A DNA stretch of 64,000 nucleotides from NCBI RefSeq assembly GCF_006716355.1, contig NZ_VFOW01000001.1, forward strand, positions 1,116,001 through 1,180,000, read 5' to 3'. Below, piece after piece: positions 1 through 64,000 of the stretch (position 1 is the first letter of the stretch; every line of letters starts with the position of its first letter). The translations under genes and the position numbers were made by a program. This DNA comes from Stackebrandtia endophytica (GTDB lineage: Bacteria > Actinomycetota > Actinomycetes > Mycobacteriales > Micromonosporaceae). The notes under the pieces are model-generated. The model searched no databases and was not told the origin of the DNA. It saw nothing but the letters and a program-made list of their open reading frames with translations.

Positions 1-65
1 CACGGTGCTCATGAGAGCCACCGAGCCGCCGTATAGCCCCAGCCGAGTCCATTCAGGAGGGCGCC

Positions 66-932
66 ATGCCGGTACGCAGGGACTTCAACCGATCGGTCGC
101 CGAATACCGCGCCGCACTGGGGTTGGCGGAGGCCGCCGGAGGCCTGGCCCCGGCCGTCGCGCCCGAACTTCCCGTCCGGCAACGGCAATTGATCACTCGG
201 TTGGCGCAGGCGGCCGCCGTGATCACCCCCGGTTGGCTGGGACGGCCGTTGACCGACTCCACCGACGACCTGCCGCTGGGTCGATCCGATGGGACGCAAC
301 CGCTGGCCGTGCGCATCGGAGTCTGCAATGTGGGCGGTGACTACGCGTTCGCGGCCGTGGTCAACCTGCTGGGCACCGGTCACCTGTTCATCGATGCGGA
401 CATCACCGACGACCGGGTCCTCTCCGTGATCCGCTCCACCCTGGTGCGCCTGTTGGCCGCCCGCGGGACCGACTCGTGTCGCCCGCTGCTCGTCGATCCG
501 ACCGGCGGCGATCGTCTCGCCCCGTTCACCCCCCTGGTCGAGGCCGGACTGACCTCACCCATCGGCGGTGACGAAGCCGGGCTCGACCAGGCTCTCGGCG
601 AAGCCGAATCCCACGTAAAACAGGCCGCCGCCCGCCCCGATCCCTCCGACATGCCGGAACTGTTGCTGGTCATCACCCGGGTACCTCGTCAGTTCGAGGA
701 ACGGGTGAACCGGCTGGCCGCCCGCGCCGTCTCGGCACGACTACACCTCGTCGTGGCGGGTTGGAGCGGTGGAGCGGTGAGACAGGCCACCCACGTGTCC
801 GTCGATGAGCAGGTGCGGTTGGCCGGCGTAGCGCTCCCCGTCGCGGTCGACGACGTGCCCGACGAGGTGGTGTCGGCGGTGTGCAACCGACTGGCCGCCG
901 AACAGAATTGGCTTATCGGGGAGGAACCGTGA
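66..932 (+). CDS. FtsK/HerA-fold protein lacking a Walker A motif (pseudo-translocase-like)
   Basis: This 288-residue protein has no assigned function. Its layout resembles the ATPase fold of actinobacterial FtsK/SpoIIIE-family proteins. GTGHLFIDAD near residue 103 sits where the Walker A loop would be, but it has no GKS/GKT. PLLVDPT (140-146) resembles a Walker B strand. LLLVITRV followed by ARLHLVVAGW (about 199-233) resembles the later core strands. I infer a catalytically dead domain, perhaps a scaffold or partner of a real translocase. The start is ATG 66 behind GGAGG at 56-60. It overlaps the next gene by 4 nt (GTGA), so the two are probably translated together. Genes upstream of the window could belong to the same operon. 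Family resemblance is by eye and moderate in confidence. Confidence 0.7.
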   Translation: MPVRRDFNRSVAEYRAALGLAEAAGGLAPAVAPELPVRQRQLITRLAQAAAVITPGWLGRPLTDSTDDLPLGRSDGTQPLAVRIGVCNVGGDYAFAAVVNLLGTGHLFIDADITDDRVLSVIRSTLVRLLAARGTDSCRPLLVDPTGGDRLAPFTPLVEAGLTSPIGGDEAGLDQALGEAESHVKQAAARPDPSDMPELLLVITRVPRQFEERVNRLAARAVSARLHLVVAGWSGGAVRQATHVSVDEQVRLAGVALPVAVDDVPDEVVSAVCNRLAAEQNWLIGEEP

Positions 933-1543
933 GCAGCGCCGATTACGAACGCCTTCTGTCGGAACTGGCGGCGGAACTGACCGCCAACGGGCTGCCACGC
1001 GGCGGCCGCACCGCCCTGGACCCACAACTGTCAGCCCTCGACGACCGTCTACTCGCCCATCAAGCCGATCTGTTGCACTCCTGTCCCAAACTGGGGATCG
1101 CGCCACCGAAGCTGACCGCGATCGCACCGACCACTCCCCCACCGGACGCCGGCGCCGCGATTCGGCAGGCACACCGGCACCTCGACACCGCCACGTCATC
1201 ACTGATGCAGGCGATGCGGTGGGCGACCATGCCGCGTTTTCTCCCGAAAGCCCGTATCCGTACCCGTCACCTGGCCGTCTACGCGTTGTGCGCGGTGGTC
1301 GCCGTCGCCGTTCACGCGATGGTGATTCTTCAGAACGGGGTGATCGGCGCCGCCCTGGGGTTCGCGGTGGCGCCGCTGTCGGCGTTCGCGGTGGCCTATC
1401 TGCTGATCGGGCGTCTGGGCCGTCCGTGGATCCGCACCACGACGAAACCGGTCAAACTGAACCGGTACCCCAAATACGGCCTGATACTGTGCGTGGCGAT
1501 CGACCTGGTGGCGGCACTGGCCTGGTTGACGACCGGCGGTTGA
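929..1543 (+). CDS. Small membrane protein, unknown function
   Basis: This 204-residue protein has a soluble, helical N-terminal half (about 1-105). A basic segment (PKARIRTRH) follows, then two adjacent hydrophobic helices (about 112-155) and a C-terminal one (about 184-201), so the protein is an inner-membrane protein with probably three spans. I chose GTG 929 because it overlaps the upstream stop codon as GTGA; an upstream in-frame ATG at 881 lies deep inside the preceding gene. I recognise no family. Its position between a FtsK-like pseudo-ATPase and an RNase-bearing pair suggests it anchors that complex to the membrane (inference). Confidence 0.75.
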   Translation: MSSADYERLLSELAAELTANGLPRGGRTALDPQLSALDDRLLAHQADLLHSCPKLGIAPPKLTAIAPTTPPPDAGAAIRQAHRHLDTATSSLMQAMRWATMPRFLPKARIRTRHLAVYALCAVVAVAVHAMVILQNGVIGAALGFAVAPLSAFAVAYLLIGRLGRPWIRTTTKPVKLNRYPKYGLILCVAIDLVAALAWLTTGG

Positions 1544-1735
1544 GACACCGATCGATGTCCACCGGCCGACGGATCCGGTCGCCGGCGGACGTGAGCGCTC
1601 GCCGTGCACGCGCCGGACGGGTGACCTCACGTCGCGTGGTCACCGGGTTGAGCGCAACCGACCGCCACCATCCGAAAAGCCAGACCCTCTCATAGACTGT
1701 CGGTTCGACCCTGAGACATCACCCCGGAGGCTGGA

Positions 1736-4174
1736 ATGCGAAAGTCGGGCCCTCGTGGCAGCCGAGCCAAGCGCCGCCAGTTTCCCCGCAACATCGAACC
1801 ACCTCCCGCGCCCGAAGCCTGGCCGGATCCGGAGACCCTCCGAGACGCACTGCAGGTCAACGAGGTCGCGCAGCGGCTGCTCACCGACATGCGTCCCGAG
1901 ACCGTCCGCACCATCCTGAAACGGATGGACACCCCCACCCGCAAGGCGGTCTTCGAGCCGCACAACATTCCGGTGACGAAGGTGGGGCTGCGCTCGGCCG
2001 GGCAGGTGTTGACCCTGCTGCGGGCCGATGACACACCCGCCGAGAACCCCATGTTGGGGACGATGCTCAGTCCCGCGGCCGACCTGTTCCACCACGCGGT
2101 GATCGGCGACAGCGAGATCACCGGGTTGCGCCTGAAGCTGGTGGACCTGGCGTTGTCCCTGTTGGAACACAACGATTCGGTCATCAACGGCCTGCGCACC
2201 TGGCACCGGTGGGCCGAGGACGAGTTCGAGGACCTGACCCTGGCGGTGGTCATCGGCCTCAAATGTTCACACGCCACGGTCGCCGCCGCCTACCTGGCGG
2301 GGTCTCACGCCGACGTCGCCGAGCGGTACCAGGCGCTGCGCAACGACTACCCGCGCATGCCCGACATCCTGTCCGGCCGAGTGACCACGACCAATCCGGT
2401 GACCCGGTACCTGGCCGCCCGCCCGGACCGCAAGACCCCCGCCAACCCCGCCGAGCTGCGGGCGATGCTGGCCGAGGACTCCCGGGTCCGTCGGTCCGAG
2501 GTGGGCCAGGCACAGCGGGAGCGCGACCGGGACCGGAACCAACAACATCGGGAACCGCCACCGGTCGACGGGCCGGAACCCGACGAGTCACCGGTCGAGC
2601 CTGCTCACCACTCCCCGCCCGAAACGGCTCCGGTCAGTGACCCGGTGACGGCTCCGCCGATTCGGCCGCCGAACAGTTCACCGATCGCACCGACGGCCGC
2701 CGCGTTGCCGACGGTGGCGGACTGGGCGAGCGCGGTGGTGGCCTCCCGTCGGATGACCGAGCGGTTGGTCGCCGGTGAACCGCCCTCACCCGGTGATCTA
2801 GCTCCGCTGTACCAGATCTTCGATCAACTGGAACGCATGAGCGAACTGTTGACGCTGGTGTTGGGTAGCGAGGTGGCGCCGTCCCGGTCGAGCATCGACT
2901 CCAGCTTGACTCTGGTGCTGTCCGACCCCGGGTTGACCGAGACCTTGGGGGGTCTGCCGGCCACGCACCAAGACGTCCTCGAACGCCTGGAACGGTTGCG
3001 CGACAACAAAGCGCCGGACCCGCCAGAAGAGCCCGGTGAGGAGGCGGCCGTCCCCGAACCACCGGAGGAACCGGTTGATCTGTCCGATCTGGACGCCATG
3101 CTGCGAGGGGAGGCCGGCAGCAGACTCGCGGCACTGGCGAATCCGGCCGAGTCACCGTCTTCCGACTCCGATGAGGACACCGAATCGACGCCGGCGACCG
3201 CGGCGGCATCGGTTCCTCCACAGCGGACCGCAAGCGATGATCCACATCAGACGACGATCGGTGCGAAGGGCGCCGAGCTGATCGCCATCGGCCTGTACCT
3301 GCGTACACCGCAGGGTGAACTGGCACAACGGTTCCGCGAGCTGACAGCTGAGGTCGACGCCGATTCATCCACAGAGAACCTGATCGCGCACTGTGCGGCG
3401 ATGCCGGTATCGCTGATCGATCCGGCCGCCGGTGGCGTGCCGCTGTTGAGCGGCTCCGGTGGCGAGCTGGCTCACCATCCCGCCATCGCGGCGTTTCGAG
3501 ACTCCATCGCCGAACTGTGTCGCCAAGGCGTCCAACCGCACGATCCGGCCCTGATCCGGCTGGCCGACTTGACGGCGAACCTGCATCAGACCGGTCAGAC
3601 GGCCCGGGAAATCCTGGAAACGGCTGAAACCAGGACGTTGAAGTACGACAAGGCGACCAAGGTCTACCGCCACTGGCTGTCTCCGGGCGGAACCCTTCGA
3701 CCTCTGCTCGACGCCCTCCGCGAGGGTGCGCCGATCACCGAGATCCATCAGTTGGCCGAGGAGTGCACCAAGGTGGGGGCCGCGCGCGCCATCGACGACA
3801 CCGCCGCGCTGTTGATCGACCCCAACCGAACCAAGATCGTCGCCGGAGCCCGAAAGACACTGACCGACAAGTTCACCGAGGTCCTGGATCTGGCGACGGT
3901 GGCCAAGTCCATCAGCGACGAGATCGAGGACGAGAGCCGGATCGATCGCGCCGCGGTGTGGCGGTTCGACCTGTTGAGCCGCTTCAGGGAGCGCGCGCAC
4001 GCTTCGATGCGGGACATCGAGGCGGAACTGTCGCAGCTTCGGGTGCCGGCCGAACCGGTGGCCGCACTGGTACTTCGGGCCCTGTCGCTGGCGGTGGCAC
4101 CGGATCCGCTGCACGGACCCGAGTTGTCCATTCAGGATGCGCTTCGCCGAGTGACGGCGGGTGGACGGCAATGA
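1736..4174 (+). CDS. Large helical protein of unknown function, partner of the RNase-like gene
   Basis: This 812-residue protein has a basic N-terminus (RKSGPRGSRAKRR) and a helical domain to about residue 265. A long Pro/Glu/Asp-rich linker follows (about 265-330), then a second helical part, an acidic linker (about 425-510) and a helical C-terminal domain. No signal peptide, membrane segment or catalytic motif is visible. ATG 1736 is preceded by GGAGG. The last codons overlap the next gene as ATGA, which implies obligate co-translation with the beta-CASP protein. A 192-bp gap separates it from the membrane-protein gene, so it may have its own promoter. I cannot name a family; a scaffold role next to the RNase-like enzyme is inference only. 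Confidence 0.8.
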   Translation: MRKSGPRGSRAKRRQFPRNIEPPPAPEAWPDPETLRDALQVNEVAQRLLTDMRPETVRTILKRMDTPTRKAVFEPHNIPVTKVGLRSAGQVLTLLRADDTPAENPMLGTMLSPAADLFHHAVIGDSEITGLRLKLVDLALSLLEHNDSVINGLRTWHRWAEDEFEDLTLAVVIGLKCSHATVAAAYLAGSHADVAERYQALRNDYPRMPDILSGRVTTTNPVTRYLAARPDRKTPANPAELRAMLAEDSRVRRSEVGQAQRERDRDRNQQHREPPPVDGPEPDESPVEPAHHSPPETAPVSDPVTAPPIRPPNSSPIAPTAAALPTVADWASAVVASRRMTERLVAGEPPSPGDLAPLYQIFDQLERMSELLTLVLGSEVAPSRSSIDSSLTLVLSDPGLTETLGGLPATHQDVLERLERLRDNKAPDPPEEPGEEAAVPEPPEEPVDLSDLDAMLRGEAGSRLAALANPAESPSSDSDEDTESTPATAAASVPPQRTASDDPHQTTIGAKGAELIAIGLYLRTPQGELAQRFRELTAEVDADSSTENLIAHCAAMPVSLIDPAAGGVPLLSGSGGELAHHPAIAAFRDSIAELCRQGVQPHDPALIRLADLTANLHQTGQTAREILETAETRTLKYDKATKVYRHWLSPGGTLRPLLDALREGAPITEIHQLAEECTKVGAARAIDDTAALLIDPNRTKIVAGARKTLTDKFTEVLDLATVAKSISDEIEDESRIDRAAVWRFDLLSRFRERAHASMRDIEAELSQLRVPAEPVAALVLRALSLAVAPDPLHGPELSIQDALRRVTAGGRQ

Positions 4175-6150
4175 GCGACGCCCACGAACTGTCCACCCAG
4201 GTCCGTCGGGTCCTGGATGCCGCGGCGAAGACCGCGATCGACCGCGCCGGCCTGCCGGGCACCCCGGATCGACTGCTGGAGTCCACCGACGGCATCAACA
4301 CCCTGTTGACGCTGTTGACCGGGTCCCCGGGATTGCGACAGCTGCTGCGGACCCGCCTGGCCCCGGAGATCGACACCGAACCGGCCGCCGGTCTGCTGTC
4401 CTCCGACCCCGAAGCGGCGAACCGGGCCGCCGTCCGGGTGCGCAACGTGCTCGCCGAGGCCCGTCGGGCACATCGTCGAGAGCAGCGCGCCCGACGCAGA
4501 GCGGGCCGCCCCGACGCCGAACAGCGACGGATCGGCCGGTTCGAGCACCGGATCGCGGAGCTGCGCGCCGGCCGCGATCGGCTCGAAGGCCAGCTGGCGA
4601 CCATGCGCGACGAGAATCAGACCCTACGCGGTGAGAATCAAGATCTCCGCGCCACCATCGACAATCTCGATGGCGAGGTGGAGCAGCTGCGCCGCCACCT
4701 GGATGTCGCCTACGCCCGATTGGAGCGGGTCCAGGCCGAACGTGACGCGGCCGTGACCCCGGACCGACCGACCGAGAACGAACCGCGCGCGACCATCGGT
4801 GAGGAACTGTCGCTGAACGTCCGGGTGCTCGGTGGCGGCACCGAGATCGGCGGGTCGGCGGTGTTGGTCAGCGCCGGTGGCACCCGCCTGCTCGTCGACG
4901 CCGGAACCCGTCCACACGGGATAGACGAGAGCACCCTCGCACCCGAACACATCGGCGTACTGGTGGACGAGCCGCCGGATGCGATCCTGGTGACGCACGC
5001 CCACAACGACCACGCGGGCTGGGTTCCGGCACTCGTCAACCGCTACCCCGGTATTCCGGTGATCGCCTCGACGGCAACCTGCGACCTGTTGGGGACCATG
5101 TGGGCCGATTCGGCCAAAGTGATGGCCCGCAAGGCCGACAGCGGTGAGTCCTGGGACGGCGGGCCGCTGCCGCCCTATCAGCAGTCTGATGTGGATGCCG
5201 CTGTCGACGCGTTGAGCGACCTGTCCGTCGGTCGACGGCGCCGCGTCAAAGACCTGGAGATCGAGTTCTTCAACGCCGGCCACATCATCGGCGCCACCGG
5301 AGTGGTGATCACCGCCGGACCCGAGCGGGTCGTCATCTCCGGTGACGTCTCGATGCCGGGTCAGTTGAGTGTCGGAGGGCTGGAGCTGCCCGACTCCGCG
5401 TTGGGCGCCGACCTGTTGCTGTTGGAGTCCACCTATGCGGGCGCCGGTCGGTTGCCCCCTCGCGAGGCGATGGTCGAGCAGTTCACCGCCGACGCCGAAC
5501 GGATCCTCGGTCAGGGCGGTCGCATTCTGGTTCCGGCGTTCGCACTGGGACGCGCGCAGGAGATCGCGCTGATATGCCAGAAACACATTCCCGAAGCCGA
5601 GGTACTGATCGACGGCCTGGCCAGGGACCTCAGCCACGCCTATCAGCGCCATCAGGGGCCGGACGGTCACCGACTGCGCATCTTTCGGGGCAACGTGCGT
5701 CCGGTCGAGCCGGGACGCACCCGCACCGAGATCGCCGACGAACGTCCCTGCATCGTGGTCTCGACTTCCGGGATGCTCACCGGTGGTCCGGCGGTTCCCT
5801 GGGCGCAGGCGATCCTGCCCGACCAGCGAAGTGGCCTCATGGTCGTCGGTTACCAGGACTCCGACAGTCCCGGATCCCGCCTGTTGGGTCTGACGGGTGA
5901 GGGCGGGCACATCGACCTGCCCGGCTACGCCGAGCCGCTGGAGGTCGCCGCGCACGTGGGGCATTACCGACTCGGCGCGCACGCCACCGAGGACGAACTG
6001 GTGAAGATCGCCGCGATGGTCGACGCGACGACGCTGATGCCGGTGCACGGCCGCTTGGCCGCACAACGGCAGTTCGTCCGCCGACTGCACCTTCGCGACC
6101 AGCAGACCGTCCTGGCCACCCACCACTGGCGCAGCGACGAATACCGGTGA
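4171..6150 (+). CDS. Coiled-coil protein fused to a beta-CASP metallo-beta-lactamase RNase domain
   Basis: This 659-residue protein has a helical N-terminus (1-110) and a long charged coiled coil (about 115-205). From about 212 on it has a metallo-beta-lactamase/beta-CASP domain of the CPSF73/YSH1 type. Visible motifs are HAHNDH (H276, H278, D280, H281), a metal-ligand SGD (D392), LLLESTY (E419, motif A), FALGRAQE, a VSTSGMLTGG segment and PVHG (H626, motif C). Metal ligands appear complete, so an active RNA endo- or exonuclease is expected. Family knowledge supports RNA as substrate, but the target is unknown. Known RNase J proteins lack this coiled-coil front end. ATG 4171 overlaps the upstream stop; a longer frame upstream is only the shadow of the preceding gene. 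Confidence 0.88.
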   Translation: MSDAHELSTQVRRVLDAAAKTAIDRAGLPGTPDRLLESTDGINTLLTLLTGSPGLRQLLRTRLAPEIDTEPAAGLLSSDPEAANRAAVRVRNVLAEARRAHRREQRARRRAGRPDAEQRRIGRFEHRIAELRAGRDRLEGQLATMRDENQTLRGENQDLRATIDNLDGEVEQLRRHLDVAYARLERVQAERDAAVTPDRPTENEPRATIGEELSLNVRVLGGGTEIGGSAVLVSAGGTRLLVDAGTRPHGIDESTLAPEHIGVLVDEPPDAILVTHAHNDHAGWVPALVNRYPGIPVIASTATCDLLGTMWADSAKVMARKADSGESWDGGPLPPYQQSDVDAAVDALSDLSVGRRRRVKDLEIEFFNAGHIIGATGVVITAGPERVVISGDVSMPGQLSVGGLELPDSALGADLLLLESTYAGAGRLPPREAMVEQFTADAERILGQGGRILVPAFALGRAQEIALICQKHIPEAEVLIDGLARDLSHAYQRHQGPDGHRLRIFRGNVRPVEPGRTRTEIADERPCIVVSTSGMLTGGPAVPWAQAILPDQRSGLMVVGYQDSDSPGSRLLGLTGEGGHIDLPGYAEPLEVAAHVGHYRLGAHATEDELVKIAAMVDATTLMPVHGRLAAQRQFVRRLHLRDQQTVLATHHWRSDEYR

Positions 6151-6160
6151 AACAGGGCGA

Positions 6161-6180
6161 TGCCCGGCACCAGCCGGGCA
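6161..6180. terminator. Hairpin between convergent genes
   Basis: TGCCCGG (6161-6167) and CCGGGCA (6174-6180) form a 7-bp stem with a 6-nt loop. It lies in the 43-bp gap between the convergent ends of the beta-CASP gene and the htrA-like gene. There is no T tract, so this would be the U-less hairpin type common in actinomycetes and could serve both strands. Confidence 0.45.
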
Positions 6181-6193
6181 CCGCCGATCGTGG

Positions 6194-7549
6194 TCAGTCG
6201 GCGGAGAGCGTCGCGGTGGCCTCGGATTCGGACATGCCGTCTCGGACATAGGTGATCGTCACGGTGTCCCCCGGCTTTCGCGCCTGCACGGCGGCGGCGA
6301 CCTCCGCCGGAGTCGCCACCGGTTGCCCGTCGATCGCGGTGATGATGTCGCCGGTGCGCAACCCGGCGTCGGCGGCGGGGCTGTCGGATTGCACGTCGGT
6401 CACCACCGCACCGGTTCCGCCACCGGCGCTCATGCTCACCCCGAGGAAGGCCCGTTCCACCGAGCCCCCCGCGATCAGTTGATCGGCGGTGGAGGTCGCG
6501 GTCGCCGAGGGGATCGCGAAGCCGACGCCGATGCTGCCCCCCGAGGAATCGGTGGTGGCGATCGCGGTGTTGATCCCGATGAGTTCACCGCGACCGTTGA
6601 CCAACGCGCCACCGGAGTTGCCGCGATTGATCGCGGCGTCGGTCTGGATCAGGCCCTGCAGGGACGACGACCCGTCCGAGATCGCCCGGTCCATGGCGGA
6701 CACGATTCCGGAGGTGACGGAACCGTCCAATCCCAGCGGTGATCCCAAGGCCAACACGGTGTCCCCCACCGAAAGCCCGTTGGAGTCGCCGACGGCGATC
6801 GGCGTCAGATTCGACGTATCCTCCACTTTCAACACCGCGATGTCGCCTCGCTCGTCCATTCCCACCAATGTGGCCTTGGAGGAGCTGCCGTCGGAGAACC
6901 TGACCTCGATGTCGCCCTGAGCGGAGGCGACGACGTGGCTGTTGGTGATGATGTGCCCCTGGTCGTCGTACACCACGCCGGAACCGGTGGACTGGCCGGC
7001 ACCGATCGAGACGACCGAGGGCTGCACCGCCGCCGCCACATCGGACAGTGTCGCCGAGTCGGAGACCAACGCCGACGGTGAATCGGTGGTCACCTGCGAC
7101 TCGGCCAGTGAGTATCCGACGAACCCGCCGACGCCCCCGGCGCCCAAGGCGAGCGCGACGGCCACGGCCACCGCCACCGCGATCCGGCCACCGCGCCGAC
7201 CGGCTACCGGTCCCGGCGCTCCCACCGGCGGAGTCGTACCCGGCCCGAACACCGGACCGGGGTGTGCCGCGGTGGCCGGATCAGAGTGAACGTGACCGGG
7301 CGGAAACATGACGGGAGGCGGCCCGTGCCGCAGCGGGTCGGGCTGCTCGCCGTACGCGGGTCGCTCGGGCCTCGGGTGTTGTTCACCCGGCACACCCGAT
7401 CGCGAATCGGTTCCGCCCTCCCAAGGCCGTGACGGGGCCGGACCCTGTGGGTCTCGGCCCCCTTCGGCGACTCTCCGGTTCGGCGGATTCCCCTCCATCG
7501 CATCCGCCGAACCGGTCGAGTTCGATTCGGGTTCACTCTGTTGATTCAT
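6194..7549 (-). CDS. HtrA/PepD-like trypsin-fold serine protease with PDZ domain
   Basis: This 451-residue membrane-anchored DegP/HtrA-type protease has a Pro/Gly-rich cytosolic N-terminus (1-120), one membrane helix (about 122-146), an extracytoplasmic trypsin-like domain and a C-terminal PDZ domain (about 370-450). The catalytic triad is visible: H205 in TNSHVVAS, D236 in GDIAVLKVED and S312 in RGNSGGAL. Such enzymes degrade or chaperone misfolded envelope proteins. It is the last gene of a minus-strand set after a response regulator and a histidine kinase, the same order as mprA-mprB-pepD of Mycobacterium tuberculosis, which suggests control by that two-component pair in envelope stress. 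Confidence 0.93.
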   Translation of the reverse strand: MNQQSEPESNSTGSADAMEGNPPNRRVAEGGRDPQGPAPSRPWEGGTDSRSGVPGEQHPRPERPAYGEQPDPLRHGPPPVMFPPGHVHSDPATAAHPGPVFGPGTTPPVGAPGPVAGRRGGRIAVAVAVAVALALGAGGVGGFVGYSLAESQVTTDSPSALVSDSATLSDVAAAVQPSVVSIGAGQSTGSGVVYDDQGHIITNSHVVASAQGDIEVRFSDGSSSKATLVGMDERGDIAVLKVEDTSNLTPIAVGDSNGLSVGDTVLALGSPLGLDGSVTSGIVSAMDRAISDGSSSLQGLIQTDAAINRGNSGGALVNGRGELIGINTAIATTDSSGGSIGVGFAIPSATATSTADQLIAGGSVERAFLGVSMSAGGGTGAVVTDVQSDSPAADAGLRTGDIITAIDGQPVATPAEVAAAVQARKPGDTVTITYVRDGMSESEATATLSAD

Positions 7550-7629
7550 GTGGTTCAGGATGGCCCGAGGTCCTGGAACATCCCTGGAATTACCCTCAAA
7601 AACGCTTGGGGAATTCCATCGGGCGACGG

Positions 7630-9120
7630 TCAGGACTCGTCATCGTCGTCGTCCTCCTCGTCGGTGCCTGTGTGGACGTCGGGGTCCAGTCGCAGTCGCA
7701 CCGTGAACTCCGCGCCCTCTCCGGGCGCCGACACCGCGGTGATCTCACCGCTGTGCGCCGCCACCAGCGCGGCCACGATCGCCAACCCCAGTCCGGTTCC
7801 CCCGGCACTGCGAGACCGGGCCTTGTCGGCACGGTAGAAGCGCTCGAAAACCCGCTCGACCTGCTCCTGCGTCATTCCGGGTCCGTCGTCGCGCACGGTC
7901 ATCTCGACGAAGTCGCCGTCGCTTCGCAGCCCGACCTCGATGTTGGTACCGGTCGGGGTGTGCCGAATCGCGTTGGTGGTCAAATTGGACAGAACCTGAC
8001 GCAGTCGCAGGTCGTCGCCGCGCACCAGGAACGGACCGCCCTCGGTGTACAGCTCGATCGTGCGGCCGTCCGCCATCACCTGCGCGGCCGACACCGTGTC
8101 GGCGGCGACGCTCAACAGGTCCACCTGGTGCCAGTCGAACGGACGTTGTTGGTCCAGGCGGGCCAGCAGCAGCAAGTCCTCAACCAGCAGGCCCATCCGG
8201 ATGGCCTCGGCCTCGATGCGCTGCATCAGCTCGGCGGCCTCCTCAGGTGGAACCTCACCGCGATGCCGATACAGCTCCGAGAATCCCCGGACCGTCGTCA
8301 ACGGCGTTCGCAGTTCGTGGCTGGCGTCGGCCACGAACCGTCGCATCCGTTCCTCGGAGGTCAACGCCCGTTCCTCGGAGGCTTCACGCGCCGCCAGTGC
8401 CGTCTCGATCTGCCCCAGCATCACGTTGATCGCCTTGCTGAGGCGCCCCACTTCCGTTCGGGGATGCCAGGCGGGCACTCGTTGCGACATGTTGCCGGCG
8501 GCGATGCTGGTGGCGGTGCGTTCGATCTCCTTCAGCGGGTTCAGGGTGGCCCGCACCAACGCGACACCGACTCCGGCCATCCCCGCCAGGACGGCCGCGC
8601 CCACCAGCAGGCCGATCCACACGAATCGCGCGACCGTGGTCTCGACCTCGGTGGTCGGCGTCCCGATCGCCAGGATGACCTCCACGCCTGGGCGGGTGGG
8701 GTCCTCCCGAGTCTCCGCCAGGACCCGCCAGTTGATCCGGCCGTCGGCTGACGGCACGGTGAAGGGAATCGTCCGCTGATCGAACAGGGTCTGCGCGGTC
8801 AACACCGGTACTCGCTCGATGGGGTATCCGGCACGGTGCATCGACACCTCGTCATCGGCGACGAGGTACACAATGTACTGACTGAGCATGACCTGGTTGC
8901 TGCGAGACTCGATCATGACGCCGATGGAGTCGGAGGCCAACCGCTCGCGCAGGTCGTCGTCCATCCGCTCCGTCAGATAGTCGCGCAGTGCCGTCACATT
9001 GGCCACGCTGGTCAGCACGAGAGCGACGGTGAGTAGCAACATCACCGACGCGACCAGCCGCACCCGAAGCGGGGTGCGATCCCAATGTTCACGCAATCCG
9101 CGGAAGGGGCTGATCGTCAC
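7630..9120 (-). CDS. Sensor histidine kinase (MprB/TrcS-like)
   Basis: This 496-residue membrane kinase has a first membrane helix (about 19-41), an extracytoplasmic sensor region (about 42-164) and a second helix (about 165-190). A HAMP linker, a HisKA domain with H268 in ADASHELRTPL, and an ATPase domain with an N box (NLTTNAIRHTP), DDGPG and GGTGLGLAI follow. The C-terminus ends in an unusual Asp/Glu tail (DEEDDDDDES). GTG 9120 overlaps the response-regulator stop by 4 nt, so the pair is translationally coupled. It should phosphorylate the adjacent regulator. The sensor region does not reveal the signal; the downstream HtrA-like gene points to envelope stress. Confidence 0.95.
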   Translation of the reverse strand: MTISPFRGLREHWDRTPLRVRLVASVMLLLTVALVLTSVANVTALRDYLTERMDDDLRERLASDSIGVMIESRSNQVMLSQYIVYLVADDEVSMHRAGYPIERVPVLTAQTLFDQRTIPFTVPSADGRINWRVLAETREDPTRPGVEVILAIGTPTTEVETTVARFVWIGLLVGAAVLAGMAGVGVALVRATLNPLKEIERTATSIAAGNMSQRVPAWHPRTEVGRLSKAINVMLGQIETALAAREASEERALTSEERMRRFVADASHELRTPLTTVRGFSELYRHRGEVPPEEAAELMQRIEAEAIRMGLLVEDLLLLARLDQQRPFDWHQVDLLSVAADTVSAAQVMADGRTIELYTEGGPFLVRGDDLRLRQVLSNLTTNAIRHTPTGTNIEVGLRSDGDFVEMTVRDDGPGMTQEQVERVFERFYRADKARSRSAGGTGLGLAIVAALVAAHSGEITAVSAPGEGAEFTVRLRLDPDVHTGTDEEDDDDDES

Positions 9121-9827
9121 GATGGCGACCGCAGGACGTAACCGATTCCGCGCAGCGTCTGGATCAATCGAGGTTCGGAGTTGTCGATCTTTCGCCGCAA
9201 ATATGACACATAGGACTCAACGATGCCGTCGTCGCCGCGGAAGTCATAGCGCCACACGTGATCGAGAATCTGTGCCTTCGACAGAACCCTGCCCGCATTC
9301 ACCATGAAGTACCGAAGCAGCTTGAACTCGGTGGGAGACAACTGAACAGGCCGACCGGCCCGCCACACCTCATGGGTCTCCTCATCGAGTTCGAGGTCGG
9401 CGTACTTCAGTCGTGGTGGTGGCGGCACATCCCCCTGGCTGCGCCGCAACACCGCCCGGATGCGCGCGATGACCTCTTCGAGACTGAACGGCTTGGTGAC
9501 ATAGTCGTCGCCGCCCAGCGTCAGGCCACGAACCTTGTCCTCCAACGCATCGCGCGCGGTGAGGTAAACGATGGGCGTGCGGTCCGAACCCGACCGGATG
9601 CGCCTGGCCACCTCGAAGCCGTCGAAGTCGGGCAGCATGACGTCCAACACGACCAGATCGGGCCGGTGCCGCGTCACGGCCCTGACGGCCTCTTCGCCCC
9701 CGGTGGCTTGGTACACGGTGAAACCGGCGTACCTCAGACTGGTCGCCAGGAGTTCACAGATGTTCGGATCGTCCTCCACGACCAGCAGCGCCGCCTCGCC
9801 CTCGGGCTCCTTATCCGCTACCGTCAT
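9117..9827 (-). CDS. OmpR/PhoB-family response regulator (MprA/TrcR-like)
   Basis: This 236-residue protein has a receiver domain with acidic pocket VVEDD, phosphorylatable D62 in VVLDVMLPDFDG and the conserved Lys in YVTKPF. A winged-helix DNA-binding domain follows (about 140-236), ending in YVSYLRRKIDN and GIGYVLR. ATG 9827 was chosen because the receiver begins soon after it and AGGGG lies just upstream; the frame stays open 90 nt further but that part does not look like receiver sequence. It is the first gene of a three-gene minus-strand set with the kinase and the HtrA-like protease. It shares a 259-bp divergent region with the STAS gene, where its promoter should lie. Confidence 0.95.
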   Translation of the reverse strand: MTVADKEPEGEAALLVVEDDPNICELLATSLRYAGFTVYQATGGEEAVRAVTRHRPDLVVLDVMLPDFDGFEVARRIRSGSDRTPIVYLTARDALEDKVRGLTLGGDDYVTKPFSLEEVIARIRAVLRRSQGDVPPPPRLKYADLELDEETHEVWRAGRPVQLSPTEFKLLRYFMVNAGRVLSKAQILDHVWRYDFRGDDGIVESYVSYLRRKIDNSEPRLIQTLRGIGYVLRSPS

Positions 9828-10086
9828 GCCCCTATTTTCTTCCAAAGCCGCTGGGTCAGTCCTGAATAACGCCTGAGAAATCACTGTGAATCCTACGACG
9901 TCGTGGTGATCATCCACACGGTTGAGGCGCCTATTGGCTGGTCGGGTAAAATTTGTGTTCGTCGCACTACACGACAGGTGGAGCTATCAGATACGCTGAA
10001 AACTCCCGCCCGGGTTTGGAACCTGACCTGGTGCGGGCCACCGGCTCAGAAATGGGCATCAACTACCGACCTCAACGAGGGCGCAG

Positions 10087-10434
10087 ATGACGCTGTCGAT
10101 CGAAACCCGTACGACCGCCGATGGCGGAATGGTTCTCAGCCTCGCCGGCGAAGTGGACTACGCCACCGCTCCGAAAATCCGCGAGACCATCACCGGGGTT
10201 CTTCGCGGTGAGAACGTGACATCGATCCAGGTGGACGTCGCCAAGGTGACCGTCCTGGACTCAACCGGCATCGGCACCCTGGTGGTCGCCTACCGCATTG
10301 CTCGCGACATGGGCATTCCGGTATCGGTCACCAATCCCAACAAGTTCATCACCCGACTCTTCACCGTTGTCGGGGCTCAGGAACTGCTTGAAGAGCAGAC
10401 CGGCGCGTTCGCTTCGGCTGCGAAGGAGCGTTGA
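10087..10434 (+). CDS. STAS-domain anti-sigma-factor antagonist (RsbV/BldG type)
   Basis: This 115-residue single-domain STAS protein is of the anti-anti-sigma type. The hallmark VLDSTGIGTLV places the phosphorylatable serine at S59. In this family the unphosphorylated form binds an anti-sigma kinase and frees a sigma factor; phosphorylation inactivates it. No anti-sigma kinase or sigma gene is next to it, so its partner is elsewhere. ATG 10087 follows a weak GAGGGC ribosome site. It stands alone, with a strong intrinsic terminator right behind it, so it is probably a monocistronic gene. Confidence 0.93.
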   Translation: MTLSIETRTTADGGMVLSLAGEVDYATAPKIRETITGVLRGENVTSIQVDVAKVTVLDSTGIGTLVVAYRIARDMGIPVSVTNPNKFITRLFTVVGAQELLEEQTGAFASAAKER

Positions 10435-10449
10435 TCGATCGAGAGATCC

Positions 10450-10483
10450 AAAAGCGTGCCCGCCCACTCGGGCACGCTTTTTT
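10450..10483 (+). terminator. Strong Rho-independent terminator after the STAS gene
   Basis: AAAAGCGTGCCCG (10450-10462) pairs perfectly with CGGGCACGCTTTT (10469-10481) around a 6-nt loop, and a T run continues to 10483. It starts 16 nt after the STAS stop codon. Confidence 0.95.
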
Positions 10484-10637
10484 GTTGCCGCGGGCAAGGA
10501 TCCGCTCGGTCGATCACCGTCAACATTCCCGCCACCGAAACCCGGGGAAGATTACCGCCGAGTAATTTTCGCCACCCGGGTTCGGCAACGCCGCTGCTAG
10601 CCGGGTATCCGGCTTCGCATCCGCAGCCGTCACCGCG

Positions 10638-10643
10638 TAGGCT
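10638..10643 (+). promoter_or_regulatory. Candidate -10 element for kgd
   Basis: TAGGCT is a good actinomycete -10 hexamer, 55 nt upstream of the GTG start of kgd. No convincing -35 hexamer is seen. The 214-bp gap behind the terminator also holds an inverted repeat (AACCCGGG 10539-10546 with CCCGGGTT 10575-10582), a possible operator or leader structure. Confidence 0.4.
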
Positions 10644-10698
10644 TATCGGTCGGGAAATCAACGTCCAACCGGTCCCACAGAAGAGGCGATCAAAGGCC

Positions 10699-13600
10699 GT
10701 GTCGAGTCAAGACAACACCTCAGGTGCACACTCACTGTCCGAGTTCGGTCCCAACGAGTGGATCGTCGAGGAGATGTACCAGCGTTACCTCACCGATCCC
10801 GCCAGCGTCGGACCGACCTGGCACGAGTTCTTCGCCGATTACCAGCCATCGCAGGCTACCGACACCGCCGCCAAGCCGGCCAATGCCCCGGTGGCGACCG
10901 CCACCGTTGGTTCGGTGACCGCGGACACCAAACCAACGGTGACCAACAACAAGCCTCCCGCGCCCGCCAAGAGCAGCGCACCCCCGGCGAAGAAGTCCGC
11001 TCCCGCCCCGGCGAAGCCACCGGCTCCACCCGCCAAGCCCGCTCCCGCGGCGAAGAAGACCGCGGATGCGGGAAGCCGCGAGACCCAGCGCAAACCACTG
11101 CGCGGCGTCGCCGGCAAAGTGGTGTCCAACATGGAGAAGTCGCTGGAGATTCCCACGGCGACCAGTGTGCGCGCAATTCCCGCGAAGCTGCTCTCCGACA
11201 ACCGCATCGTCATCAACAACCACCTCAAGCGTGGTCGCGGCGGCAAGGTGAGCTTCACGCACCTCATCGGATACGCCCTCGTCAAGGCACTCGACGCGCA
11301 CCCGGAGATGAACAACTCCTTCGCCGAGGTCGACGGCAAGCCGAACCTGGTGACCCCGGGCTCGGTGAACCTGGGCCTGGCCATCGACCTGAAGAAGGAC
11401 GACGGTTCCCGCACCCTGGTGGTGCCCAGCATCAAGAACTGCCAGGACATGGACTTCGCGCAGTTCTGGCAGGCCTATGAGGACATCGTTCGCAAGGCGC
11501 GCAACAACAAGCTGACCATGGACGACCACGCCGGCGCGACCCTGTCGCTGACCAACCCCGGCGGCATCGGCACCGTCCACTCGGTACCGAGACTGATGGT
11601 GGGTCAGGGCACCATCATCGGTGTGGGCGCCATGGAGTACCCGGCACAGTTCGCCGGCGCCTCCGACGACACCATCACCGAGCTGGGCGTCTCCAAGACC
11701 ATCACGGTCACCTCGACCTACGACCACCGCGTCATCCAGGGCGCCCAGTCGGGTGAGTTCCTGAAGCGGATGCACGAACTGCTGCTGGGCGTCGACGGTT
11801 TCTACGACGAGATCTTCACCTCGCTGCGCATCCCCTACGAGCCGGTTCGCTGGGTGCGCGACGTGGCGCACACCTCCGAGGGCCAGATCGACAAGACCGC
11901 TCGGGTCATCGAGCTGATCCACGCCTACCGGGTCCGCGGTCACCTGATGGCCGACACCGACCCGCTCGAGTATGAGATCCGCCGCCACCCCGACCTGGAC
12001 ATCCTCGAGCACGGCCTGACGCTGTGGGACCTGGACCGGTTCTTCCCCGTCGGCGGCTTCGCAGGGCAACGCAAGATGCGGCTGCGGGACATCCTCGGCG
12101 TGCTGCGGGAGTCCTACTGTCGCCGCGTCGGCATCGAGTACATGCACATTCAGGAGCCCGAGGAGCGCGCCTGGATTCAGGCTCGCGTCGAGAAGCCCTA
12201 CGAGAAGCCCGAAACCGCGCACCAGAAACACATCCTGGGCCGACTGAACGTCGCCGAGGCCTTCGAGACCTTCCTGGGCACCAAGTACGTCGGGCAGAAG
12301 CGGTTCTCCCTCGAAGGCGGGGAATCGCTGATTCCGCTGCTGGACGAGGTGCTGTCGCACTCGGCACGCGAATCGTTGGACGAAGTCGTGATCGGCATGG
12401 CCCACCGCGGTCGCCTCAACGTACTGTCCAACATCGTCGGAAAGCCCCCGGAGAAGATCTTCTCCGAGTTCGAGGGGTCGATGGACCCCAAGTCGGTCCA
12501 GGGTTCCGGCGACGTCAAGTACCACCTGGGCATGACCGGGAAGTTCACCACCCACGACGGCGAGAACGCCACGACCGTGTCGGTGGTGGCCAACCCGTCG
12601 CACCTGGAGGCCGTCGACCCGGTGCTGGAGGGCATCGTTCGGGCCAAACAGGACCGACTGGACCTCGGCCTGGAGGGATACACCGTCCTGCCGCTGCTGG
12701 TTCACGGTGACGCCGCGTTCGCCGGCCAGGGAGTGGTCGCCGAGACCCTCAACCTGTCGCAGCTTCGCGGATACCGCACCGGCGGCACGATCCACGTGAT
12801 CATCAACAACCAGGTCGGTTTCACGACCGCGCCGGAATACTCGCGGTCCTCGCTGTACTCCACCGACGTCGCCCGGATGATCCAGGCGCCGATCTTCCAC
12901 GTCAACGGGGACGACCCGGAGGCCGTGGTTCGGGTGGCGAAGCTGGCCTTCGAGTACCGACAGGCGTTCAACAAGGACGTCGTGATCGACATGCTGTGCT
13001 ACCGCCGGCGCGGTCACAACGAGGGCGACGACCCCTCGATGACCAACCCGTTGATGTACCAGATCATCGACGCCAAGCGGTCGGTGCGCAAGCTGTACAC
13101 CGAGGCGTTGATCGGTCGCGGCGACATCAGCATCGCCGACGCCGAGGAGGCACTGAAGGACTACCAGTCGCAGCTGGAGCGGGTGTTCAAGTCCACCAAG
13201 CAGGCCATCGCCGGCATTGGGGAGCCGACCCGCACCCGCAACGTCGAGCCGGAGGTCGAGGTGGACACCACCGTCGACCAGTCGCTGCTCAAGCGCATGG
13301 GCGAGGCGCAGACCGCGCTGCCGGACGGGTTCACCCCGCACAAGCGGGTCAACCAGGTGCTTCAGCGGCGCGCCAAGGCCGCCGTGGACGGCAACATCGA
13401 CTGGGCGTTCGGGGAGATCCTGGCGTTCGGATCGCTGCTGTCCGAAGGCGTCTCGGTTCGGTTGGCGGGTCAGGACTCCCGTCGCGGCACCTTCGTGCAG
13501 CGTCACTCGGTGATCGTCGACCACAACACGGCCGCCGAGTTCATCCCGGTGTCCACATTGGCGGAGGATGGCGCCCGGTTCTGGGTCTACGACTCACTGC

Positions 13601-14442
13601 TGAGCGAGTTCGCCGCCATGGGCTTCGAATACGGCTACTCAGTCGAGAACCCGGACGCGCTGGTGTGCTGGGAAGCCCAGTTCGGCGACTTCGGCAACGG
13701 CGCACAGTCCATCGTGGATGAGTTCATCTCCTCCAGCGAGGCCAAGTGGGGACAGCGTTCCGGCGTCGTCCTGCTGCTGCCTCACGGCCACGAAGGTGCC
13801 GGACCCGACCACACCTCGGGTCGCCCGGAGCGGTACCTGCAGTTGTGCGCCGAGGACAACATGCGCGTGGCCAACTGCACCACTCCGGCCAACTACTTCC
13901 ACCTGCTGCGCCGCCAGGCGCTGTCGCCGAAGAAGAAACCGCTCGTGGTGTTCACGCCGAAGTCGCTGCTGCGCAACAAGCACTGCGTCTCGGCGGTGTC
14001 GGACTTCACCAGCGGCGGATTCCAGCCGGTGCTGGGCGACCCGGCAGTGGCCAACGGCACCATCGACCCGTCGGGCGTCAAGCGGGTCCTGCTGTGCTCG
14101 GGCAAGGTCTACTACGACCTGGCCGCCACGCGTGAGGAACGCGGCATCACCGACACCGCCCTGATCCGGGTCGAGATGCTGTACCCGCTGCCGGCCGAGG
14201 AGATCCGTGGGCAGTTGGCCCAGTTCCCCAACGCCGTGGAGCACTCCTGGGTGCAGGAGGAGCCGGCCAACCAGGGAGCCTGGTCTCACATCGCGCTGAA
14301 TCTGCTGGAGCACCTGGACGGCATCAGCCTGCGACGGCTGTCCCGTCCGGCTGCCGCCGCGCCGTCGGTCGGATCGCAGAAGATCCACGATGTCGAGCAG
14401 CAGGCGCTGATGGACGTGGCCATGCCGCCGAAGTCCAGCTGA
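10699..14442 (+). CDS. kgd: Multifunctional 2-oxoglutarate decarboxylase/dehydrogenase (E2-E1 fusion)
   Basis: This 1,247-residue enzyme is the actinobacterial Kgd/SucA type. It decarboxylates 2-oxoglutarate with thiamine diphosphate and, with the E3 and lipoyl partners, feeds the TCA cycle to succinyl-CoA. Order: a short helical N-terminus ([15 protein letters not shown]), a Lys/Ala/Pro linker (about 55-125), an E2-like succinyltransferase domain with TYDHRVIQG (H343), then the E1 part with [11 protein letters not shown] (H569), [10 protein letters not shown] and [12 protein letters not shown] (H773). The length fits the mycobacterial enzyme. I chose GTG 10699; the frame runs open upstream through the STAS terminator and so is not coding there. 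Activity is often controlled by the FHA protein GarA, which is not seen here. Confidence 0.97.
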
Positions 14443-14453
14443 CCTAACATTTT

Positions 14454-14493
14454 CGTGGGGTGCGGGTCCATGGCGGCCCGGCCCCACGTTTTT
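14454..14493 (+). terminator. Rho-independent terminator after kgd
   Basis: CGTGGGG (14454-14460) pairs with CCCCACG (14482-14488), with a smaller inner CGGG/CCCG pairing (14463-14466 with 14477-14480), and is followed by TTTTT (14489-14493). It lies 12 nt after the kgd stop. Confidence 0.88.
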
Positions 14494-14516
14494 GGTTGCA
14501 TTCACCAGGAGACCCG

Positions 14517-14696
14517 ATGTACTACACCGATCGAGGGATCGAAGAGCTCGAACAGCGTCGCGGTGAGGAAGAGGTGACGCTCGACTGGCTGGCGCAACGG
14601 TTGCGCGAGTTCGTCGACGACAATCCCGAGTTCGAGACCGCCGTGGAGCGCCTGGCGACCTGGCTGGCCCGCCTGGATGACGACCCGGAGGACTGA
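14517..14696 (+). CDS. DUF6104 family small acidic protein
   Basis: This 59-residue acidic helical protein begins MYYTDRGIEELEQRRGEEE and ends ERLATWLARLDDDPED. It matches my recollection of the DUF6104 family, a very conserved short protein found beside kgd in actinobacteria; its function is unknown. ATG 14517 has AGGAG at 14507-14511. An in-frame GTG at 14460 would place the start inside the kgd terminator hairpin and is rejected. The terminator between them suggests separate expression or read-through from kgd. Confidence 0.85.
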   Translation: MYYTDRGIEELEQRRGEEEVTLDWLAQRLREFVDDNPEFETAVERLATWLARLDDDPED

Positions 14697-14708
14697 CCCG
14701 GCGCCGTT

Positions 14709-15326
14709 TCAGTGGGGCACCAGGTAGACGACCAGGCCGTAGTCGGCCTCCAGCCACTGCCCGTCGACCAGAACCGACAGCAGGTCGGTGCCGATCGTGA
14801 CCTGTTCGGCGTAGACGCCTCGCAGGTGTGAACCCAACATGATCACACCCGGCTCCGGCGAATGAACGGTCTCCCCGACCTGCTGCACCTGTCCGTCACA
14901 CTCGACGGTGAGTGACTCGTCGACCGTCGGACCGTCCGGATGGAACCGGATGTTCAGGATGGCGCTGCCTCCGTATTCGACCAGACGTGGTTCGGTGAAC
15001 CGACAGGCCGCGTACATGTCGTAATCGCCCGGCTCGATCACCACCAGGTTCCACTCGGTGTTCGGGTACATCGAGGCCGTCAGCGCCGCGTGTTCCACCG
15101 GCACCAGGTCGGTGAGGTCGTCCAGCACCGGACCATCGGCCGAGGCGGGATAAACGGTCTCCTCCGTCCAGGCGCCCTCGACGGAGGCCTCGTCCACCGA
15201 ACTCAACCGGGTCAGGGTGGTGTACCTGCCGAGAGCGAATCCGGCGACCACGGCGATCAACGCGGTGACCGTGATGATCGCACCGGGTGTCCACGGCCGA
15301 GATATCCGCTGCCACAACAGGTTCAC
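14709..15326 (-). CDS. Membrane-anchored protein, cassette copy 2, gene B
   Basis: This 205-residue protein has a short cytosolic start (NLLWQRISRPWTPGA), one membrane helix (about 18-36) and an external domain ending in YGLVVYLVPH. It is paralogous to the gene at 16000-16629: both carry an RPW(T/S)(P/R)GAIITV-type membrane start, a PGDY(D/E)(M/V)YAAC(R/E)F motif and a VYLVPH/IYLVPR end. External cysteines (AACRF, VECDG) could form a disulfide. GTG 15326 overlaps the stop of the upstream gene A (GTGA). I recognise no family. A long upstream extension in this frame is antisense-type shadow and is rejected. Confidence 0.75.
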   Translation of the reverse strand: MNLLWQRISRPWTPGAIITVTALIAVVAGFALGRYTTLTRLSSVDEASVEGAWTEETVYPASADGPVLDDLTDLVPVEHAALTASMYPNTEWNLVVIEPGDYDMYAACRFTEPRLVEYGGSAILNIRFHPDGPTVDESLTVECDGQVQQVGETVHSPEPGVIMLGSHLRGVYAEQVTIGTDLLSVLVDGQWLEADYGLVVYLVPH

Positions 15327-15910
15327 GACCCGTCCTCCGCCGGGATGATCGCCACCACGACCGCCACGGGCACGAACTCCGGCACGTCGGCGAGACTGAT
15401 GATCATGGGCCCGGCGACATCGAGCTGGAATCGGTGGTGCAACGGCAACGACGCCGACGGACACGGGAGTCTGGTCCCCAACCGATACTCGGTGACCTGC
15501 ACGTCCATGACGATCTCCCGGATTCGGTCGGCATCGCGGTCGAGGACACCGCATTTCGCGACCAGTCGGTAAGTCCCGGCGGGCAGATTCAACCATCCGG
15601 TCTCCTGATTGACCACGTCGAGCCACCGATGCCCGTTCGCAGTGAGGTCGTCGGTCACATCCTGCTGCAACTGCTGCCGCAGTCCGGTGAGCGTTTCGAC
15701 GGGATCGGAGACGGTCGGTTCGGCCGGCGAGGTGACCAGCAGCGTCACCGCCAACGTGATCGCGCCACCGGCGATCAACGCGATGAGATACCGCAGCAAC
15801 GGCGGCCGAGACGGCTGCGACTTCTCCGGTGGTGGTGGCGGCTCGGGGTCCGATATCGCTCCCAGGTCGATGACGCCTTCGACGGCTCGTGGTCGGTCGG
15901 GGTCTGACAT
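15323..15910 (-). CDS. Membrane-anchored protein, cassette copy 2, gene A
   Basis: This 195-residue protein has a cytosolic Pro-rich start (IDLGAISDPEPPPPPE), one membrane helix (about 41-61, IALIAGGAITLAVTLLVTS) and an external domain with PAGTYRLVAKCGVL and LPCPSASLPLHHRF. It is paralogous to the gene at 16626-17216, which shares AIDLGSASDP, AGAAITLAATLLVTS, PGRYQVLIKCGQL and LACPSTVLRLEHRF. The paired cysteines suggest one disulfide outside the cell. Start ATG 15910. Function unknown; it is translationally coupled to gene B, so the two products probably act as a pair. Confidence 0.75.
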   Translation of the reverse strand: MSDPDRPRAVEGVIDLGAISDPEPPPPPEKSQPSRPPLLRYLIALIAGGAITLAVTLLVTSPAEPTVSDPVETLTGLRQQLQQDVTDDLTANGHRWLDVVNQETGWLNLPAGTYRLVAKCGVLDRDADRIREIVMDVQVTEYRLGTRLPCPSASLPLHHRFQLDVAGPMIISLADVPEFVPVAVVVAIIPAEDGS

Positions 15911-15999
15911 GAACCGAGCCTATGCCAACGGTTATCGTCTCGCCGAATCCAAACGCACCATAATGGATAATCCCGGCGATCGCCCGGGCTCGACCCCGG

Positions 16000-16629
16000 T
16001 CATCGCGGTACGAGGTAGATCGCCACGAGGAACCCGCCGTAGACCTGCTCACCATCCACATCGACATCGCCGGTGGCGCTCTCGAACGCCGGATCCCGCG
16101 GGTAGGCTCCGACGATCAGCGTGAAGTTCTCCTCGTATGAGATCCGATGGTCGGTGAGTACCGGGTCCCGGCCGCATTCGAGGTCGAGATCACCGCCGAT
16201 CGGCTGCTCATCACCGTGGATCAGGCTGACCAAAACCCCGGTCAATTCGTTGATCCGTCGGTCCACGAACTCGCACGCGGCGTAGACCTCGTAGTCTCCC
16301 CCGGGTACCGCGGCCATCTCCGATTGCCGCGCGTCATGGTTGGGGTAGTTCCCCAGAAACACCTCGGTCTGCGGTGGAGCACCCTCGGGCAGTCCGTCGA
16401 CAAGGGACCGGACCAACGGCGTGTCCTCCAACGGATCCAGGTACCGGATCGACTCCTCCAACCAGGACTCCTCGGCGATCGGAGTCGGTGCCGGCTCACC
16501 GGCGTGTTGGCTGCGCGCCACGACATAGCCGACCGATGCCGCGACCACGGCCGTGACGACGATGACGGCGCCGCGCGACCAGGGGCGCATCAGTCTCCGG
16601 CGCAACGGTGACGACGTCGAGAGGTTCAT
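16000..16629 (-). CDS. Membrane-anchored protein, cassette copy 1, gene B
   Basis: This 209-residue protein has a basic start (SPLRRRLMRPWSRGA), a membrane helix (about 20-40) and an external domain with VPGGDYEVYAACEF, DLECGRDPV and the end GGFLVAIYLVPR. It is the paralogue of the gene at 14709-15326. ATG 16629 overlaps the upstream stop as ATGA; the frame stays open further upstream, but only inside gene A. No enzymatic motif is visible. The cassette is followed after 89 bp by copy 2. Confidence 0.75.
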   Translation of the reverse strand: MNLSTSSPLRRRLMRPWSRGAVIVVTAVVAASVGYVVARSQHAGEPAPTPIAEESWLEESIRYLDPLEDTPLVRSLVDGLPEGAPPQTEVFLGNYPNHDARQSEMAAVPGGDYEVYAACEFVDRRINELTGVLVSLIHGDEQPIGGDLDLECGRDPVLTDHRISYEENFTLIVGAYPRDPAFESATGDVDVDGEQVYGGFLVAIYLVPR

Positions 16630-17216
16630 GAGTCCGTCACGGCGAACACCGCCACACCCACGATGTAGCCGCCGGCTTCGAACGGGATGTTGGCGTAGGC
16701 CACAAAGGGACTGAGGTCGGCGAACTCGAAACGGTGTTCCAGTCGCAACACCGTTGAGGGACACGCCAAAAGGGACTCGTGCCGGTACCCCTCGACGGCG
16801 ATCTCCACACGGAGTTCCCGGTGTTGTTCGTCGAAGCGGCTCAACTGGCCGCATTTGATGAGCACCTGGTATCGGCCCGGCTCCAGCACCATATTCACCG
16901 AATCGTAGAACCGGAGGGCGAACAGCTCCACCTCCCGATCGCCGGCCTCAGCCGTCAGGTCCTCAAAGACCGCCGCCGTCAGCTCCTCGATGTTTCTCGG
17001 CGGTTCGGCCTCCGGCGAGAGTGCCCCGCTGGTGACGAGCAAGGTGGCCGCCAGTGTGATCGCGGCGCCGGCGATCACGGCGAGGAACTGGCGTAGGAGT
17101 CCTCCGGTCGGTGGTATCGACGACCGGCTTTCCAGGGGAGGTGTCGGCTGCGGTGGATCGGATGCCGATCCCAGATCGATGGCGGCCTCGTCAACGGAGT
17201 CAGGCGGGGGTTTCAT
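16626..17216 (-). CDS. Membrane-anchored protein, cassette copy 1, gene A
   Basis: This 196-residue protein has a cytosolic start (DEAAIDLGSASDPPQP), a membrane helix (about 44-64) and an external domain with LEPGRYQVLIKCGQL and LLACPSTVLRLEHRF. It is the first gene of four on the minus strand (A1-B1-A2-B2) and the paralogue of 15323-15910. Start ATG 17216. No known family recognised. The four genes look like one transcription unit made by tandem duplication of a coupled pair. Confidence 0.75.
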   Translation of the reverse strand: MKPPPDSVDEAAIDLGSASDPPQPTPPLESRSSIPPTGGLLRQFLAVIAGAAITLAATLLVTSGALSPEAEPPRNIEELTAAVFEDLTAEAGDREVELFALRFYDSVNMVLEPGRYQVLIKCGQLSRFDEQHRELRVEIAVEGYRHESLLACPSTVLRLEHRFEFADLSPFVAYANIPFEAGGYIVGVAVFAVTDS

Positions 17217-17278
17217 GACTCGACACTAAGACGCTAGATCCGAACGGACCGTTCGGCCTCCGGCTCCGTCGAGCCCCG

Positions 17279-18259
17279 TCATTCACCCGGGTAGGCAACG
17301 CCGATCTGACGTCGGACCTCGTCGAGAGTCGCCATCACGTCGAGGGTGGACTGCCACGGCACCATCGGGCTCTCGATCTCGCCGGCTCGCAGGCACCGCA
17401 TCACCTCCGCGGCCTCATGGACCATGCCATGCCCGGTGTGGGGCACGTCGAAGGTCTCGACGCTGTCTCGGCGGTTGATGACCAGGCTCTTCGGACGGAA
17501 GAACGGTTCACCGAGATCGATCCAACCGGTGGAACCGCCGATCAACGCGGTCATGGGTGCACCCGCCGCAATCGAACACGACAGGTTGGCCACCGCTCCC
17601 CCGTCATGACCGAACAGCATGCCGGTGGTCTCGTCAACGCCCTCGGGGGTCAACCGCGCCGTCGCGGTGATCGAGGTGGGTCGTCCCAATACCAACTGCG
17701 CCAACGCCACCGGGTAGACGCCCAGGTCCAACAACGCGCCACCGGCCAGTTCGGGGGATCGCAACCTGTGCTCGGGTTCGAACGGACCCAATAGTCCGAA
17801 GTGGGCACTGATCATCCGTACCTCACCGATGGCACCGTCGGCGATCAGCTCACTCATCCGGCGGATCGCCGGGATCGTGCGCATCCACATCGCCTCCATC
17901 AGGAAGGTGCCGGTGGACCGGGCCAGATCGACCAGTTCGCGTGCCTGCGCGAGGTTGACGGTGAAGGCCTTCTCACACAACACGGCCTTTCCCGCCGCCA
18001 GGCACAGTTTGGCCGCCTCGTAGTGGGCGTTGTGCGGGGTGGCGACGTAGACGACGTCGACGGCCTCGTCAGCGGCCAGTTCCGCCCAACTGCCGTAGGC
18101 GCGGGGAATGTCGAACCGGTCGGCGAATCCAGCCGCCGACTCGATCGAGCGGGAGCCGACCGCGACGACCTCGGCGTCGGGCAGGGTGGCCAGATCACGG
18201 GTGAAGGTGGCGGCGATGCCTCCGGTGGCCAGGACGCCCCAGCGAATCTTGTCGGTCAT
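17279..18259 (-). CDS. Gfo/Idh/MocA-family NAD(P)-dependent oxidoreductase
   Basis: This 326-residue protein has an N-terminal Rossmann domain (WGVLATGGIAATFTRDL) and the family segment VATPHNAHYEAAKLCLAAGKAVLCEKAFTVN, split here: VATPHNAHY, then GKAVLCEKAF with the conserved EK pair. The C-terminal domain carries GGALLDLGVYPVALAQ. Members oxidise or reduce sugars, inositols or dihydrodiols with NAD(P). The substrate cannot be told from sequence and no sugar genes are adjacent. Start ATG 18259. It is divergent from the acetyltransferase gene. Confidence 0.92.
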   Translation of the reverse strand: MTDKIRWGVLATGGIAATFTRDLATLPDAEVVAVGSRSIESAAGFADRFDIPRAYGSWAELAADEAVDVVYVATPHNAHYEAAKLCLAAGKAVLCEKAFTVNLAQARELVDLARSTGTFLMEAMWMRTIPAIRRMSELIADGAIGEVRMISAHFGLLGPFEPEHRLRSPELAGGALLDLGVYPVALAQLVLGRPTSITATARLTPEGVDETTGMLFGHDGGAVANLSCSIAAGAPMTALIGGSTGWIDLGEPFFRPKSLVINRRDSVETFDVPHTGHGMVHEAAEVMRCLRAGEIESPMVPWQSTLDVMATLDEVRRQIGVAYPGE

Positions 18260-18404
18260 GCCTCATCTGATCATGCGCGCGATCGGGTCGCCGCATCGAC
18301 CGCCCCGGCGTGACCGGACGTCGCACCGCTGTTCGACCTGTGACCTTCCCGCGCCCTCCAACGGGCGAGCGAACCACCGCGAACCCGGCGCTTAAGGTGA
18401 TGGA

Positions 18405-18986
18405 ATGGCTTTGGGTTATGTGCGTCCGGCGAAGGAAGCCGACGTCGACGAGATCGCTCGCATTCAGTTGTCCACGTGGCGAGCCGCCTACTCGGGGATC
18501 GTCCCTGCCGAGGTGCTGGACTCGTTGGACACGACGTGGCTGGCCCGGCAGTGGCGCGAGTCGATCGTCAACCCACCCAGTCCGACTCACCAGGTCTTCG
18601 TGGCCGTGGAACAGGCGGAGTCGGACCGGCAGGCGATCACCACCGTGGGATTCGCGGCGGTGGGCCCGGCCCCGGAGGACGAAGAGGTCGCCGAACAATC
18701 GGGGCTGGTGACCGAGATGCTGGTCGAGCCGCGTTTCGGACGCCGCGGCCACGGCAGTCGCCTCTTGTCGGCGGCGGTGGCGCACTGGCGTTCGCACGAC
18801 CTGACGACGGCCTACGCGTGGGCGTTCGCGCGGGACGCGGCAACGCTGGGCTTCTACAAGTCGGCCGGTTGGGATGCCGACGGCGCCCGGCGAACCCTGG
18901 AGATGGCCGACCAACGGGTACCGCAGGTCAGGCTGCACTGCGACCTGACCGAGGACGACGAGCCAGGTCAAGCCGCCTCGGCCTGA
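18405..18986 (+). CDS. GNAT-family N-acetyltransferase
   Basis: This 193-residue protein has the GNAT start VRPAKEADVDEIARIQLSTW and the acetyl-CoA pyrophosphate loop region MLVEPRFGRRGHGSRLL. A late motif, WAFARDAATLGFYKSAGW, is typical of the family. It would transfer an acetyl group from acetyl-CoA to an amine; the substrate is unknown. Start ATG 18405. It lies alone, 51 bp ahead of the LppM-like lipoprotein gene. Confidence 0.9.
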   Translation: MALGYVRPAKEADVDEIARIQLSTWRAAYSGIVPAEVLDSLDTTWLARQWRESIVNPPSPTHQVFVAVEQAESDRQAITTVGFAAVGPAPEDEEVAEQSGLVTEMLVEPRFGRRGHGSRLLSAAVAHWRSHDLTTAYAWAFARDAATLGFYKSAGWDADGARRTLEMADQRVPQVRLHCDLTEDDEPGQAASA

Positions 18987-19037
18987 GCATCACCAACTCG
19001 CAGAATGGCCGTTCGAAAGTAGCCACGCCACTACTAT

Positions 19038-19796
19038 GTGGTCGTGGCCATATCTCCAGCTCTGCGACGCATCGGTGGGATCACACTGTCGGCGGTGCTG
19101 CTGACACTGTGCCTGGCGGGTTGCGTCAAGATCTCGTTGCAGTCCACCGTGTTGTCCGACGACACGGTGTCCGGCTCGATCACCGCCGCGGTTCACCACG
19201 AGGCGATAGAGGTCATCGGTCCAATGGAGGCCGCAGAGTTCGTCGACACGCTGATGGACGGGGTTCCGGGCGTCTACAGCGACGAACCTTACGACGACGG
19301 CACGTTCGTGGGCCGCACCGCCTACTTCGAACACATCAGTCTGGCCGAGTTCAGCCAGTCCGGCGACTCCGAGGCCGCGGCCCTGGAGATCGTCCACAGC
19401 GGCGACCGCTATGTCCTCACCGGTGAGTGGCGACTGCCCGACCTGGACACTCAGCGAGCGATTCCCCAGGTGGACGAACCGGTGCGGGAGTCCGCCGAGT
19501 TCACCATCGCGGTCACGTTTCCCGGCGACGTCGTCGAACACAACGGAGACCTGTCCGATAAGACGGTGACCTGGCACCTGGAGACCGGGCGCACCAATGT
19601 GATGTCCGCGCAGGCGTTGGAGGCGGAAAGCCCCGAAGTCGCCTGGACCGTCCTGTGGGTGTTGTTGGCGGTTGTCGTGCTGGTCGTGATCGCCCTGCTG
19701 TTCCAGCTGCGCCGCCACAGTCTCGGGCGGGCCGGTCGCGGTAATCCCGGCAACGGGGTGACGCCGCCGGGCGGAACGGGACGTGATCCGTTCTGA
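19038..19796 (+). CDS. LppM-like lipoprotein with C-terminal membrane helix
   Basis: This protein of about 252 residues has a signal sequence and lipobox (LCLAGC, Cys near residue 29), so it is predicted to be lipidated and exported. The external domain (about 30-200) resembles the LppM domain of mycobacterial lipoproteins. A strong membrane helix follows (about 203-224, TVLWVLLAVVVLVVIALLF), then a short Gly/Pro tail in the cytosol. The start is GTG 19038, with ATG 19036 out of frame and GTG 19044 as an alternative. No ribosome site is clear. LppM in M. tuberculosis affects phagosome responses; here the role is unknown. It converges with dapB. Confidence 0.8.
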   Translation: MVVAISPALRRIGGITLSAVLLTLCLAGCVKISLQSTVLSDDTVSGSITAAVHHEAIEVIGPMEAAEFVDTLMDGVPGVYSDEPYDDGTFVGRTAYFEHISLAEFSQSGDSEAAALEIVHSGDRYVLTGEWRLPDLDTQRAIPQVDEPVRESAEFTIAVTFPGDVVEHNGDLSDKTVTWHLETGRTNVMSAQALEAESPEVAWTVLWVLLAVVVLVVIALLFQLRRHSLGRAGRGNPGNGVTPPGGTGRDPF

Positions 19797-19823
19797 TCCA
19801 GCCCCACCCGACGGTCACCCGAT

Positions 19824-20630
<807 letters not shown>

Positions 20631-21920
20631 TCAGAAGTCGGAGCTGTCGAACGGACCCGACACGGCCAGCGTAAACGGCTGGTCAAGGACCTCCTTGGCC
20701 AGTTCGGCCACATCGGACAGTTCAACGTCGTCGATGCGTCGCAGCACCTCGTCCACGCTGAGTTGATCACCGAACAACAGTTCCCCGCGTCCGAGGCGGC
20801 TCATCCGGGAACCGGTGTCCTCCAGACCGAGGACCAGACCGCCCTTGATCATCCCCTTGCCGCGCACCAGTTCGTCGTCGCGGATACCGTCCTCGGCGAC
20901 CTCCGCCAGGACTTGGCGGCTCAGGTCCAACACCCGATGGGAGTTCTCCGGAGCACAACCGGCGTAGACGGCGAACAGTCCGGTCTCGGCGAACTCGGCG
21001 GAGTAGGAGTACACCGAGTAGGCCAGCCCAGCCTCCTCTCGAATTCGCTGGAACAGCCGGCTCGACATACCGCCACCCAACACCGCGCCGAGCACCTCGA
21101 AGGCGAACCGGCGCTCGTCACGACGCTCCAGGCCGCGACCACCCAACAGCAGGTGAGCCTGTTCGGTGTCGCGTTGGACCACGACGGTGGTGGGGTCGAC
21201 CGAGGGCAACGGCTCGGTCGGGTGACGAAGTGGTGCGGGAGAAAGTGTCCGATCGGTCAACGCCGGAGCGAACCCGGCCTCGACCTGGGCGACGATCGTG
21301 GCGTGATCCAGATTTCCCGCCGCGGCCACCACCATGTGGGGAGCGGTGTAGTGCTCCCGATAGAACCGGTGGATGTCGCCCCGCCCCAGCGAGGCGACGG
21401 TCTCGGCGGTGCCGGAGATGTCGCGCGCCAACGGGTGATCACCGAACAGGGCCGAGGCGAAGACGTCGTGGACCTCGTCCCCGGGGTCGTCGTGCTGCAT
21501 GGCGATCTCTTCGAGGATCACCCCGCGTTCGGTCTCGACATCCTCGTCGCGCAGCAGCGAACCGGTGATCACATCGGACAGTACGTCCAAGGCCAGCGGG
21601 AGGTCCTCATCGAGCACCCTGGCGTAGTAGCAGGTGTACTCCTTGGCGGTGTAGGCATTGGTCTCCCCGCCCACCGCCTCAATCTGCGCCGAGATGTCCA
21701 ATGCCGACCGTCGGCTGGTTCCCTTGAACAGCAGGTGTTCCAGAAAATGGGAGGCACCCGACAGCCGGGGCTGCTCGTCGCGGGATCCCGCCTGGACCCA
21801 CACGCCGACGGCGGCGCTTCGCATGGTCGGTATCGACTCGGTGATGACACGAAGCCCGCCGGGCAGCACGGTTCGAGAAACCGTGCCGCCCAGCGGGTCG
21901 GTCACGTGCGCTTGCGTCAC
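20631..21920 (-). CDS. M16-family zinc metallopeptidase (processing peptidase type)
   Basis: This 429-residue protein carries the inverted zinc motif HFLEHLLFKG (HxxEH, about residue 58-62). The conserved NAYTAKEYTCYYA lies downstream, and GGMSSRLFQRIREEAGLAYSV in the C-terminal half carries the substrate-binding RxxxGLAY motif. Members cleave peptides inside a clam-shell chamber. The start is at 21920, GTG-type (CAC on the plus strand), 12 bp after the pnp stop, so it is probably co-transcribed with pnp. The pnp-pepR-dapB order is common in actinobacteria. Confidence 0.93.
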   Translation of the reverse strand: MTQAHVTDPLGGTVSRTVLPGGLRVITESIPTMRSAAVGVWVQAGSRDEQPRLSGASHFLEHLLFKGTSRRSALDISAQIEAVGGETNAYTAKEYTCYYARVLDEDLPLALDVLSDVITGSLLRDEDVETERGVILEEIAMQHDDPGDEVHDVFASALFGDHPLARDISGTAETVASLGRGDIHRFYREHYTAPHMVVAAAGNLDHATIVAQVEAGFAPALTDRTLSPAPLRHPTEPLPSVDPTTVVVQRDTEQAHLLLGGRGLERRDERRFAFEVLGAVLGGGMSSRLFQRIREEAGLAYSVYSYSAEFAETGLFAVYAGCAPENSHRVLDLSRQVLAEVAEDGIRDDELVRGKGMIKGGLVLGLEDTGSRMSRLGRGELLFGDQLSVDEVLRRIDDVELSDVAELAKEVLDQPFTLAVSGPFDSSDF

Positions 21921-21932
21921 GTGGTTGATCCC

Positions 21933-24383
<2,451 letters not shown>

Positions 24384-24576
24384 ATACGTCTCACAGCTCC
24401 TTCGTGTCAAGGCACGTCATTCGTCTTGGAGCTGTCTCGCGGCCGGTCTTCGATCGAAACGCACGGGCTGCCTGCCCGGACGCCACTACCGAGGACCGGA
24501 ACGACAAGACCGCTGTGACGTACCGATTCTTTTCTGTGCACGGTACCCGCGTGTTCCGCCGGGTGACCGCATGATT

Positions 24577-24608
24577 CGAGGGAGCGACTCAGGCGAGTCG
24601 CTCCCTCG
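24577..24608 (-). other. Perfect 14-bp stem-loop between rpsO and pnp
   Basis: CGAGGGAGCGACTC (24577-24590) and GAGTCGCTCCCTCG (24595-24608) pair perfectly around a 4-nt loop, starting 6 nt after the rpsO stop codon. No T run follows in the direction of transcription. It may be a partial terminator, a 3' end protecting rpsO mRNA, or an RNase III site in the pnp leader, as known for E. coli pnp autoregulation. Confidence 0.8.
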
Positions 24609-24614
24609 ATGGCT

Positions 24615-24884
24615 TTAGCGCCGGATACCGAGTCGCTTGATGATCGAGCGGTACCGGTTGATGTCCTCGTTCTGCAGGTATTTGAGCAGACGACGACGGC
24701 GACCGACCAACAGCATCAAGCCGCGGCGGCTGTGGTGGTCGTGCTTGTGAGACTTGAAGTGCTCGGTCAGGTCGCTGATCCGACGGCTCAGGATCGCGAT
24801 CTGTACCTCGGCCGAACCGGTGTCACCCTCGGAGACTGCGTACTCCTTGATGATTTCGGCCTTCGTAGCGTTATCGAGCGCCAT
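24615..24884 (-). CDS. rpsO: 30S ribosomal protein S15
   Basis: This 89-residue primary 16S rRNA-binding protein shows the classic features: [35 protein letters not shown] and [20 protein letters not shown], ending KRLGIRR. The length is exact for the family. The ATG 24884 start has GGGAG upstream on the minus strand. It lies between ribF and pnp as in many actinobacteria. Confidence 0.98.
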
Positions 24885-25073
24885 GATCTCCCTTTTGATA
24901 TCGAGATGAATGTCCCGAGCCCACGGCGTCGGGCAGGCTCAGGCGACCGCATGTCGCGGCGAACTCGACCACGGTAACAGGCCGACGACCGCATGCCGCC
25001 CGCAGGTCGGGCTGCCGGGGCATCTCATCGAGGGCCGACGGCATCCCGAACATCGAGGACCGACCGCGCCGCG

Positions 25074-26006
25074 CTACACCGCCAAGACCTTCCGCGTCGT
25101 CGCCACATCGGCCTCCATCTGGGCGATCAGCGGCGGCAACGCGTCGTAGGTGCGCTGTTCACGCAGGTGCGCGACGAAGTCGATGTTGCCCCATTCGCCG
25201 TAGAGGTCGCCGGAGAAGTCCAGTACATGCGCCTCGACGGTGCGGGCGCTGCCGACGAAGGTCGGGTTGGTGCCGACACTGATCGCGGCCGGCAGCTGTT
25301 CGCCGCCGCGCACCGAGAACCATCCGGCGTAGACCCCGTCGGCGGGGACCGCCGCGTGCGGGTCGTGGCTCAGGTTCGCGGTCGGGAACCCCAGTTGGCT
25401 GCCACCGCGATCGGCGCCGCGCACCACGGTTCCGCTGACCCGATGGGGCCGTCCCAACGCCTGAGCCGCCGCCTCGACGTCGCCCTCGGCCAGGCGCGAG
25501 CGCACATAGGTGGAGCTGTACACAGTGGTGTCGGATCCGGCGAGCGCGACCGGATCGGCGGTGAAACCGTTGGCCTGGCCCAGTTTCTCCAGTAGGTGGA
25601 CGTCACCGGCGGCCTTGTGTCCGAACCGGAAGTTCTCCCCCACCACGACTTGGGCCACGTGCAGTCGACCCACCAGCAGGTCGTTGACGAACGACTCCGG
25701 TGACAACTGGGAGAACTCCTTGGTGAAGGGTTGAACGCACAGGCCGTCCACACCGAGTTCGGCGATCAGTTCGGCACGGCGATCGAGATCGGTCAGGGTC
25801 GAGGGACGTGCGTCGGGCCGCACCACGGCCGCCGGGTGGGGGTCGAAGGTGACCACGACACTGGCCAGGCCGGCCCGGCGGGCCGACTCCACCGCTTGGC
25901 CGATGATCCGCTGGTGGCCCCGATGCACCCCGTCGAACACGCCGATGGTGACCACTGACCGACCCCAGTCGGTCGGGGTGGCGTCAATACCTCGCCAACG
26001 CTGCAT
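25074..26006 (-). CDS. ribF: Bifunctional riboflavin kinase/FAD synthetase
   Basis: This 310-residue enzyme phosphorylates riboflavin to FMN and adenylates FMN to FAD. The N-terminal nucleotidyltransferase domain carries GVFDGVHRGHQ and STYVRSRLAEGDV, and the C-terminal riboflavin kinase domain carries GTVVRGADRGGSQLGFPTANL. Length and domain order match the bacterial family. The start is ATG 26006. It lies between truB and rpsO on the minus strand, the usual actinobacterial order, with gaps of 130-190 bp. Confidence 0.97.
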   Translation of the reverse strand: MQRWRGIDATPTDWGRSVVTIGVFDGVHRGHQRIIGQAVESARRAGLASVVVTFDPHPAAVVRPDARPSTLTDLDRRAELIAELGVDGLCVQPFTKEFSQLSPESFVNDLLVGRLHVAQVVVGENFRFGHKAAGDVHLLEKLGQANGFTADPVALAGSDTTVYSSTYVRSRLAEGDVEAAAQALGRPHRVSGTVVRGADRGGSQLGFPTANLSHDPHAAVPADGVYAGWFSVRGGEQLPAAISVGTNPTFVGSARTVEAHVLDFSGDLYGEWGNIDFVAHLREQRTYDALPPLIAQMEADVATTRKVLAV

Positions 26007-26136
26007 TAGTTCCGTCCTCGCTCGTCAATCGGGCTTCGCGCTGTTCGTTGTTTCGGTTCACGCCGGTCGCCTCGTTCGAGGGCCGCGGGTACTCCGGCCT
26101 CCGACGGGCCGGCGCGCATCACTCGACAATCTTTAC

Positions 26137-27018
26137 TCAACTCGACACCAGGACCACTTCAGGGCGCGCGATCGGACCCTGTTCGGACATGACCGCCAGC
26201 ACCGTCTCATCCGGTCCGACGACCGCGTAGCGAGGCGCCAGGTCGACGGCGGGCAGGCGACCCCCGTGACCGACCACGGCCGCCTCCTCGGCGTTGACCT
26301 GGCGTATCGGCATCAGTCGCCGCACGGTCTCCAGCGTGGAGTGCGTGATCGGGCTGTCCCGTTCGGCGAGGTCCTCCAGGGTCGCGGCCTCGTCGATGGA
26401 GAATCCGCCCACTCGAGTGCGACGCAGCGAGGTCAGATGGCCGCCCACGTCAAGGGCGTCGCCGAGATCACGTGCGATTGCCCGCACATAGGTGCCGGAG
26501 GAACAGTCGAGGCTGACATCGATGTCGAGGTGGTCGTTGCGGCGAACGGCGGTGACGTCCAGGCGGGAGATCGTGACCTCGCGGGGCGGCAGTGCGACAT
26601 CCTCACCGTCACGCACCCGTTTGTAGGCGCGCTTGCCGTCGATCTTGACGGCGCTGACCGCACTGGGAACCTGTTGGATGACACCGTGCATCGTCGACAG
26701 GCTCTGCGCGATCTGGGCGTCGGTGATCGAGGAGGTGTCGCGGGTGCGCGTGACCTCGCCTTCGGCGTCGTCGGTGATCGTGGCCTCACCCAACCGGATC
26801 GTGGCGTCATAGCTCTTGTCGCAGCCGGATACGAAGGTCAACAGCCGGGTGATTCGACCGACGGCGAGGACGAGGACTCCGGTCGCCATCGGATCGAGGG
26901 TTCCACCGTGGCCAACCTTTCGGGTTCGGGCCAGTCGACGCATACGTGCGACGACGTCATGGGAGGTCAACTGTCCGGGCTTGTCGACGATCACGAATCC
27001 GGTCACGGTGTCAGTCAC
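26137..27018 (-). CDS. truB: tRNA pseudouridine(55) synthase
   Basis: This 293-residue enzyme makes pseudouridine 55 in the T loop of tRNA. It has the signature KVGHGGTLDPMATGVL with catalytic Asp, GKRAYKRVRDGEDV and SSGTYVRAIARDLG. A PUA-like C-terminal part follows (PRYAVVGPDETVLAVM). GTG 27018 overlaps the stop of the MazG-like gene by 4 nt, so these two are coupled. Confidence 0.97.
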   Translation of the reverse strand: MTDTVTGFVIVDKPGQLTSHDVVARMRRLARTRKVGHGGTLDPMATGVLVLAVGRITRLLTFVSGCDKSYDATIRLGEATITDDAEGEVTRTRDTSSITDAQIAQSLSTMHGVIQQVPSAVSAVKIDGKRAYKRVRDGEDVALPPREVTISRLDVTAVRRNDHLDIDVSLDCSSGTYVRAIARDLGDALDVGGHLTSLRRTRVGGFSIDEAATLEDLAERDSPITHSTLETVRRLMPIRQVNAEEAAVVGHGGRLPAVDLAPRYAVVGPDETVLAVMSEQGPIARPEVVLVSS

Positions 27019-27371
27019 GTTGACCGATTTTCGCAGGCGGCGCGGGATGGGGCGTCGGCCGGGTCGGGCATCCGCTCGGCGATCACGCGAGCCCGTCGGG
27101 TGAGCACCGCGTCGGGGTCCATGCGCAGACTGGCGATGGCGACCATCGCCGACAGGGCGACGTCGGCGAGTTCGTCGGCGACGTCGTCGCGTGTGTGGGT
27201 GACCCCTTTGCGGGGATTGCCTCCCCGGGCGCCGATCCAGGCGGCGGCAGCCTCACCGGCTTCCTCGGTCAGTTTGAGGATGCGCATGGTGATCTCGTGT
27301 TCATCGGTCCCGTTGGCTCGGTCGAGCCAGTCGGTGAAGCTGTCCACCGTGGTCCAGATCGTGTCGGTCAC
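27015..27371 (-). CDS. MazG-like protein
   Basis: This 118-residue all-alpha protein of the MazG/NTP-pyrophosphohydrolase type has KLTEEAGEAAAAWIGARGG and, downstream, DDVADELADVALSAMVAI. The EExxE and ExxD pattern gives the Mg2+ site. It probably hydrolyses a nucleoside triphosphate, perhaps a damaged one; the substrate is unknown. GTG 27371 is the start. Coupling to truB through a GTGA overlap is recurrent in actinobacteria by my recollection. Confidence 0.82.
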   Translation of the reverse strand: MTDTIWTTVDSFTDWLDRANGTDEHEITMRILKLTEEAGEAAAAWIGARGGNPRKGVTHTRDDVADELADVALSAMVAIASLRMDPDAVLTRRARVIAERMPDPADAPSRAACENRST

Positions 27372-27380
27372 CCGCTGATC

Positions 27381-27602
27381 CTAGAGGTCGTCCACCGAAT
27401 CGCCGTCGGTGGTGGAACGAGGACCGTCGGCCTCGCACAACCTCTGGAACACCGTCGGAGCCGACCGACGTGTCGGGCTCCGGACCCGCTTGCGCAGGTC
27501 GGGTTGAGGAGTCGCAAACGGTTCATGGCCGACTCCGACGGTGTTGTGAAGTGCATTCGAGGCGACGGCCTCATCGATCGAATCGCTCAGGCGGGACTTC
27601 AT
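27381..27602 (-). CDS. Possible small protein (73 aa), coupled to upstream ORF
   Basis: ATG 27602 begins an ORF (KSRLSDSIDEAVASN to DGDSVDDL) whose start overlaps the stop of the next upstream ORF as ATGA. It ends 10 bp before the MazG-like gene start. Codon third positions are mostly G/C. There is no ribosome site of its own and no recognisable domain. It could be real but is short and unconfirmed. Confidence 0.3.
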   Translation of the reverse strand: MKSRLSDSIDEAVASNALHNTVGVGHEPFATPQPDLRKRVRSPTRRSAPTVFQRLCEADGPRSTTDGDSVDDL

Positions 27603-27790
27603 GGCAGGAATTCCCGCGCCTGCGCGATGGCGAACGTCGACACCGCTGTCATCGAATGCCCTTCGATATTGACAATCACCGGCAAGTCCACTCGTCTGAT
27701 TGCCTGTGCACCCCTGGAACTGCAACTCAGACCGAGGGCACCGCCACCGGTGACGCCAAGTCTCACTGTGAAATTTTTATGAGTACGCAC
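27599..27790 (-). CDS. Possible small protein (63 aa), first of a coupled pair
   Basis: This short ORF on the minus strand reads VRTHKNFTVRLG and ends VDLPVIVNIEGHS then AIAQAREFLP, plausible protein-like sequence. GTG 27790 or a later GTG would start it. Its base composition is closer to the AT-richer flank than to the neighbouring truB. The rest of the 690-bp gap before the SARP gene (27791-28058) holds a 35-codon plus-strand ORF at 27779-27886 with no ribosome site and the direct repeats listed separately. Confidence 0.28.
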   Translation of the reverse strand: MRTHKNFTVRLGVTGGGALGLSCSSRGAQAIRRVDLPVIVNIEGHSMTAVSTFAIAQAREFLP

Positions 27791-27925
27791 CGAATGGAGT
27801 CCAGCACACCGTCCTCAAGCGACCGGCGTTTCTCAATGGCGCGCAACCGACGAACGGCGCCGCGTCAGCCCCGACCATCGGCATAGGTCTCATGTGGTGT
27901 CCTTCTCGTCCGGGTTGTGTGGAAC

Positions 27926-28034
27926 ATCGGTCGCGAAGTGTGTGATGGAACTCTATGGCCTGATTCTGTTGAGAATCTTGCGAAACCTTCCGGGTATCTT
28001 CTGATATCGGCGTCGCGATCGGTCACGAAGTGTG
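27926..28034. repeat. 17-bp direct repeats upstream of the first SARP gene
   Basis: ATCGGTCGCGAAGTGTG (27926-27942) and ATCGGTCACGAAGTGTG (28018-28034) differ at one base. They are 92 bp apart, and the second ends 24 bp before the SARP start codon. SARPs bind direct repeats near promoters, so these are candidate operator sites for this or a related regulator, though SARP heptamer repeats are usually more closely spaced. Confidence 0.5.
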
Positions 28035-28058
28035 GACAGGCCGGTCAGAGAGGCAGTC

Positions 28059-31000
28059 ATGCTGATCCGGATACTGGGAACCGTCGAGGTGGCCGCAAGC
28101 GACTCATGGGTGAAGGCGGGTTCACCCAAACAGAACTGCGTGCTCGCCGCGCTTGCCCTGTCGCCCAATAAAAGCCTGAGCATCGATGCGATAGCCAATC
28201 GCGTCTGGGGAATCGATCCGCCGGCCTCGGCTCGCGGGGTGATCTACGGCCACGTCAATCGATTGCGGGAACTGTTGCGGCCGCATCACGGTGTCCGGCT
28301 GGCGAGGGTCACCGGCGGTGGGTATCGGCTCGACATCGCCACCGATCTCGTCGACGCCCTCCACATGAGAGCCGTCCATGACCGCGCCCGGACGGCCGCC
28401 ACCCCTGATGAGGCGTCCCGACTGTGGCGCGAGGTCATCGATCTGTGGCGGGGCGCGGCGTTGTCGGGCGTGTCCGGCGACTGGGCCGACCGCACACGCA
28501 CCGGCTTGGAGCGTTACCGTTCGGCGGCCTACACCGGATACTTCGACGCCGAGCTTCTCGCGGGCCGACACCGCAACATCATCGGTGAACTCGAGGAGCA
28601 GTTGAGCCTCGCACCCGATGACGAAGCCCTGGTCGCCACCCTGATGCTCGCCCTGCATCGGGACGACCGCTCGGCGGAGGCGCTGGAACGCTATGCGACG
28701 CTGCGGGAGAGACTTCGCCGCGAGCGTCAGCGCGAACCGGGCACCACACTGCGGCGACTGCATCGTGAGATCCTGCGTGGTGACCGTGTGCCGTCGACGC
28801 GTGAGCCGACATCGATCACCGAACCGCCGGTCATCTCGTCGAACCGGGTGATTCCCCGGCAGCTGCCGGGTGCCACCGCGAGCTTCACCGGTCGCCGGAT
28901 CGAACTCGCCACCCTGATGTCCAGGTTGAAGTCGCCGCGAGACCGCCCGGTGGTGGTCATCGACGGCATGGCCGGGGTCGGTAAGTCGACATTGGCCACA
29001 CAGGCGACGAATCAACTGATGGACACCTACGTCGATGGACAAATATTCATTGACCTAAACGGATACAGCGATGCCACGGATCCGGTCACCGCACACGGCG
29101 CCCGGTATCGAGTACTGCGGAGCATCGGATTCGCCGTCGAGCACATACCCGCCACAGTGGAACACCGCGCCGAGGTCTATCGTTCGGCGCTGGCCGGGAA
29201 GCGGCTGCTGCTGTTCCTCGACAACGCCGACGACGAGGCACAGGTGGCGCCACTGCTGGCCGGTATCGACGCCGGCGCCGCGGTCATCACCAGCCGGCGG
29301 CGACTCACCATCGACGGGGCGACGCCCATGTCACTGGGGGAATTGACGCATGAGCAGTCTCGCGAGTTGCTACTGGCGGCCGGCGGACCGGGCCGGTTCG
29401 ACCCCTCCGAGGATGCGGCGCTCAACGATCTGGCGACCTGGTGTGGCGGGTTGCCGCTGGCCCTTCGCATCGCGGCGGCACGACTGCGTAGTCGCCCACA
29501 GTGGAGTGTTTCGGACCTGTTGAGTCGGCTGCGCGACGACCACAGCGGAATGGACCACCTGGCGGTGGGACAACGCAGCGTATCGGCCGCCTTGGCGCTG
29601 TCATTGCGGCAACTGACCGATCGGCAGCGGGAACTGCTCATCGGATTGGCCTGGTTCCCCGGCCCCGACCTCACCGACTCGGCCACCGGCGCGGTGTCGG
29701 GGCAACCAGAGGTTCCCACCGCGGCGACCCTGGCCGAGCTCGTCGACGCCAATCTGCTCGAGAACTGCGGGCAGGGCCGTCATCGACTGCACGACCTGGT
29801 GCGCCGGTTCGTCAGAACGACGGCAGCCCCACCCGAGGGCCTGGCCGACCGGGTCGGAACCTGGTACCTCTACAACACCGCGATCGCTCGCGACACCTAC
29901 ATTCCCCAGCCGAAGGGCTTCTCGCTGCCACCACTGCCGGAGACGGTCGACGAGGTCGCCTTCGACGACGACCTGGCGGCACGCCGGTGGTTCATCGCCG
30001 AAGGCGACAACATCGCCGCCGTGATCAGCGAACTCGCACACCGGCGATCCTCGTCGATGGTGTGGCAGCTGTCGGCGGTGACGCTGTGCCACACCATCGT
30101 CAACGGCGATCGCGGCACCACCGACCGTCTGGGCGGCTGGGGGCTGACCGCGGCCGTGAACACCGGGGATCTCGCGGGCGAAGCCGTGTTGCGTCGCAAC
30201 CTCGGCTACCGCGCCTTGATCGACGACGACTGGGACACCGCGCTGGGCCACTTCGAGCCCGGTCTTCGACTGGCTCGCGAAACCGGCAACCAGGCCGTGG
30301 AGTCGATGATCCTGTCGTGGCTGGGGCATCTGCACTATCGGCGCGGGGAGTTGGCTGCGGCCGCGGAGTACGCGTCGATGGAGTGCGCGGTCAATCAGGG
30401 CATCGATCAGCGACGAGAGCTTGACGCGATCAACAATCTCGCGGTGATCACGACGGACCTGGGGCGGTTGACCGATGCGAAGCAGCTGTTGCAGGAGGCT
30501 CTGCCGCGGTTTCAGAGCTTGGACCACCCGGGAGTCGGCACGGCGCTGGGCAATCTCGCCGAAGTCAGCGCCGCACTCGGCGAATTGGAGGCGGCACTGC
30601 GCTATGAGGACGATGCGGAGCCACACCTGGTCGGGGACACCGATCAGGTGGCGGCGCTGCTGCGGCGTTCGCAGGTTCACCGTTGGCTCGGTGACCGGAA
30701 CACCGCTCTCGGGTTGGCGTTGCGGGCACTGCGGCTGACCTCCGATTCCGCAGTGACACAGCTGCGCGCGACGGCGTTGACCCAAGCCGCCGCGGCCTGC
30801 GACGACCCCGATTCGGCCGCCCGCTACGCACGCGAATCCATTGAAGCAGCCGAGCTGTTGTCCGATGTGGCCGCAATGACGCTGGGACACCTTCGGTTGG
30901 CGGAAGCACTATTGGAGGCCGGAAACACGGCGGAAGCGGGTCGTGAACTCGAACTGGCCGAATTGACGGCGGCAGAAACGGGGCGAGAGCCGCTACGGGC

Positions 31001-31277
31001 ACGCGTGGCCATCGGCATCGCACGGCTTCGACTCGTCACCGATGCGGTGGCGGCCGAATCCGTTCTGCGCGACGCACTCGACACCCTTGACCACTGTGGC
31101 CACCGACCGTGGTTCGCCGCGGGCCACCTGGTGTTGACCGAGATCCACGACACCACCGGCGACACCGAGTCACTGGCACGGCAGCTTGAACTCACCACGG
31201 CGTTGTTCACGGCAATGGGTTCGACACCGATCATCGAATCGGTACGCCGTCGCCCGGCCCCGGTGTCGACCGCCTGA
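28059..31277 (+). CDS. AfsR-like SARP-family regulator with NB-ARC and TPR domains (copy 1)
   Basis: This 1,072-residue large SARP regulator has an OmpR-like winged helix at about 1-90 (MLIRILGTVEV, SPKQNCVLAALAL) and a bacterial transcriptional activation domain at about 95-245. An NB-ARC ATPase follows with Walker A GMAGVGKST and Walker B-like LLLFLDNADD, plus GGLPLALRIAAARL. Helical TPR-type repeats run from about 660 to the end. Such proteins activate secondary-metabolite or morphological genes, ATP binding gating DNA binding. ATG 28059 is chosen with AGAGAGG just upstream. Its paralogue follows 271 bp downstream on the same strand. No biosynthetic cluster is adjacent, so the targets are elsewhere. 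Confidence 0.93.
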   Translation: MLIRILGTVEVAASDSWVKAGSPKQNCVLAALALSPNKSLSIDAIANRVWGIDPPASARGVIYGHVNRLRELLRPHHGVRLARVTGGGYRLDIATDLVDALHMRAVHDRARTAATPDEASRLWREVIDLWRGAALSGVSGDWADRTRTGLERYRSAAYTGYFDAELLAGRHRNIIGELEEQLSLAPDDEALVATLMLALHRDDRSAEALERYATLRERLRRERQREPGTTLRRLHREILRGDRVPSTREPTSITEPPVISSNRVIPRQLPGATASFTGRRIELATLMSRLKSPRDRPVVVIDGMAGVGKSTLATQATNQLMDTYVDGQIFIDLNGYSDATDPVTAHGARYRVLRSIGFAVEHIPATVEHRAEVYRSALAGKRLLLFLDNADDEAQVAPLLAGIDAGAAVITSRRRLTIDGATPMSLGELTHEQSRELLLAAGGPGRFDPSEDAALNDLATWCGGLPLALRIAAARLRSRPQWSVSDLLSRLRDDHSGMDHLAVGQRSVSAALALSLRQLTDRQRELLIGLAWFPGPDLTDSATGAVSGQPEVPTAATLAELVDANLLENCGQGRHRLHDLVRRFVRTTAAPPEGLADRVGTWYLYNTAIARDTYIPQPKGFSLPPLPETVDEVAFDDDLAARRWFIAEGDNIAAVISELAHRRSSSMVWQLSAVTLCHTIVNGDRGTTDRLGGWGLTAAVNTGDLAGEAVLRRNLGYRALIDDDWDTALGHFEPGLRLARETGNQAVESMILSWLGHLHYRRGELAAAAEYASMECAVNQGIDQRRELDAINNLAVITTDLGRLTDAKQLLQEALPRFQSLDHPGVGTALGNLAEVSAALGELEAALRYEDDAEPHLVGDTDQVAALLRRSQVHRWLGDRNTALGLALRALRLTSDSAVTQLRATALTQAAAACDDPDSAARYARESIEAAELLSDVAAMTLGHLRLAEALLEAGNTAEAGRELELAELTAAETGREPLRARVAIGIARLRLVTDAVAAESVLRDALDTLDHCGHRPWFAAGHLVLTEIHDTTGDTESLARQLELTTALFTAMGSTPIIESVRRRPAPVSTA

Positions 31278-31288
31278 TCCCGTAGGTC

Positions 31289-31552
31289 ATGCGTGTGAAT
31301 ACCGTGGAGCGGATCGGAATGCCCAGGTGGGCGACCGACGATGACGGCATGCGCCACCACCGCGAAGCGGCTGAGAACACTGCCAACCCGGTACCGGCTC
31401 CTCCGCATCGTCGTGCCGATGCCATATCCCCCAACCCCATGCCGCCAAACCCCATGTCACCGACAACCTCGCATCCAACACCACAGCGCAACACCAACAC
31501 GTCGGAACCCGTGCGGGTTCACCACACGGGCCCAAGGTCTGGACCATCATGA
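31289..31552 (+). CDS. Doubtful 87-codon ORF in A/C-rich leader of the second SARP gene
   Basis: An ORF (MRVNTVERIGMPRW to HTGPRSGPS) fills the gap between the two SARP genes and its TGA overlaps the second SARP start as ATGA. The sequence is A/C-rich and low in secondary structure, with NPMPPNPM-like repeats, and no domain is seen. It may be a translated leader coupling into the SARP gene, or chance. An inverted repeat GAACCCG-TG-CGGGTTC lies at 31505-31520. Confidence 0.25.
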   Translation: MRVNTVERIGMPRWATDDDGMRHHREAAENTANPVPAPPHRRADAISPNPMPPNPMSPTTSHPTPQRNTNTSEPVRVHHTGPRSGPS

Positions 31553-34500
31553 TAATTCGCATTCTCGGCGGCGTTGAGATCCACAATGGTGACCGCTGGG
31601 TCAAAGCCGGCACCCCCAAACAGCAATGTGTTCTGGCGTCCCTGTCGATGGCGGCGGGCAAGTCCGTCACCCTGGAGGATCTGGCACATCGGGTCTGGGG
31701 AGGCTCCCCACCCCGCAGTACGCGCGGAATCCTGTACGGCCACATCACCCGGCTGCGTGATCTCCTCAAGGCCCATCCGTCGGTGACGCTGTCCCGCGCC
31801 AACACCGACGGCTACCGTCTCGACGTCACCGCGTGCGAGGTCGACGTCTTCCACATGCGTGACCTGGTCGAACAGGCGCGCGGTGCGGCTGTCAACGGTG
31901 ACCACGCCGAAGCGGCGCAGCGGTGGCGAGCCGCTTTGGACCAGTGGCACGGCACCCCGCTGTCCGGTGTGGCCGGAGATTGGGCCGACCGGGTGCGTGC
32001 CGGGCTGGCGGCTGAACGGTTGGCGGTACTGGTCGGCCTCTTCGAAGCGGAGTTGGAACTCGGACACCACCACGAGAACCTCCATGACCTGGAGGTCGCC
32101 GCCCGGGCTCATCCACAGGCCGAAGTCCTCACCGGGCTTCTGATGACCGCGCTGTACCGCTGCGACCGCGCCGGTGACGCGCTGGATCGATACCGGCGGT
32201 TGAGTGACCGACTGCGAGGCAGCCTGGGGCACGAACCCGGACCCGGACTTCGTCGGCTGCATCAGCGCATTCTGCGCAACGACACCGGGCTGTACCGGTC
32301 CGTCGGCGGTTCCCGGGAGGAATCGGCGTCTCCGCGCGGCCCCGACGTTCGGCCGGAGACCGATTCACCGGTGAAGTCATTGAAACAGTTGCCCGCCACC
32401 AGTCCCGCCTTCACCGGGCGCGACGGAGAGTTGGCGAGGCTGACCGGGTGGTTGCGTCGAGCTGCCGAGCCGGCCGTGTCGGTAGCTTCGGTGTCCATCA
32501 TCGACGGTATGCCCGGCGTCGGCAAGACGGCGCTGGCCGTGCACGCGGCCGCAGCCGCCGTCGCGCACTACCCCGAGGGCCAGATCTTCATCGACCTGCA
32601 CGGATACAGCGCCGGACTGTCCCCCATCGATCCGCAGGATGTGATGCATCGCGTCTTGACCAGCCTCGGGACCCCGGCAAACGCGATACCGGAACCGGGC
32701 GAGCAACGTGCCGCCGCCTACCGCAGCGCCTTGGCCGATCACCGCATGCTGTTGGTGTTCGACAACGTCTTCGACGAGGCACAACTGCGTCCGTTGTTGC
32801 CAGGCCTGAGTGGCTGCGCCGTGCTGGCGACCAGCCGCCGTCGCATGGTCGACATCGACGACGTGGTGCCGGTGGCGCTGGGACCGCTGGACCGCGTCGA
32901 GGCGATCCGACTGTTCACCTGCATTCGCGGGGTCGAACGGACTCCTGCCGACGACGCCGTACTGACGGAGATCGTTGACCTGTGTGGACAGTTGCCGTTG
33001 GCGATTCGCATCGCCGCCGCCCGACTCCGCCAACGTCCCCACTGGACCCTGACATCACTGCGCGACAAGCTGTCTGATGAGGACCGTCGCCTCAGTGAAC
33101 TCTCCTCCGGTGAACGCGGTGTCGAGATGTCGATGCGAGTGTCCTTCCGCCACCTGCCGAGTGACCAACAGCGGCTGTTCCGCCGTCTCGGCCGGTTCCC
33201 GGGGCCGGACTTCACCGCCGCGGCGGTCGGTGCCATCGATGATCCGGTCGGGGCCGAACCACTGCTGGAGGAGCTCGTCGACGTCAACCTGATCGAGGCG
33301 CCCAGGCCCGGCCGCTACCGAATGCACGACCTGGTCAAGGTGTTCGTTCAGGACCTGGCCGTCGACGACGACCTGGAGTCGCGGCTGCACGCCTGGTACC
33401 TGTACCGCTCCTATTCGGCCGGCGAGCAGTTCAACGAGATGAGCCGCGCGTTCACCCTGCCGCCGCCACCGGCCGACCTCGACGTCGCGATCGCCGACAG
33501 CACCACGGGACGAGCCTGGTTCACCGAGGAGTACGCCAACCTATTGGCCGTGATCTCGGCCGCCCGGCGACGCGGCGACGAGACCACCGCCTGGCAACTC
33601 GCGGTTCTGGTCAGCACTCATTTCTGCGACGTCGGTGACCGGCACCGGTTGCGCCGCGCCGTCGAGGTGGGGATGCCGGCGGCGCGAAGCGACGAGCACC
33701 TCGACGCGCAGGCGACCCTGCACCTTCACCTGGGGTATGCGGTCTCGTTGGGAGACGACGCGGAAACCGCGATCCCCCACTACCGCGAAGCCGTCGAGGT
33801 GGCCCGCGAAGCGGACAACGCCCTGGTGGAGGCCATGGCGTTGCGACGAATCGGATTCTTCTACTACGGCCAGGGGCGGCTGGAGGAGTCGATGCGTTTC
33901 CTACGCCGGGAGGAACAGGTCAGCGGACGACTGTCGCCGGCGCAACAGGACGGTTCCCGCGACGCCATCGCGGTCGTGGCGATGGACCTGGGGCTGCTCG
34001 TCGAGGCCAGGGACCGCTGGGAGGAGATGCTGGAACGCCTCAAGGAACGCCGGGACGGCAAGGCGACCCTGCTGGGGAATCTCGCACTGGTTCATGCGCG
34101 ACTGGGTGAATTCGACCTCGCCTGGCAACGGGAAGCCGAACACGACCGCATCCTCGACCGCACCGGCGGCGGGGAGTTCGAGCAGATGCTCGGCCTCGCT
34201 CGAAAGTCCTATATGCACACCATGGCTGAGAACCACGACGCCGCAAGGGATGCCGCCGTCGCCGCTGGCAAACTCATCGAGGCTGCCGACTTGACCGCCT
34301 ATCGCCCGGTGTACCTGGTCGCGCTGGCCGCCTCCTGGGACGGCAACCCCGAAGCCGCGGAGACGGCCGCACGCCAGGCGATCAAGGCCGCCGACCAGAC
34401 CGGCAACCAGACCGCACTCACCCGCGCCAACGCGATCCTGGCCACCGCGCTGACCGAGCGGCGCTCACCGGTAGCCGCGATGTCCGCGGCCGAAACCGCG

Positions 34501-34806
34501 TTGTCACACGCCCGCCGAACCGGACACAAACTCGCCCAAGCCGAGGCGTACATCGCGGCGGCCCGCGTTCACGCGGCGATCGACGACCTCACCGAGGCCG
34601 TCCGACTGGCAACCACGGGCCTGACCATTCAATCCATCGCGCAACACCGTCCGGGGCAGGCGATCACGCACACGTTGCTGGCGGATCTGAGCGATCGACT
34701 GGGCGACACCACGACGACGCGACGGCATCGGGAAGCGGCCGTCGAGCTGTACACCTTCATGGGCAACCGTCACGCCGTGACGCGGCTGACGGCGCCCCAC
34801 CGGTGA
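31549..34806 (+). CDS. AfsR-like SARP-family regulator with NB-ARC and TPR domains (copy 2)
   Basis: This 1,085-residue paralogue of the preceding SARP shares MIIRILGGVEI, WVKAGTPKQQCVLASL and RGILYGHITRLRDLL with copy 1's equivalents. It has the winged helix (1-90), activation domain (95-240), NB-ARC with GMPGVGKTAL and LLVFDNVFDEAQL, then TPR-like repeats from about 660. The ATG 31549 ribosome site is weak (AAGG 11 nt upstream). Head-to-tail placement with similar length and domain order indicates tandem duplication followed by divergence. It ends 24 nt before the metG leader peptide start. Confidence 0.93.
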   Translation: MIIRILGGVEIHNGDRWVKAGTPKQQCVLASLSMAAGKSVTLEDLAHRVWGGSPPRSTRGILYGHITRLRDLLKAHPSVTLSRANTDGYRLDVTACEVDVFHMRDLVEQARGAAVNGDHAEAAQRWRAALDQWHGTPLSGVAGDWADRVRAGLAAERLAVLVGLFEAELELGHHHENLHDLEVAARAHPQAEVLTGLLMTALYRCDRAGDALDRYRRLSDRLRGSLGHEPGPGLRRLHQRILRNDTGLYRSVGGSREESASPRGPDVRPETDSPVKSLKQLPATSPAFTGRDGELARLTGWLRRAAEPAVSVASVSIIDGMPGVGKTALAVHAAAAAVAHYPEGQIFIDLHGYSAGLSPIDPQDVMHRVLTSLGTPANAIPEPGEQRAAAYRSALADHRMLLVFDNVFDEAQLRPLLPGLSGCAVLATSRRRMVDIDDVVPVALGPLDRVEAIRLFTCIRGVERTPADDAVLTEIVDLCGQLPLAIRIAAARLRQRPHWTLTSLRDKLSDEDRRLSELSSGERGVEMSMRVSFRHLPSDQQRLFRRLGRFPGPDFTAAAVGAIDDPVGAEPLLEELVDVNLIEAPRPGRYRMHDLVKVFVQDLAVDDDLESRLHAWYLYRSYSAGEQFNEMSRAFTLPPPPADLDVAIADSTTGRAWFTEEYANLLAVISAARRRGDETTAWQLAVLVSTHFCDVGDRHRLRRAVEVGMPAARSDEHLDAQATLHLHLGYAVSLGDDAETAIPHYREAVEVAREADNALVEAMALRRIGFFYYGQGRLEESMRFLRREEQVSGRLSPAQQDGSRDAIAVVAMDLGLLVEARDRWEEMLERLKERRDGKATLLGNLALVHARLGEFDLAWQREAEHDRILDRTGGGEFEQMLGLARKSYMHTMAENHDAARDAAVAAGKLIEAADLTAYRPVYLVALAASWDGNPEAAETAARQAIKAADQTGNQTALTRANAILATALTERRSPVAAMSAAETALSHARRTGHKLAQAEAYIAAARVHAAIDDLTEAVRLATTGLTIQSIAQHRPGQAITHTLLADLSDRLGDTTTTRRHREAAVELYTFMGNRHAVTRLTAPHR

Positions 34807-34817
34807 CGACCGCCTGT

Positions 34818-34823
34818 TAGGCT
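34818..34823 (+). promoter_or_regulatory. -10 element of the metG leader transcript
   Basis: TAGGCT, a strong actinomycete -10, ends 7 nt before the leader ATG at 34831. Transcription would therefore begin at or one base before that ATG, making the leader mRNA leaderless. No good -35 is seen upstream in the tail of the SARP gene. Confidence 0.6.
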
Positions 34824-34830
34824 TTGCCGC

Positions 34831-34869
34831 ATGTGTCAGCACCTCACCAACATGATGGCCCCGCCATAG
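34831..34869 (+). CDS. Predicted metG leader peptide with Met-Met
   Basis: This 12-codon ORF encodes MCQHLTNMMAPP and ends in TAG. Two consecutive internal Met codons (34852-34857) sit before the stop, upstream of a methionyl-tRNA synthetase gene, the logic of a starvation-sensing leader peptide. It starts right at the predicted transcription start, and leaderless attenuator peptides are known in actinobacteria. The peptide is short enough for Met-Met to arise by chance; the adjacent alternative RNA helices raise the likelihood. Confidence 0.6.
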   Translation: MCQHLTNMMAPP

Positions 34870-34951
34870 GGGTGCCAGCACACGTGTCAGTGCCCCGGTT
34901 CCGGGGCGGCAGCAGCTGACGGATTCGCCCCGGCAACCATTCGCCGGAAGG
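34869..34951 (+). promoter_or_regulatory. Candidate translational attenuator controlling metG
   Basis: Five segments compete. GGGGTGC (34869-34875) can pair with GTGCCCC (34890-34896). GCCCCG (34892-34897) can instead pair with CGGGGC (34902-34907). CCGGGGC (34901-34907) can pair with GCCCCGG (34927-34933). CCGGC (34930-34934) can instead pair with GCCGG (34943-34947), which covers part of the metG ribosome site GGAAGG (34946-34951). A ribosome paused on Met-Met leaves 34869-34875 free, shifting the chain so that the ribosome site opens; one at the stop codon masks it. The CCCCGGCAACC string also recalls SAM-I/SAM-IV riboswitches, but the other conserved parts are not evident. Read by eye. 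Confidence 0.55.
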
Positions 34952-34958
34952 TAATCCA

Positions 34959-36458
34959 TTGTCTCGTTTCTACATCACCACCGCGATTCCCTATGTCAAC
35001 TCCACACCGCACATCGGTTTCGCGTTGGAGCTAGTGCAGGCCGACGCGTTGGCCCGCCATCGACGCCATCGTGGCGATCAGGTCCGCTTCCTCACCGGTA
35101 CCGACGACAACTCGCTGAAGAACGTTCAAGCCGCACAGGCCGAGGGCATCGACACCGGCGAGTTGGTCACGCGCAACGCCGGGCACTTCGAAGCACTGCG
35201 CGGACCGTTCGAGCTGTCGTTCGACGATTTCATCCGCACCGGTTCCGACCCCCGGCACGCGCCGGGTGCGGCACGGCTGTGGGATGCCGCCGTCACCGCC
35301 GGCGACCTATACAAACAGCCCTACCGGGGCCGCTACTGCGTCGGTTGCGAACAGTTCTACTCCGATGACGAACTGATCGACGGCCGCTGTCCCGAACACG
35401 GCACCATTCCGCAACCGGTCGAGGAGGACAACTGGTTCTTCCGATTGTCACGGTATGCCGGGCGACTGCGAGAACTGATCGCCTCGGACACGGTGCGCAT
35501 TCGTCCGGAGGTCCGCCGAAACGAGGTACTCGGGTTCATCGACAGTGGACTGAGCGATTTCAGCGTGTCACGGTCGGCCGAACGCTCCCACGGTTGGGGT
35601 GTACCGGTTCCCGGTGACCCGTCTCAGGTCATGTACGTGTGGTTCGACGCGTTGAGCAACTACATCACCGCCCTCGACTACGCCACGACCGGTGAGGCGT
35701 TCCAGCGCTGGTGGAGCGACGCCGACCAGCGGGTACATGTCATCGGCAAGGGCATCATCCGGTTCCACGCGGTCTACTGGCTCGCGATGCTGCTGTCGGC
35801 CGGGCTTCGGCTGCCGTCGCAGATCCTGGTGCACGACTACCTCACCGCCGGTGGCCGAAAGATCGGCAAGTCGCTGGGCAACTCCGTTGATCCGGTGGCC
35901 CTGGTCGAGCAGTACGGCGGCGACGCGGTCCGATGGTGGCTGTTGCGGGAGGTTCCACCGGTCGGAGATACCGACTTCACGGTCGACCGACTGGTCAATC
36001 GAGCCAATGAGGATCTCGCGAACGGACTGGGCAACCTGGTCAACCGGGTCACATCGATGGTTCACAAGTACCGGGCCGGACGGGTTCCCCCGCTCGACGA
36101 CCAGGCCCGGGAACGGTTGCGCGCCACCGAGGACCGGGTCGCCGAAGCAGTGGACCGGGCGATGGCCGACTACGACCTTCGGGGTGCGGCATCCGCGGTG
36201 TGGGAACCGGTGGACGAGGCCAACCGGTTCGTACAGGACTCCCGTCCGTGGGAACTGGCCAAGGCCGAACGTGCCGGTGACGCGGAGGCCGGCCGCCGGC
36301 TGGACGAGGTGCTGGCGCGGCTGGTGGCCGACTGCCGATTGGTCGGGCGGGAACTGCGCCCATTCCTGCCGCACCTGGCCGAACAGGTGACCGCCGCCTG
36401 CACCGGCGACCCGCTGCCCACCGCCACGCCGGTTTTCCCTCGATTGGGGGTTGATTGA
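34959..36458 (+). CDS. metG: Methionyl-tRNA synthetase
   Basis: This 499-residue class I enzyme charges tRNA-Met. It has the HIGH-type motif PHIG (residues 18-21) and a zinc-knuckle-like CVGCEQFY with CPEHG. WFDALSNYITAL and the KMSKS-type KIGKSLGN follow, then the helical anticodon-binding domain. The start is TTG 34959, 7 nt after GGAAGG, an unusual weak start consistent with leader-controlled translation. It stands between a SARP regulator and nhaA rather than in the usual metG neighbourhood, so it may be a second, possibly inhibitor-tolerant copy; this cannot be decided from one window. Confidence 0.94.
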   Translation: MSRFYITTAIPYVNSTPHIGFALELVQADALARHRRHRGDQVRFLTGTDDNSLKNVQAAQAEGIDTGELVTRNAGHFEALRGPFELSFDDFIRTGSDPRHAPGAARLWDAAVTAGDLYKQPYRGRYCVGCEQFYSDDELIDGRCPEHGTIPQPVEEDNWFFRLSRYAGRLRELIASDTVRIRPEVRRNEVLGFIDSGLSDFSVSRSAERSHGWGVPVPGDPSQVMYVWFDALSNYITALDYATTGEAFQRWWSDADQRVHVIGKGIIRFHAVYWLAMLLSAGLRLPSQILVHDYLTAGGRKIGKSLGNSVDPVALVEQYGGDAVRWWLLREVPPVGDTDFTVDRLVNRANEDLANGLGNLVNRVTSMVHKYRAGRVPPLDDQARERLRATEDRVAEAVDRAMADYDLRGAASAVWEPVDEANRFVQDSRPWELAKAERAGDAEAGRRLDEVLARLVADCRLVGRELRPFLPHLAEQVTAACTGDPLPTATPVFPRLGVD

Positions 36459-36508
36459 GCGGTGAGGGTGCCACCTGACGGCGATGTCACGACATAAGCT
36501 GGGTCATC

Positions 36509-38350
36509 GTGAACCGGGCCAGATCTCAAACCGTCCGTCGACACCTCAACGGACAGCTGTCGGCACCGTTGCGCGCCTACCTTCGCACCGAGGCCGGTGG
36601 AGCCGCGCTGCTGCTGGGGGCCGCGGTGATCGCGCTGATCTGGGCGAACTCGCCATGGTCGGACAGCTACGTCGAACTGTGGCACACACGCGGCATCGTC
36701 GAATTCGGCGCGCTGGGTTTCGACATGTCGTTCGGGCATTGGGTCAACGACGGTCTGATGGTGGTGTTCTTCTTCGTCATCGGGCTGGAGGTGCGTCGAG
36801 AATGGTCGATGGGTGAACTCACCGATCGACAACGGGCGATCCTGCCGCTGGTGGCGGGCGTGGGCGGCATGGTCGTCCCGGTGGCGCTGTACCTGTTGAT
36901 CAGTCCCGGTGGTGAAGCCTCCGCCGGTTGGGGCGTGGTCATCGGCACCGACACCGCCTTCCTGTTGGGTGCCTTGGCCTTGGTGGGCCCCGCCTGCTCC
37001 ACGCAACTGCGGATCTTCTTGTTGACACTGACGGTGGTCGACGACCTGGTCGCCGTGAGCGTCATCGGATTCGCCTACTCCGAATCCCTGGACCTGGGTT
37101 CACTGGCCGTGGCACTGTTGTGCCTGGTCTTCCTGGTGCTGTTCGACCGGTTCGGAGTCTGGCGCTCCTGGCCCTACATCGTGGTCGTGGTTATTCTGTG
37201 GGCGGCCACCGTCGCCTCCGGGGTGCACCCGTCGATCGCCGGCATGGCGGCCGGCCTGTTGATCCCGGCCTACGCCGCCCGGCGGCAGGAGGTCGAGGGT
37301 GCGGCCCAACTGTTCGCCGCGTTCCGGCAGTCGCCGCAACCGTCGGTGGGCTACGACGCCAAAACCGGGCTGGCCCGGGCGGTCTCGGTCAACGAACGGT
37401 TGCAGGTGGTGCTGCACCCGTGGACCAGTTACCTCGTGGTGCCGATCTTCGCGTTGGCCAACGCCGGGGTGGATCTGCGCGACGGAGTGCTTCAAGACGC
37501 GCTGACCTCACCGGTCACGTGGGCGGTGGTCGTCGGCCTGGTGGTGGGAAAGACGATCGGCATCGGCGTCGCGACGCTCGGCGGACAACGACTCGGCATG
37601 GGGCGACTGCCAACCGGGGTCGCACCCGGCCACGTCGTCGGGGGCGCCGCGCTGTCGGGCATCGGTTTCACGGTCTCACTGTTGATCGTGGAACTGGCCT
37701 TCGGCGACAGCGTCGTCGGTGACGAGGCACGCGTCGGAGTGTTGCTGGCGGCGGTGCTCGCCGTGTTGTTGGGCGCCGTCGTCTTCCAGATCGCCGCACG
37801 ATTCCGAGGCGAGACCTCGGCGAGTCTGCCGATGGTGCTGGACCGACCGGTCGACCCGGAGACCGACCACATTCGAGGTCCGGTGGACGCCCCGCTGACG
37901 CTGGTCGAGTACGGGGACTTCGAATGTCCGTTCTGTGCCCGCGCCACCGGGGTGACCCGGGAACTGCGTGACCATTTCGGAGACCGGTTGCGATACGTGT
38001 TCCGGCATCTCACGCTGCCGGAGGTGCATCCGCACGCCGAGTTGGCCGCGCAGGCCGCCGAAGCAGCCGGGAAGCAGGGACGATTCTGGGAGATGCACGA
38101 CCTGTTGTTCGAACGGCAGGACCGACTGGAACCAGCCGATCTGGCCGGCTACGCCGTCGATCTGGGCCTCGACCTCGAACAGTTCCTCGATGACATCAAC
38201 GATCCCGAGACCGTCCATAAAGTACATGCTGACGTGGCCAGCGCCGAGAACAGCGGCGCACGAGGAACTCCCACCTTCTTCATCGGAGACCGCCGCCACC
38301 TGGGTGCCCATGACACTCAAAGCCTGATCGCCGCATTGTCCGGCCGTTAG
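36509..38350 (+). CDS. nhaA: Na+/H+ antiporter NhaA fused to a DsbA-like thioredoxin domain
   Basis: This 613-residue protein carries an NhaA antiporter at about 1-430: [42 protein letters not shown] with the transport Asp pair, and [11 protein letters not shown]. The C-terminal DsbA/thioredoxin domain (about 440-613) has [15 protein letters not shown] with a CPFC active site and GTPTFFIG with the cis-Pro loop. It exchanges Na+ for H+ across the membrane. NhaA-thioredoxin fusions are known in actinobacteria; the thioredoxin role is not established. GTG 36509 is the start. It lies 50 bp after metG and may be read from the same transcript. Confidence 0.94.
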
Positions 38351-38542
38351 CCACCGTGGACGGTGTTCACCCAACGGCACACTTGGGGTAGGCAAAGTGT
38401 CACGATATGAGTGTATTCTTGTCTGTCTTACATCACAGCTTCTTGAGTTGAACGCTGAATGGCAAGCATGGTCGCCGATCCTCCCGCGGCCGCATTGACC
38501 TCGGCGACAACTCAAGACGCGCGTTGCGGTTGTGGAGGCGAC

Positions 38543-39406
38543 ATGACCTATGCACCTCGGAAACTTCTCGACGCTCGCGAGTACATCATCGCCAAGTACG
38601 GCGTACCCGCCAACGCCGTCGGCATCGTCGGCGGCCCCGACCACCAGGGCGGGTACCACTGTGGAGCAGATCGGACGGTGAACAACGACTACTCGGTGGT
38701 GGAGTCGGATCGAGACCGAAAGGGACTGACCGACGCCGCGGCGGCGTTGGACATCGGGACCTTCTCCAAGAAGGTCGGCTCCCGCACCATCAACCTGCGG
38801 AAGTTCTCGGTGTGGCTGGTCAAACAGTGCAGGGCCGGTACCGCCGACACCAAAGACATCCGCGAGGTCATCTACACCGAGAACGGTTCCACCGTCAAAC
38901 GATGGGACCGACTCGGCATCCGTTCCGGCGGCGATGACTCTCACCTGTGGCACACCCACATCTCGTATTTCCGCGACAGCGAGAAACGCGACAAGACCGC
39001 ACTGTTCAAGCGATACCTGGAGGGCGACGTGAGCGCGAAAGACGTCTGGAACGGCTACTTCATCGACAAAATCGATCAGGACTCGGGTTCAAGCCCCCGG
39101 ATGCGGCCGGAATCCTACCTGGCCTGGAACCACGAATACGCCAAACAACAACTCGCCCAGGGCCGCGAAATCCTCGCCAACCAAACCGCGATGATGGCCG
39201 CCATCAAGGGCGCCAAACCCGAGGAGATCCAAACCGCGGTCCGCACCGAACTCGACCGCGCCGCCGAGACCGATCGCACCGAGAGAGCAACGGAACGAAC
39301 CGAGCTGGTCAGTCCGATAGCCGACGCGATCCTCCGACTCGACGACAGCCTGGACCGGTCGAAGGTGGAGGAGGCGATCCGCAAGGGGCTGGAGCAAACC
39401 TCCTGA
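38543..39406 (+). CDS. Phage-like protein with M15/VanY-type peptidase-like domain
   Basis: This 287-residue protein has an N-terminal region with GGPDHQGGYHCGADR, DYSVVESDRDRKGLTDAA and SHLWHTHISYFRD. The spaced His and Asp residues resemble the zinc site of M15-type D-Ala peptidases found in actinophage and actinobacterial genes. The C-terminal half (about 180-287) is helical and charged (KQQLAQGREI, AETDRTERATERTEL). It has no signal peptide. ATG 38543 with GGAGG at 38534-38538 is preferred; a longer frame starts at 38459. A strong terminator follows. No integrase or other phage genes are near, so this is a lone gene, possibly a remnant. Confidence 0.7.
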   Translation: MTYAPRKLLDAREYIIAKYGVPANAVGIVGGPDHQGGYHCGADRTVNNDYSVVESDRDRKGLTDAAAALDIGTFSKKVGSRTINLRKFSVWLVKQCRAGTADTKDIREVIYTENGSTVKRWDRLGIRSGGDDSHLWHTHISYFRDSEKRDKTALFKRYLEGDVSAKDVWNGYFIDKIDQDSGSSPRMRPESYLAWNHEYAKQQLAQGREILANQTAMMAAIKGAKPEEIQTAVRTELDRAAETDRTERATERTELVSPIADAILRLDDSLDRSKVEEAIRKGLEQTS

Positions 39407-39426
39407 CCTCCCGATCGACCCGGCAT

Positions 39427-39490
39427 CCGCACCCTGACGCCCCACCGCTGTGTCTCCCGTCGGCGGTACCGGTGAAGGGTGCGGTTTTTT
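39427..39490 (+). terminator. Terminator after the phage-like gene
   Basis: CCGCACCCT (39427-39435) pairs with AGGGTGCGG (39476-39484), followed by TTTTTT (39485-39490). The 40-nt loop can fold further. It separates the gene from the convergent minus-strand gene whose stop is at 39489. Confidence 0.75.
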
Positions 39491-39929
39491 AAGGCTGCAT
39501 CCAGGGTTCACCCGGCTCGGAGCTGTCCCGCCATTCGTGATGCTGACCGGTCCCGTCGGGGGTCGCCTTCAGCCTGGCGGCGACCGCTTCGGCGGCCTCC
39601 AAGGTCTCATACGCGCGGCAACCCGCCCAGTCACAGCGGCCGGACATCTCGACCACGTACCGCGTGTCGACGATGCGCGTGATCGTCACCGATCGTGCCC
39701 ACGGCCCGTACCCACCGGCCCGCCACTTCGCGACCTGCTCGGTGCGCAGTCCGCCACCGGATCGAAGAAGGTCCGCCGATATCGGTTCTCCCCTGTCCAC
39801 CACCCCGCGATCATGACACCGTTCGAACACTTGTACAAGTGGTTCGTGAAAGTGACCACCGGACGTCGGGCGACACCTGGCCGCGCCGCTCGTATTCTCC
39901 GGCCGAGAGCCCAACTCCGACACCACCAA
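39489..39929 (-). CDS. Hypothetical protein, start uncertain
   Basis: The C-terminal part (VTITRIVDTRYVVEMSG, CDWAGCRAYETLEAAEAVAARL, HHEWRDSSEPGEPWMQP) looks like real protein. It resembles short actinobacterial proteins of unknown role, perhaps with a CxxxxC metal or disulfide pair. The open frame begins at GTG 39929, but the first 60 residues are Gly/Ser/Arg-rich and may not be coding, so the start could lie further in. It is convergent with the phage-like gene. Function is unknown. Confidence 0.5.
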   Translation of the reverse strand: MVVSELGSRPENTSGAARCRPTSGGHFHEPLVQVFERCHDRGVVDRGEPISADLLRSGGGLRTEQVAKWRAGGYGPWARSVTITRIVDTRYVVEMSGRCDWAGCRAYETLEAAEAVAARLKATPDGTGQHHEWRDSSEPGEPWMQP

Positions 39930-40155
39930 CAGCTGGACGATTCCACCGAAACAGCTGCCTACCGGGCTCGCGGCAACTCACGGTGGGGTCGGCGGCGACC
40001 CGGATAACCGATCCCGACGGATAACAACGACGGCTGCTCCGAGACCAACCGAGCGGCGTGAAGTGGGAGCCGCCGCCGGCGAGATCGGTCGGTGGCTCGC
40101 CGAGGACCCGTACACCCCTCGACGCCGTTGGATTGAGGTCGCTAGATTCTCCGCC

Positions 40156-40656
40156 ATGCGTGACGAGGAGATCTTCGAGCAGCTGAGCCAACACTCTGCC
40201 GTCCCCTACCCGGGCACCTGGCTGGCCGCGCCATTCGAGGACCGTCACGTAGGCGATCGAGTATTCGCGGTCGTGGCCACCGATCCGGGCCTCAGCACCA
40301 TCGGAGTCGACCGGGCATCCGGCGAGCCGTGGCTGTTGCCCGAGAACGACGAGCCAAGCCTCATCAACTCCAGCCTCGAGGCGCTCGTCGCCTGCTCACA
40401 GGTCTACGCCAGAGCTGCCGAGGAGGCGGCCCGACGAGAAGCCGCCGGTTTCAGCGACGACGACGATGACGCGGGTGTCGATGATGACGCGGCCGAGGAT
40501 CCCGAAGAGGATGGTGAAGACGATTTCGATGCCGGCGACGAGTTCACCGACACTTTGATCGCCCGGTTCGCCACCATAGACGAGCCCGCTGTGTCTGACG
40601 AGAACGCCTTCTGGCCAGTGGCAGCCGAAGAACTCGGCTACACCCTTCCCTGCTGA
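40156..40656 (+). CDS. SUKH-like (Smi1/Knr4-type) immunity-protein candidate
   Basis: This 166-residue protein has a middle part (DRVFAVVATDPGLSTIG, DRASGEPWLLPE, SLINSSLEALVACSQVY) resembling SUKH-4-type proteins, often immunity factors against polymorphic toxins. Unusually a strongly acidic insertion (about 95-135, DDDDDAGVDDDAAEDPEEDG) interrupts it before a C-terminal ENAFWPVAAEELGYTLPC. ATG 40156 is taken as start; the frame is open from 40063. No toxin gene is adjacent, so it would be an orphan immunity gene. The family call is by eye. Confidence 0.6.
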   Translation: MRDEEIFEQLSQHSAVPYPGTWLAAPFEDRHVGDRVFAVVATDPGLSTIGVDRASGEPWLLPENDEPSLINSSLEALVACSQVYARAAEEAARREAAGFSDDDDDAGVDDDAAEDPEEDGEDDFDAGDEFTDTLIARFATIDEPAVSDENAFWPVAAEELGYTLPC

Positions 40657-40675
40657 GCTCGGTTGCCTCACCGCG

Positions 40676-41110
40676 TTACGTCGTCACGTATTCCGATGTT
40701 CGATCTCGTCTCCATCTCACCCAGCTGAAGTAGACGACCACGAACACCAACCCACGCAGCTGTTCGACGCGAAGGCCTTGAGACATCAACGGATCCAACG
40801 CCGTGGGGAAGAGCACGGTGAACGGAATGAGCGTGACAGCAGACCAGGCGATGACCAGTATCATCGCGGCGCGGCTATCAGGCCAATAGACCTTGCGCGC
40901 GAAGTCGGGAATGAGGACGAGAACGAACAAGATGCAGGTCTCCATTGCGGTGAGAACCCACATCACGGACAGGCCGACTCCTCCCAGACCGCCATACCAC
41001 GTGGGATCGATCAACGCCAATAGCGACCAGTACGCACAAACCCCGACTAGGTACCCGCCGGCCCAGCCGACCATCCGCCTCCCCAACAGCTGCGCCGCCA
41101 CCGCCTGCAT
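40676..41110 (-). CDS. Small membrane protein, unknown
   Basis: This 144-residue protein has about four hydrophobic segments (AGGYLVGVCAYWSLLALI, SVMWVLTAMETCILFVLVLI, AMILVIAWSAVTLIPFTVLF, LRGLVFVVVYFSW). ATG 41110 with GGAAGG 8 nt upstream is the clear start; the upstream gene's stop overlaps it by one base (TGATG). It is part of a coupled pair in the AT-richer patch. No family is recognised. Confidence 0.7.
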   Translation of the reverse strand: MQAVAAQLLGRRMVGWAGGYLVGVCAYWSLLALIDPTWYGGLGGVGLSVMWVLTAMETCILFVLVLIPDFARKVYWPDSRAAMILVIAWSAVTLIPFTVLFPTALDPLMSQGLRVEQLRGLVFVVVYFSWVRWRRDRTSEYVTT

Positions 41111-41475
41111 CACGTTGACCTTCCATCGTCGAGACGTTCCTTCTTCCTGTGACCGGGCACGAGTATGTCTTTCCACACCACAATGAACATGTCATGGAGT
41201 TGCGCGGCCTTAACACTATCCAGATATGGCCCAATCCCCGTCGAAGCCTCACGCTGTATGTGCTCCCGGGACATGCGAGCCCCGACAAAGATAAGTACGC
41301 AGCTACCAAAGAAGCAAGCGAACATCACCTCAAATAGGACAACAGGAACAACCATTTGCGACTTGAGAAAGATCAGAACCGCGCACGCGCCGATGAAAGC
41401 AATCAGACACCGTGCGCCTATGATAATCCAAAAATATCCACGATGCCGCCGTAGCGCGTCCAGGTTGGGACTCAT
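41110..41475 (-). CDS. Small membrane protein with a degenerate paralogue nearby
   Basis: This 121-residue protein starts MSPNLDALRRHRGYFWIIIG, continues with two membrane helices (about 15-38 and 42-66) and ends with a charged cytosolic tail. The start MxPxxDxLRRHxGYFWIIxG recurs at 42957, where the copy is frameshifted. ATG 41475 is the start, with GGAG upstream. It is coupled to the gene at 40676-41110. Function unknown; base composition is clearly more AT-rich than in the flanking housekeeping genes. Confidence 0.65.
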   Translation of the reverse strand: MSPNLDALRRHRGYFWIIIGARCLIAFIGACAVLIFLKSQMVVPVVLFEVMFACFFGSCVLIFVGARMSREHIQREASTGIGPYLDSVKAAQLHDMFIVVWKDILVPGHRKKERLDDGRST

Positions 41476-41546
41476 CAGGGCTCCTTAATAGATGGTGATT
41501 CCCTAGATAAACGCACCGGTATCACCTTCACCGATACATATCGAAG

Positions 41547-42137
41547 CTAGAAATACTGCTTCGCGCAGCCCATCTGGTCACGTATCTCCCCCGGGGAATA
41601 CAGACCATACCCCGACCGACCGTTCGGATTATCAAACAGATAGTGGACCTCCAATGGGTCGGAACCAACATCGTATACCGGAACCACAACCTCGTCATTG
41701 TGCAATGATATAACCTGCTTGTTCTTTCGAAAGTCGAGAGTGTTACTGTATTCATCAGTCGCATCCCGAAAGATTACTTTCATCCCCATGCTATCGGGCC
41801 AAGTGCTCGGATGTGTATCACCAGCAATTACCGAACTAAAAGCAGCGTCGTCACCTAGGCTGACCGACCCGTTCAATACGGAGAAATCCGTTGGGCCACT
41901 AACCGCCCAAAAGTTGGTGATCACTGGCGAAGCTTTGCCATCCGGCCCCCGCGTCACCTCATAAATCTCGATACCCGAAAGCTCTTCCCCTTCACACATC
42001 GGTGCATAAAGATACAGTTCATCACCGATCCAAGCGAAACCACCGGCATAGAAGCTCTCGCTTGGAAAGAGCATGCTGCAACCGGACGTGGCCAGCATCA
42101 GGAATGCCCAAAATAGGTTCAGAGCATTCTTCAACAT
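41547..42137 (-). CDS. Putative lipoprotein, unknown
   Basis: This 196-residue protein has a signal sequence and lipobox (FLMLATSGC, Cys near residue 19), then an external domain (FAWIGDELYLYAPMCEGEE, GDDAAFSSVIAGD, EVHYLFDNPNG). ATG 42137 is set by GGAGG 7 nt upstream. No family is recognised. It lies in the AT-richer patch between the two small membrane-protein genes and looks acquired. Confidence 0.7.
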   Translation of the reverse strand: MLKNALNLFWAFLMLATSGCSMLFPSESFYAGGFAWIGDELYLYAPMCEGEELSGIEIYEVTRGPDGKASPVITNFWAVSGPTDFSVLNGSVSLGDDAAFSSVIAGDTHPSTWPDSMGMKVIFRDATDEYSNTLDFRKNKQVISLHNDEVVVPVYDVGSDPLEVHYLFDNPNGRSGYGLYSPGEIRDQMGCAKQYF

Positions 42138-42252
42138 GGGAACACCTCCACTCATGAAAGCCCTTGGCCATGCCAGCAACGCGGGTTCATGACTCCCAGA
42201 ACCTTCCTAGGCTTGACATTTTTACTCCACCGAGCGAGGACAATCAAATGAA

Positions 42253-42600
42253 CTATTTGGCCGACCTTTCAAGAGCTACACGAATGGCGCCACCTTCACG
42301 ATATGCCATCGCTATCATAATTCCATACAAAGTGCCAATGATCAATGGCTCACCGGGCACGTCGACCATTAGCTCCAACATAAATACCGCGAACGCCAAC
42401 CCGATCACCATCAACATGTTGAAGGCGGTATAGACCAACGAAACCAGTCGAGGCTCACCATTCATAGCTACCGCGAGGGCGATGACAGCAATCGCCCAAG
42501 GATACTTGAGATAGTCTGGCCCTGTTGCAACGAACCCACCGCAACATACGCCTGCCACAATCAACACCCCCACCAATATGTACTTCGAACGTTTCTTCAC
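42253..42600 (-). CDS. Small membrane protein, unknown
   Basis: This 115-residue protein has a basic start (KKRSKY) and three or four membrane helices (YILVGVLIVAGVCCGGF, YPWAIAVIALAVAM, LVYTAFNMLMVIGLAFAVFM, IIGTLYGIMIAMAY). GTG 42600 is preferred because AAGGA lies 7 nt upstream; the frame is open 19 codons further. GC content is near 50%, much lower than the genome average here. Confidence 0.6.
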   Translation of the reverse strand: MKKRSKYILVGVLIVAGVCCGGFVATGPDYLKYPWAIAVIALAVAMNGEPRLVSLVYTAFNMLMVIGLAFAVFMLELMVDVPGEPLIIGTLYGIMIAMAYREGGAIRVALERSAK

Positions 42601-42650
42601 GATGCTTTCCTTAACAAGAACTTTTCGTCTGCGATTTAACCGCCATTCGG

Positions 42651-42957
42651 TCAGCAACAGCCCATAAAGGACGTGTATCTGTCGGCCGCCCTAGAAACAA
42701 TCCTTCTGGCTCTTTCGACTGAGTTAGAACGGCAACCACACCTGCCATGCCCCCAAACAAAAGTGGAGCAGAACGAACAGCGGGAGACAATCACTAAACA
42801 CGAAATCGTGAGCCAGATGCCAATCGCATGATCGAGGCATGTGATCACGGCCATAGTTCTTTGCGATGGCCGGGGCGCTGGCCATCATGCATCGAAACCC
42901 GAGAATAATCCAGAAGTACCCGGTATGTCGTCGAAGTACATCGAAATCGGGAGTCAT
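42651..42957 (-). pseudogene. Frameshifted paralogue of the 41110-41475 membrane protein
   Basis: The first 23 residues (MTPDFDVLRRHTGYFWIILG then FRC) match the start of the intact gene at 41475. After about residue 34 the similarity continues in another frame (AVITCLDHAIGIWLTISCLV), where a hydrophobic stretch like that of the intact copy reads on to a stop at 42651. At least one indel is needed, so this is a decayed duplicate. Confidence 0.6.
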
Positions 42958-43306
42958 CTTTCCGCCTATTTAGTTGAAAGGAATTACCCATGTGTATCCG
43001 GTCAGCTCCTGGCCTCGCGATCATGTTGCCCGCCTCGCCATAAGAGAACTCAGCGCTTTTCTCGGCACGTGTGGCCACCTCCAATCGGCGGCTCGGCGCA
43101 CAAATACGGAGGCACGGATCTGGGCATAGGCATTCCCAACAGGGCAGTGCTCTAGCAAGCGAGTGGGCAAGGGGCGCAACGGGAACCACGAACGGCTGGA
43201 TCCGTTGCCGACGATCACCGTGCCGGAATGATCATGCGAATCAGAAAGTACCTGAAGCGTTCGCCTGCGTCAACGCTCCATCGTGGTTGGTTGCAAATGG
43301 GAGCGG
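42958..43306. other. 349-bp gap with no supported gene
   Basis: This stretch lies between the decayed paralogue and dusB. It is still partly AT-rich up to about 43060 and then returns to higher GC. Open frames exist on both strands but none has a ribosome site or coherent protein sequence. No terminator with a T run was seen. Confidence 0.5.
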
Positions 43307-44554
43307 TCAGCCGCCGGAATGCTCCACATCGGCTCCGGCGGGGACGGTGTCGTCTTCGGGATCGTCCAACCAACCCTCCGGCAAGTGCACCTTCGCCGGC
43401 GAGTTCGTGCGGCCTCGTGGCTTTCCCAGGACTTCACGCGGGAACTGCTGGTCGAGGTCCAATGCGTCCAGTCGATCGTCCAACTCGTTCAACGAGGACA
43501 CCATCGCCAGGGCCTTACGCTGCTCGCCACCGATGCTGAAACCCTTGAGGTACCAGGCGATGTGTTTGCGGAAGTCGGCGCAACCGTGTTCCTCCGCGGT
43601 GATGTTGCGGCGCTTCTCCGGCCGCAGACTCCGCCCCTCGGGTACCGGATCGCCGGCGTCGGTGTACCAGTCGACGAGCAACCGAGCGTGGCGCCGCATG
43701 ATGTGCGCGACCTCCCGCAACGACGGCATGACCCGGTCATCGGCGCCGATAGCGCCGGCTTCGAGGTCGGCACCGTGCGAGTCGCTTCGCCCACCACTCC
43801 TCCGCCTGAAGGCGGCTTCGAGATCGGCGAAGAGCCACGGTCTTCCCAGACAACCACGCCCGACCACCACTCCGTCGCACCCGGTCTGGTCGACCATGCG
43901 CAACGCGTCGTCGGCCTCCCAGATGTCACCGTTGCCGAGGACCGGGACCGACAGGGCGTCCTTCAGCCGGGCGATCGCCTCCCAGTCCGCCTCACCCGAG
44001 TACCGCTGCGCGCCGGTGCGGGCGTGCAACGCGACCCAGGTGGCTCCGGCGTCCTGAGCGGCCAGGCCCGCGTCGATGAAGGTGAGGTGATCGTCATCGA
44101 TGCCGGTTCGCATCTTGACCGTCACCGGGATACCGGACGGGGCCGCCGCCTCGACCGCGGCCGCCACGATCTGCCCGAACAGCCGTCGCTTGTACGGCAG
44201 AGCGGAACCGCCGCCCTTCCTGGTGACCTTGGGGACGCTGCAACCGAAGTTCATGTCGATGTGATCGGCCAGATCCTCGTCGACGACCATCTCCACGGCC
44301 TTGCGCACCGTCACCGGGTCCACGCCGTACAACTGGAGACTGCGGGGGCGCTCACTCTCGTGAAACTGGATCATCCGGGTGGTCTTCGGATTGCGCTCGA
44401 TGAGCGCGCGGGTCATCACCATCTCGCAGGTGTAGATCCCGCCGCCCTGTTCGGCGCACAACCGCCGGTAGGCGACGTTGGTGATGCCGGCCATGGGAGC
44501 CAGCACCACGGGAGGGTCGACGGGGTACTTCCCCAGCATCAACGTCGCGGTCAC
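43307..44554 (-). CDS. dusB: tRNA-dihydrouridine synthase (DusB-type)
   Basis: This 415-residue FMN enzyme reduces uridines in the tRNA D loop. It has LAPMAGITNVAYRRLC, the active-site MNFGCSVPKVTRKGGGSAL with catalytic Cys, VTVKMRTGID, HARTGAQRYSGEADW and GNGDIWEADDA. The 230-300 region is somewhat long (GGRSDSHGADLEAGAIGAD insertion). GTG 44554 is the start. It is divergent from the DUF4241 gene and sits at the right border of the AT-richer patch. Confidence 0.95.
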   Translation of the reverse strand: MTATLMLGKYPVDPPVVLAPMAGITNVAYRRLCAEQGGGIYTCEMVMTRALIERNPKTTRMIQFHESERPRSLQLYGVDPVTVRKAVEMVVDEDLADHIDMNFGCSVPKVTRKGGGSALPYKRRLFGQIVAAAVEAAAPSGIPVTVKMRTGIDDDHLTFIDAGLAAQDAGATWVALHARTGAQRYSGEADWEAIARLKDALSVPVLGNGDIWEADDALRMVDQTGCDGVVVGRGCLGRPWLFADLEAAFRRRSGGRSDSHGADLEAGAIGADDRVMPSLREVAHIMRRHARLLVDWYTDAGDPVPEGRSLRPEKRRNITAEEHGCADFRKHIAWYLKGFSIGGEQRKALAMVSSLNELDDRLDALDLDQQFPREVLGKPRGRTNSPAKVHLPEGWLDDPEDDTVPAGADVEHSGG

Positions 44555-44648
44555 ACCCTCGAGGATGACACACCCGATGTCGGTGCCGTCGCCCGACGGA
44601 CGGTCATCGGCACCCCACCGGCGGGCCGATACCGCATAGACTGCGCCG

Positions 44649-45299
44649 GTGGCCTATCACCCCGATCTCCTGAGGCTGCTCAATCCCGGCAGTCGTTACA
44701 CCGAACCCGATACCGGCCTTCAGTTCGTGATCGAACGCCACCGGATGTCCGACGTCGTGTTGCCGACCGGGCAGGTCACCGCATGCGACCCGTTGGCCGC
44801 CGGCGGCGATGCCCCACCGTTGCCCGTCGAAGTTCCGCCGGGACGCTATCCGTTGCACGCCTGGGTCGCCTCGCACCTCGACGGTGGCCAGGAGATCGAC
44901 CGCCGCGTCGCCGCACTTCAGCTCACCACCCGGGACGTGCCCGTCGCACGGTGGGAACTGGCCGCCGACCCCGAACAAATCGCCGAACTCGGCGACAGCG
45001 GTTACCTGGGATTCAGCGTCGATGCCGGGTGCGCTACCTTGTCGGACCCGGTGGCGTTGCGGGCCCTCGACCAGTGGGATTACGACCGTGTCGAGGACAC
45101 CTTCATCCCGGTCCGGTTCCCGGAACGACCGGTGCCGGGCGCGATCGAGGCCGTCACCGACCCGACCAGCGGCGCCAACGTCATCGTCGTCAGTTCCGGT
45201 TGGGGAGACGGGGTCTACCCCACTTTCGTCTGTTATGGACCTTCCGGGGAATTCTGCGGCTACGTGATCGATTTCCTGGTCACACCGGTGGAGGACTGA
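44649..45299 (+). CDS. DUF4241 domain protein
   Basis: This 216-residue protein has GQVTACDPLAAGG, VEVPPGRYPLHAWVA and SVDAGCATLSDPVAL. It ends VVSSGWGDGVYPTFVCYGP and FCGYVIDFLV. These match the DUF4241 pattern, a family of unknown function sometimes found with toxin-immunity loci. GTG 44649 is the start. It converges with uppS with only 4 bp between stops. Confidence 0.85.
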   Translation: MAYHPDLLRLLNPGSRYTEPDTGLQFVIERHRMSDVVLPTGQVTACDPLAAGGDAPPLPVEVPPGRYPLHAWVASHLDGGQEIDRRVAALQLTTRDVPVARWELAADPEQIAELGDSGYLGFSVDAGCATLSDPVALRALDQWDYDRVEDTFIPVRFPERPVPGAIEAVTDPTSGANVIVVSSGWGDGVYPTFVCYGPSGEFCGYVIDFLVTPVED

Positions 45300-45303
45300 T
45301 CCG

Positions 45304-46089
45304 TCAGGTAATCGGAACCGGGTTCGGAATCGCGCCACCGTACCGGCGATCACGCGATGCATAGACCTCACACGCGTGCCATAGGTGACGCCGGTCGAAG
45401 TCCGGCCACAGCACGTCCATGAACACCATTTCGGCGTAGGTGGCCTGCCAGGCCATGAAGTTCGAGGTGCGTTGCTCACCCGAGCACCGCAGGAACAGGT
45501 CCACGTCGGGAAGTCCCGGGTTGTACAGGTACTTGGCGAAGGTCTTCTCCGTGACGCGGTCCGGGTTGAGACGGCCGGCCTGAGCATCCCTGGCGATCGC
45601 CGCCGCCGCATCGGCGATCTCGGCGCGGCCACCGTAGTTCACGCAGAACTGAAGGGTGATGGCGTCGTTGTTCTTCGACATCTCCTCGGCGACCTTCAGT
45701 TCCTTCAACACGCTGCGCCACAACTTGGGCTCGCGGCCCGCCCACCGGATCCGCACCCCCATGGCGGACAACTCATCGCGGCGGCGGTGAATGACGTCCC
45801 GGTTGAAACCCATGAGCCACCGCACCTCTTCGGGAGACCGGCGCCAGTTCTCGGTGGAGAACGCGTAGGCCGACACGGTCTTGATGCCCAGTTCGATGGC
45901 GCCCTCGATCACGTCGAACAGGGAGGACTCGCCCTGTGTGTGTCCGTAGGTTCGCGGCTTCCCCCGTTCCTTCGCCCACCGGCCGTTGCCGTCCATGACG
46001 ATGGCGACGTGTTCGGGAACGAGATCCTTCGGGATCTTCGGGGGACGGGCGCCGGACGGGTGAGGTGATGGTGCGCGATAGCGGCTCAA
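45304..46089 (-). CDS. uppS: Isoprenyl (undecaprenyl/decaprenyl) diphosphate synthase
   Basis: This 261-residue cis-prenyltransferase makes the polyprenyl carrier lipid for cell-wall synthesis. It has HVAIVMDGNGRWAKERG with the catalytic Asp, TYGHTQGE, the YAFSTENWRRSPEEV block, LQFCVNYGGRAEI and DLFLRCSGEQRTSNF. TTG 46089 is chosen because it overlaps the recO stop (TTGA), has GGAG just upstream and gives the usual N-terminal length. The open frame extends another 40 codons into recO, which is rejected. It is coupled to recO. Confidence 0.95.
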   Translation of the reverse strand: MSRYRAPSPHPSGARPPKIPKDLVPEHVAIVMDGNGRWAKERGKPRTYGHTQGESSLFDVIEGAIELGIKTVSAYAFSTENWRRSPEEVRWLMGFNRDVIHRRRDELSAMGVRIRWAGREPKLWRSVLKELKVAEEMSKNNDAITLQFCVNYGGRAEIADAAAAIARDAQAGRLNPDRVTEKTFAKYLYNPGLPDVDLFLRCSGEQRTSNFMAWQATYAEMVFMDVLWPDFDRRHLWHACEVYASRDRRYGGAIPNPVPIT

Positions 46090-46904
46090 CGATTCTCCAG
46101 ACTTTCGTTCGGGACAGCGGAACGCCGCTGTGTGAGGGACGGTTCGGTGGAGCGCAACTCGGTCCGTTGCACGTATGACAGGGACCGGACCGATCGTTCC
46201 AGATGCCATTGCAGGTGTGCCGAGACCAATCCACTGGCCTCGTTTCGCACCTGCTGCGCCGAAGCGGTCGCGCTCTTCCAGTCACCGCTGACCAGTGCCT
46301 TCAGCAGCGAGAACGTCTCCGGGGCCGGATGGGTCGACCCGGCCGGGCGACAGTTTCGACACACGCAGCCACCCGCCGACACCGAGAACGCACGGTGTTG
46401 TCCGTCGCGACCGCAGATCGCGCATTCGGTCAACGCGGGAGCCCAACCGGCGGCGCTCATGGCGCGCAGCAGGTAGGCGTCCAGCACCAGCGGGGGCGGG
46501 TACTCGCCGTCGGCCAGCGCTCGGAGCGCGCCGAGGGTCAGCTGGAAGATCCGCAGTGACGGCTCATGCTCCTCCGGGGTCAGCCGCTCCGCGGTCTCGC
46601 TGATGGCGCACGCGGCGGTGTAGCGCTGGTAGTCCTCGGCGATCCGCTTGCCGTACAGGTCGATGCCGACGACCTGCGTGACGGTGTGCAGGTTCCGGCC
46701 CTCGATCAGTTGAAGGTCGACGTGCCCGAACGGGGACAGCCGGGCGCCGAACTTCGAGCTGGTCCGTCGAACCCCTTTGGCCACCGCACGCATCCGCCCT
46801 GATCGTCGCCCCAGTAGGGAGACGATGTGATCGGCTTCGCCCAGCTTGTAGGTCCGCAGCACCAGCGCGTCATCCCGAAAGAACTTCCGCTGTATACCCG
46901 CCAC
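46086..46904 (-). CDS. recO: DNA repair protein RecO
   Basis: This 272-residue recombination mediator loads RecA at gaps with RecR. It has the N-terminal OB fold (DDALVLRTYKLGEADHIVSLL, RMRAVAKGVRR) and a helical domain. The zinc site is CAICG with VCRNC. The C-terminal tail after about 245 is longer than usual (RSTEPSLTQRRSAVPNE). GTG 46904 is the start. recO-uppS is a common actinobacterial pair. Confidence 0.95.
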   Translation of the reverse strand: MAGIQRKFFRDDALVLRTYKLGEADHIVSLLGRRSGRMRAVAKGVRRTSSKFGARLSPFGHVDLQLIEGRNLHTVTQVVGIDLYGKRIAEDYQRYTAACAISETAERLTPEEHEPSLRIFQLTLGALRALADGEYPPPLVLDAYLLRAMSAAGWAPALTECAICGRDGQHRAFSVSAGGCVCRNCRPAGSTHPAPETFSLLKALVSGDWKSATASAQQVRNEASGLVSAHLQWHLERSVRSLSYVQRTELRSTEPSLTQRRSAVPNESLENR

Positions 46905-46970
46905 GCCCCTATTCTGCCCGGCGATACCGACGTTCAGGCACGGGCATCACCACTCATAGCTGTGGGTACC

Positions 46971-47000
46971 GTTGTGAACAGTTGTGAGTACTGTTACTCT
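46971..47000 (+). promoter_or_regulatory. Promoter and direct repeat upstream of the Crp/Fnr gene
   Basis: TTGTGA (46972-46977) and TACTCT (46995-47000), 17 bp apart, make a plausible -35/-10 pair ending 7 nt before GTG 47008. Overlapping it is the direct repeat GTTGTGAACA GTTGTGAGTA (46971-46990), which holds two TGTGA half-sites like those bound by Crp proteins. Autoregulation is a reasonable inference. Confidence 0.5.
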
Positions 47001-47007
47001 TAACTAT

Positions 47008-47697
47008 GTGAGCCAGTCCACAGATTCGGAACCACCACCGCTGTTCACTCCGGAAGAACGAGAAATCGTCAAAGATCTCGGGTCGGTCATCCGGTTTCAA
47101 CCTGGAAGCCTGATCGTCAAGGAAGGCGAGGACAGTGACTTCGTCGTCCTGTTGCACGAGGGACACGTGGTCATCGAGAAGGGACAACCGAACCAGATCA
47201 CCGTCGGAATCCGCGGGCCCGGGGAGCTCGTCGGAGAGATGGCATCGCTGATCAAAGAGCCACGCACGGCCGGTATTCGCTCCATCGGGGAGGTGGAGGC
47301 CCAACTGATACCGGCCAGCGACTGGCGCGCGTTTCTGCACCAACATCCGCGCGCGCTGTACGCGCACGCGCAACAGCTTGCGCAGAAGCTCAAAAAATCG
47401 ACCCAAATCGGTGAGGACTCGCTGCTCACCAGCGAACAAAAGCTGATCAAGATCTTGGTGAAGCTGGCCGACAGCGGCCTCGGCACCGAGGACAAGGGGG
47501 GACACATGACATTCAAGAACCTGAGCCAGAAGGCCCTGGCCAAAATGGCGAACATCTCGCGGGAATCGGCAGTACAGGTGCTACGGCGCCTGAAGGCGGA
47601 CAAGATCGTGGATACCGGGCGACAGCGCCTGACCATCCTTGACCTCGCCGCACTGCGCGGATTGGCTGATGACGTCAACACGGTGGCCAAGCAATGA
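47008..47697 (+). CDS. Crp/Fnr-family transcriptional regulator
   Basis: This protein of about 229 residues has a cyclic-nucleotide-binding-type beta-barrel (FQPGSLIVKEGEDSDFVVLLHEG, IRGPGELVGEMASL) and a helix-turn-helix (LSQKALAKMANISRESAVQVLRRL, first helix region split here). The effector is unknown; the phosphate-cassette GELVGEMASL is present with a Glu typical of cyclic-nucleotide pockets, but the usual following RT/RS is PRTAGI. GTG 47008 is preferred as a leaderless start given the -10 spacing; GTG 46984 in the same frame lies inside the promoter. Confidence 0.88.
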   Translation: MSQSTDSEPPPLFTPEEREIVKDLGSVIRFQPGSLIVKEGEDSDFVVLLHEGHVVIEKGQPNQITVGIRGPGELVGEMASLIKEPRTAGIRSIGEVEAQLIPASDWRAFLHQHPRALYAHAQQLAQKLKKSTQIGEDSLLTSEQKLIKILVKLADSGLGTEDKGGHMTFKNLSQKALAKMANISRESAVQVLRRLKADKIVDTGRQRLTILDLAALRGLADDVNTVAKQ

Positions 47698-47712
47698 AAC
47701 AGGCTGATCACG

Positions 47713-47985
47713 ATGACGCTACCCCTCGAATCACTGGCGGTCGTTCTCACGACCCTGGCTGTCCCAACGGCGATGGCGATACGTCACTGGTTTCACTATC
47801 GGACGACGGTGGCCAAGGAGGCGGCGAAGAGCGCCCGTCTGCACACCGCGATCAATGGGACCGACCCGAACCTTCGCTCCGAGATCATTCGGGCTTGCAG
47901 CACGATGGAATCCGGGGCACCGGTGATGCTGCCCCCCTTAGAGACTCCGTGCGACCACGAAGTGACTTCGACGGAAACGAGCTGA
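47713..47985 (+). CDS. Small membrane-anchored hypothetical protein
   Basis: This 90-residue protein has one N-terminal hydrophobic helix (about 5-22, LESLAVVLTTLAVPTAMAI) and then a soluble helical part (TVAKEAAKSARLHTAIN, RSEIIRACSTMESG). ATG 47713 lies 15 nt after the Crp/Fnr stop, so it may be in the same transcript. No family recognised. Its end overlaps the next gene's likely start by 37 nt in another frame. Confidence 0.5.
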   Translation: MTLPLESLAVVLTTLAVPTAMAIRHWFHYRTTVAKEAAKSARLHTAINGTDPNLRSEIIRACSTMESGAPVMLPPLETPCDHEVTSTETS

Positions 47986-48407
47986 TTCGATTCCTTCGCC
48001 GACTCAACCTTGCACCGGGCCACTTCGTCGTCTTGGGCAGCGGTCCGATGTGGGCGCGCGGCCTCCGGGACCGGTTGAACGACCTGGACATCGTGGCCAA
48101 GGGCCCCGCATGGCGAACGGCCGAATGGAGCCCGGGAGGGGCGACGTTGGTGTCGGGCCCGCTGAGCAACGAACCGATGGTCTGTTTCCTCGACGGCAGG
48201 ATCGAGATCGCGAGTACATGGGTGACCGATGAGCATTGCGTGGACGAACTCATCGAGAGCGCGGACGACATCCACGGAATCCCGTTCGCCAGGCTCGACC
48301 ACGTCCTGGAATCGAAGTTGACCTTGAACCGCAAAAAGGACCAAGGCGACATTTCCATACTGAAAGAGGAGCTGAATCGGCGGCCACTGGCACTAGCGGG
48401 GTGTTGA
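47949..48407 (+). CDS. Nucleotidyltransferase-like protein
   Basis: This protein of about 152 residues reads FVVLGSGPMWARGLRDRLNDLDIVAKG, in pieces GSGPMWARGLRD and NDLDIVA, which gives a GS...DxD pattern like minimal nucleotidyltransferases. FLDGRIEIASTW and RLDHVLESKLTLNRKKDQGD follow. The family is often adjacent to other small genes and of unknown target. GTG 47949 is an inferred start; the frame is open from 47694 but those residues are low-complexity and overlap the small membrane-protein gene. Confidence 0.6.
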   Translation: MRPRSDFDGNELIRFLRRLNLAPGHFVVLGSGPMWARGLRDRLNDLDIVAKGPAWRTAEWSPGGATLVSGPLSNEPMVCFLDGRIEIASTWVTDEHCVDELIESADDIHGIPFARLDHVLESKLTLNRKKDQGDISILKEELNRRPLALAGC

Positions 48408-48568
48408 TCCACGCCCTTCCCCGGTGTCGGCGGAAACTTCGTCAACGGGTCCACGACGGCGAGAACACATTGTGACATTGACATCTTTGATTGGAATGTT
48501 TACGGTTTGTTCCTCACGACCAACGAGTGACTCGTAAGGTTGCTCCCCGACCGGCACCGGGAACACGC

Positions 48569-49756
48569 ATGAAACGACTCCTCACGCTGGCTGCCGCCGG
48601 TGTCCTCGCGATGGCCGCGAACGTCGCGGTCGGCGGCACCGCCACCGCCCAGGACGCCTCGATCAGCCCCAACACCGAATACGATCGCGCCGTGACTCAC
48701 GACAACTCCCCCGACAACGACACCGACACCTCAACCAGTCAGCTGCCCGAGCAGGTGCTCATCGGGTATCTGCATACCAGTTTCGCCAACGGGTCCGGGT
48801 ATGTCCGGATGGCTGATGTTCCCGATTCGTGGGACATCATCAATCTGGCGTTCGGGGAGCCGACGACGGCCACCTCGGGTGACATCCGGTTCAGTCTCTG
48901 TCCGGCCGACGAATGCCCCGATGTGGAGTCCGAGGAGGAGTTCACACAGGCCATCGCGGACAAGCAGGCGGCCGGAAAGAAGGTGCTGCTGTCAATCGGC
49001 GGCGCCAACGGGCAGGTCCAGTTGACCACCACCGCGGCCCGGGACGCCTTCGTCTCCTCGGTGTCGGGCATCATCGACCGCTACGGACTGGACGGCCTGG
49101 ACGTCGACTTCGAGGGCCACTCGCTGTACCTCGACGCCGGTGACACCGACTTCCGCAATCCGACCACACCGGTCATCGTGAACCTGATCGACGCGTTGCA
49201 GACGCTCAGCGACCGCTACGGCCCGGACTTCGTTCTGACGATGGCACCGGAGACGTTCTTCGTCCAGACCGGACACATGGTGTACGGCGGTTCCGGCGGC
49301 GGCGACAATCGCGCGGGATCGTATCTACCGGTGATACACGCGATGCGCGACGCCTTGACGATCCTCCACGTTCAGCACTACAACTCCGGCCCCATCCTGG
49401 GGCTGGACGGTCAGTACCACAACATCGGCAACGCCGACTTCCACATCGCCATGACCGACATGGTCAAGGCCGGGTTCAGTGTCGGCAACACCGGGCACAC
49501 CTTCCCGGGCCTGCGGGAGGACCAGATCGCGTTCGGTTTGCCGGCGGCGGTCAGCGCCGGAAACGGGTACACGGCCCCGGCCGCGGTACATCAGTCGCTC
49601 GACTGTCTCACCAAGGGAACCGACTGCGGCGGATACACCCTCCATGGTGGAGTATCCCCGAACCTGCGGGGTCTGATGACCTGGTCGATCAACTGGGATC
49701 GCTATTACGGCTGGGAATTCCAGGACAGCCACCGCCCCTATCTGGACGGCATGTAA
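48569..49756 (+). CDS. Secreted GH18 chitinase-like glycosidase
   Basis: This 395-residue protein has a signal peptide (MKRLLTLAAAGVLAMAANVA, cleavage near TATAQ). The GH18 barrel has KKVLLSIGGANG and the catalytic DGLDVDFEG (DxxDxDxE), then LTMAPETFF, HVQHYNSG and GLMTWSINWDRY. It would hydrolyse chitin or chitin-like glycans outside the cell; no chitin-binding domain is present. ATG 48569 is chosen because it begins the signal peptide. The C-terminal 432 nt are overlapped by a minus-strand frame. Confidence 0.93.
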   Translation: MKRLLTLAAAGVLAMAANVAVGGTATAQDASISPNTEYDRAVTHDNSPDNDTDTSTSQLPEQVLIGYLHTSFANGSGYVRMADVPDSWDIINLAFGEPTTATSGDIRFSLCPADECPDVESEEEFTQAIADKQAAGKKVLLSIGGANGQVQLTTTAARDAFVSSVSGIIDRYGLDGLDVDFEGHSLYLDAGDTDFRNPTTPVIVNLIDALQTLSDRYGPDFVLTMAPETFFVQTGHMVYGGSGGGDNRAGSYLPVIHAMRDALTILHVQHYNSGPILGLDGQYHNIGNADFHIAMTDMVKAGFSVGNTGHTFPGLREDQIAFGLPAAVSAGNGYTAPAAVHQSLDCLTKGTDCGGYTLHGGVSPNLRGLMTWSINWDRYYGWEFQDSHRPYLDGM

Positions 49757-50596
49757 CTCACGTTCGGCCAATCGTCGCCGGGTCTCGGCGGCGATGCGCC
49801 GCTGGGACTGGGTGGGCCATCGGCCATCGCGCAACAGGCGGCCCACCAGTTCCAGCAGCGGAGCCGGAACCGTGGCGAGCTCCGTCGGCGGTGACGCCTG
49901 GAAACCGACGGCGGTGGCCAGGTCTCCCAGTCCGGAGTCGGCGCCGGGTTCCGGCTGCGGCTCCGGCGGCAGAAAACGCCGCAGTCGCACCAAAATGGCC
50001 GGTTCACCGTCACGTTCGGCCTTACTCCACGACGGACAGTCGGCGAGTTGGCCGTGCGCGGCGCACCAGGCGATGTCGGCACACACCGCCGCTTCGATCA
50101 GGTGAGCGCGGATCGCCTGCGCCAACCCGTCGATGGCGATCAGATTGGCGGTGGCCACCGCGGCCATCACCGAGACCAGTCGATCCAGGCCCGCCGGCGC
50201 CGAGGCGCACTGTGCCAACACCCGAGCGGTCAGCGCCGCCTCATCGGTGGCACAGTCGACCGACTCGGCCAGTTCACCGAACCGGTCGGTCCACAGTCGC
50301 TTGTCGGTGTGCACCGGCAGCGGCGACGTCGGTATGTCGGGCTCGTCTCGGGTCGCCTCGGCGACGATGCGCAGGCTCACCGCGACGATGTCGCGTCGGA
50401 TCCGCGACGCCTCCGACAACACCTCCGATTCCGGGTTCGGGGGCCCGTAAAGCACCCGGTCCAGGACCGACATAGCCGTCGAACCGCGCCGCAACTGGTC
50501 CAATGAGGGCAGTTCGAGCGCCTTGGCGTCCTCCCCGAGTCCATCGGCTTCCAAGGATTTCCGGCCGATGCGCGGTGAGTCTCCGATCCCGATCAT
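49325..50596 (-). CDS. Hypothetical helical protein; 3' part antisense to the chitinase gene
   Basis: The first 270 or so residues look like a real helical protein (SLDQLRRGSTAMSVLDRVLYG, in pieces SLDQLRRGS; SEASRIRRDIVAVSLRIV; LVSVMAAVATANLIAIDG). No family is recognised and no membrane segment is clear. The remaining frame to 49325 runs antisense through the end of the GH18 gene and is unlikely to be selected coding. The gene may have lost its own stop codon. ATG 50596 is chosen; a GTG at 50623 is an alternative. Confidence 0.6.
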   Translation of the reverse strand: MIGIGDSPRIGRKSLEADGLGEDAKALELPSLDQLRRGSTAMSVLDRVLYGPPNPESEVLSEASRIRRDIVAVSLRIVAEATRDEPDIPTSPLPVHTDKRLWTDRFGELAESVDCATDEAALTARVLAQCASAPAGLDRLVSVMAAVATANLIAIDGLAQAIRAHLIEAAVCADIAWCAAHGQLADCPSWSKAERDGEPAILVRLRRFLPPEPQPEPGADSGLGDLATAVGFQASPPTELATVPAPLLELVGRLLRDGRWPTQSQRRIAAETRRRLAERELHAVQIGAVAVLEFPAVIAIPVDRPGHQTPQVRGYSTMEGVSAAVGSLGETVERLMYRGRGRVPVSGADRRRQTERDLVLPQAREGVPGVADTEPGLDHVGHGDVEVGVADVVVLTVQPQDGAGVVVLNVEDRQGVAHRVYHR

Positions 50597-50701
50597 CCTC
50601 TCAGGATGCCTCAACGGGTCCACCCGTTGTCAACCGGCACGAGCGGTGGGCACAGCGTGACCCGTCACCACCACAATGATCATGACAGCCGCGTCGGGCG
50701 G

Positions 50702-51640
50702 TCAGAATCCGAGCCGCTGCAGGTACTTGGGGTTGCGTTGCCAGTCCTTGGCGACCCGAACGTGCAGATCGAGATAGACCCGGGCGTCCAGAAGTTTCGC
50801 GATCTCCTTGCGGGCCCTGGTACCGACCACCCGCAACCGCGAGCCGCCCTTGCCGATCACGATCGCCTTCTGCGACGGACGCTCCACATAGATCTCAGCG
50901 TAGATCTTCTTGCGGGGCCCCTGGTCGGTCTCCTCGTCCTCGACGTCCTCGATGAGCACCGCGATGGAGTGCGGGAGTTCGTCGCGAACCCCCTCCAGCG
51001 CCGCCTCACGCACCAGTTCGGCGATCATGACGCGCTCGGGTTCATCGGAGATCATGTCGTCGGGGTACAGCTGAGGTGACTCGGGCAGGTGCTTCGACAG
51101 CACGTCCACCAGCACCTCGATCTGCTCACCGGTGATCGCGCTGACCGGGACGATCTCGGCGAAGTCGGCCATCTCGTTGACGGCGGTGAGCTGCTTGAGC
51201 AGGGTCGCCCGGCTGACCAGGTCGGTCTTGGTGACCACCGCGACGACCTTGGCCTTCAACTCGGCGATCTCCCGCGAGATGAACCGGTCACCCGGGCCGA
51301 TCGGTTCGTCGGCCGGGATGCACAACCCGACGACGTCGACCTCGCTCCAGGTCTGCCGAACCTGATCGTTCAACCGTTCACCCAGCAGGGTCTTCGGCTT
51401 GTGCAGGCCCGGCGTGTCGATCAGGATCAACTGCGAATTCGGCCGGTGCAGGATCCCCCGCACCACGTGCCGGGTCGTCTGCGGTCGGTTGGAGGTGATC
51501 GCGATCTTCGATCCGATGATCGCGTTGGTCAGAGTCGACTTACCCGCGTTGGGCCGCCCCACGAAACACGCGAATCCCGCCCTAAACGGCACCGAGGTGT
51601 CATCCATGCCGCTATTGTCCCCGCTCACCGCTTCGGTCAT
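50702..51640 (-). CDS. era: Ribosome-assembly GTPase Era
   Basis: This 312-residue GTPase binds the 16S rRNA 3' end during 30S maturation. It has G1 GRPNAGKST, G2 region NRPQTTRH, G3 DTPG, G4 TKTD and SAITG. The C-terminal KH domain carries KAIVIGKGGSRLRVVGTRAR and ends YLQRLGF. ATG 51640 overlaps the stop of the cytidine-deaminase-like gene by 4 nt. It is the last gene of the phoH-ybeY-corC-cdd-like-era string. Confidence 0.97.
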   Translation of the reverse strand: MTEAVSGDNSGMDDTSVPFRAGFACFVGRPNAGKSTLTNAIIGSKIAITSNRPQTTRHVVRGILHRPNSQLILIDTPGLHKPKTLLGERLNDQVRQTWSEVDVVGLCIPADEPIGPGDRFISREIAELKAKVVAVVTKTDLVSRATLLKQLTAVNEMADFAEIVPVSAITGEQIEVLVDVLSKHLPESPQLYPDDMISDEPERVMIAELVREAALEGVRDELPHSIAVLIEDVEDEETDQGPRKKIYAEIYVERPSQKAIVIGKGGSRLRVVGTRARKEIAKLLDARVYLDLHVRVAKDWQRNPKYLQRLGF

Positions 51641-51978
51641 CCCGCCACCTGCGAAATGTCGTCGCCGGTCACGCTGTATACGGGGGCCGACTTGGCCAGG
51701 TCACGCACCGCCGCCAATCCGTCGGCGTCGACCACGTCGGTGACCTCGCCGTCCAGGGCGACCACGGCGGCCGCCTCCAGGGTTTCGGCACCGGCGGCGG
51801 CGGCTTGGGCCACCGCCAACTGAAGTGCCGACAGCCGCAGGTGAGGAAGTCGTATCGAGGCGGCGGCGTAGGTGCGACCGTCCTCGTCGCGAACGGCGGC
51901 GCCTCGTGGCGCACCGATCCGTCCGGCGGCGGCCCTGGCCAGGGTCACCAGCTTGTCGTCTTCGGGGTCCAGATTCAT
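51637..51978 (-). CDS. Cytidine-deaminase-like protein without zinc ligands
   Basis: This 113-residue protein has the shape of a short cytidine deaminase (DDKLVTLARAAAGRI, DEDGRTYAAASIRLPHLRLSALQLAVAQA) but contains no cysteine and no HAE/CAE or PCxxC motif, so it cannot bind the catalytic zinc. The gene occupies the slot of Rv2365c between corC and era in mycobacteria. A structural or lost-activity role is likely. ATG 51978 overlaps the corC stop as TAATG. Confidence 0.8.
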   Translation of the reverse strand: MNLDPEDDKLVTLARAAAGRIGAPRGAAVRDEDGRTYAAASIRLPHLRLSALQLAVAQAAAAGAETLEAAAVVALDGEVTDVVDADGLAAVRDLAKSAPVYSVTGDDISQVAG

Positions 51979-53267
51979 TACGCTTCCTTCGCGGTGTCGG
52001 TGTCCTCGGTCGAGACCACCGGCGGGAGTCGGCGAACCAGGACCGTGTCGATTCGATTGCGGCGCCCGGCGGTGCCTTCGGCGGTCAATTCCAGCCCGTG
52101 AACCACCGCGGTGGCCCCCGGGATGGGCACTTTGCCCAACGCCTGAGCCAGCAGACCGGCGACGGTCTCGACGTCGCCGTTGGTGATCTCGACCTCGCAC
52201 AGTTCGGCCAGGTCCTCCACCGACAGACGTGCCGTGACCCGTAGTGACCCGTCGGGCAGCGGCTCGACGATCGGGCGTTCCACGTCGTATTCGTCGGTGA
52301 TCTCGCCGACGATCTCCTCCAGGATGTCCTCGATCGTGACCAGTCCCGCCGTCCCGCCGTACTCGTCGACGACGATGGCGATGTGGATGCGGGCCGCCTG
52401 CATGTCGCGCAACAGATCGTCGACCGGTTTCGACTCCGGCACGAACGTGGCCTCACGCATGACCTGTGACACCCGCAGGCTGTCGCCGTTGCGGGTGCGA
52501 CGAACCAGATCCTTGAGGTACACCACGCCTTGAACATCGTCGACGTCGTCGCCGATGACCGGTATCCGGGAGAAACCCGATCGCAACGCCAGCGCCAAGG
52601 CCTGGCCGGTTTCCTTATTGGCCTCGATCCACACCATCTCGGTGCGAGGCACCATGACTTCGCGGGCGCTGGTGTCACCCAACGCGAACACCGAGTGGAT
52701 CATCTCGCGTTCACCGTGTTCGACTTCGCCACGTTGTTCGGCGATGTCGACCAGCTCGCGCAGTTCCGTCTGGGTGGCGAACGGGCCCTCCCGGAAACCA
52801 CGACCGGGCGTGACGGCGTTACCGATCACGATCAACAGTCGGCTCAACGGAGACAGGGCCGCCCCCAACGTCCGAACGACTCCAGCGGTCGCCAGCGCGA
52901 CCGGGTAGGCGTGTTGGCGGCCGAGAGTTCGGGGCCCGACACCGATGACGACGAAACTGACCAGCGTCATCGTGCCGGCCGTCGCCAGCCAGGTCGGCCA
53001 ACCGTCGCCCCATGCGCCGAACGCGGTGATGGCGACCAGGGTGGTCGCGGTCAGCTCGAAGGCCAGTCGCAACAGGATCAACAGGTTGACGTAACGGGGC
53101 AGGTCGGCCAGCACGGTTTGCAGCGAACCCGCGCCACGGGTCTGATCTTTGACCAGTTCGGCGGCTCGCGCCGGAGAGATACGCGACAGCGCGGCGTCGG
53201 TCATCGCGACCAGCCCCGCCAGCACCACCAACGCGGCGGCTATGCCGAGCAGGGATTGGGAGGACAT
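51978..53267 (-). CDS. CorC/HlyC-family membrane protein with CBS domains
   Basis: This 429-residue protein has an N-terminal DUF21-type membrane domain (about 1-180, four hydrophobic stretches) and a linker [17 protein letters not shown] pair follows ([46 protein letters not shown] in pieces [19 protein letters not shown]) and a CorC_HlyC domain closes it. The family moves or senses Mg2+/Co2+. ATG 53267 with the membrane helix right after is the start. The gene lies 4 bp after ybeY. Confidence 0.94.
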
Positions 53268-53271
53268 GCGG

Positions 53272-53742
53272 TCAGGGAGTCCGTTCTCGCCGCCAACTAT
53301 CCAGAAGTGACTTCTGGAGACCGAACATCTGTTTGGCCTCGTCGGGTTCGGCGTGGTCGTATCCGAGGATGTGCAGTACACCGTGGACGGTCAGCAGGTG
53401 CAGCTCGTCGGCGGTGGAGTGACCGGCGGTGGCGGCCTGTTTGGCGGCCACGACCGGGCAGAGCACGATGTCGCCGAGCATCGTCTCGGCGACCGGTTCC
53501 TCGTCAGTGGACGGACCACGACCGACCGACAGTTCGTCCATCGGGAACGACAGCACGTCGGTGGGACCCTTCGAACCCATCCAGCGGTGGTTGAGTTCGG
53601 CCATGTAGGACTCGTCGACGACGAGGATCGACAGATCGGCCAGGGGATGCACGCCCATCTCACTGAGGGCGTGCCTGGCCACCTGGCAGATCGCGTCGGT
53701 GTCGACCTCGACCCCGGATTCGTTCGATATCTCTATGGACAC
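53272..53742 (-). CDS. ybeY: Endoribonuclease YbeY (16S rRNA maturation)
   Basis: This 156-residue metallo-RNase needed for 16S rRNA 3' processing has the zinc motif [11 protein letters not shown] (HxxxHxxGxxH) and [14 protein letters not shown] 53742 is chosen because the fold begins at [14 protein letters not shown] lies about 13 nt upstream, overlapping the end of phoH, and coupling is likely. The longer open frame into phoH is rejected. Confidence 0.95.
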
Positions 53743-53758
53743 TGTGTAGTCCGCACCC

Positions 53759-54805
53759 CTAGCGACGCCGGGACGGTTTCCGACCGCCCCGGTCTCCGTC
53801 ACGGCCGTCCCCATCGCGTTGACCGGCATCCCATTTGGCGTAGGCGTCGACGATGTCGGCGACCAGTTGGTGCCGCACGACGTCGGCGCTTCCCAGCTGG
53901 GCGAAGTGCAGATCGTCGACACCCTGAAGAATCTCGCGGATGATGCGCAGGCCGCTGGTGGCACCGCCGGGCAGGTCCACCTGGGTGACGTCACCGGTGA
54001 CCACCACTTTGGAGCCGAATCCGAGCCGGGTGAGGAACATCTTCATCTGCTCGGCGGTGGTGTTCTGTGCCTCATCGAGGATGATGAACGCATCATTCAA
54101 CGTCCTACCACGCATGTAGGCCAGCGGCGCAACCTCGATGGTCCCGGCCTCGATGAGCCTGGGGATCGATTCGGGGTCGATCATGTCGTGCAGGGCGTCG
54201 TAGAGCGGCCGCAGGTACGGGTCGATCTTCTCGAAGAGCGTTCCCGGCAGGTAGCCCAGCCGTTCACCGGCCTCCACGGCCGGCCGGGTCAGGATGATCC
54301 GGTTGATCTGCTTGGCCTGCAGGGCCTGCACCGCTTTGGCCATCGCCAGGTAGGTCTTGCCGGTTCCGGCGGGACCGATACCGAAGACGATGGTGTGGCT
54401 GTCGATCGCGTCGACGTAGCGCTTCTGCCCCACGGTCTTGGGGCGGATGCTGCGACCCCGACGGGACACGATGTTCTGCGTCAGGTCGGCACCGGCGGTG
54501 TCCTCGCCGGTGGCGAGCATCCCGGCGGTACGCCGAACGACGTCGACGCTGATCTCCTCACCCTGGTTGATGAGCGCGATCAGCTCGTAGAACAGTCGCT
54601 CACCTTCGGCGATGTCCTTGGGCGCACCGGTCAACGTGATCGTGTCGCCGCGCACGTGTACGTCCGCGCGCACGCTGCGTTCGATGAAGCGGAGGTTCTC
54701 ATCCGCCGAACCCAACAGGCTGACCATCGTCCGGGGGTCGCCGACAGTGATTTTCGCTTGGGGACGTGCCGCCCCCGTAGAAGACGATTGGTCCGACATA
54801 GGCAT
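53759..54805 (-). CDS. PhoH-like ATPase (YbeZ)
   Basis: This 348-residue P-loop ATPase often couples with YbeY. It has Walker [32 protein letters not shown], Walker [12 protein letters not shown] and sensor [14 protein letters not shown]. The C-terminus is Asp/Arg-rich ([16 protein letters not shown]). ATG 54805 or 54799 is the start. It is the first gene of the phoH-ybeY-corC-cdd-era string, and the 166-bp gap upstream likely contains the promoter. Confidence 0.95.
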
Positions 54806-54971
54806 GGCCCGGGCGGGCCTTAGCCACCTGCTCTCACGTTCAAGTGCCGTGACCCGGTGTCACGACGTATTCGGCAATGTTATAGCCATCGAGGCCACAT
54901 TGGTAATTGAGTTTTCCCCGCGTCGCGGGATACTCGGGAGCAAACCTGTGGCCTCGACGACCCGACGTGGG

Positions 54972-55397
54972 CTATGGCGCGGCCTGGTCGGCCAGCATGC
55001 GCAGGCCCTCGACCACACCGCGAGTCAGGTCACCGCCGCCGAACGAGGCGGTCATGGACAGCGCCGCCAGCGCCGCGTTGCGGTCGGGGATGCGACGCAC
55101 GACGTTCTCGCCGGTGACGATCTCCAGCTTGCGCTGCTGCGGCGATACCGCGATCAGGATGCTGTTGGCGGGGTCGGCGAGCCGGTCGTGCAGTCCGCGA
55201 GCCGCGCCGACGGTGGGCTCGTGGAGGGAACCGACGTAAACGCTGAACGTCAAGCCGGTGCGCTCGTCGGCGGCCGCGAGGGCCTCGTCGATGCGAAGCA
55301 GTTGCCGAATGTTGAACGGGCCGTCCAACACGTCGGGCGCGGAGGTGTTGTCAGTTGAGTCCGCAGCGGTCTTGACCGCGACATCACCAGTTGCCAC
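54972..55397 (-). CDS. DUF5130 family protein
   Basis: This 141-residue protein has LLRIDEALAAADERTGLTFSVYVG, in pieces IDEALAAADERTGL and FSVYVGSL, plus ILIAVSPQQRKLEIVTG and ALAALSMTASFGGGDLTRGV. It matches the DUF5130 pattern, related to the TPM phosphatase fold. It has no signal peptide. GTG 55397 starts inside the last 14 nt of the upstream gene. Function is unknown; its neighbourhood near phoH is typical of actinobacteria. Confidence 0.88.
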   Translation of the reverse strand: MATGDVAVKTAADSTDNTSAPDVLDGPFNIRQLLRIDEALAAADERTGLTFSVYVGSLHEPTVGAARGLHDRLADPANSILIAVSPQQRKLEIVTGENVVRRIPDRNAALAALSMTASFGGGDLTRGVVEGLRMLADQAAP

Positions 55398-55674
55398 TTG
55401 CGCCTCCCTTGACTCCCGCGCGCGGTGCCGATTCGGTGCTTTCCAGTGCTTTGAGGGTGCTCGCCGATTCGGTGTGATTGACGTAGTCGGCCGCACCGGC
55501 CACACTCACATCGTCGGGGCGGGCCAGGAACCACACCGGCGCGAAATCGTATTCGCGGCCGGGCCGGTACCGCTTGTTGCGGTCACCGCCTGTTCCGTAT
55601 ACCAATCCCACCACCACGAGAATCACCGCGAGCGGGATGCCGACCAGGGTCAGCACCGTTTCCAGAACCGTCAT
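55384..55674 (-). CDS. Small single-pass membrane protein, DUF5130 partner
   Basis: This 96-residue protein has one N-terminal membrane helix (about 5-26, LETVLTLVGIPLAVILVVVG) and a conserved juxtamembrane GDRNKRYRPGREYDFAPVWFL. I recall this motif from conserved actinobacterial hypothetical proteins next to DUF5130. ATG 55674 has AAGG 5 nt upstream and is preferred to GTG 55686. It is translationally coupled to the DUF5130 gene. Role unknown. Confidence 0.8.
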   Translation of the reverse strand: MTVLETVLTLVGIPLAVILVVVGLVYGTGGDRNKRYRPGREYDFAPVWFLARPDDVSVAGAADYVNHTESASTLKALESTESAPRAGVKGGASGNW

Positions 55675-55855
55675 ATCCGCCTTCACCGATCGATGGGCTC
55701 TTTGTCGCGAGGCTACCGAATGACCTCACCGGTCACGGTGGTGAGCCGTGCTTCCAACGCCGTTTACGGTATCCGAACACGGGGACGCACCACCGGCAGG
55801 GCCGTGGCAGCGTGACCCGGCACGCGTCATCGCCACGCGGGCCGCGATCACGGGC

Positions 55856-57124
55856 ATGATGGACGACATGTCAGCTCATCAGTCTGTAGCCGCGGCCCTC
55901 GACGCCGCCGACCCGCTGTCGACCTTCGCCGACAGGTTCAGCCCCGGGCCCGACGGCGTGATCTATCTGGACGGGAACTCACTCGGTCGCCCGCCCAAGG
56001 CGGTGCAGGCGGCGGTTCGCGACCTGATGGAGCGGGAATGGCCCACCGACCTCATCCAGGGTTGGGACCGCTGGATCGACCTGCCGACCGCCGCCGGAGA
56101 CCTGTTGGGCGAAGCGGTGCTGGGCGCCCGGCCCGGCGAAGTCCTGGTGTGTGACTCCACCAGCGTCAACCTCTACAAGTTGGCCGCGGCGGCACTCGAC
56201 GCCGCGCCCGCCGGGCGGCGCGTGTTGATTACCGACAACGACAACTTCCCCACCGACCGGTACATCCTGGAGGGGATCGCCCACTCCGCCGGGGCACGGT
56301 TCCAACTGATCGACACCGACATCGACGAGGGGGTCGACCCCGGGGTGATCGCCGACGCGATCGGCGACGACACCGCGTTGGTCTGCCTGTCTCACGTCGC
56401 CTACCGGTCGGGAGCGTTGGCCGACATGCGCGCCGTCACCGAGATCGTGCACGCCGCAGGTGGTCTGGTGCTGTGGGATCTGTGCCATTCGGCCGGTTCG
56501 GTGGACATCGACCTGACCGGTGACGGTGTGGATCTGGCGGTGGGGTGTACCTACAAGTACCTCAACGCGGGGCCGGGCGCTCCGGCGTTCCTCTACGTCC
56601 GGCGGGAGCTTCAGCAGCGACTGCGGCAACCGATCTGGGGATGGTTCTCACAGGCCGACCAGTTCGCGATGGGGCAGGAGTATCGGCCACACGACGGGAT
56701 CAACCGGTTCGCGGTCGGGACCCCGTCGATTCCCGGTGTCGTGGCGGTCAAGGCGGCGGTGGAGTTGGTGGCCGAGGCCGGTATCGCCGCGATCCGGGCG
56801 AAGTCGTTGCAGATGGTCGCGCACGCACATGCGTTGTGTGAGGAACAGTTGGCGCCGTTGGGTTTCCGGGTGGCGACACCGACCGACCCGCAGCGGCGCG
56901 GCGGCCACCTGACGCTGCACCACGAGCGGGCGTGGCAGATCAGTCAGGCGATGCGCAAGGCGAACGTGATCCCCGACTACCGGGCACCCGATCGGATCCG
57001 GCTGGGGTTCGCGCCGCTGTACAACAGCTTCTCCGACATCGACGAGGCCGTCGAGCGCATCGCCACGATCGTTCGCACCGAGGCACATCTGTCCTTTTCG
57101 GCGCAACCGAGTCGGGTCACCTGA
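55856..57124 (+). CDS. kynU: Kynureninase
   Basis: This PLP enzyme of about 422 residues cleaves kynurenine to anthranilate and alanine in tryptophan breakdown. It has IYLDGNSLGRPPKA, STSVNLYKLAAAA, DNDNFPTDRYI, LWDLCHSAGSVDID and the PLP-lysine segment VGCTYKYLNAGPG. The start among ATG 55856, 55859 and 55868 is uncertain; the frame is open from 55748. No other kynurenine-pathway gene (kynA, kynB) lies nearby. Confidence 0.94.
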   Translation: MMDDMSAHQSVAAALDAADPLSTFADRFSPGPDGVIYLDGNSLGRPPKAVQAAVRDLMEREWPTDLIQGWDRWIDLPTAAGDLLGEAVLGARPGEVLVCDSTSVNLYKLAAAALDAAPAGRRVLITDNDNFPTDRYILEGIAHSAGARFQLIDTDIDEGVDPGVIADAIGDDTALVCLSHVAYRSGALADMRAVTEIVHAAGGLVLWDLCHSAGSVDIDLTGDGVDLAVGCTYKYLNAGPGAPAFLYVRRELQQRLRQPIWGWFSQADQFAMGQEYRPHDGINRFAVGTPSIPGVVAVKAAVELVAEAGIAAIRAKSLQMVAHAHALCEEQLAPLGFRVATPTDPQRRGGHLTLHHERAWQISQAMRKANVIPDYRAPDRIRLGFAPLYNSFSDIDEAVERIATIVRTEAHLSFSAQPSRVT

Positions 57125-57144
57125 GACCCGCCGCCGAACCGGTT

Positions 57145-57171
57145 CCGGGGTACCGCTCGGAGGTACCCCGG
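57145..57171. terminator. Hairpin between convergent kynU and HNH genes
   Basis: CCGGGGTACC (57145-57154) pairs with GGTACCCCGG (57162-57171), a 10-bp stem with a 7-nt loop, in the 54-bp gap between the convergent stops. No T run. It could act on both strands. Confidence 0.6.
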
Positions 57172-57178
57172 TTCACGA

Positions 57179-57709
57179 TCACGCGGCGATTAACCACATG
57201 GCCCACCGCGGGTCGGGGGTGCGGTGCCCGAGAACGCACCACAGCGGGTTCTTGGGAGCCGCCGGCGGAGTGGGGAGCCGCCAGCCCATCTCGGCCAGGG
57301 TTCGGTCGTTCTTCTTGTGGTTGCACCGGGCGCACGACGCCACGACGTTCTCCCATTTGTGGCCGCCGCCTCGGCTGCGCGGCATCACATGGTCGATGGT
57401 CTCGGCGGGGCCGCCGCAGTAGGCGCACTGCCAACCGTCACGAGCGAAGACCGCTCGACGGGTCAGGCTGACGTTGCGTCGACGTGCCACCTTCACGTAT
57501 CGGTTGAGTCGGACCACCGACGGCACCGGAATCATTTGGCGGGCACTGCGGAGAAAACCATCACCGGGGGTGACGGTTTCGGCTTTGTCCGACAGCAGCA
57601 ACACCGCGGCGCGGCGCACCGGCACCACGCACAACGGTTCATAGGTGGCGTTGAGCACCAGGGCGCTGTTGGACACACCGCCCGGAGATTGTGACGTTGT
57701 CGCGGTCAT
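57179..57709 (-). CDS. HNH endonuclease
   Basis: This 176-residue protein has an N-terminal ALVLNATYEPLCVVPVRRAA, in pieces VLNATYEPLCVV, and a C-terminal HNH domain: CAYCGGPAETIDHVMPRSRG, split as CAYCGG and TIDHVMPRSRGG, with NVVASCARCNHKKND. Two CxxC pairs bind zinc. This actinobacterial subgroup is single-copy and conserved; its DNA target is unknown and no methylase is adjacent. Start ATG 57709. Confidence 0.92.
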   Translation of the reverse strand: MTATTSQSPGGVSNSALVLNATYEPLCVVPVRRAAVLLLSDKAETVTPGDGFLRSARQMIPVPSVVRLNRYVKVARRRNVSLTRRAVFARDGWQCAYCGGPAETIDHVMPRSRGGGHKWENVVASCARCNHKKNDRTLAEMGWRLPTPPAAPKNPLWCVLGHRTPDPRWAMWLIAA

Positions 57710-57907
57710 CGCACCTCCTCGTCGTCACGGGTCTGGACGACAAAAGCCGCCACCGCTTCAGCGGGCAGCCGTTCCAGGCATGCGCACGCCGATACCACGG
57801 CAGGGCCGACATCTGCTTCCAGACCCCTCTAGTCTCCCCTATCGTCTGCCGAATCGCACGCCTCTTTAGACCGGAGAAATCGGGGCAGCCGATTGGCGGC
57901 ATCGGTC

Positions 57908-58936
57908 ATGGAGTATGAAGTCATCGTGCTGCGACTATTCACCACCGACGTTCCCGCCTGCGCGGTCACCGAGGGTTCGGCCTGTCAGCTCATCTGGAAC
58001 ATGACCAGCAACGTGTGGCTGGCCGAGAGCAGTGACTGGCTAGTGGTCCGCCCGTTGCGGATCCTGATCATCATCGTGGTGTGCCTTCTGGTGCGCGGTG
58101 TGGTCAACCGCTCGATCAAACGGCTCACCACGCCGCGTGAGACCGGCAAGACGCCGGCCATTCTGCGGCCGTTTCGGGAGCGCATTCCGAACCTCATGGC
58201 CGACACCGACGCCCACGAGCTGATGGGTGACCGGCGCAGGGCCAGGGCCTCCACCATCGGGTCGGTGTTGCGCAGCCTGGTGACCTGGCTGGTCTACGCG
58301 ATCATGTTCATGCTGGTTCTGGCGGAGTTCGACGTCAATCTGGGGCCGTTGCTGGCCAGTGCGGGTGTGGTCGGTCTGGCGATTGGTTTCGGCGCGCAGG
58401 CGCTGGTGAAGGACGTGTTGTCGGGCATCTTCCTGATCATGGAGGATCAGTACGGTGTCGGCGATCTGGTCGACTTGGGCGAGTCGGTCGGCACCGTCGA
58501 GGTGGTGGGCCTTCGCGTGACCACGATCCGTGACCTTCAGGGGACATTGTGGTATGTCCGCAATGGTGAGATCATCCGGGTGGGTAATCACAGCCAGAGT
58601 TGGGCCAACGTGGTGTTGGACATCCCCCTGGGCCCGTCGGTGGACGTCGACGATGCCGCCGAGGTGATCGGCACCGCGGTCAACGAGGTGGTGTCCGATC
58701 CGGAGTGGTCGGACGCGGTCCTCGCCGAGCCCGAACTCCAAGGTGTGTCCGACATCACAGTGGATGGTTCAAAGTTCCGGGTACTGGTCAAATCGGATTC
58801 CGGTCGACAGTGGGCACTGGGCCGGGAACTGCGCGGCCGAATCTCCCACGCACTTCAGGAAGCCGGCGTGGCCCAGGATCTGGCCGGAAACCGGGTGTAC
58901 GTGCGCCGTTCCACCGAGCAAACCGGCGGCAATTGA
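57908..58936 (+). CDS. MscS-family mechanosensitive channel
   Basis: This protein of about 342 residues has membrane helices near 45-65 and 120-145. The pore-lining helix GVVGLAIGFGAQALVKDVL precedes the beta domain EDQYGVGDLVDLG and a mixed C-terminal domain. It would open under membrane tension to release solutes. ATG 57908 is chosen; ATG 57893 is an alternative upstream. It stands alone between the HNH gene (divergent) and an MFS gene. Confidence 0.93.
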   Translation: MEYEVIVLRLFTTDVPACAVTEGSACQLIWNMTSNVWLAESSDWLVVRPLRILIIIVVCLLVRGVVNRSIKRLTTPRETGKTPAILRPFRERIPNLMADTDAHELMGDRRRARASTIGSVLRSLVTWLVYAIMFMLVLAEFDVNLGPLLASAGVVGLAIGFGAQALVKDVLSGIFLIMEDQYGVGDLVDLGESVGTVEVVGLRVTTIRDLQGTLWYVRNGEIIRVGNHSQSWANVVLDIPLGPSVDVDDAAEVIGTAVNEVVSDPEWSDAVLAEPELQGVSDITVDGSKFRVLVKSDSGRQWALGRELRGRISHALQEAGVAQDLAGNRVYVRRSTEQTGGN

Positions 58937-59073
58937 TACGCCCAGTTATCGATCAGGTCACGCAATACCAACGATTTAGCCTTCCGGACTAGCTATAGCC
59001 TCATCCGATCGGGCAAACTGTGGGGACACACGGATGACTCTGTGCCGAACCTCACCGGAAGGACGCCCCGGCG

Positions 59074-60405
59074 GTGACCAAGCAACCGCAGTCTCATACG
59101 GACGAGACCCGCCCAGCGACGTATCGGGAAACTTTCGCCAGCACCGAGATTCGGGCGCTGCTTGGGTCTTTCACGCTCTCCAAGGCCAGCAGCATGCTCG
59201 CCCGGGTCGCGGTGGCGTCCTTGGTGTGGCATGCCACCAACTCGACGTTGATGGCCACCGCGGCCTTCGCCATCAGCTACGCACCGTATCTGGGGCCCGC
59301 CCAGGTACTGGCCGCCCTTGCCGACCGACTGCCCTATCGGTCGACCATGGTGGTGGCCGATCTCATCCGCATGGTGCTGATCGGACTGGTCGCGCTTCCC
59401 GGTATGCCGTTGCCGGTGATGCTGGTGCTCGTGTTCGCCTCGGCGATGGTGGAACCGGCGTACCAGTCGTCCCGGTCGGCCCTGTTGCCGAAGTTGGTCA
59501 GCGGAGACCAGTTGACGTTGGCGATGTCGGTCTATCTGACGATGAATCAGGCCGCCCAGTTGTCGGGGTACTTCCTGGGCGGAATCATCGCCGCCGTCGA
59601 TCCACGGCTGGCGTTGATGATCAACGCGGCGACCTTCGGAATCTCGGCGATCATCCTGCTGATGTTCGTTCAGCGGCGCCCGGCCGACTCCGACATTCAG
59701 CAGCGGAAGCACCTGCTGCGGGAGACCACCGAGGGCTTCACCCTGGTGTTCGGCAACCAGATCCTGCGGATCATCGCCCTGGTGGTCTTCACCACAGCGG
59801 CCTTCACGATCATTCCCGAGGGTGCCGCCGTTCCGTGGAACGACGAGCTCGGGGGCGGACCGTTGCAGTTGGCCTTGATCATGGGTTCGGCGCCCGCCGC
59901 CGCGATCGTGTCCTCAGTGGTCTTCACTCGACTGGTGAAGCCGGCGGTTCGCCAGAAACTCATCCGGCCGCTGGTGCTGCTCGCACCGTTGTCCCTGGTA
60001 CCGGCCCTGCTCGACCCGTCCGGCCCCTGGATCGTCGTCATGGCGATCGTGTGCAATCTCACCATCGCGTCGGTCGCCCCGCTGAACGCGTTGTTCGTCC
60101 AGGCGGTCCCCGACGGGTACCGGGCTCGGGCGTTCAGTGTGATGCAAAGCGGTATGGCGCTGGTGCAGGGCGGTGCGGTGGTCGCCGCCGGAGCCCTGGC
60201 CCAAACGTCGCTGACCGTGTCACAGAGCGTTGGCTTCTGGGGTGTTGGGGGTACGGTGTTGGTGCTCATACTGTTGTGGCGCTGGCCATCCAGCCAAGCG
60301 TTCGACGACGCCGTCCGCAATGCGGCGGCACCGGCCGCACCGGCCGACACCGGTAAGTCACGGAACGACACCGTCGTCTCCGGCGAGGCATCGTCGTCGA
60401 ACTGA
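59074..60405 (+). CDS. MFS transporter
   Basis: This 443-residue protein has about 12 membrane helices and an MFS loop region around ALADRLPYRSTMVVADLIRM. It also has MVEPAYQSSRSALLPKLVSG, typical of the enterobactin-exporter-like (EntS-type) group of exporters. The substrate is unknown. GTG 59074 with GGAAGGA about 10 nt upstream is the start. It is monocistronic or read with the downstream globin gene. Confidence 0.9.
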   Translation: MTKQPQSHTDETRPATYRETFASTEIRALLGSFTLSKASSMLARVAVASLVWHATNSTLMATAAFAISYAPYLGPAQVLAALADRLPYRSTMVVADLIRMVLIGLVALPGMPLPVMLVLVFASAMVEPAYQSSRSALLPKLVSGDQLTLAMSVYLTMNQAAQLSGYFLGGIIAAVDPRLALMINAATFGISAIILLMFVQRRPADSDIQQRKHLLRETTEGFTLVFGNQILRIIALVVFTTAAFTIIPEGAAVPWNDELGGGPLQLALIMGSAPAAAIVSSVVFTRLVKPAVRQKLIRPLVLLAPLSLVPALLDPSGPWIVVMAIVCNLTIASVAPLNALFVQAVPDGYRARAFSVMQSGMALVQGGAVVAAGALAQTSLTVSQSVGFWGVGGTVLVLILLWRWPSSQAFDDAVRNAAAPAAPADTGKSRNDTVVSGEASSSN

Positions 60406-60459
60406 GGCTGTGACTCCAGACGCGTTACCTTCCAGATCGCCGGGAGAGCTTGGCACTAT

Positions 60460-60915
60460 ATGAATATGTCCGCAGAAAGTGCACGGCCGCAGACCGAGAA
60501 CGCCTCGGCGATTCCGCTGCGTCGAGCCGCCGCGGTGCCCCCCGACAACTTCTTCGAAGCCGTCGGCGGTACTGACACGTTCAAACGCCTGGTCGACGTC
60601 TTCTACGAGGGTGTGGCGACCGACCCGCTGCTGCGCCCGATGTACCCGGAGGAGGACCTCGGTCCGGCGGCCGACCGGCTGCGGATGTTCCTGGAGCAGT
60701 ACTGGGGTGGCCCGCACACCTATTCCGAGCAACGGGGGCACCCGAGACTGCGGATGCGACACGCGCCGTTTCGGATCGGTCCGGCGGAGCGCGACGCATG
60801 GCTGCGGCACATGCGCACCGCGGTGGATTCGTTGGAACTTCCCGACGACCTCGAGGGCATTCTGTGGGAGTACCTGGCCCGGGCGGCCCAGTTCCTGATC
60901 AACTCGCCCGAGTAG
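60460..60915 (+). CDS. glbO: Truncated haemoglobin (trHbO type)
   Basis: This 151-residue group II truncated globin has [20 protein letters not shown], in pieces [11 protein letters not shown], then [35 protein letters not shown] with proximal His and a C-terminal Trp-bearing RDAWLRHM. It binds O2 or detoxifies NO in the cytosol. The N-terminal 28 residues are an extra tail. ATG 60460 is the start. Confidence 0.95.
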
Positions 60916-60979
60916 ACGGGGCCGGTTCACCGAGGCGGCGAAACGGGACACGGGCATCCCTTTCGTAGAATCTTCGGCC

Positions 60980-62440
60980 ATGACCCCTCGAGTGCGTGGT
61001 GTGTTGGTCGGCGCTGTCAGTCTCGCCGTGATGTTGACCGGGTGCGCGAGTGAATCCGCACCGCTGGTTCAGAGTGACGAGGACGACGTCGCCGTCGACC
61101 CCAACTCCGGGGACCTGAGTGCGGGCGAGAGTGACCCGGTCACCGATCCGTTCTATCCCGAGTTCGGCAACGCCGACATCGACGTCCTGCACTACGACCT
61201 GGATCTGTCCTATGAGCCGAGCAACCAGGTACTGACCGGGACGGCGACGTTGACGATTCGACCGGTGGTCGACGCCGCCGAGGTGGCGGTGGATCTGGCG
61301 AAACCGCTGATGGTCTCGAAGGTGACGGTCGACGACGTCGAGGCGACGTTTCAGCACGAACAGTACGACCTGGTGATCGACACCGCCGTGACCGCGGATC
61401 AACCGGTCGTGGCCCGGATCGAGTATTCCGGTGTGCCGCAGACGGTTCCGGCGCCGGCCAAGCGGGGCGACATGTCGATGGGCATCGGGGCGTCGACCAA
61501 CGCCGTCACCGGTGCGCTGTGGAGTTTTCAGGAGCCGTTCGGCGCGTTGACCTGGTATCCGGTGAACGACCACCCGTCGGATGAGGCCCTCTACGACATC
61601 GCGATCACCGTCCCTGATGGATATTCGGGTGTGGCCAGTGGGAAATTCGTCGGACAGGAGGGCGACACGTTCCACTGGACGTCGTCCGATCCGGTCGCCA
61701 GTTACGTCACGACCATCGCGGTGGACCAGTACGAACTCACCGAATTGACCGGCCCCAATGGACTGCCGATCACACTGTGGACACTGCCGGAGTACTCGGA
61801 GTTCATGCCGGTGTTGGAACGCATGCCGGACATGATCGAGTGGTTGGAGAGCAGGTACGGCCCGTACCCGTTCGATTCGGCGGGCGTGGTGCTGGTCGGT
61901 GGTGAGTCGGCCATGGAGACCCAGGAGATGATCACCTTCTCCGGCGACTTCATCAATCTCCCCGGGGTCGACGCCGATTACGTCGCCGGGGTGGTGGTGC
62001 ACGAGTTGGCGCACCAGTGGTTCGGTAACGCGGTGAGTCCGCGGGACTGGTCGAACCTGTGGTTGAACGAGGGTGCTGCGACCTATATCGAGCAGATGTG
62101 GAACGTCGACAACGGGTATACGACCGAGTCGAGTGTGGTGTCGGGTTGGGAACGCGACGACGAGTATCTGCGCATGGCGTACGGCCCACCCGGTGCCGCC
62201 GATCCGGACGCGTTCGCGTCGTCGAACTCGTACGTGTGTCCGGCGTTGATGCTCCATCGCATGCGGGATCTGCTGGGCGGTGCGGACAAGGTGGACGAAC
62301 TGTTGGCGGCGTGGGTGGTGGAGTTCGACAACCGGTCGGTCGAGCGCGACGACTTCGTGGCATTCGTCAACGAGTACACCGGCACCGATCACACCGCGTT
62401 CATCGACGAGTGGCTCGACTCCGAGACGACTCCGGAGTAG
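60980..62440 (+). CDS. M1-family zinc metallopeptidase, lipoprotein
   Basis: This 486-residue aminopeptidase-N-like protein has a lipobox signal (VMLTGC, Cys near 22), an N-terminal beta domain and the zinc site [10 protein letters not shown] with the third ligand in NEGAATY (HExxH-18-E). [10 protein letters not shown] supplies the M1 exopeptidase GxMEN-like motif, here AMETQ rather than AMEN. It is shorter than full aminopeptidase N and lacks the C-terminal helical domain. Exported and lipid-anchored; its peptide substrate is unknown. ATG 60980. Confidence 0.92.
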
Positions 62441-62515
62441 TCGAACGACCTCCGTTCACCGACCTCCAGGCACCAGGAGTCCGAATCCGGATCGTCGTGC
62501 TGGAAAGATGACTCC

Positions 62516-63172
62516 ATGGCGAATTCTTCCGGCTCCGGCCCCGAGGCTGCGCGCGTCACCGATCGCATCCGCAATGAGATCTTGGACGGGGTCAGGGCGC
62601 CGGGCAGCAGGCTGGTGGAGCGTGAGCTCGCCGATGAACTGGGGGTCAGCCGGGTTCCGGTCCGGGAGGCGTTGAAGGCGCTGGTCGCCGAAGGGCTGGT
62701 GACGTTGCGGCCGCGCACCTGGGCGGTGGTGCGTGAGTTCACCTCCAGCGACGTCGCCGATTTCACCGAGGTGCGGGGGGCGTTCGAGACGCTGGCGTTT
62801 CGGTTGGCGGCCCAGCGGCATTCCCGGGACGGCCTGGAGCGGTTGCGCGCGGTGTTGGACGCCGAGTTCGCGGCGGCCGAGGCCGGCGACGCCGTCGCGG
62901 CACGTCGGGCGGCAGCGGACTTCCACGAGATGGTCACCGAATTGGCGGGTAATCGTCTTCTCCAGGAGATCGGGCAGATGACGCGCAGCCGGATGCGCTG
63001 GTTTCTCGGGCAACACGACGATCTGATCGGGGTCGCGCATCAGCACGCCGAACTGTTCGACGCGATCGCCCGCCGAGATCTCGCCGAGGTCGAACGTCGG
63101 GCGGCCGAGCATTTGCAGTCGAGCATGCTGTTCCAGCAGGAGCACGCTTCACGGACGACGCCCGATGAGTGA
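62516..63172 (+). CDS. GntR/FadR-family (FCD) transcriptional regulator
   Basis: This 218-residue regulator has an N-terminal winged helix (RLVERELADELGVSRVPVREAL, split as LADELGVSRVPVREAL) and a C-terminal FCD ligand domain with metal-binding residues (DFHEMVTELAGN, HQHAELFDAI, EHLQSSM). FCD proteins typically bind carboxylate or nucleobase-type ligands. It lies head-to-tail with the amidohydrolase gene and two palindromes matching a GntR-type operator stand between them, so it probably controls that operon. ATG 62516. Confidence 0.94.
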   Translation: MANSSGSGPEAARVTDRIRNEILDGVRAPGSRLVERELADELGVSRVPVREALKALVAEGLVTLRPRTWAVVREFTSSDVADFTEVRGAFETLAFRLAAQRHSRDGLERLRAVLDAEFAAAEAGDAVAARRAAADFHEMVTELAGNRLLQEIGQMTRSRMRWFLGQHDDLIGVAHQHAELFDAIARRDLAEVERRAAEHLQSSMLFQQEHASRTTPDE

Positions 63173-63177
63173 TGATT

Positions 63178-63187
63178 TGGTATACCG
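63178..63187. promoter_or_regulatory. GntR operator-like site 1
   Basis: TGGTATACCG, one base off the perfect palindrome TGGTATACCA, starts 6 nt after the GntR stop codon. Confidence 0.6.
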
Positions 63188-63266
63188 TTCCTACGACCCC
63201 ACGGCCGGGCCGCGACACGCCGAGCAGTGAGACGTGGGACAAGCCGGAGAGCCACCACGGCGATTT

Positions 63267-63276
63267 TGGTATACCA
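63267..63276. promoter_or_regulatory. GntR operator-like site 2, overlapping a -10
   Basis: The perfect palindrome TGGTATACCA lies 7 nt before the amidohydrolase ATG. It overlaps TACCAT (63272-63277), a TAnnnT -10 whose start point would fall at the ATG, so the transcript may be leaderless. No ribosome site is seen. Bound regulator would block this promoter. The centres of the two sites are 89 bp apart. Confidence 0.7.
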
Positions 63277-63283
63277 TTTCGCC

Positions 63284-64000
63284 ATGGAGAAGGAAACCCT
63301 GCTCGTAACCAACGTGCGCCCCTGGGGCGCCGCCGCCGTGGACGTACTCATCAGCGGCGACACGATCACCGAGATACGCCCCGCCTCCCGGCAGGCGTCC
63401 ACCGATGAGACCACCACGGTGGTCGACGGCGGCGGAAAACTCGCGCTGCCGGGCTTCATCAACGCCCACGCACACGTGGACAAGTCCTGGTGGGGTCAGC
63501 CGTGGGTCTCCTACGGCGGAGAGGCGACCACCCAGGGTCGCATCGCCCATGAACGCGCACAACGGGACAAGTACGGCATCCCCAGCGCCAACGGCACCGA
63601 ACGGGTACTGCGGGAGTTCCTCCGCCACGGCACCACCGCGACCCGCACCCACGTCGACGTCGACCTCGGGGTCGCCCTCGACGGAATCGCCAACGTACGC
63701 ACCGCCGCCGACCGGTTGGGCGGCGCGGTCGAGGTGGAGGTCGTCGCCTTCCCGCAGGACGGGGTGATCCGCCGCGACGGCGTCCTGGCGCTGCTCGACG
63801 CGGCCGCCGACGCCGGGGCACACAGCATCGGCGGTATCGACCCGTGCGCCATCGACCGCGACCCGGTGGCTCAACTCGACGGACTGTTCGAGATCGCCGA
63901 ACGGCGCGGCTGCGGCATCGACATCCACCTCCACAGTGGTGGTGACCTGGCGGCGTTCGAGTACGAACTCATCATCGACCGCACCCGCCGGGCCGGACTG
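63284..64000 (+). CDS. Amidohydrolase (cytosine-deaminase-like), cut by the window end
   Basis: The first 239 residues of a longer enzyme are visible. The N-terminal composite beta part (TLLVTNVRPWGAAAVDVLIS) is followed by the metal-binding PGFINAHAHVDKSWW (HxH), TTATRTHVDVD and DIHLHSGGD. This pattern matches cytosine deaminase/amidohydrolases that deaminate pyrimidines or related rings. Exact substrate is unknown. ATG 63284 was chosen from the HxH register. The gene runs off the right edge; a permease or second enzyme may follow. Confidence 0.88.
   Translation, partial: MEKETLLVTNVRPWGAAAVDVLISGDTITEIRPASRQASTDETTTVVDGGGKLALPGFINAHAHVDKSWWGQPWVSYGGEATTQGRIAHERAQRDKYGIPSANGTERVLREFLRHGTTATRTHVDVDLGVALDGIANVRTAADRLGGAVEVEVVAFPQDGVIRRDGVLALLDAAADAGAHSIGGIDPCAIDRDPVAQLDGLFEIAERRGCGIDIHLHSGGDLAAFEYELIIDRTRRAGL

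Follow-up and report, generated by a model that had tools for sequence, protein, structure and literature searches.

A probable methionine leader-peptide attenuator preceding an additional methionyl-tRNA synthetase gene of actinomycetes

What is the role of a 12-codon reading frame with two adjacent methionine codons that lies directly in front of a gene for a methionyl-tRNA synthetase (MetRS)? The question is raised by metG of Stackebrandtia endophytica, which we analysed within a stretch of 64,000 nucleotides, referred to below as the window. Our answer is that the DNA preceding metG probably encodes an attenuator through which ribosomes gauge methionyl-tRNA and regulate this gene, which specifies the second MetRS of the genome. 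The metG gene (34959..36458, plus strand, as are all leader parts below) starts with TTG and encodes 499 aa scoring above the cut-off for both PF09334 and TIGR00398. The leader lies between its start and the end (34806) of a gene for an AfsR-like regulator. Two such regulators (BTAD, NB-ARC, TPR) are adjacent upstream of metG, at 28032-31277 and 31549-34806.

A preliminary description of this DNA proposed a -10 element, a spacing of 7 nt and a 12-codon ORF with tandem Met codons, and direct reading of the letters bore this out. The -10-like hexamer TAGGCT (34818..34823) lies 7 nt 5' of the ATG (34831) of MCQHLTNMMAPP (34831..34869), the TAG stop of which ends at 34869; among the window letters no -35 box stands out upstream of TAGGCT. 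The ORF is predicted to be leaderless, and its tandem Met codons (34852..34857), conserved in relatives, form the presumed stall site. Directly 3' of them lies arm 1, GCCCC (34858..34862), which a ribosome stalled there is predicted to cover. This arm was absent from the preliminary description and can hold arm 2, GGGGTGC (34869..34875), when the RNA is free of ribosomes; arm 2 can otherwise pair with the leader's own 34839-34845 in the ribosome-free state, or else with arm 3. Arm 3, GTGCCCCG (34890..34897), is followed by arm 4, CCGGGGCG (34901..34908, including CCGGGGC at 34901-34907), the partner of which is arm 3 or arm 5, and by arm 5, CGCCCCGG (34926..34933, including GCCCCGG at 34927-34933), which pairs with arm 4 or partly with arm 6. 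The GCCGG stretch at 34943-34947 is complementary to GCCCCGG at 34927-34933. The five stretches originally listed are thus all present, each complementary to its neighbour, and they end at the metG ribosome site. Here arms 5 and 6, together with a GGATT/AATCC extension, form the closing hairpin (34921..34957) of the minimum-energy fold over the SD-like GGAAGG (34946..34951), 7 nt 5' of the TTG at 34959.

The leader had been taken for a sensor with which a MetRS gene controls itself. The domain matches identify metG as a MetRS gene, but it is not the only one in the genome: another MetRS of 600 aa (C1:2277186-2278985) shares 34% identity with it over the main aligned part. The gene for this housekeeping enzyme begins 6 nt behind a -10-like TAGGAT. 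No such leader was seen in front of it, and an RNA model built from 61 leaders matches a single place in the window genome. The leader therefore belongs to the additional MetRS copy and not to the housekeeping gene.

To what extent is the leader conserved? We assembled 117 metG upstream regions, comprising 79 from the family (all matches), 29 of 35 further ones from the class, 5 from the order and 4 of 80 wider loci. A leader was called on an xAxxxT hexamer with an allowed gap of 5-9 nt (the one nearest 6.5 being preferred), an internal Met and an end before metG. A short leader ORF 6-8 nt behind xAxxxT, with an internal Met and ending before metG, was found in 98 of the 117 loci (65/79 within the family), and a TANNNT or xAxxxT hexamer at similar distance in as many (98/117). 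The 19 leaderless loci, L015 and 18 others, all encode proteins with at most 58% identity to that of the window. Of the 117 upstream regions, 55 passed a strict criterion (tandem internal Met in an ORF of 8-35 codons that starts with ATG or GTG 6-7 nt after TANNNT), all of them among 99 kin and none among 18 others, a split made post hoc with the letters already seen.

The Met codons and their frame are conserved as well, answering one of the refuting conditions that the preliminary description had named. At all 53 testable loci, those with a strict -10 and a start that could be set irrespective of frame, ATGATG shares the frame of the predicted leaderless start. The second Met codon is ATG in 83/98 leaders, the first being ATG in all of them by construction of the site choice; 14/98 leaders contain just one internal Met, and of the 1746 leader residues 216 are internal Met. 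Typical peptides are MIFSSCQVMMPRSRGC and MQPRRESMMRPFPGLLAVR and, in another family, MSTTRVAAEAASRRMMLMPMPSGLLRAS. In Met-rich peptides the Met residues are constant and the intervening ones vary (H, L, P, R, S, Y, F), a pattern that speaks for selection on the Met codons. At a distance of exactly 36 nt from the first Met, the stop is TGA in 29 leaders, TAG in 17 and TAA in 4. Since three different codons occupy one position, it is the stop itself that is conserved and not its letters. As in ribosome-mediated leader-peptide attenuators, these leaders have a short upstream ORF, predicted to be translated, whose codons match the amino acid of the gene that it would regulate.

Since GC-rich DNA folds easily and stretches of C and G make up many of the individual arms, we considered whether a chance ORF might merely be accompanied by GC-rich hairpins. 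Thirty dinucleotide-shuffled sets of the 99 kin yielded no region passing the strict criterion, which, with the frame agreement at 53/53 loci, rules out a chance ORF. Conservation in 98/117 loci, together with the helix specificity and the 500 shuffles described below, leaves coincidence with a negligible probability.

The preliminary description further envisaged a chain of mutually exclusive helices. Using 27 leaders thinned by similarity, we set the duplex energies of arms from one and the same leader against those of arms exchanged between leaders. This comparison was adopted because a sequence-only alignment with consensus folding yielded just 7 pairs, 2 with changes on both sides, a poor yield probably caused by arms shifted by indels. 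Helices 1:2 (z -3.7), 3:4 (z -10.5), 4:5 (z -4.1) and 5:6 (z -6.6) were specific to their own leaders, and none of 5000 permutations, which ignore phylogeny, equalled any of them. Six control pairings (1:4, 2:5, 2:6, 3:5, 3:6 and 4:6) gave z between -1.0 and +1.3. Although the 2:3 duplex is strong, it showed no specificity in the 27 thinned leaders (z +1.0), as expected of invariant GGGG/CCCC. Four links of the chain are accordingly specific in relatives, but helix 2:3 is a prediction that covariation leaves unproven. We also determined whether the stretch behind the edge of a stalled ribosome competes with 3:4 more than its own shuffles do. This was the case for 74/97 leaders, which fell below the shuffle median (z -5.3), and for 22/27 in the thinned set (z -2.5). 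By type, competition was evident in 27/29 short and 16/17 SGL leaders, and was not significant in the long type (31/51, z -1.3).

Does a stall on the Met codons alter access to the metG ribosome site? We folded the RNA lying free in front of the ribosome and calculated the cost of opening the SD to the start codon, an equilibrium treatment that ignores co-transcriptional order. In the window this cost was 9.6 kcal/mol with arm 1 free, 4.1 kcal/mol when the A site holds a Met codon and 10.2 kcal/mol with the ribosome at the stop. The prediction that the site opens upon a Met-Met stall and closes upon completion of the peptide was thereby reproduced, and none of 500 shuffles dipped as far. Within reach of a leader ribosome, the cost was low only for front edges between about +8 and +18 nt, counted from the first Met codon, where the edge of a stalled ribosome is expected. 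A second low, at +42 to +46, lies past the stop and beyond any leader ribosome; a ribosome with its edge there would mask arm 3. In the stalled state the minimum-energy fold still keeps the SD hairpin and just the opening cost drops, so our claim concerns relative cost.

The window belongs to the short type, of which 23/29 leaders dip, with a mean of 1.84 vs -0.77 in shuffles (highest of 60 set means, -0.26); in the thinned set 9/13 dip. Other types behave differently. In the long type 28/51 leaders were positive in the stall-vs-stop comparison, the mean of 0.51 lying below the highest shuffle mean (0.58), and in the Met-rich SGL type the effect ran in the opposite direction (3/17 positive, mean -2.26). 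A single SD switch for all leaders is ruled out by the flat long type and the opposite SGL type. Taken together, the folding models support a predicted stall-to-SD relay for the type to which the window belongs, not for all leaders.

The conserved ORF, its frame and Met codons, helices 1:2, 3:4, 4:5 and 5:6, and the opening computed for the window support the following model, for which we infer the start site, leader translation, stalling, helix 2:3 and an output by translation rather than termination in this species. Transcription would start at or beside the leader ATG, and a ribosome would load on the leaderless end and read MCQHLTN-Met-Met. When methionyl-tRNA is short, the ribosome would stall with a Met codon in the A site and its front over arm 1. 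With arm 1 covered, helices 2:3 and 4:5 would form, which would free the SD from 5:6 and allow metG to be translated. When methionyl-tRNA is plentiful, the ribosome would reach the stop codon and cover arm 2, whereupon 3:4 would form and 5:6 would bury the SD, so that metG would stay off. In RNA free of ribosomes the leader itself would hold arm 2, and the metG site would be closed too.

The same Met stall could instead act by classical transcription attenuation, with 3:4 serving as a terminator (intrinsic, U-poor or Rho-helped) and read-through as the output. In the relative G030 (L234) hairpin 3:4 of the same leader is followed by eight T, apparently a true intrinsic terminator, behind which a GGAGCC..GGTTCC hairpin lies at an SD. 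A few further leaders have 4-6 T in the 8 nt behind 3:4, and SGL leaders favour 2:3 over 3:4 while SD opening is not favoured in them. However, hairpin 3:4 of the window lacks the T run of an intrinsic terminator, and the T count in the 8 nt after 3:4 averages 2.1 over 97 leaders; moreover, covariation in the SD hairpin 5:6 and specificity of 4:5 are features that a terminator alone would not need. For the window we therefore regard transcription attenuation as unlikely. Because folding was flat or opposite in the long and SGL types, and G030 has its eight-T terminator, control may in some lineages be exerted on transcription; our reading is of one sensor whose output differs between lineages. 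The translational attenuation put forward initially is largely supported, for the window by the predicted SD opening, but the long and SGL types do not fit it.

Is methionyl-tRNA the signal? An arrest peptide or a leader responding to a ribosome-targeting drug would sense something else, and antibiotic-sensing leader uORFs exist, according to the accessible part of one report (PMC12121999). In the present leaders, however, the residues before the Met codons vary widely, the Met clusters persist and the downstream gene encodes a MetRS, making another signal very unlikely. A riboswitch or T-box, for which translation of the leader would be unneeded, is more improbable still. No Rfam family reached its gathering score in the window leader, and a search up to E 5 gave a single weak match there (E 0.93, opposite strand); a known RNA family was rejected on these searches. 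T-boxes specifically were absent from the window at gathering score and from 34600-35100 up to E 5, and the leader's frame and stop are conserved. The only Rfam match at gathering score in the window is an Actino-pnp RNA (RF01688) at 24442-24500 on the minus strand.

T-boxes do precede two homologous metG genes from other lineages, a Rubrobacter MAG (L027:2709-2954, E 1.4e-12) and a Thermomicrobiales MAG (L029:2691-2948, E 3.6e-17). Both score below the Rfam gathering score and were for this reason missed by the search at that threshold. Each has AUG at the presumed specifier position. Outside the class searched, candidate Met-clustered uORFs within 300 nt upstream of metG occur in alphaproteobacterial loci (L037, L038, L074) and in Gemmatimonadota/Latescibacterota (L057, L062, L064), and 5 of these 6 have a terminator-like hairpin with a T run. 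In Desertimonas (L078), MFELTTSVMMRPLPGPVLLAH lies behind TAGACT upstream of metG. Because the 80 wider loci were scanned with a loose uORF criterion that also catches AT-rich genomes, the Chloroflexi matches L030 and L033 are leads only.

How is the leader distributed? Of 354 family genomes, 76 gave a match to the RNA model at E <= 0.01, at one place each, and 68 did so at E <= 1.5e-5, the remaining 8 lying at E 7.6e-4 or worse; since 10 candidates were scored per genome under strict filters, weak copies elsewhere could be missed. This metG was found in 78/354 family genomes at E <= 1e-140, and 65 of the 68 leaders precede a gene of that set (coordinates compared by eye). The others lie before decayed metG remnants in G089 and G096 (L230, L231) and before a stretch without visible metG in G364 (L232). 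In the four other genomes of the same genus this metG had no match even at 1e-100. A housekeeping-like MetRS is also present in 33 of 40 tested leader-metG genomes, a set that includes G046, in which no leader was recognised. It is missing from G450, G463, G476 and G498, where another PF09334 match is present, and from G059, G413 and G554; because the latter have no other PF09334 gene, the leader-type metG seems to be their only MetRS.

A conserved neighbourhood was rejected: among loci longer than 3,000 nt, AfsR-like neighbours occur only in the window's own locus. An NhaA antiporter fused to a thioredoxin/DsbA-like domain lies at 36509-38350 of the window, and outside it an NhaA neighbour occurs, among loci longer than 3,000 nt, only in two Kutzneria loci that have no such leader. 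We tentatively advance the doubtful but possible idea that metG and its sensor constitute a mobile, self-contained back-up cassette. It would move between actinomycetes as a unit beside the housekeeping MetRS and stay silent until charging by the housekeeping enzyme fails, for example through a MetRS-inhibiting natural product. It would be switched by a translational helix relay rather than a terminator, the metG lineage having swapped tRNA sensors (T-box vs leader peptide) for the same signal. The findings suggest that the second MetRS which many actinomycetes retain may serve them as an inducible reserve.

With leaders at 98/117 loci, and a window copy that matches no Rfam family, methionine joins the amino acids whose actinobacterial synthetase genes are apparently under leader-peptide attenuation, and the system lends itself to a clean test of whether attenuation of this kind can operate at the level of translation. 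The preliminary description knew of no actinobacterial example with such a peptide; nor did we find a Met leader before metG described in the open literature, outside which most subscription papers lie. The kind of attenuator is known, and its conserved methionine member before metG is apparently undescribed. Vecchione and Sello are said to have shown in 2010 that an auxiliary tryptophanyl-tRNA synthetase gene of Streptomyces coelicolor is under transcriptional attenuation. The present system resembles that one in that an additional synthetase gene would be governed by ribosome stalling on codons of its own amino acid, and differs from it in sensing Met and in its predicted SD relay, as opposed to Trp and transcriptional attenuation. 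T-box leaders likewise sense the tRNA charging of a synthetase, but do so by direct tRNA binding, and the window has no T-box match; the actinobacterial ileS T-box has an SD hairpin as its output, as stated in the accessible part of a 2005 survey (PMC1262725). In that part, the survey predicts leaders before trpS and leuS in Streptomyces and gives nothing conserved before methionine operons. The accessible text of a study of S. lividans predicts leaders before leuS, trpS, alaS, thrS and metNIQ (PMC8079986). As far as these portions of the two sources go (PMC1262725, PMC8079986), the leaders are like ours in being short, mostly leaderless and endowed with codons matching the amino acid of the downstream gene, and unlike ours in that none precedes metG; the metL peptide before metNIQ in S. 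lividans has scattered Met codons, unlike the window leader (PMC8079986). Mycobacterial cysteine-rich uORFs, which ribosome profiling indicates are translated and for which control has been proposed, are a further case of short reading frames in actinobacteria that are enriched in the amino acid to be sensed; they differ in that the amino acid is Cys, other genes follow and, in the part of the paper available, no helix chain is described (PMC4633059).
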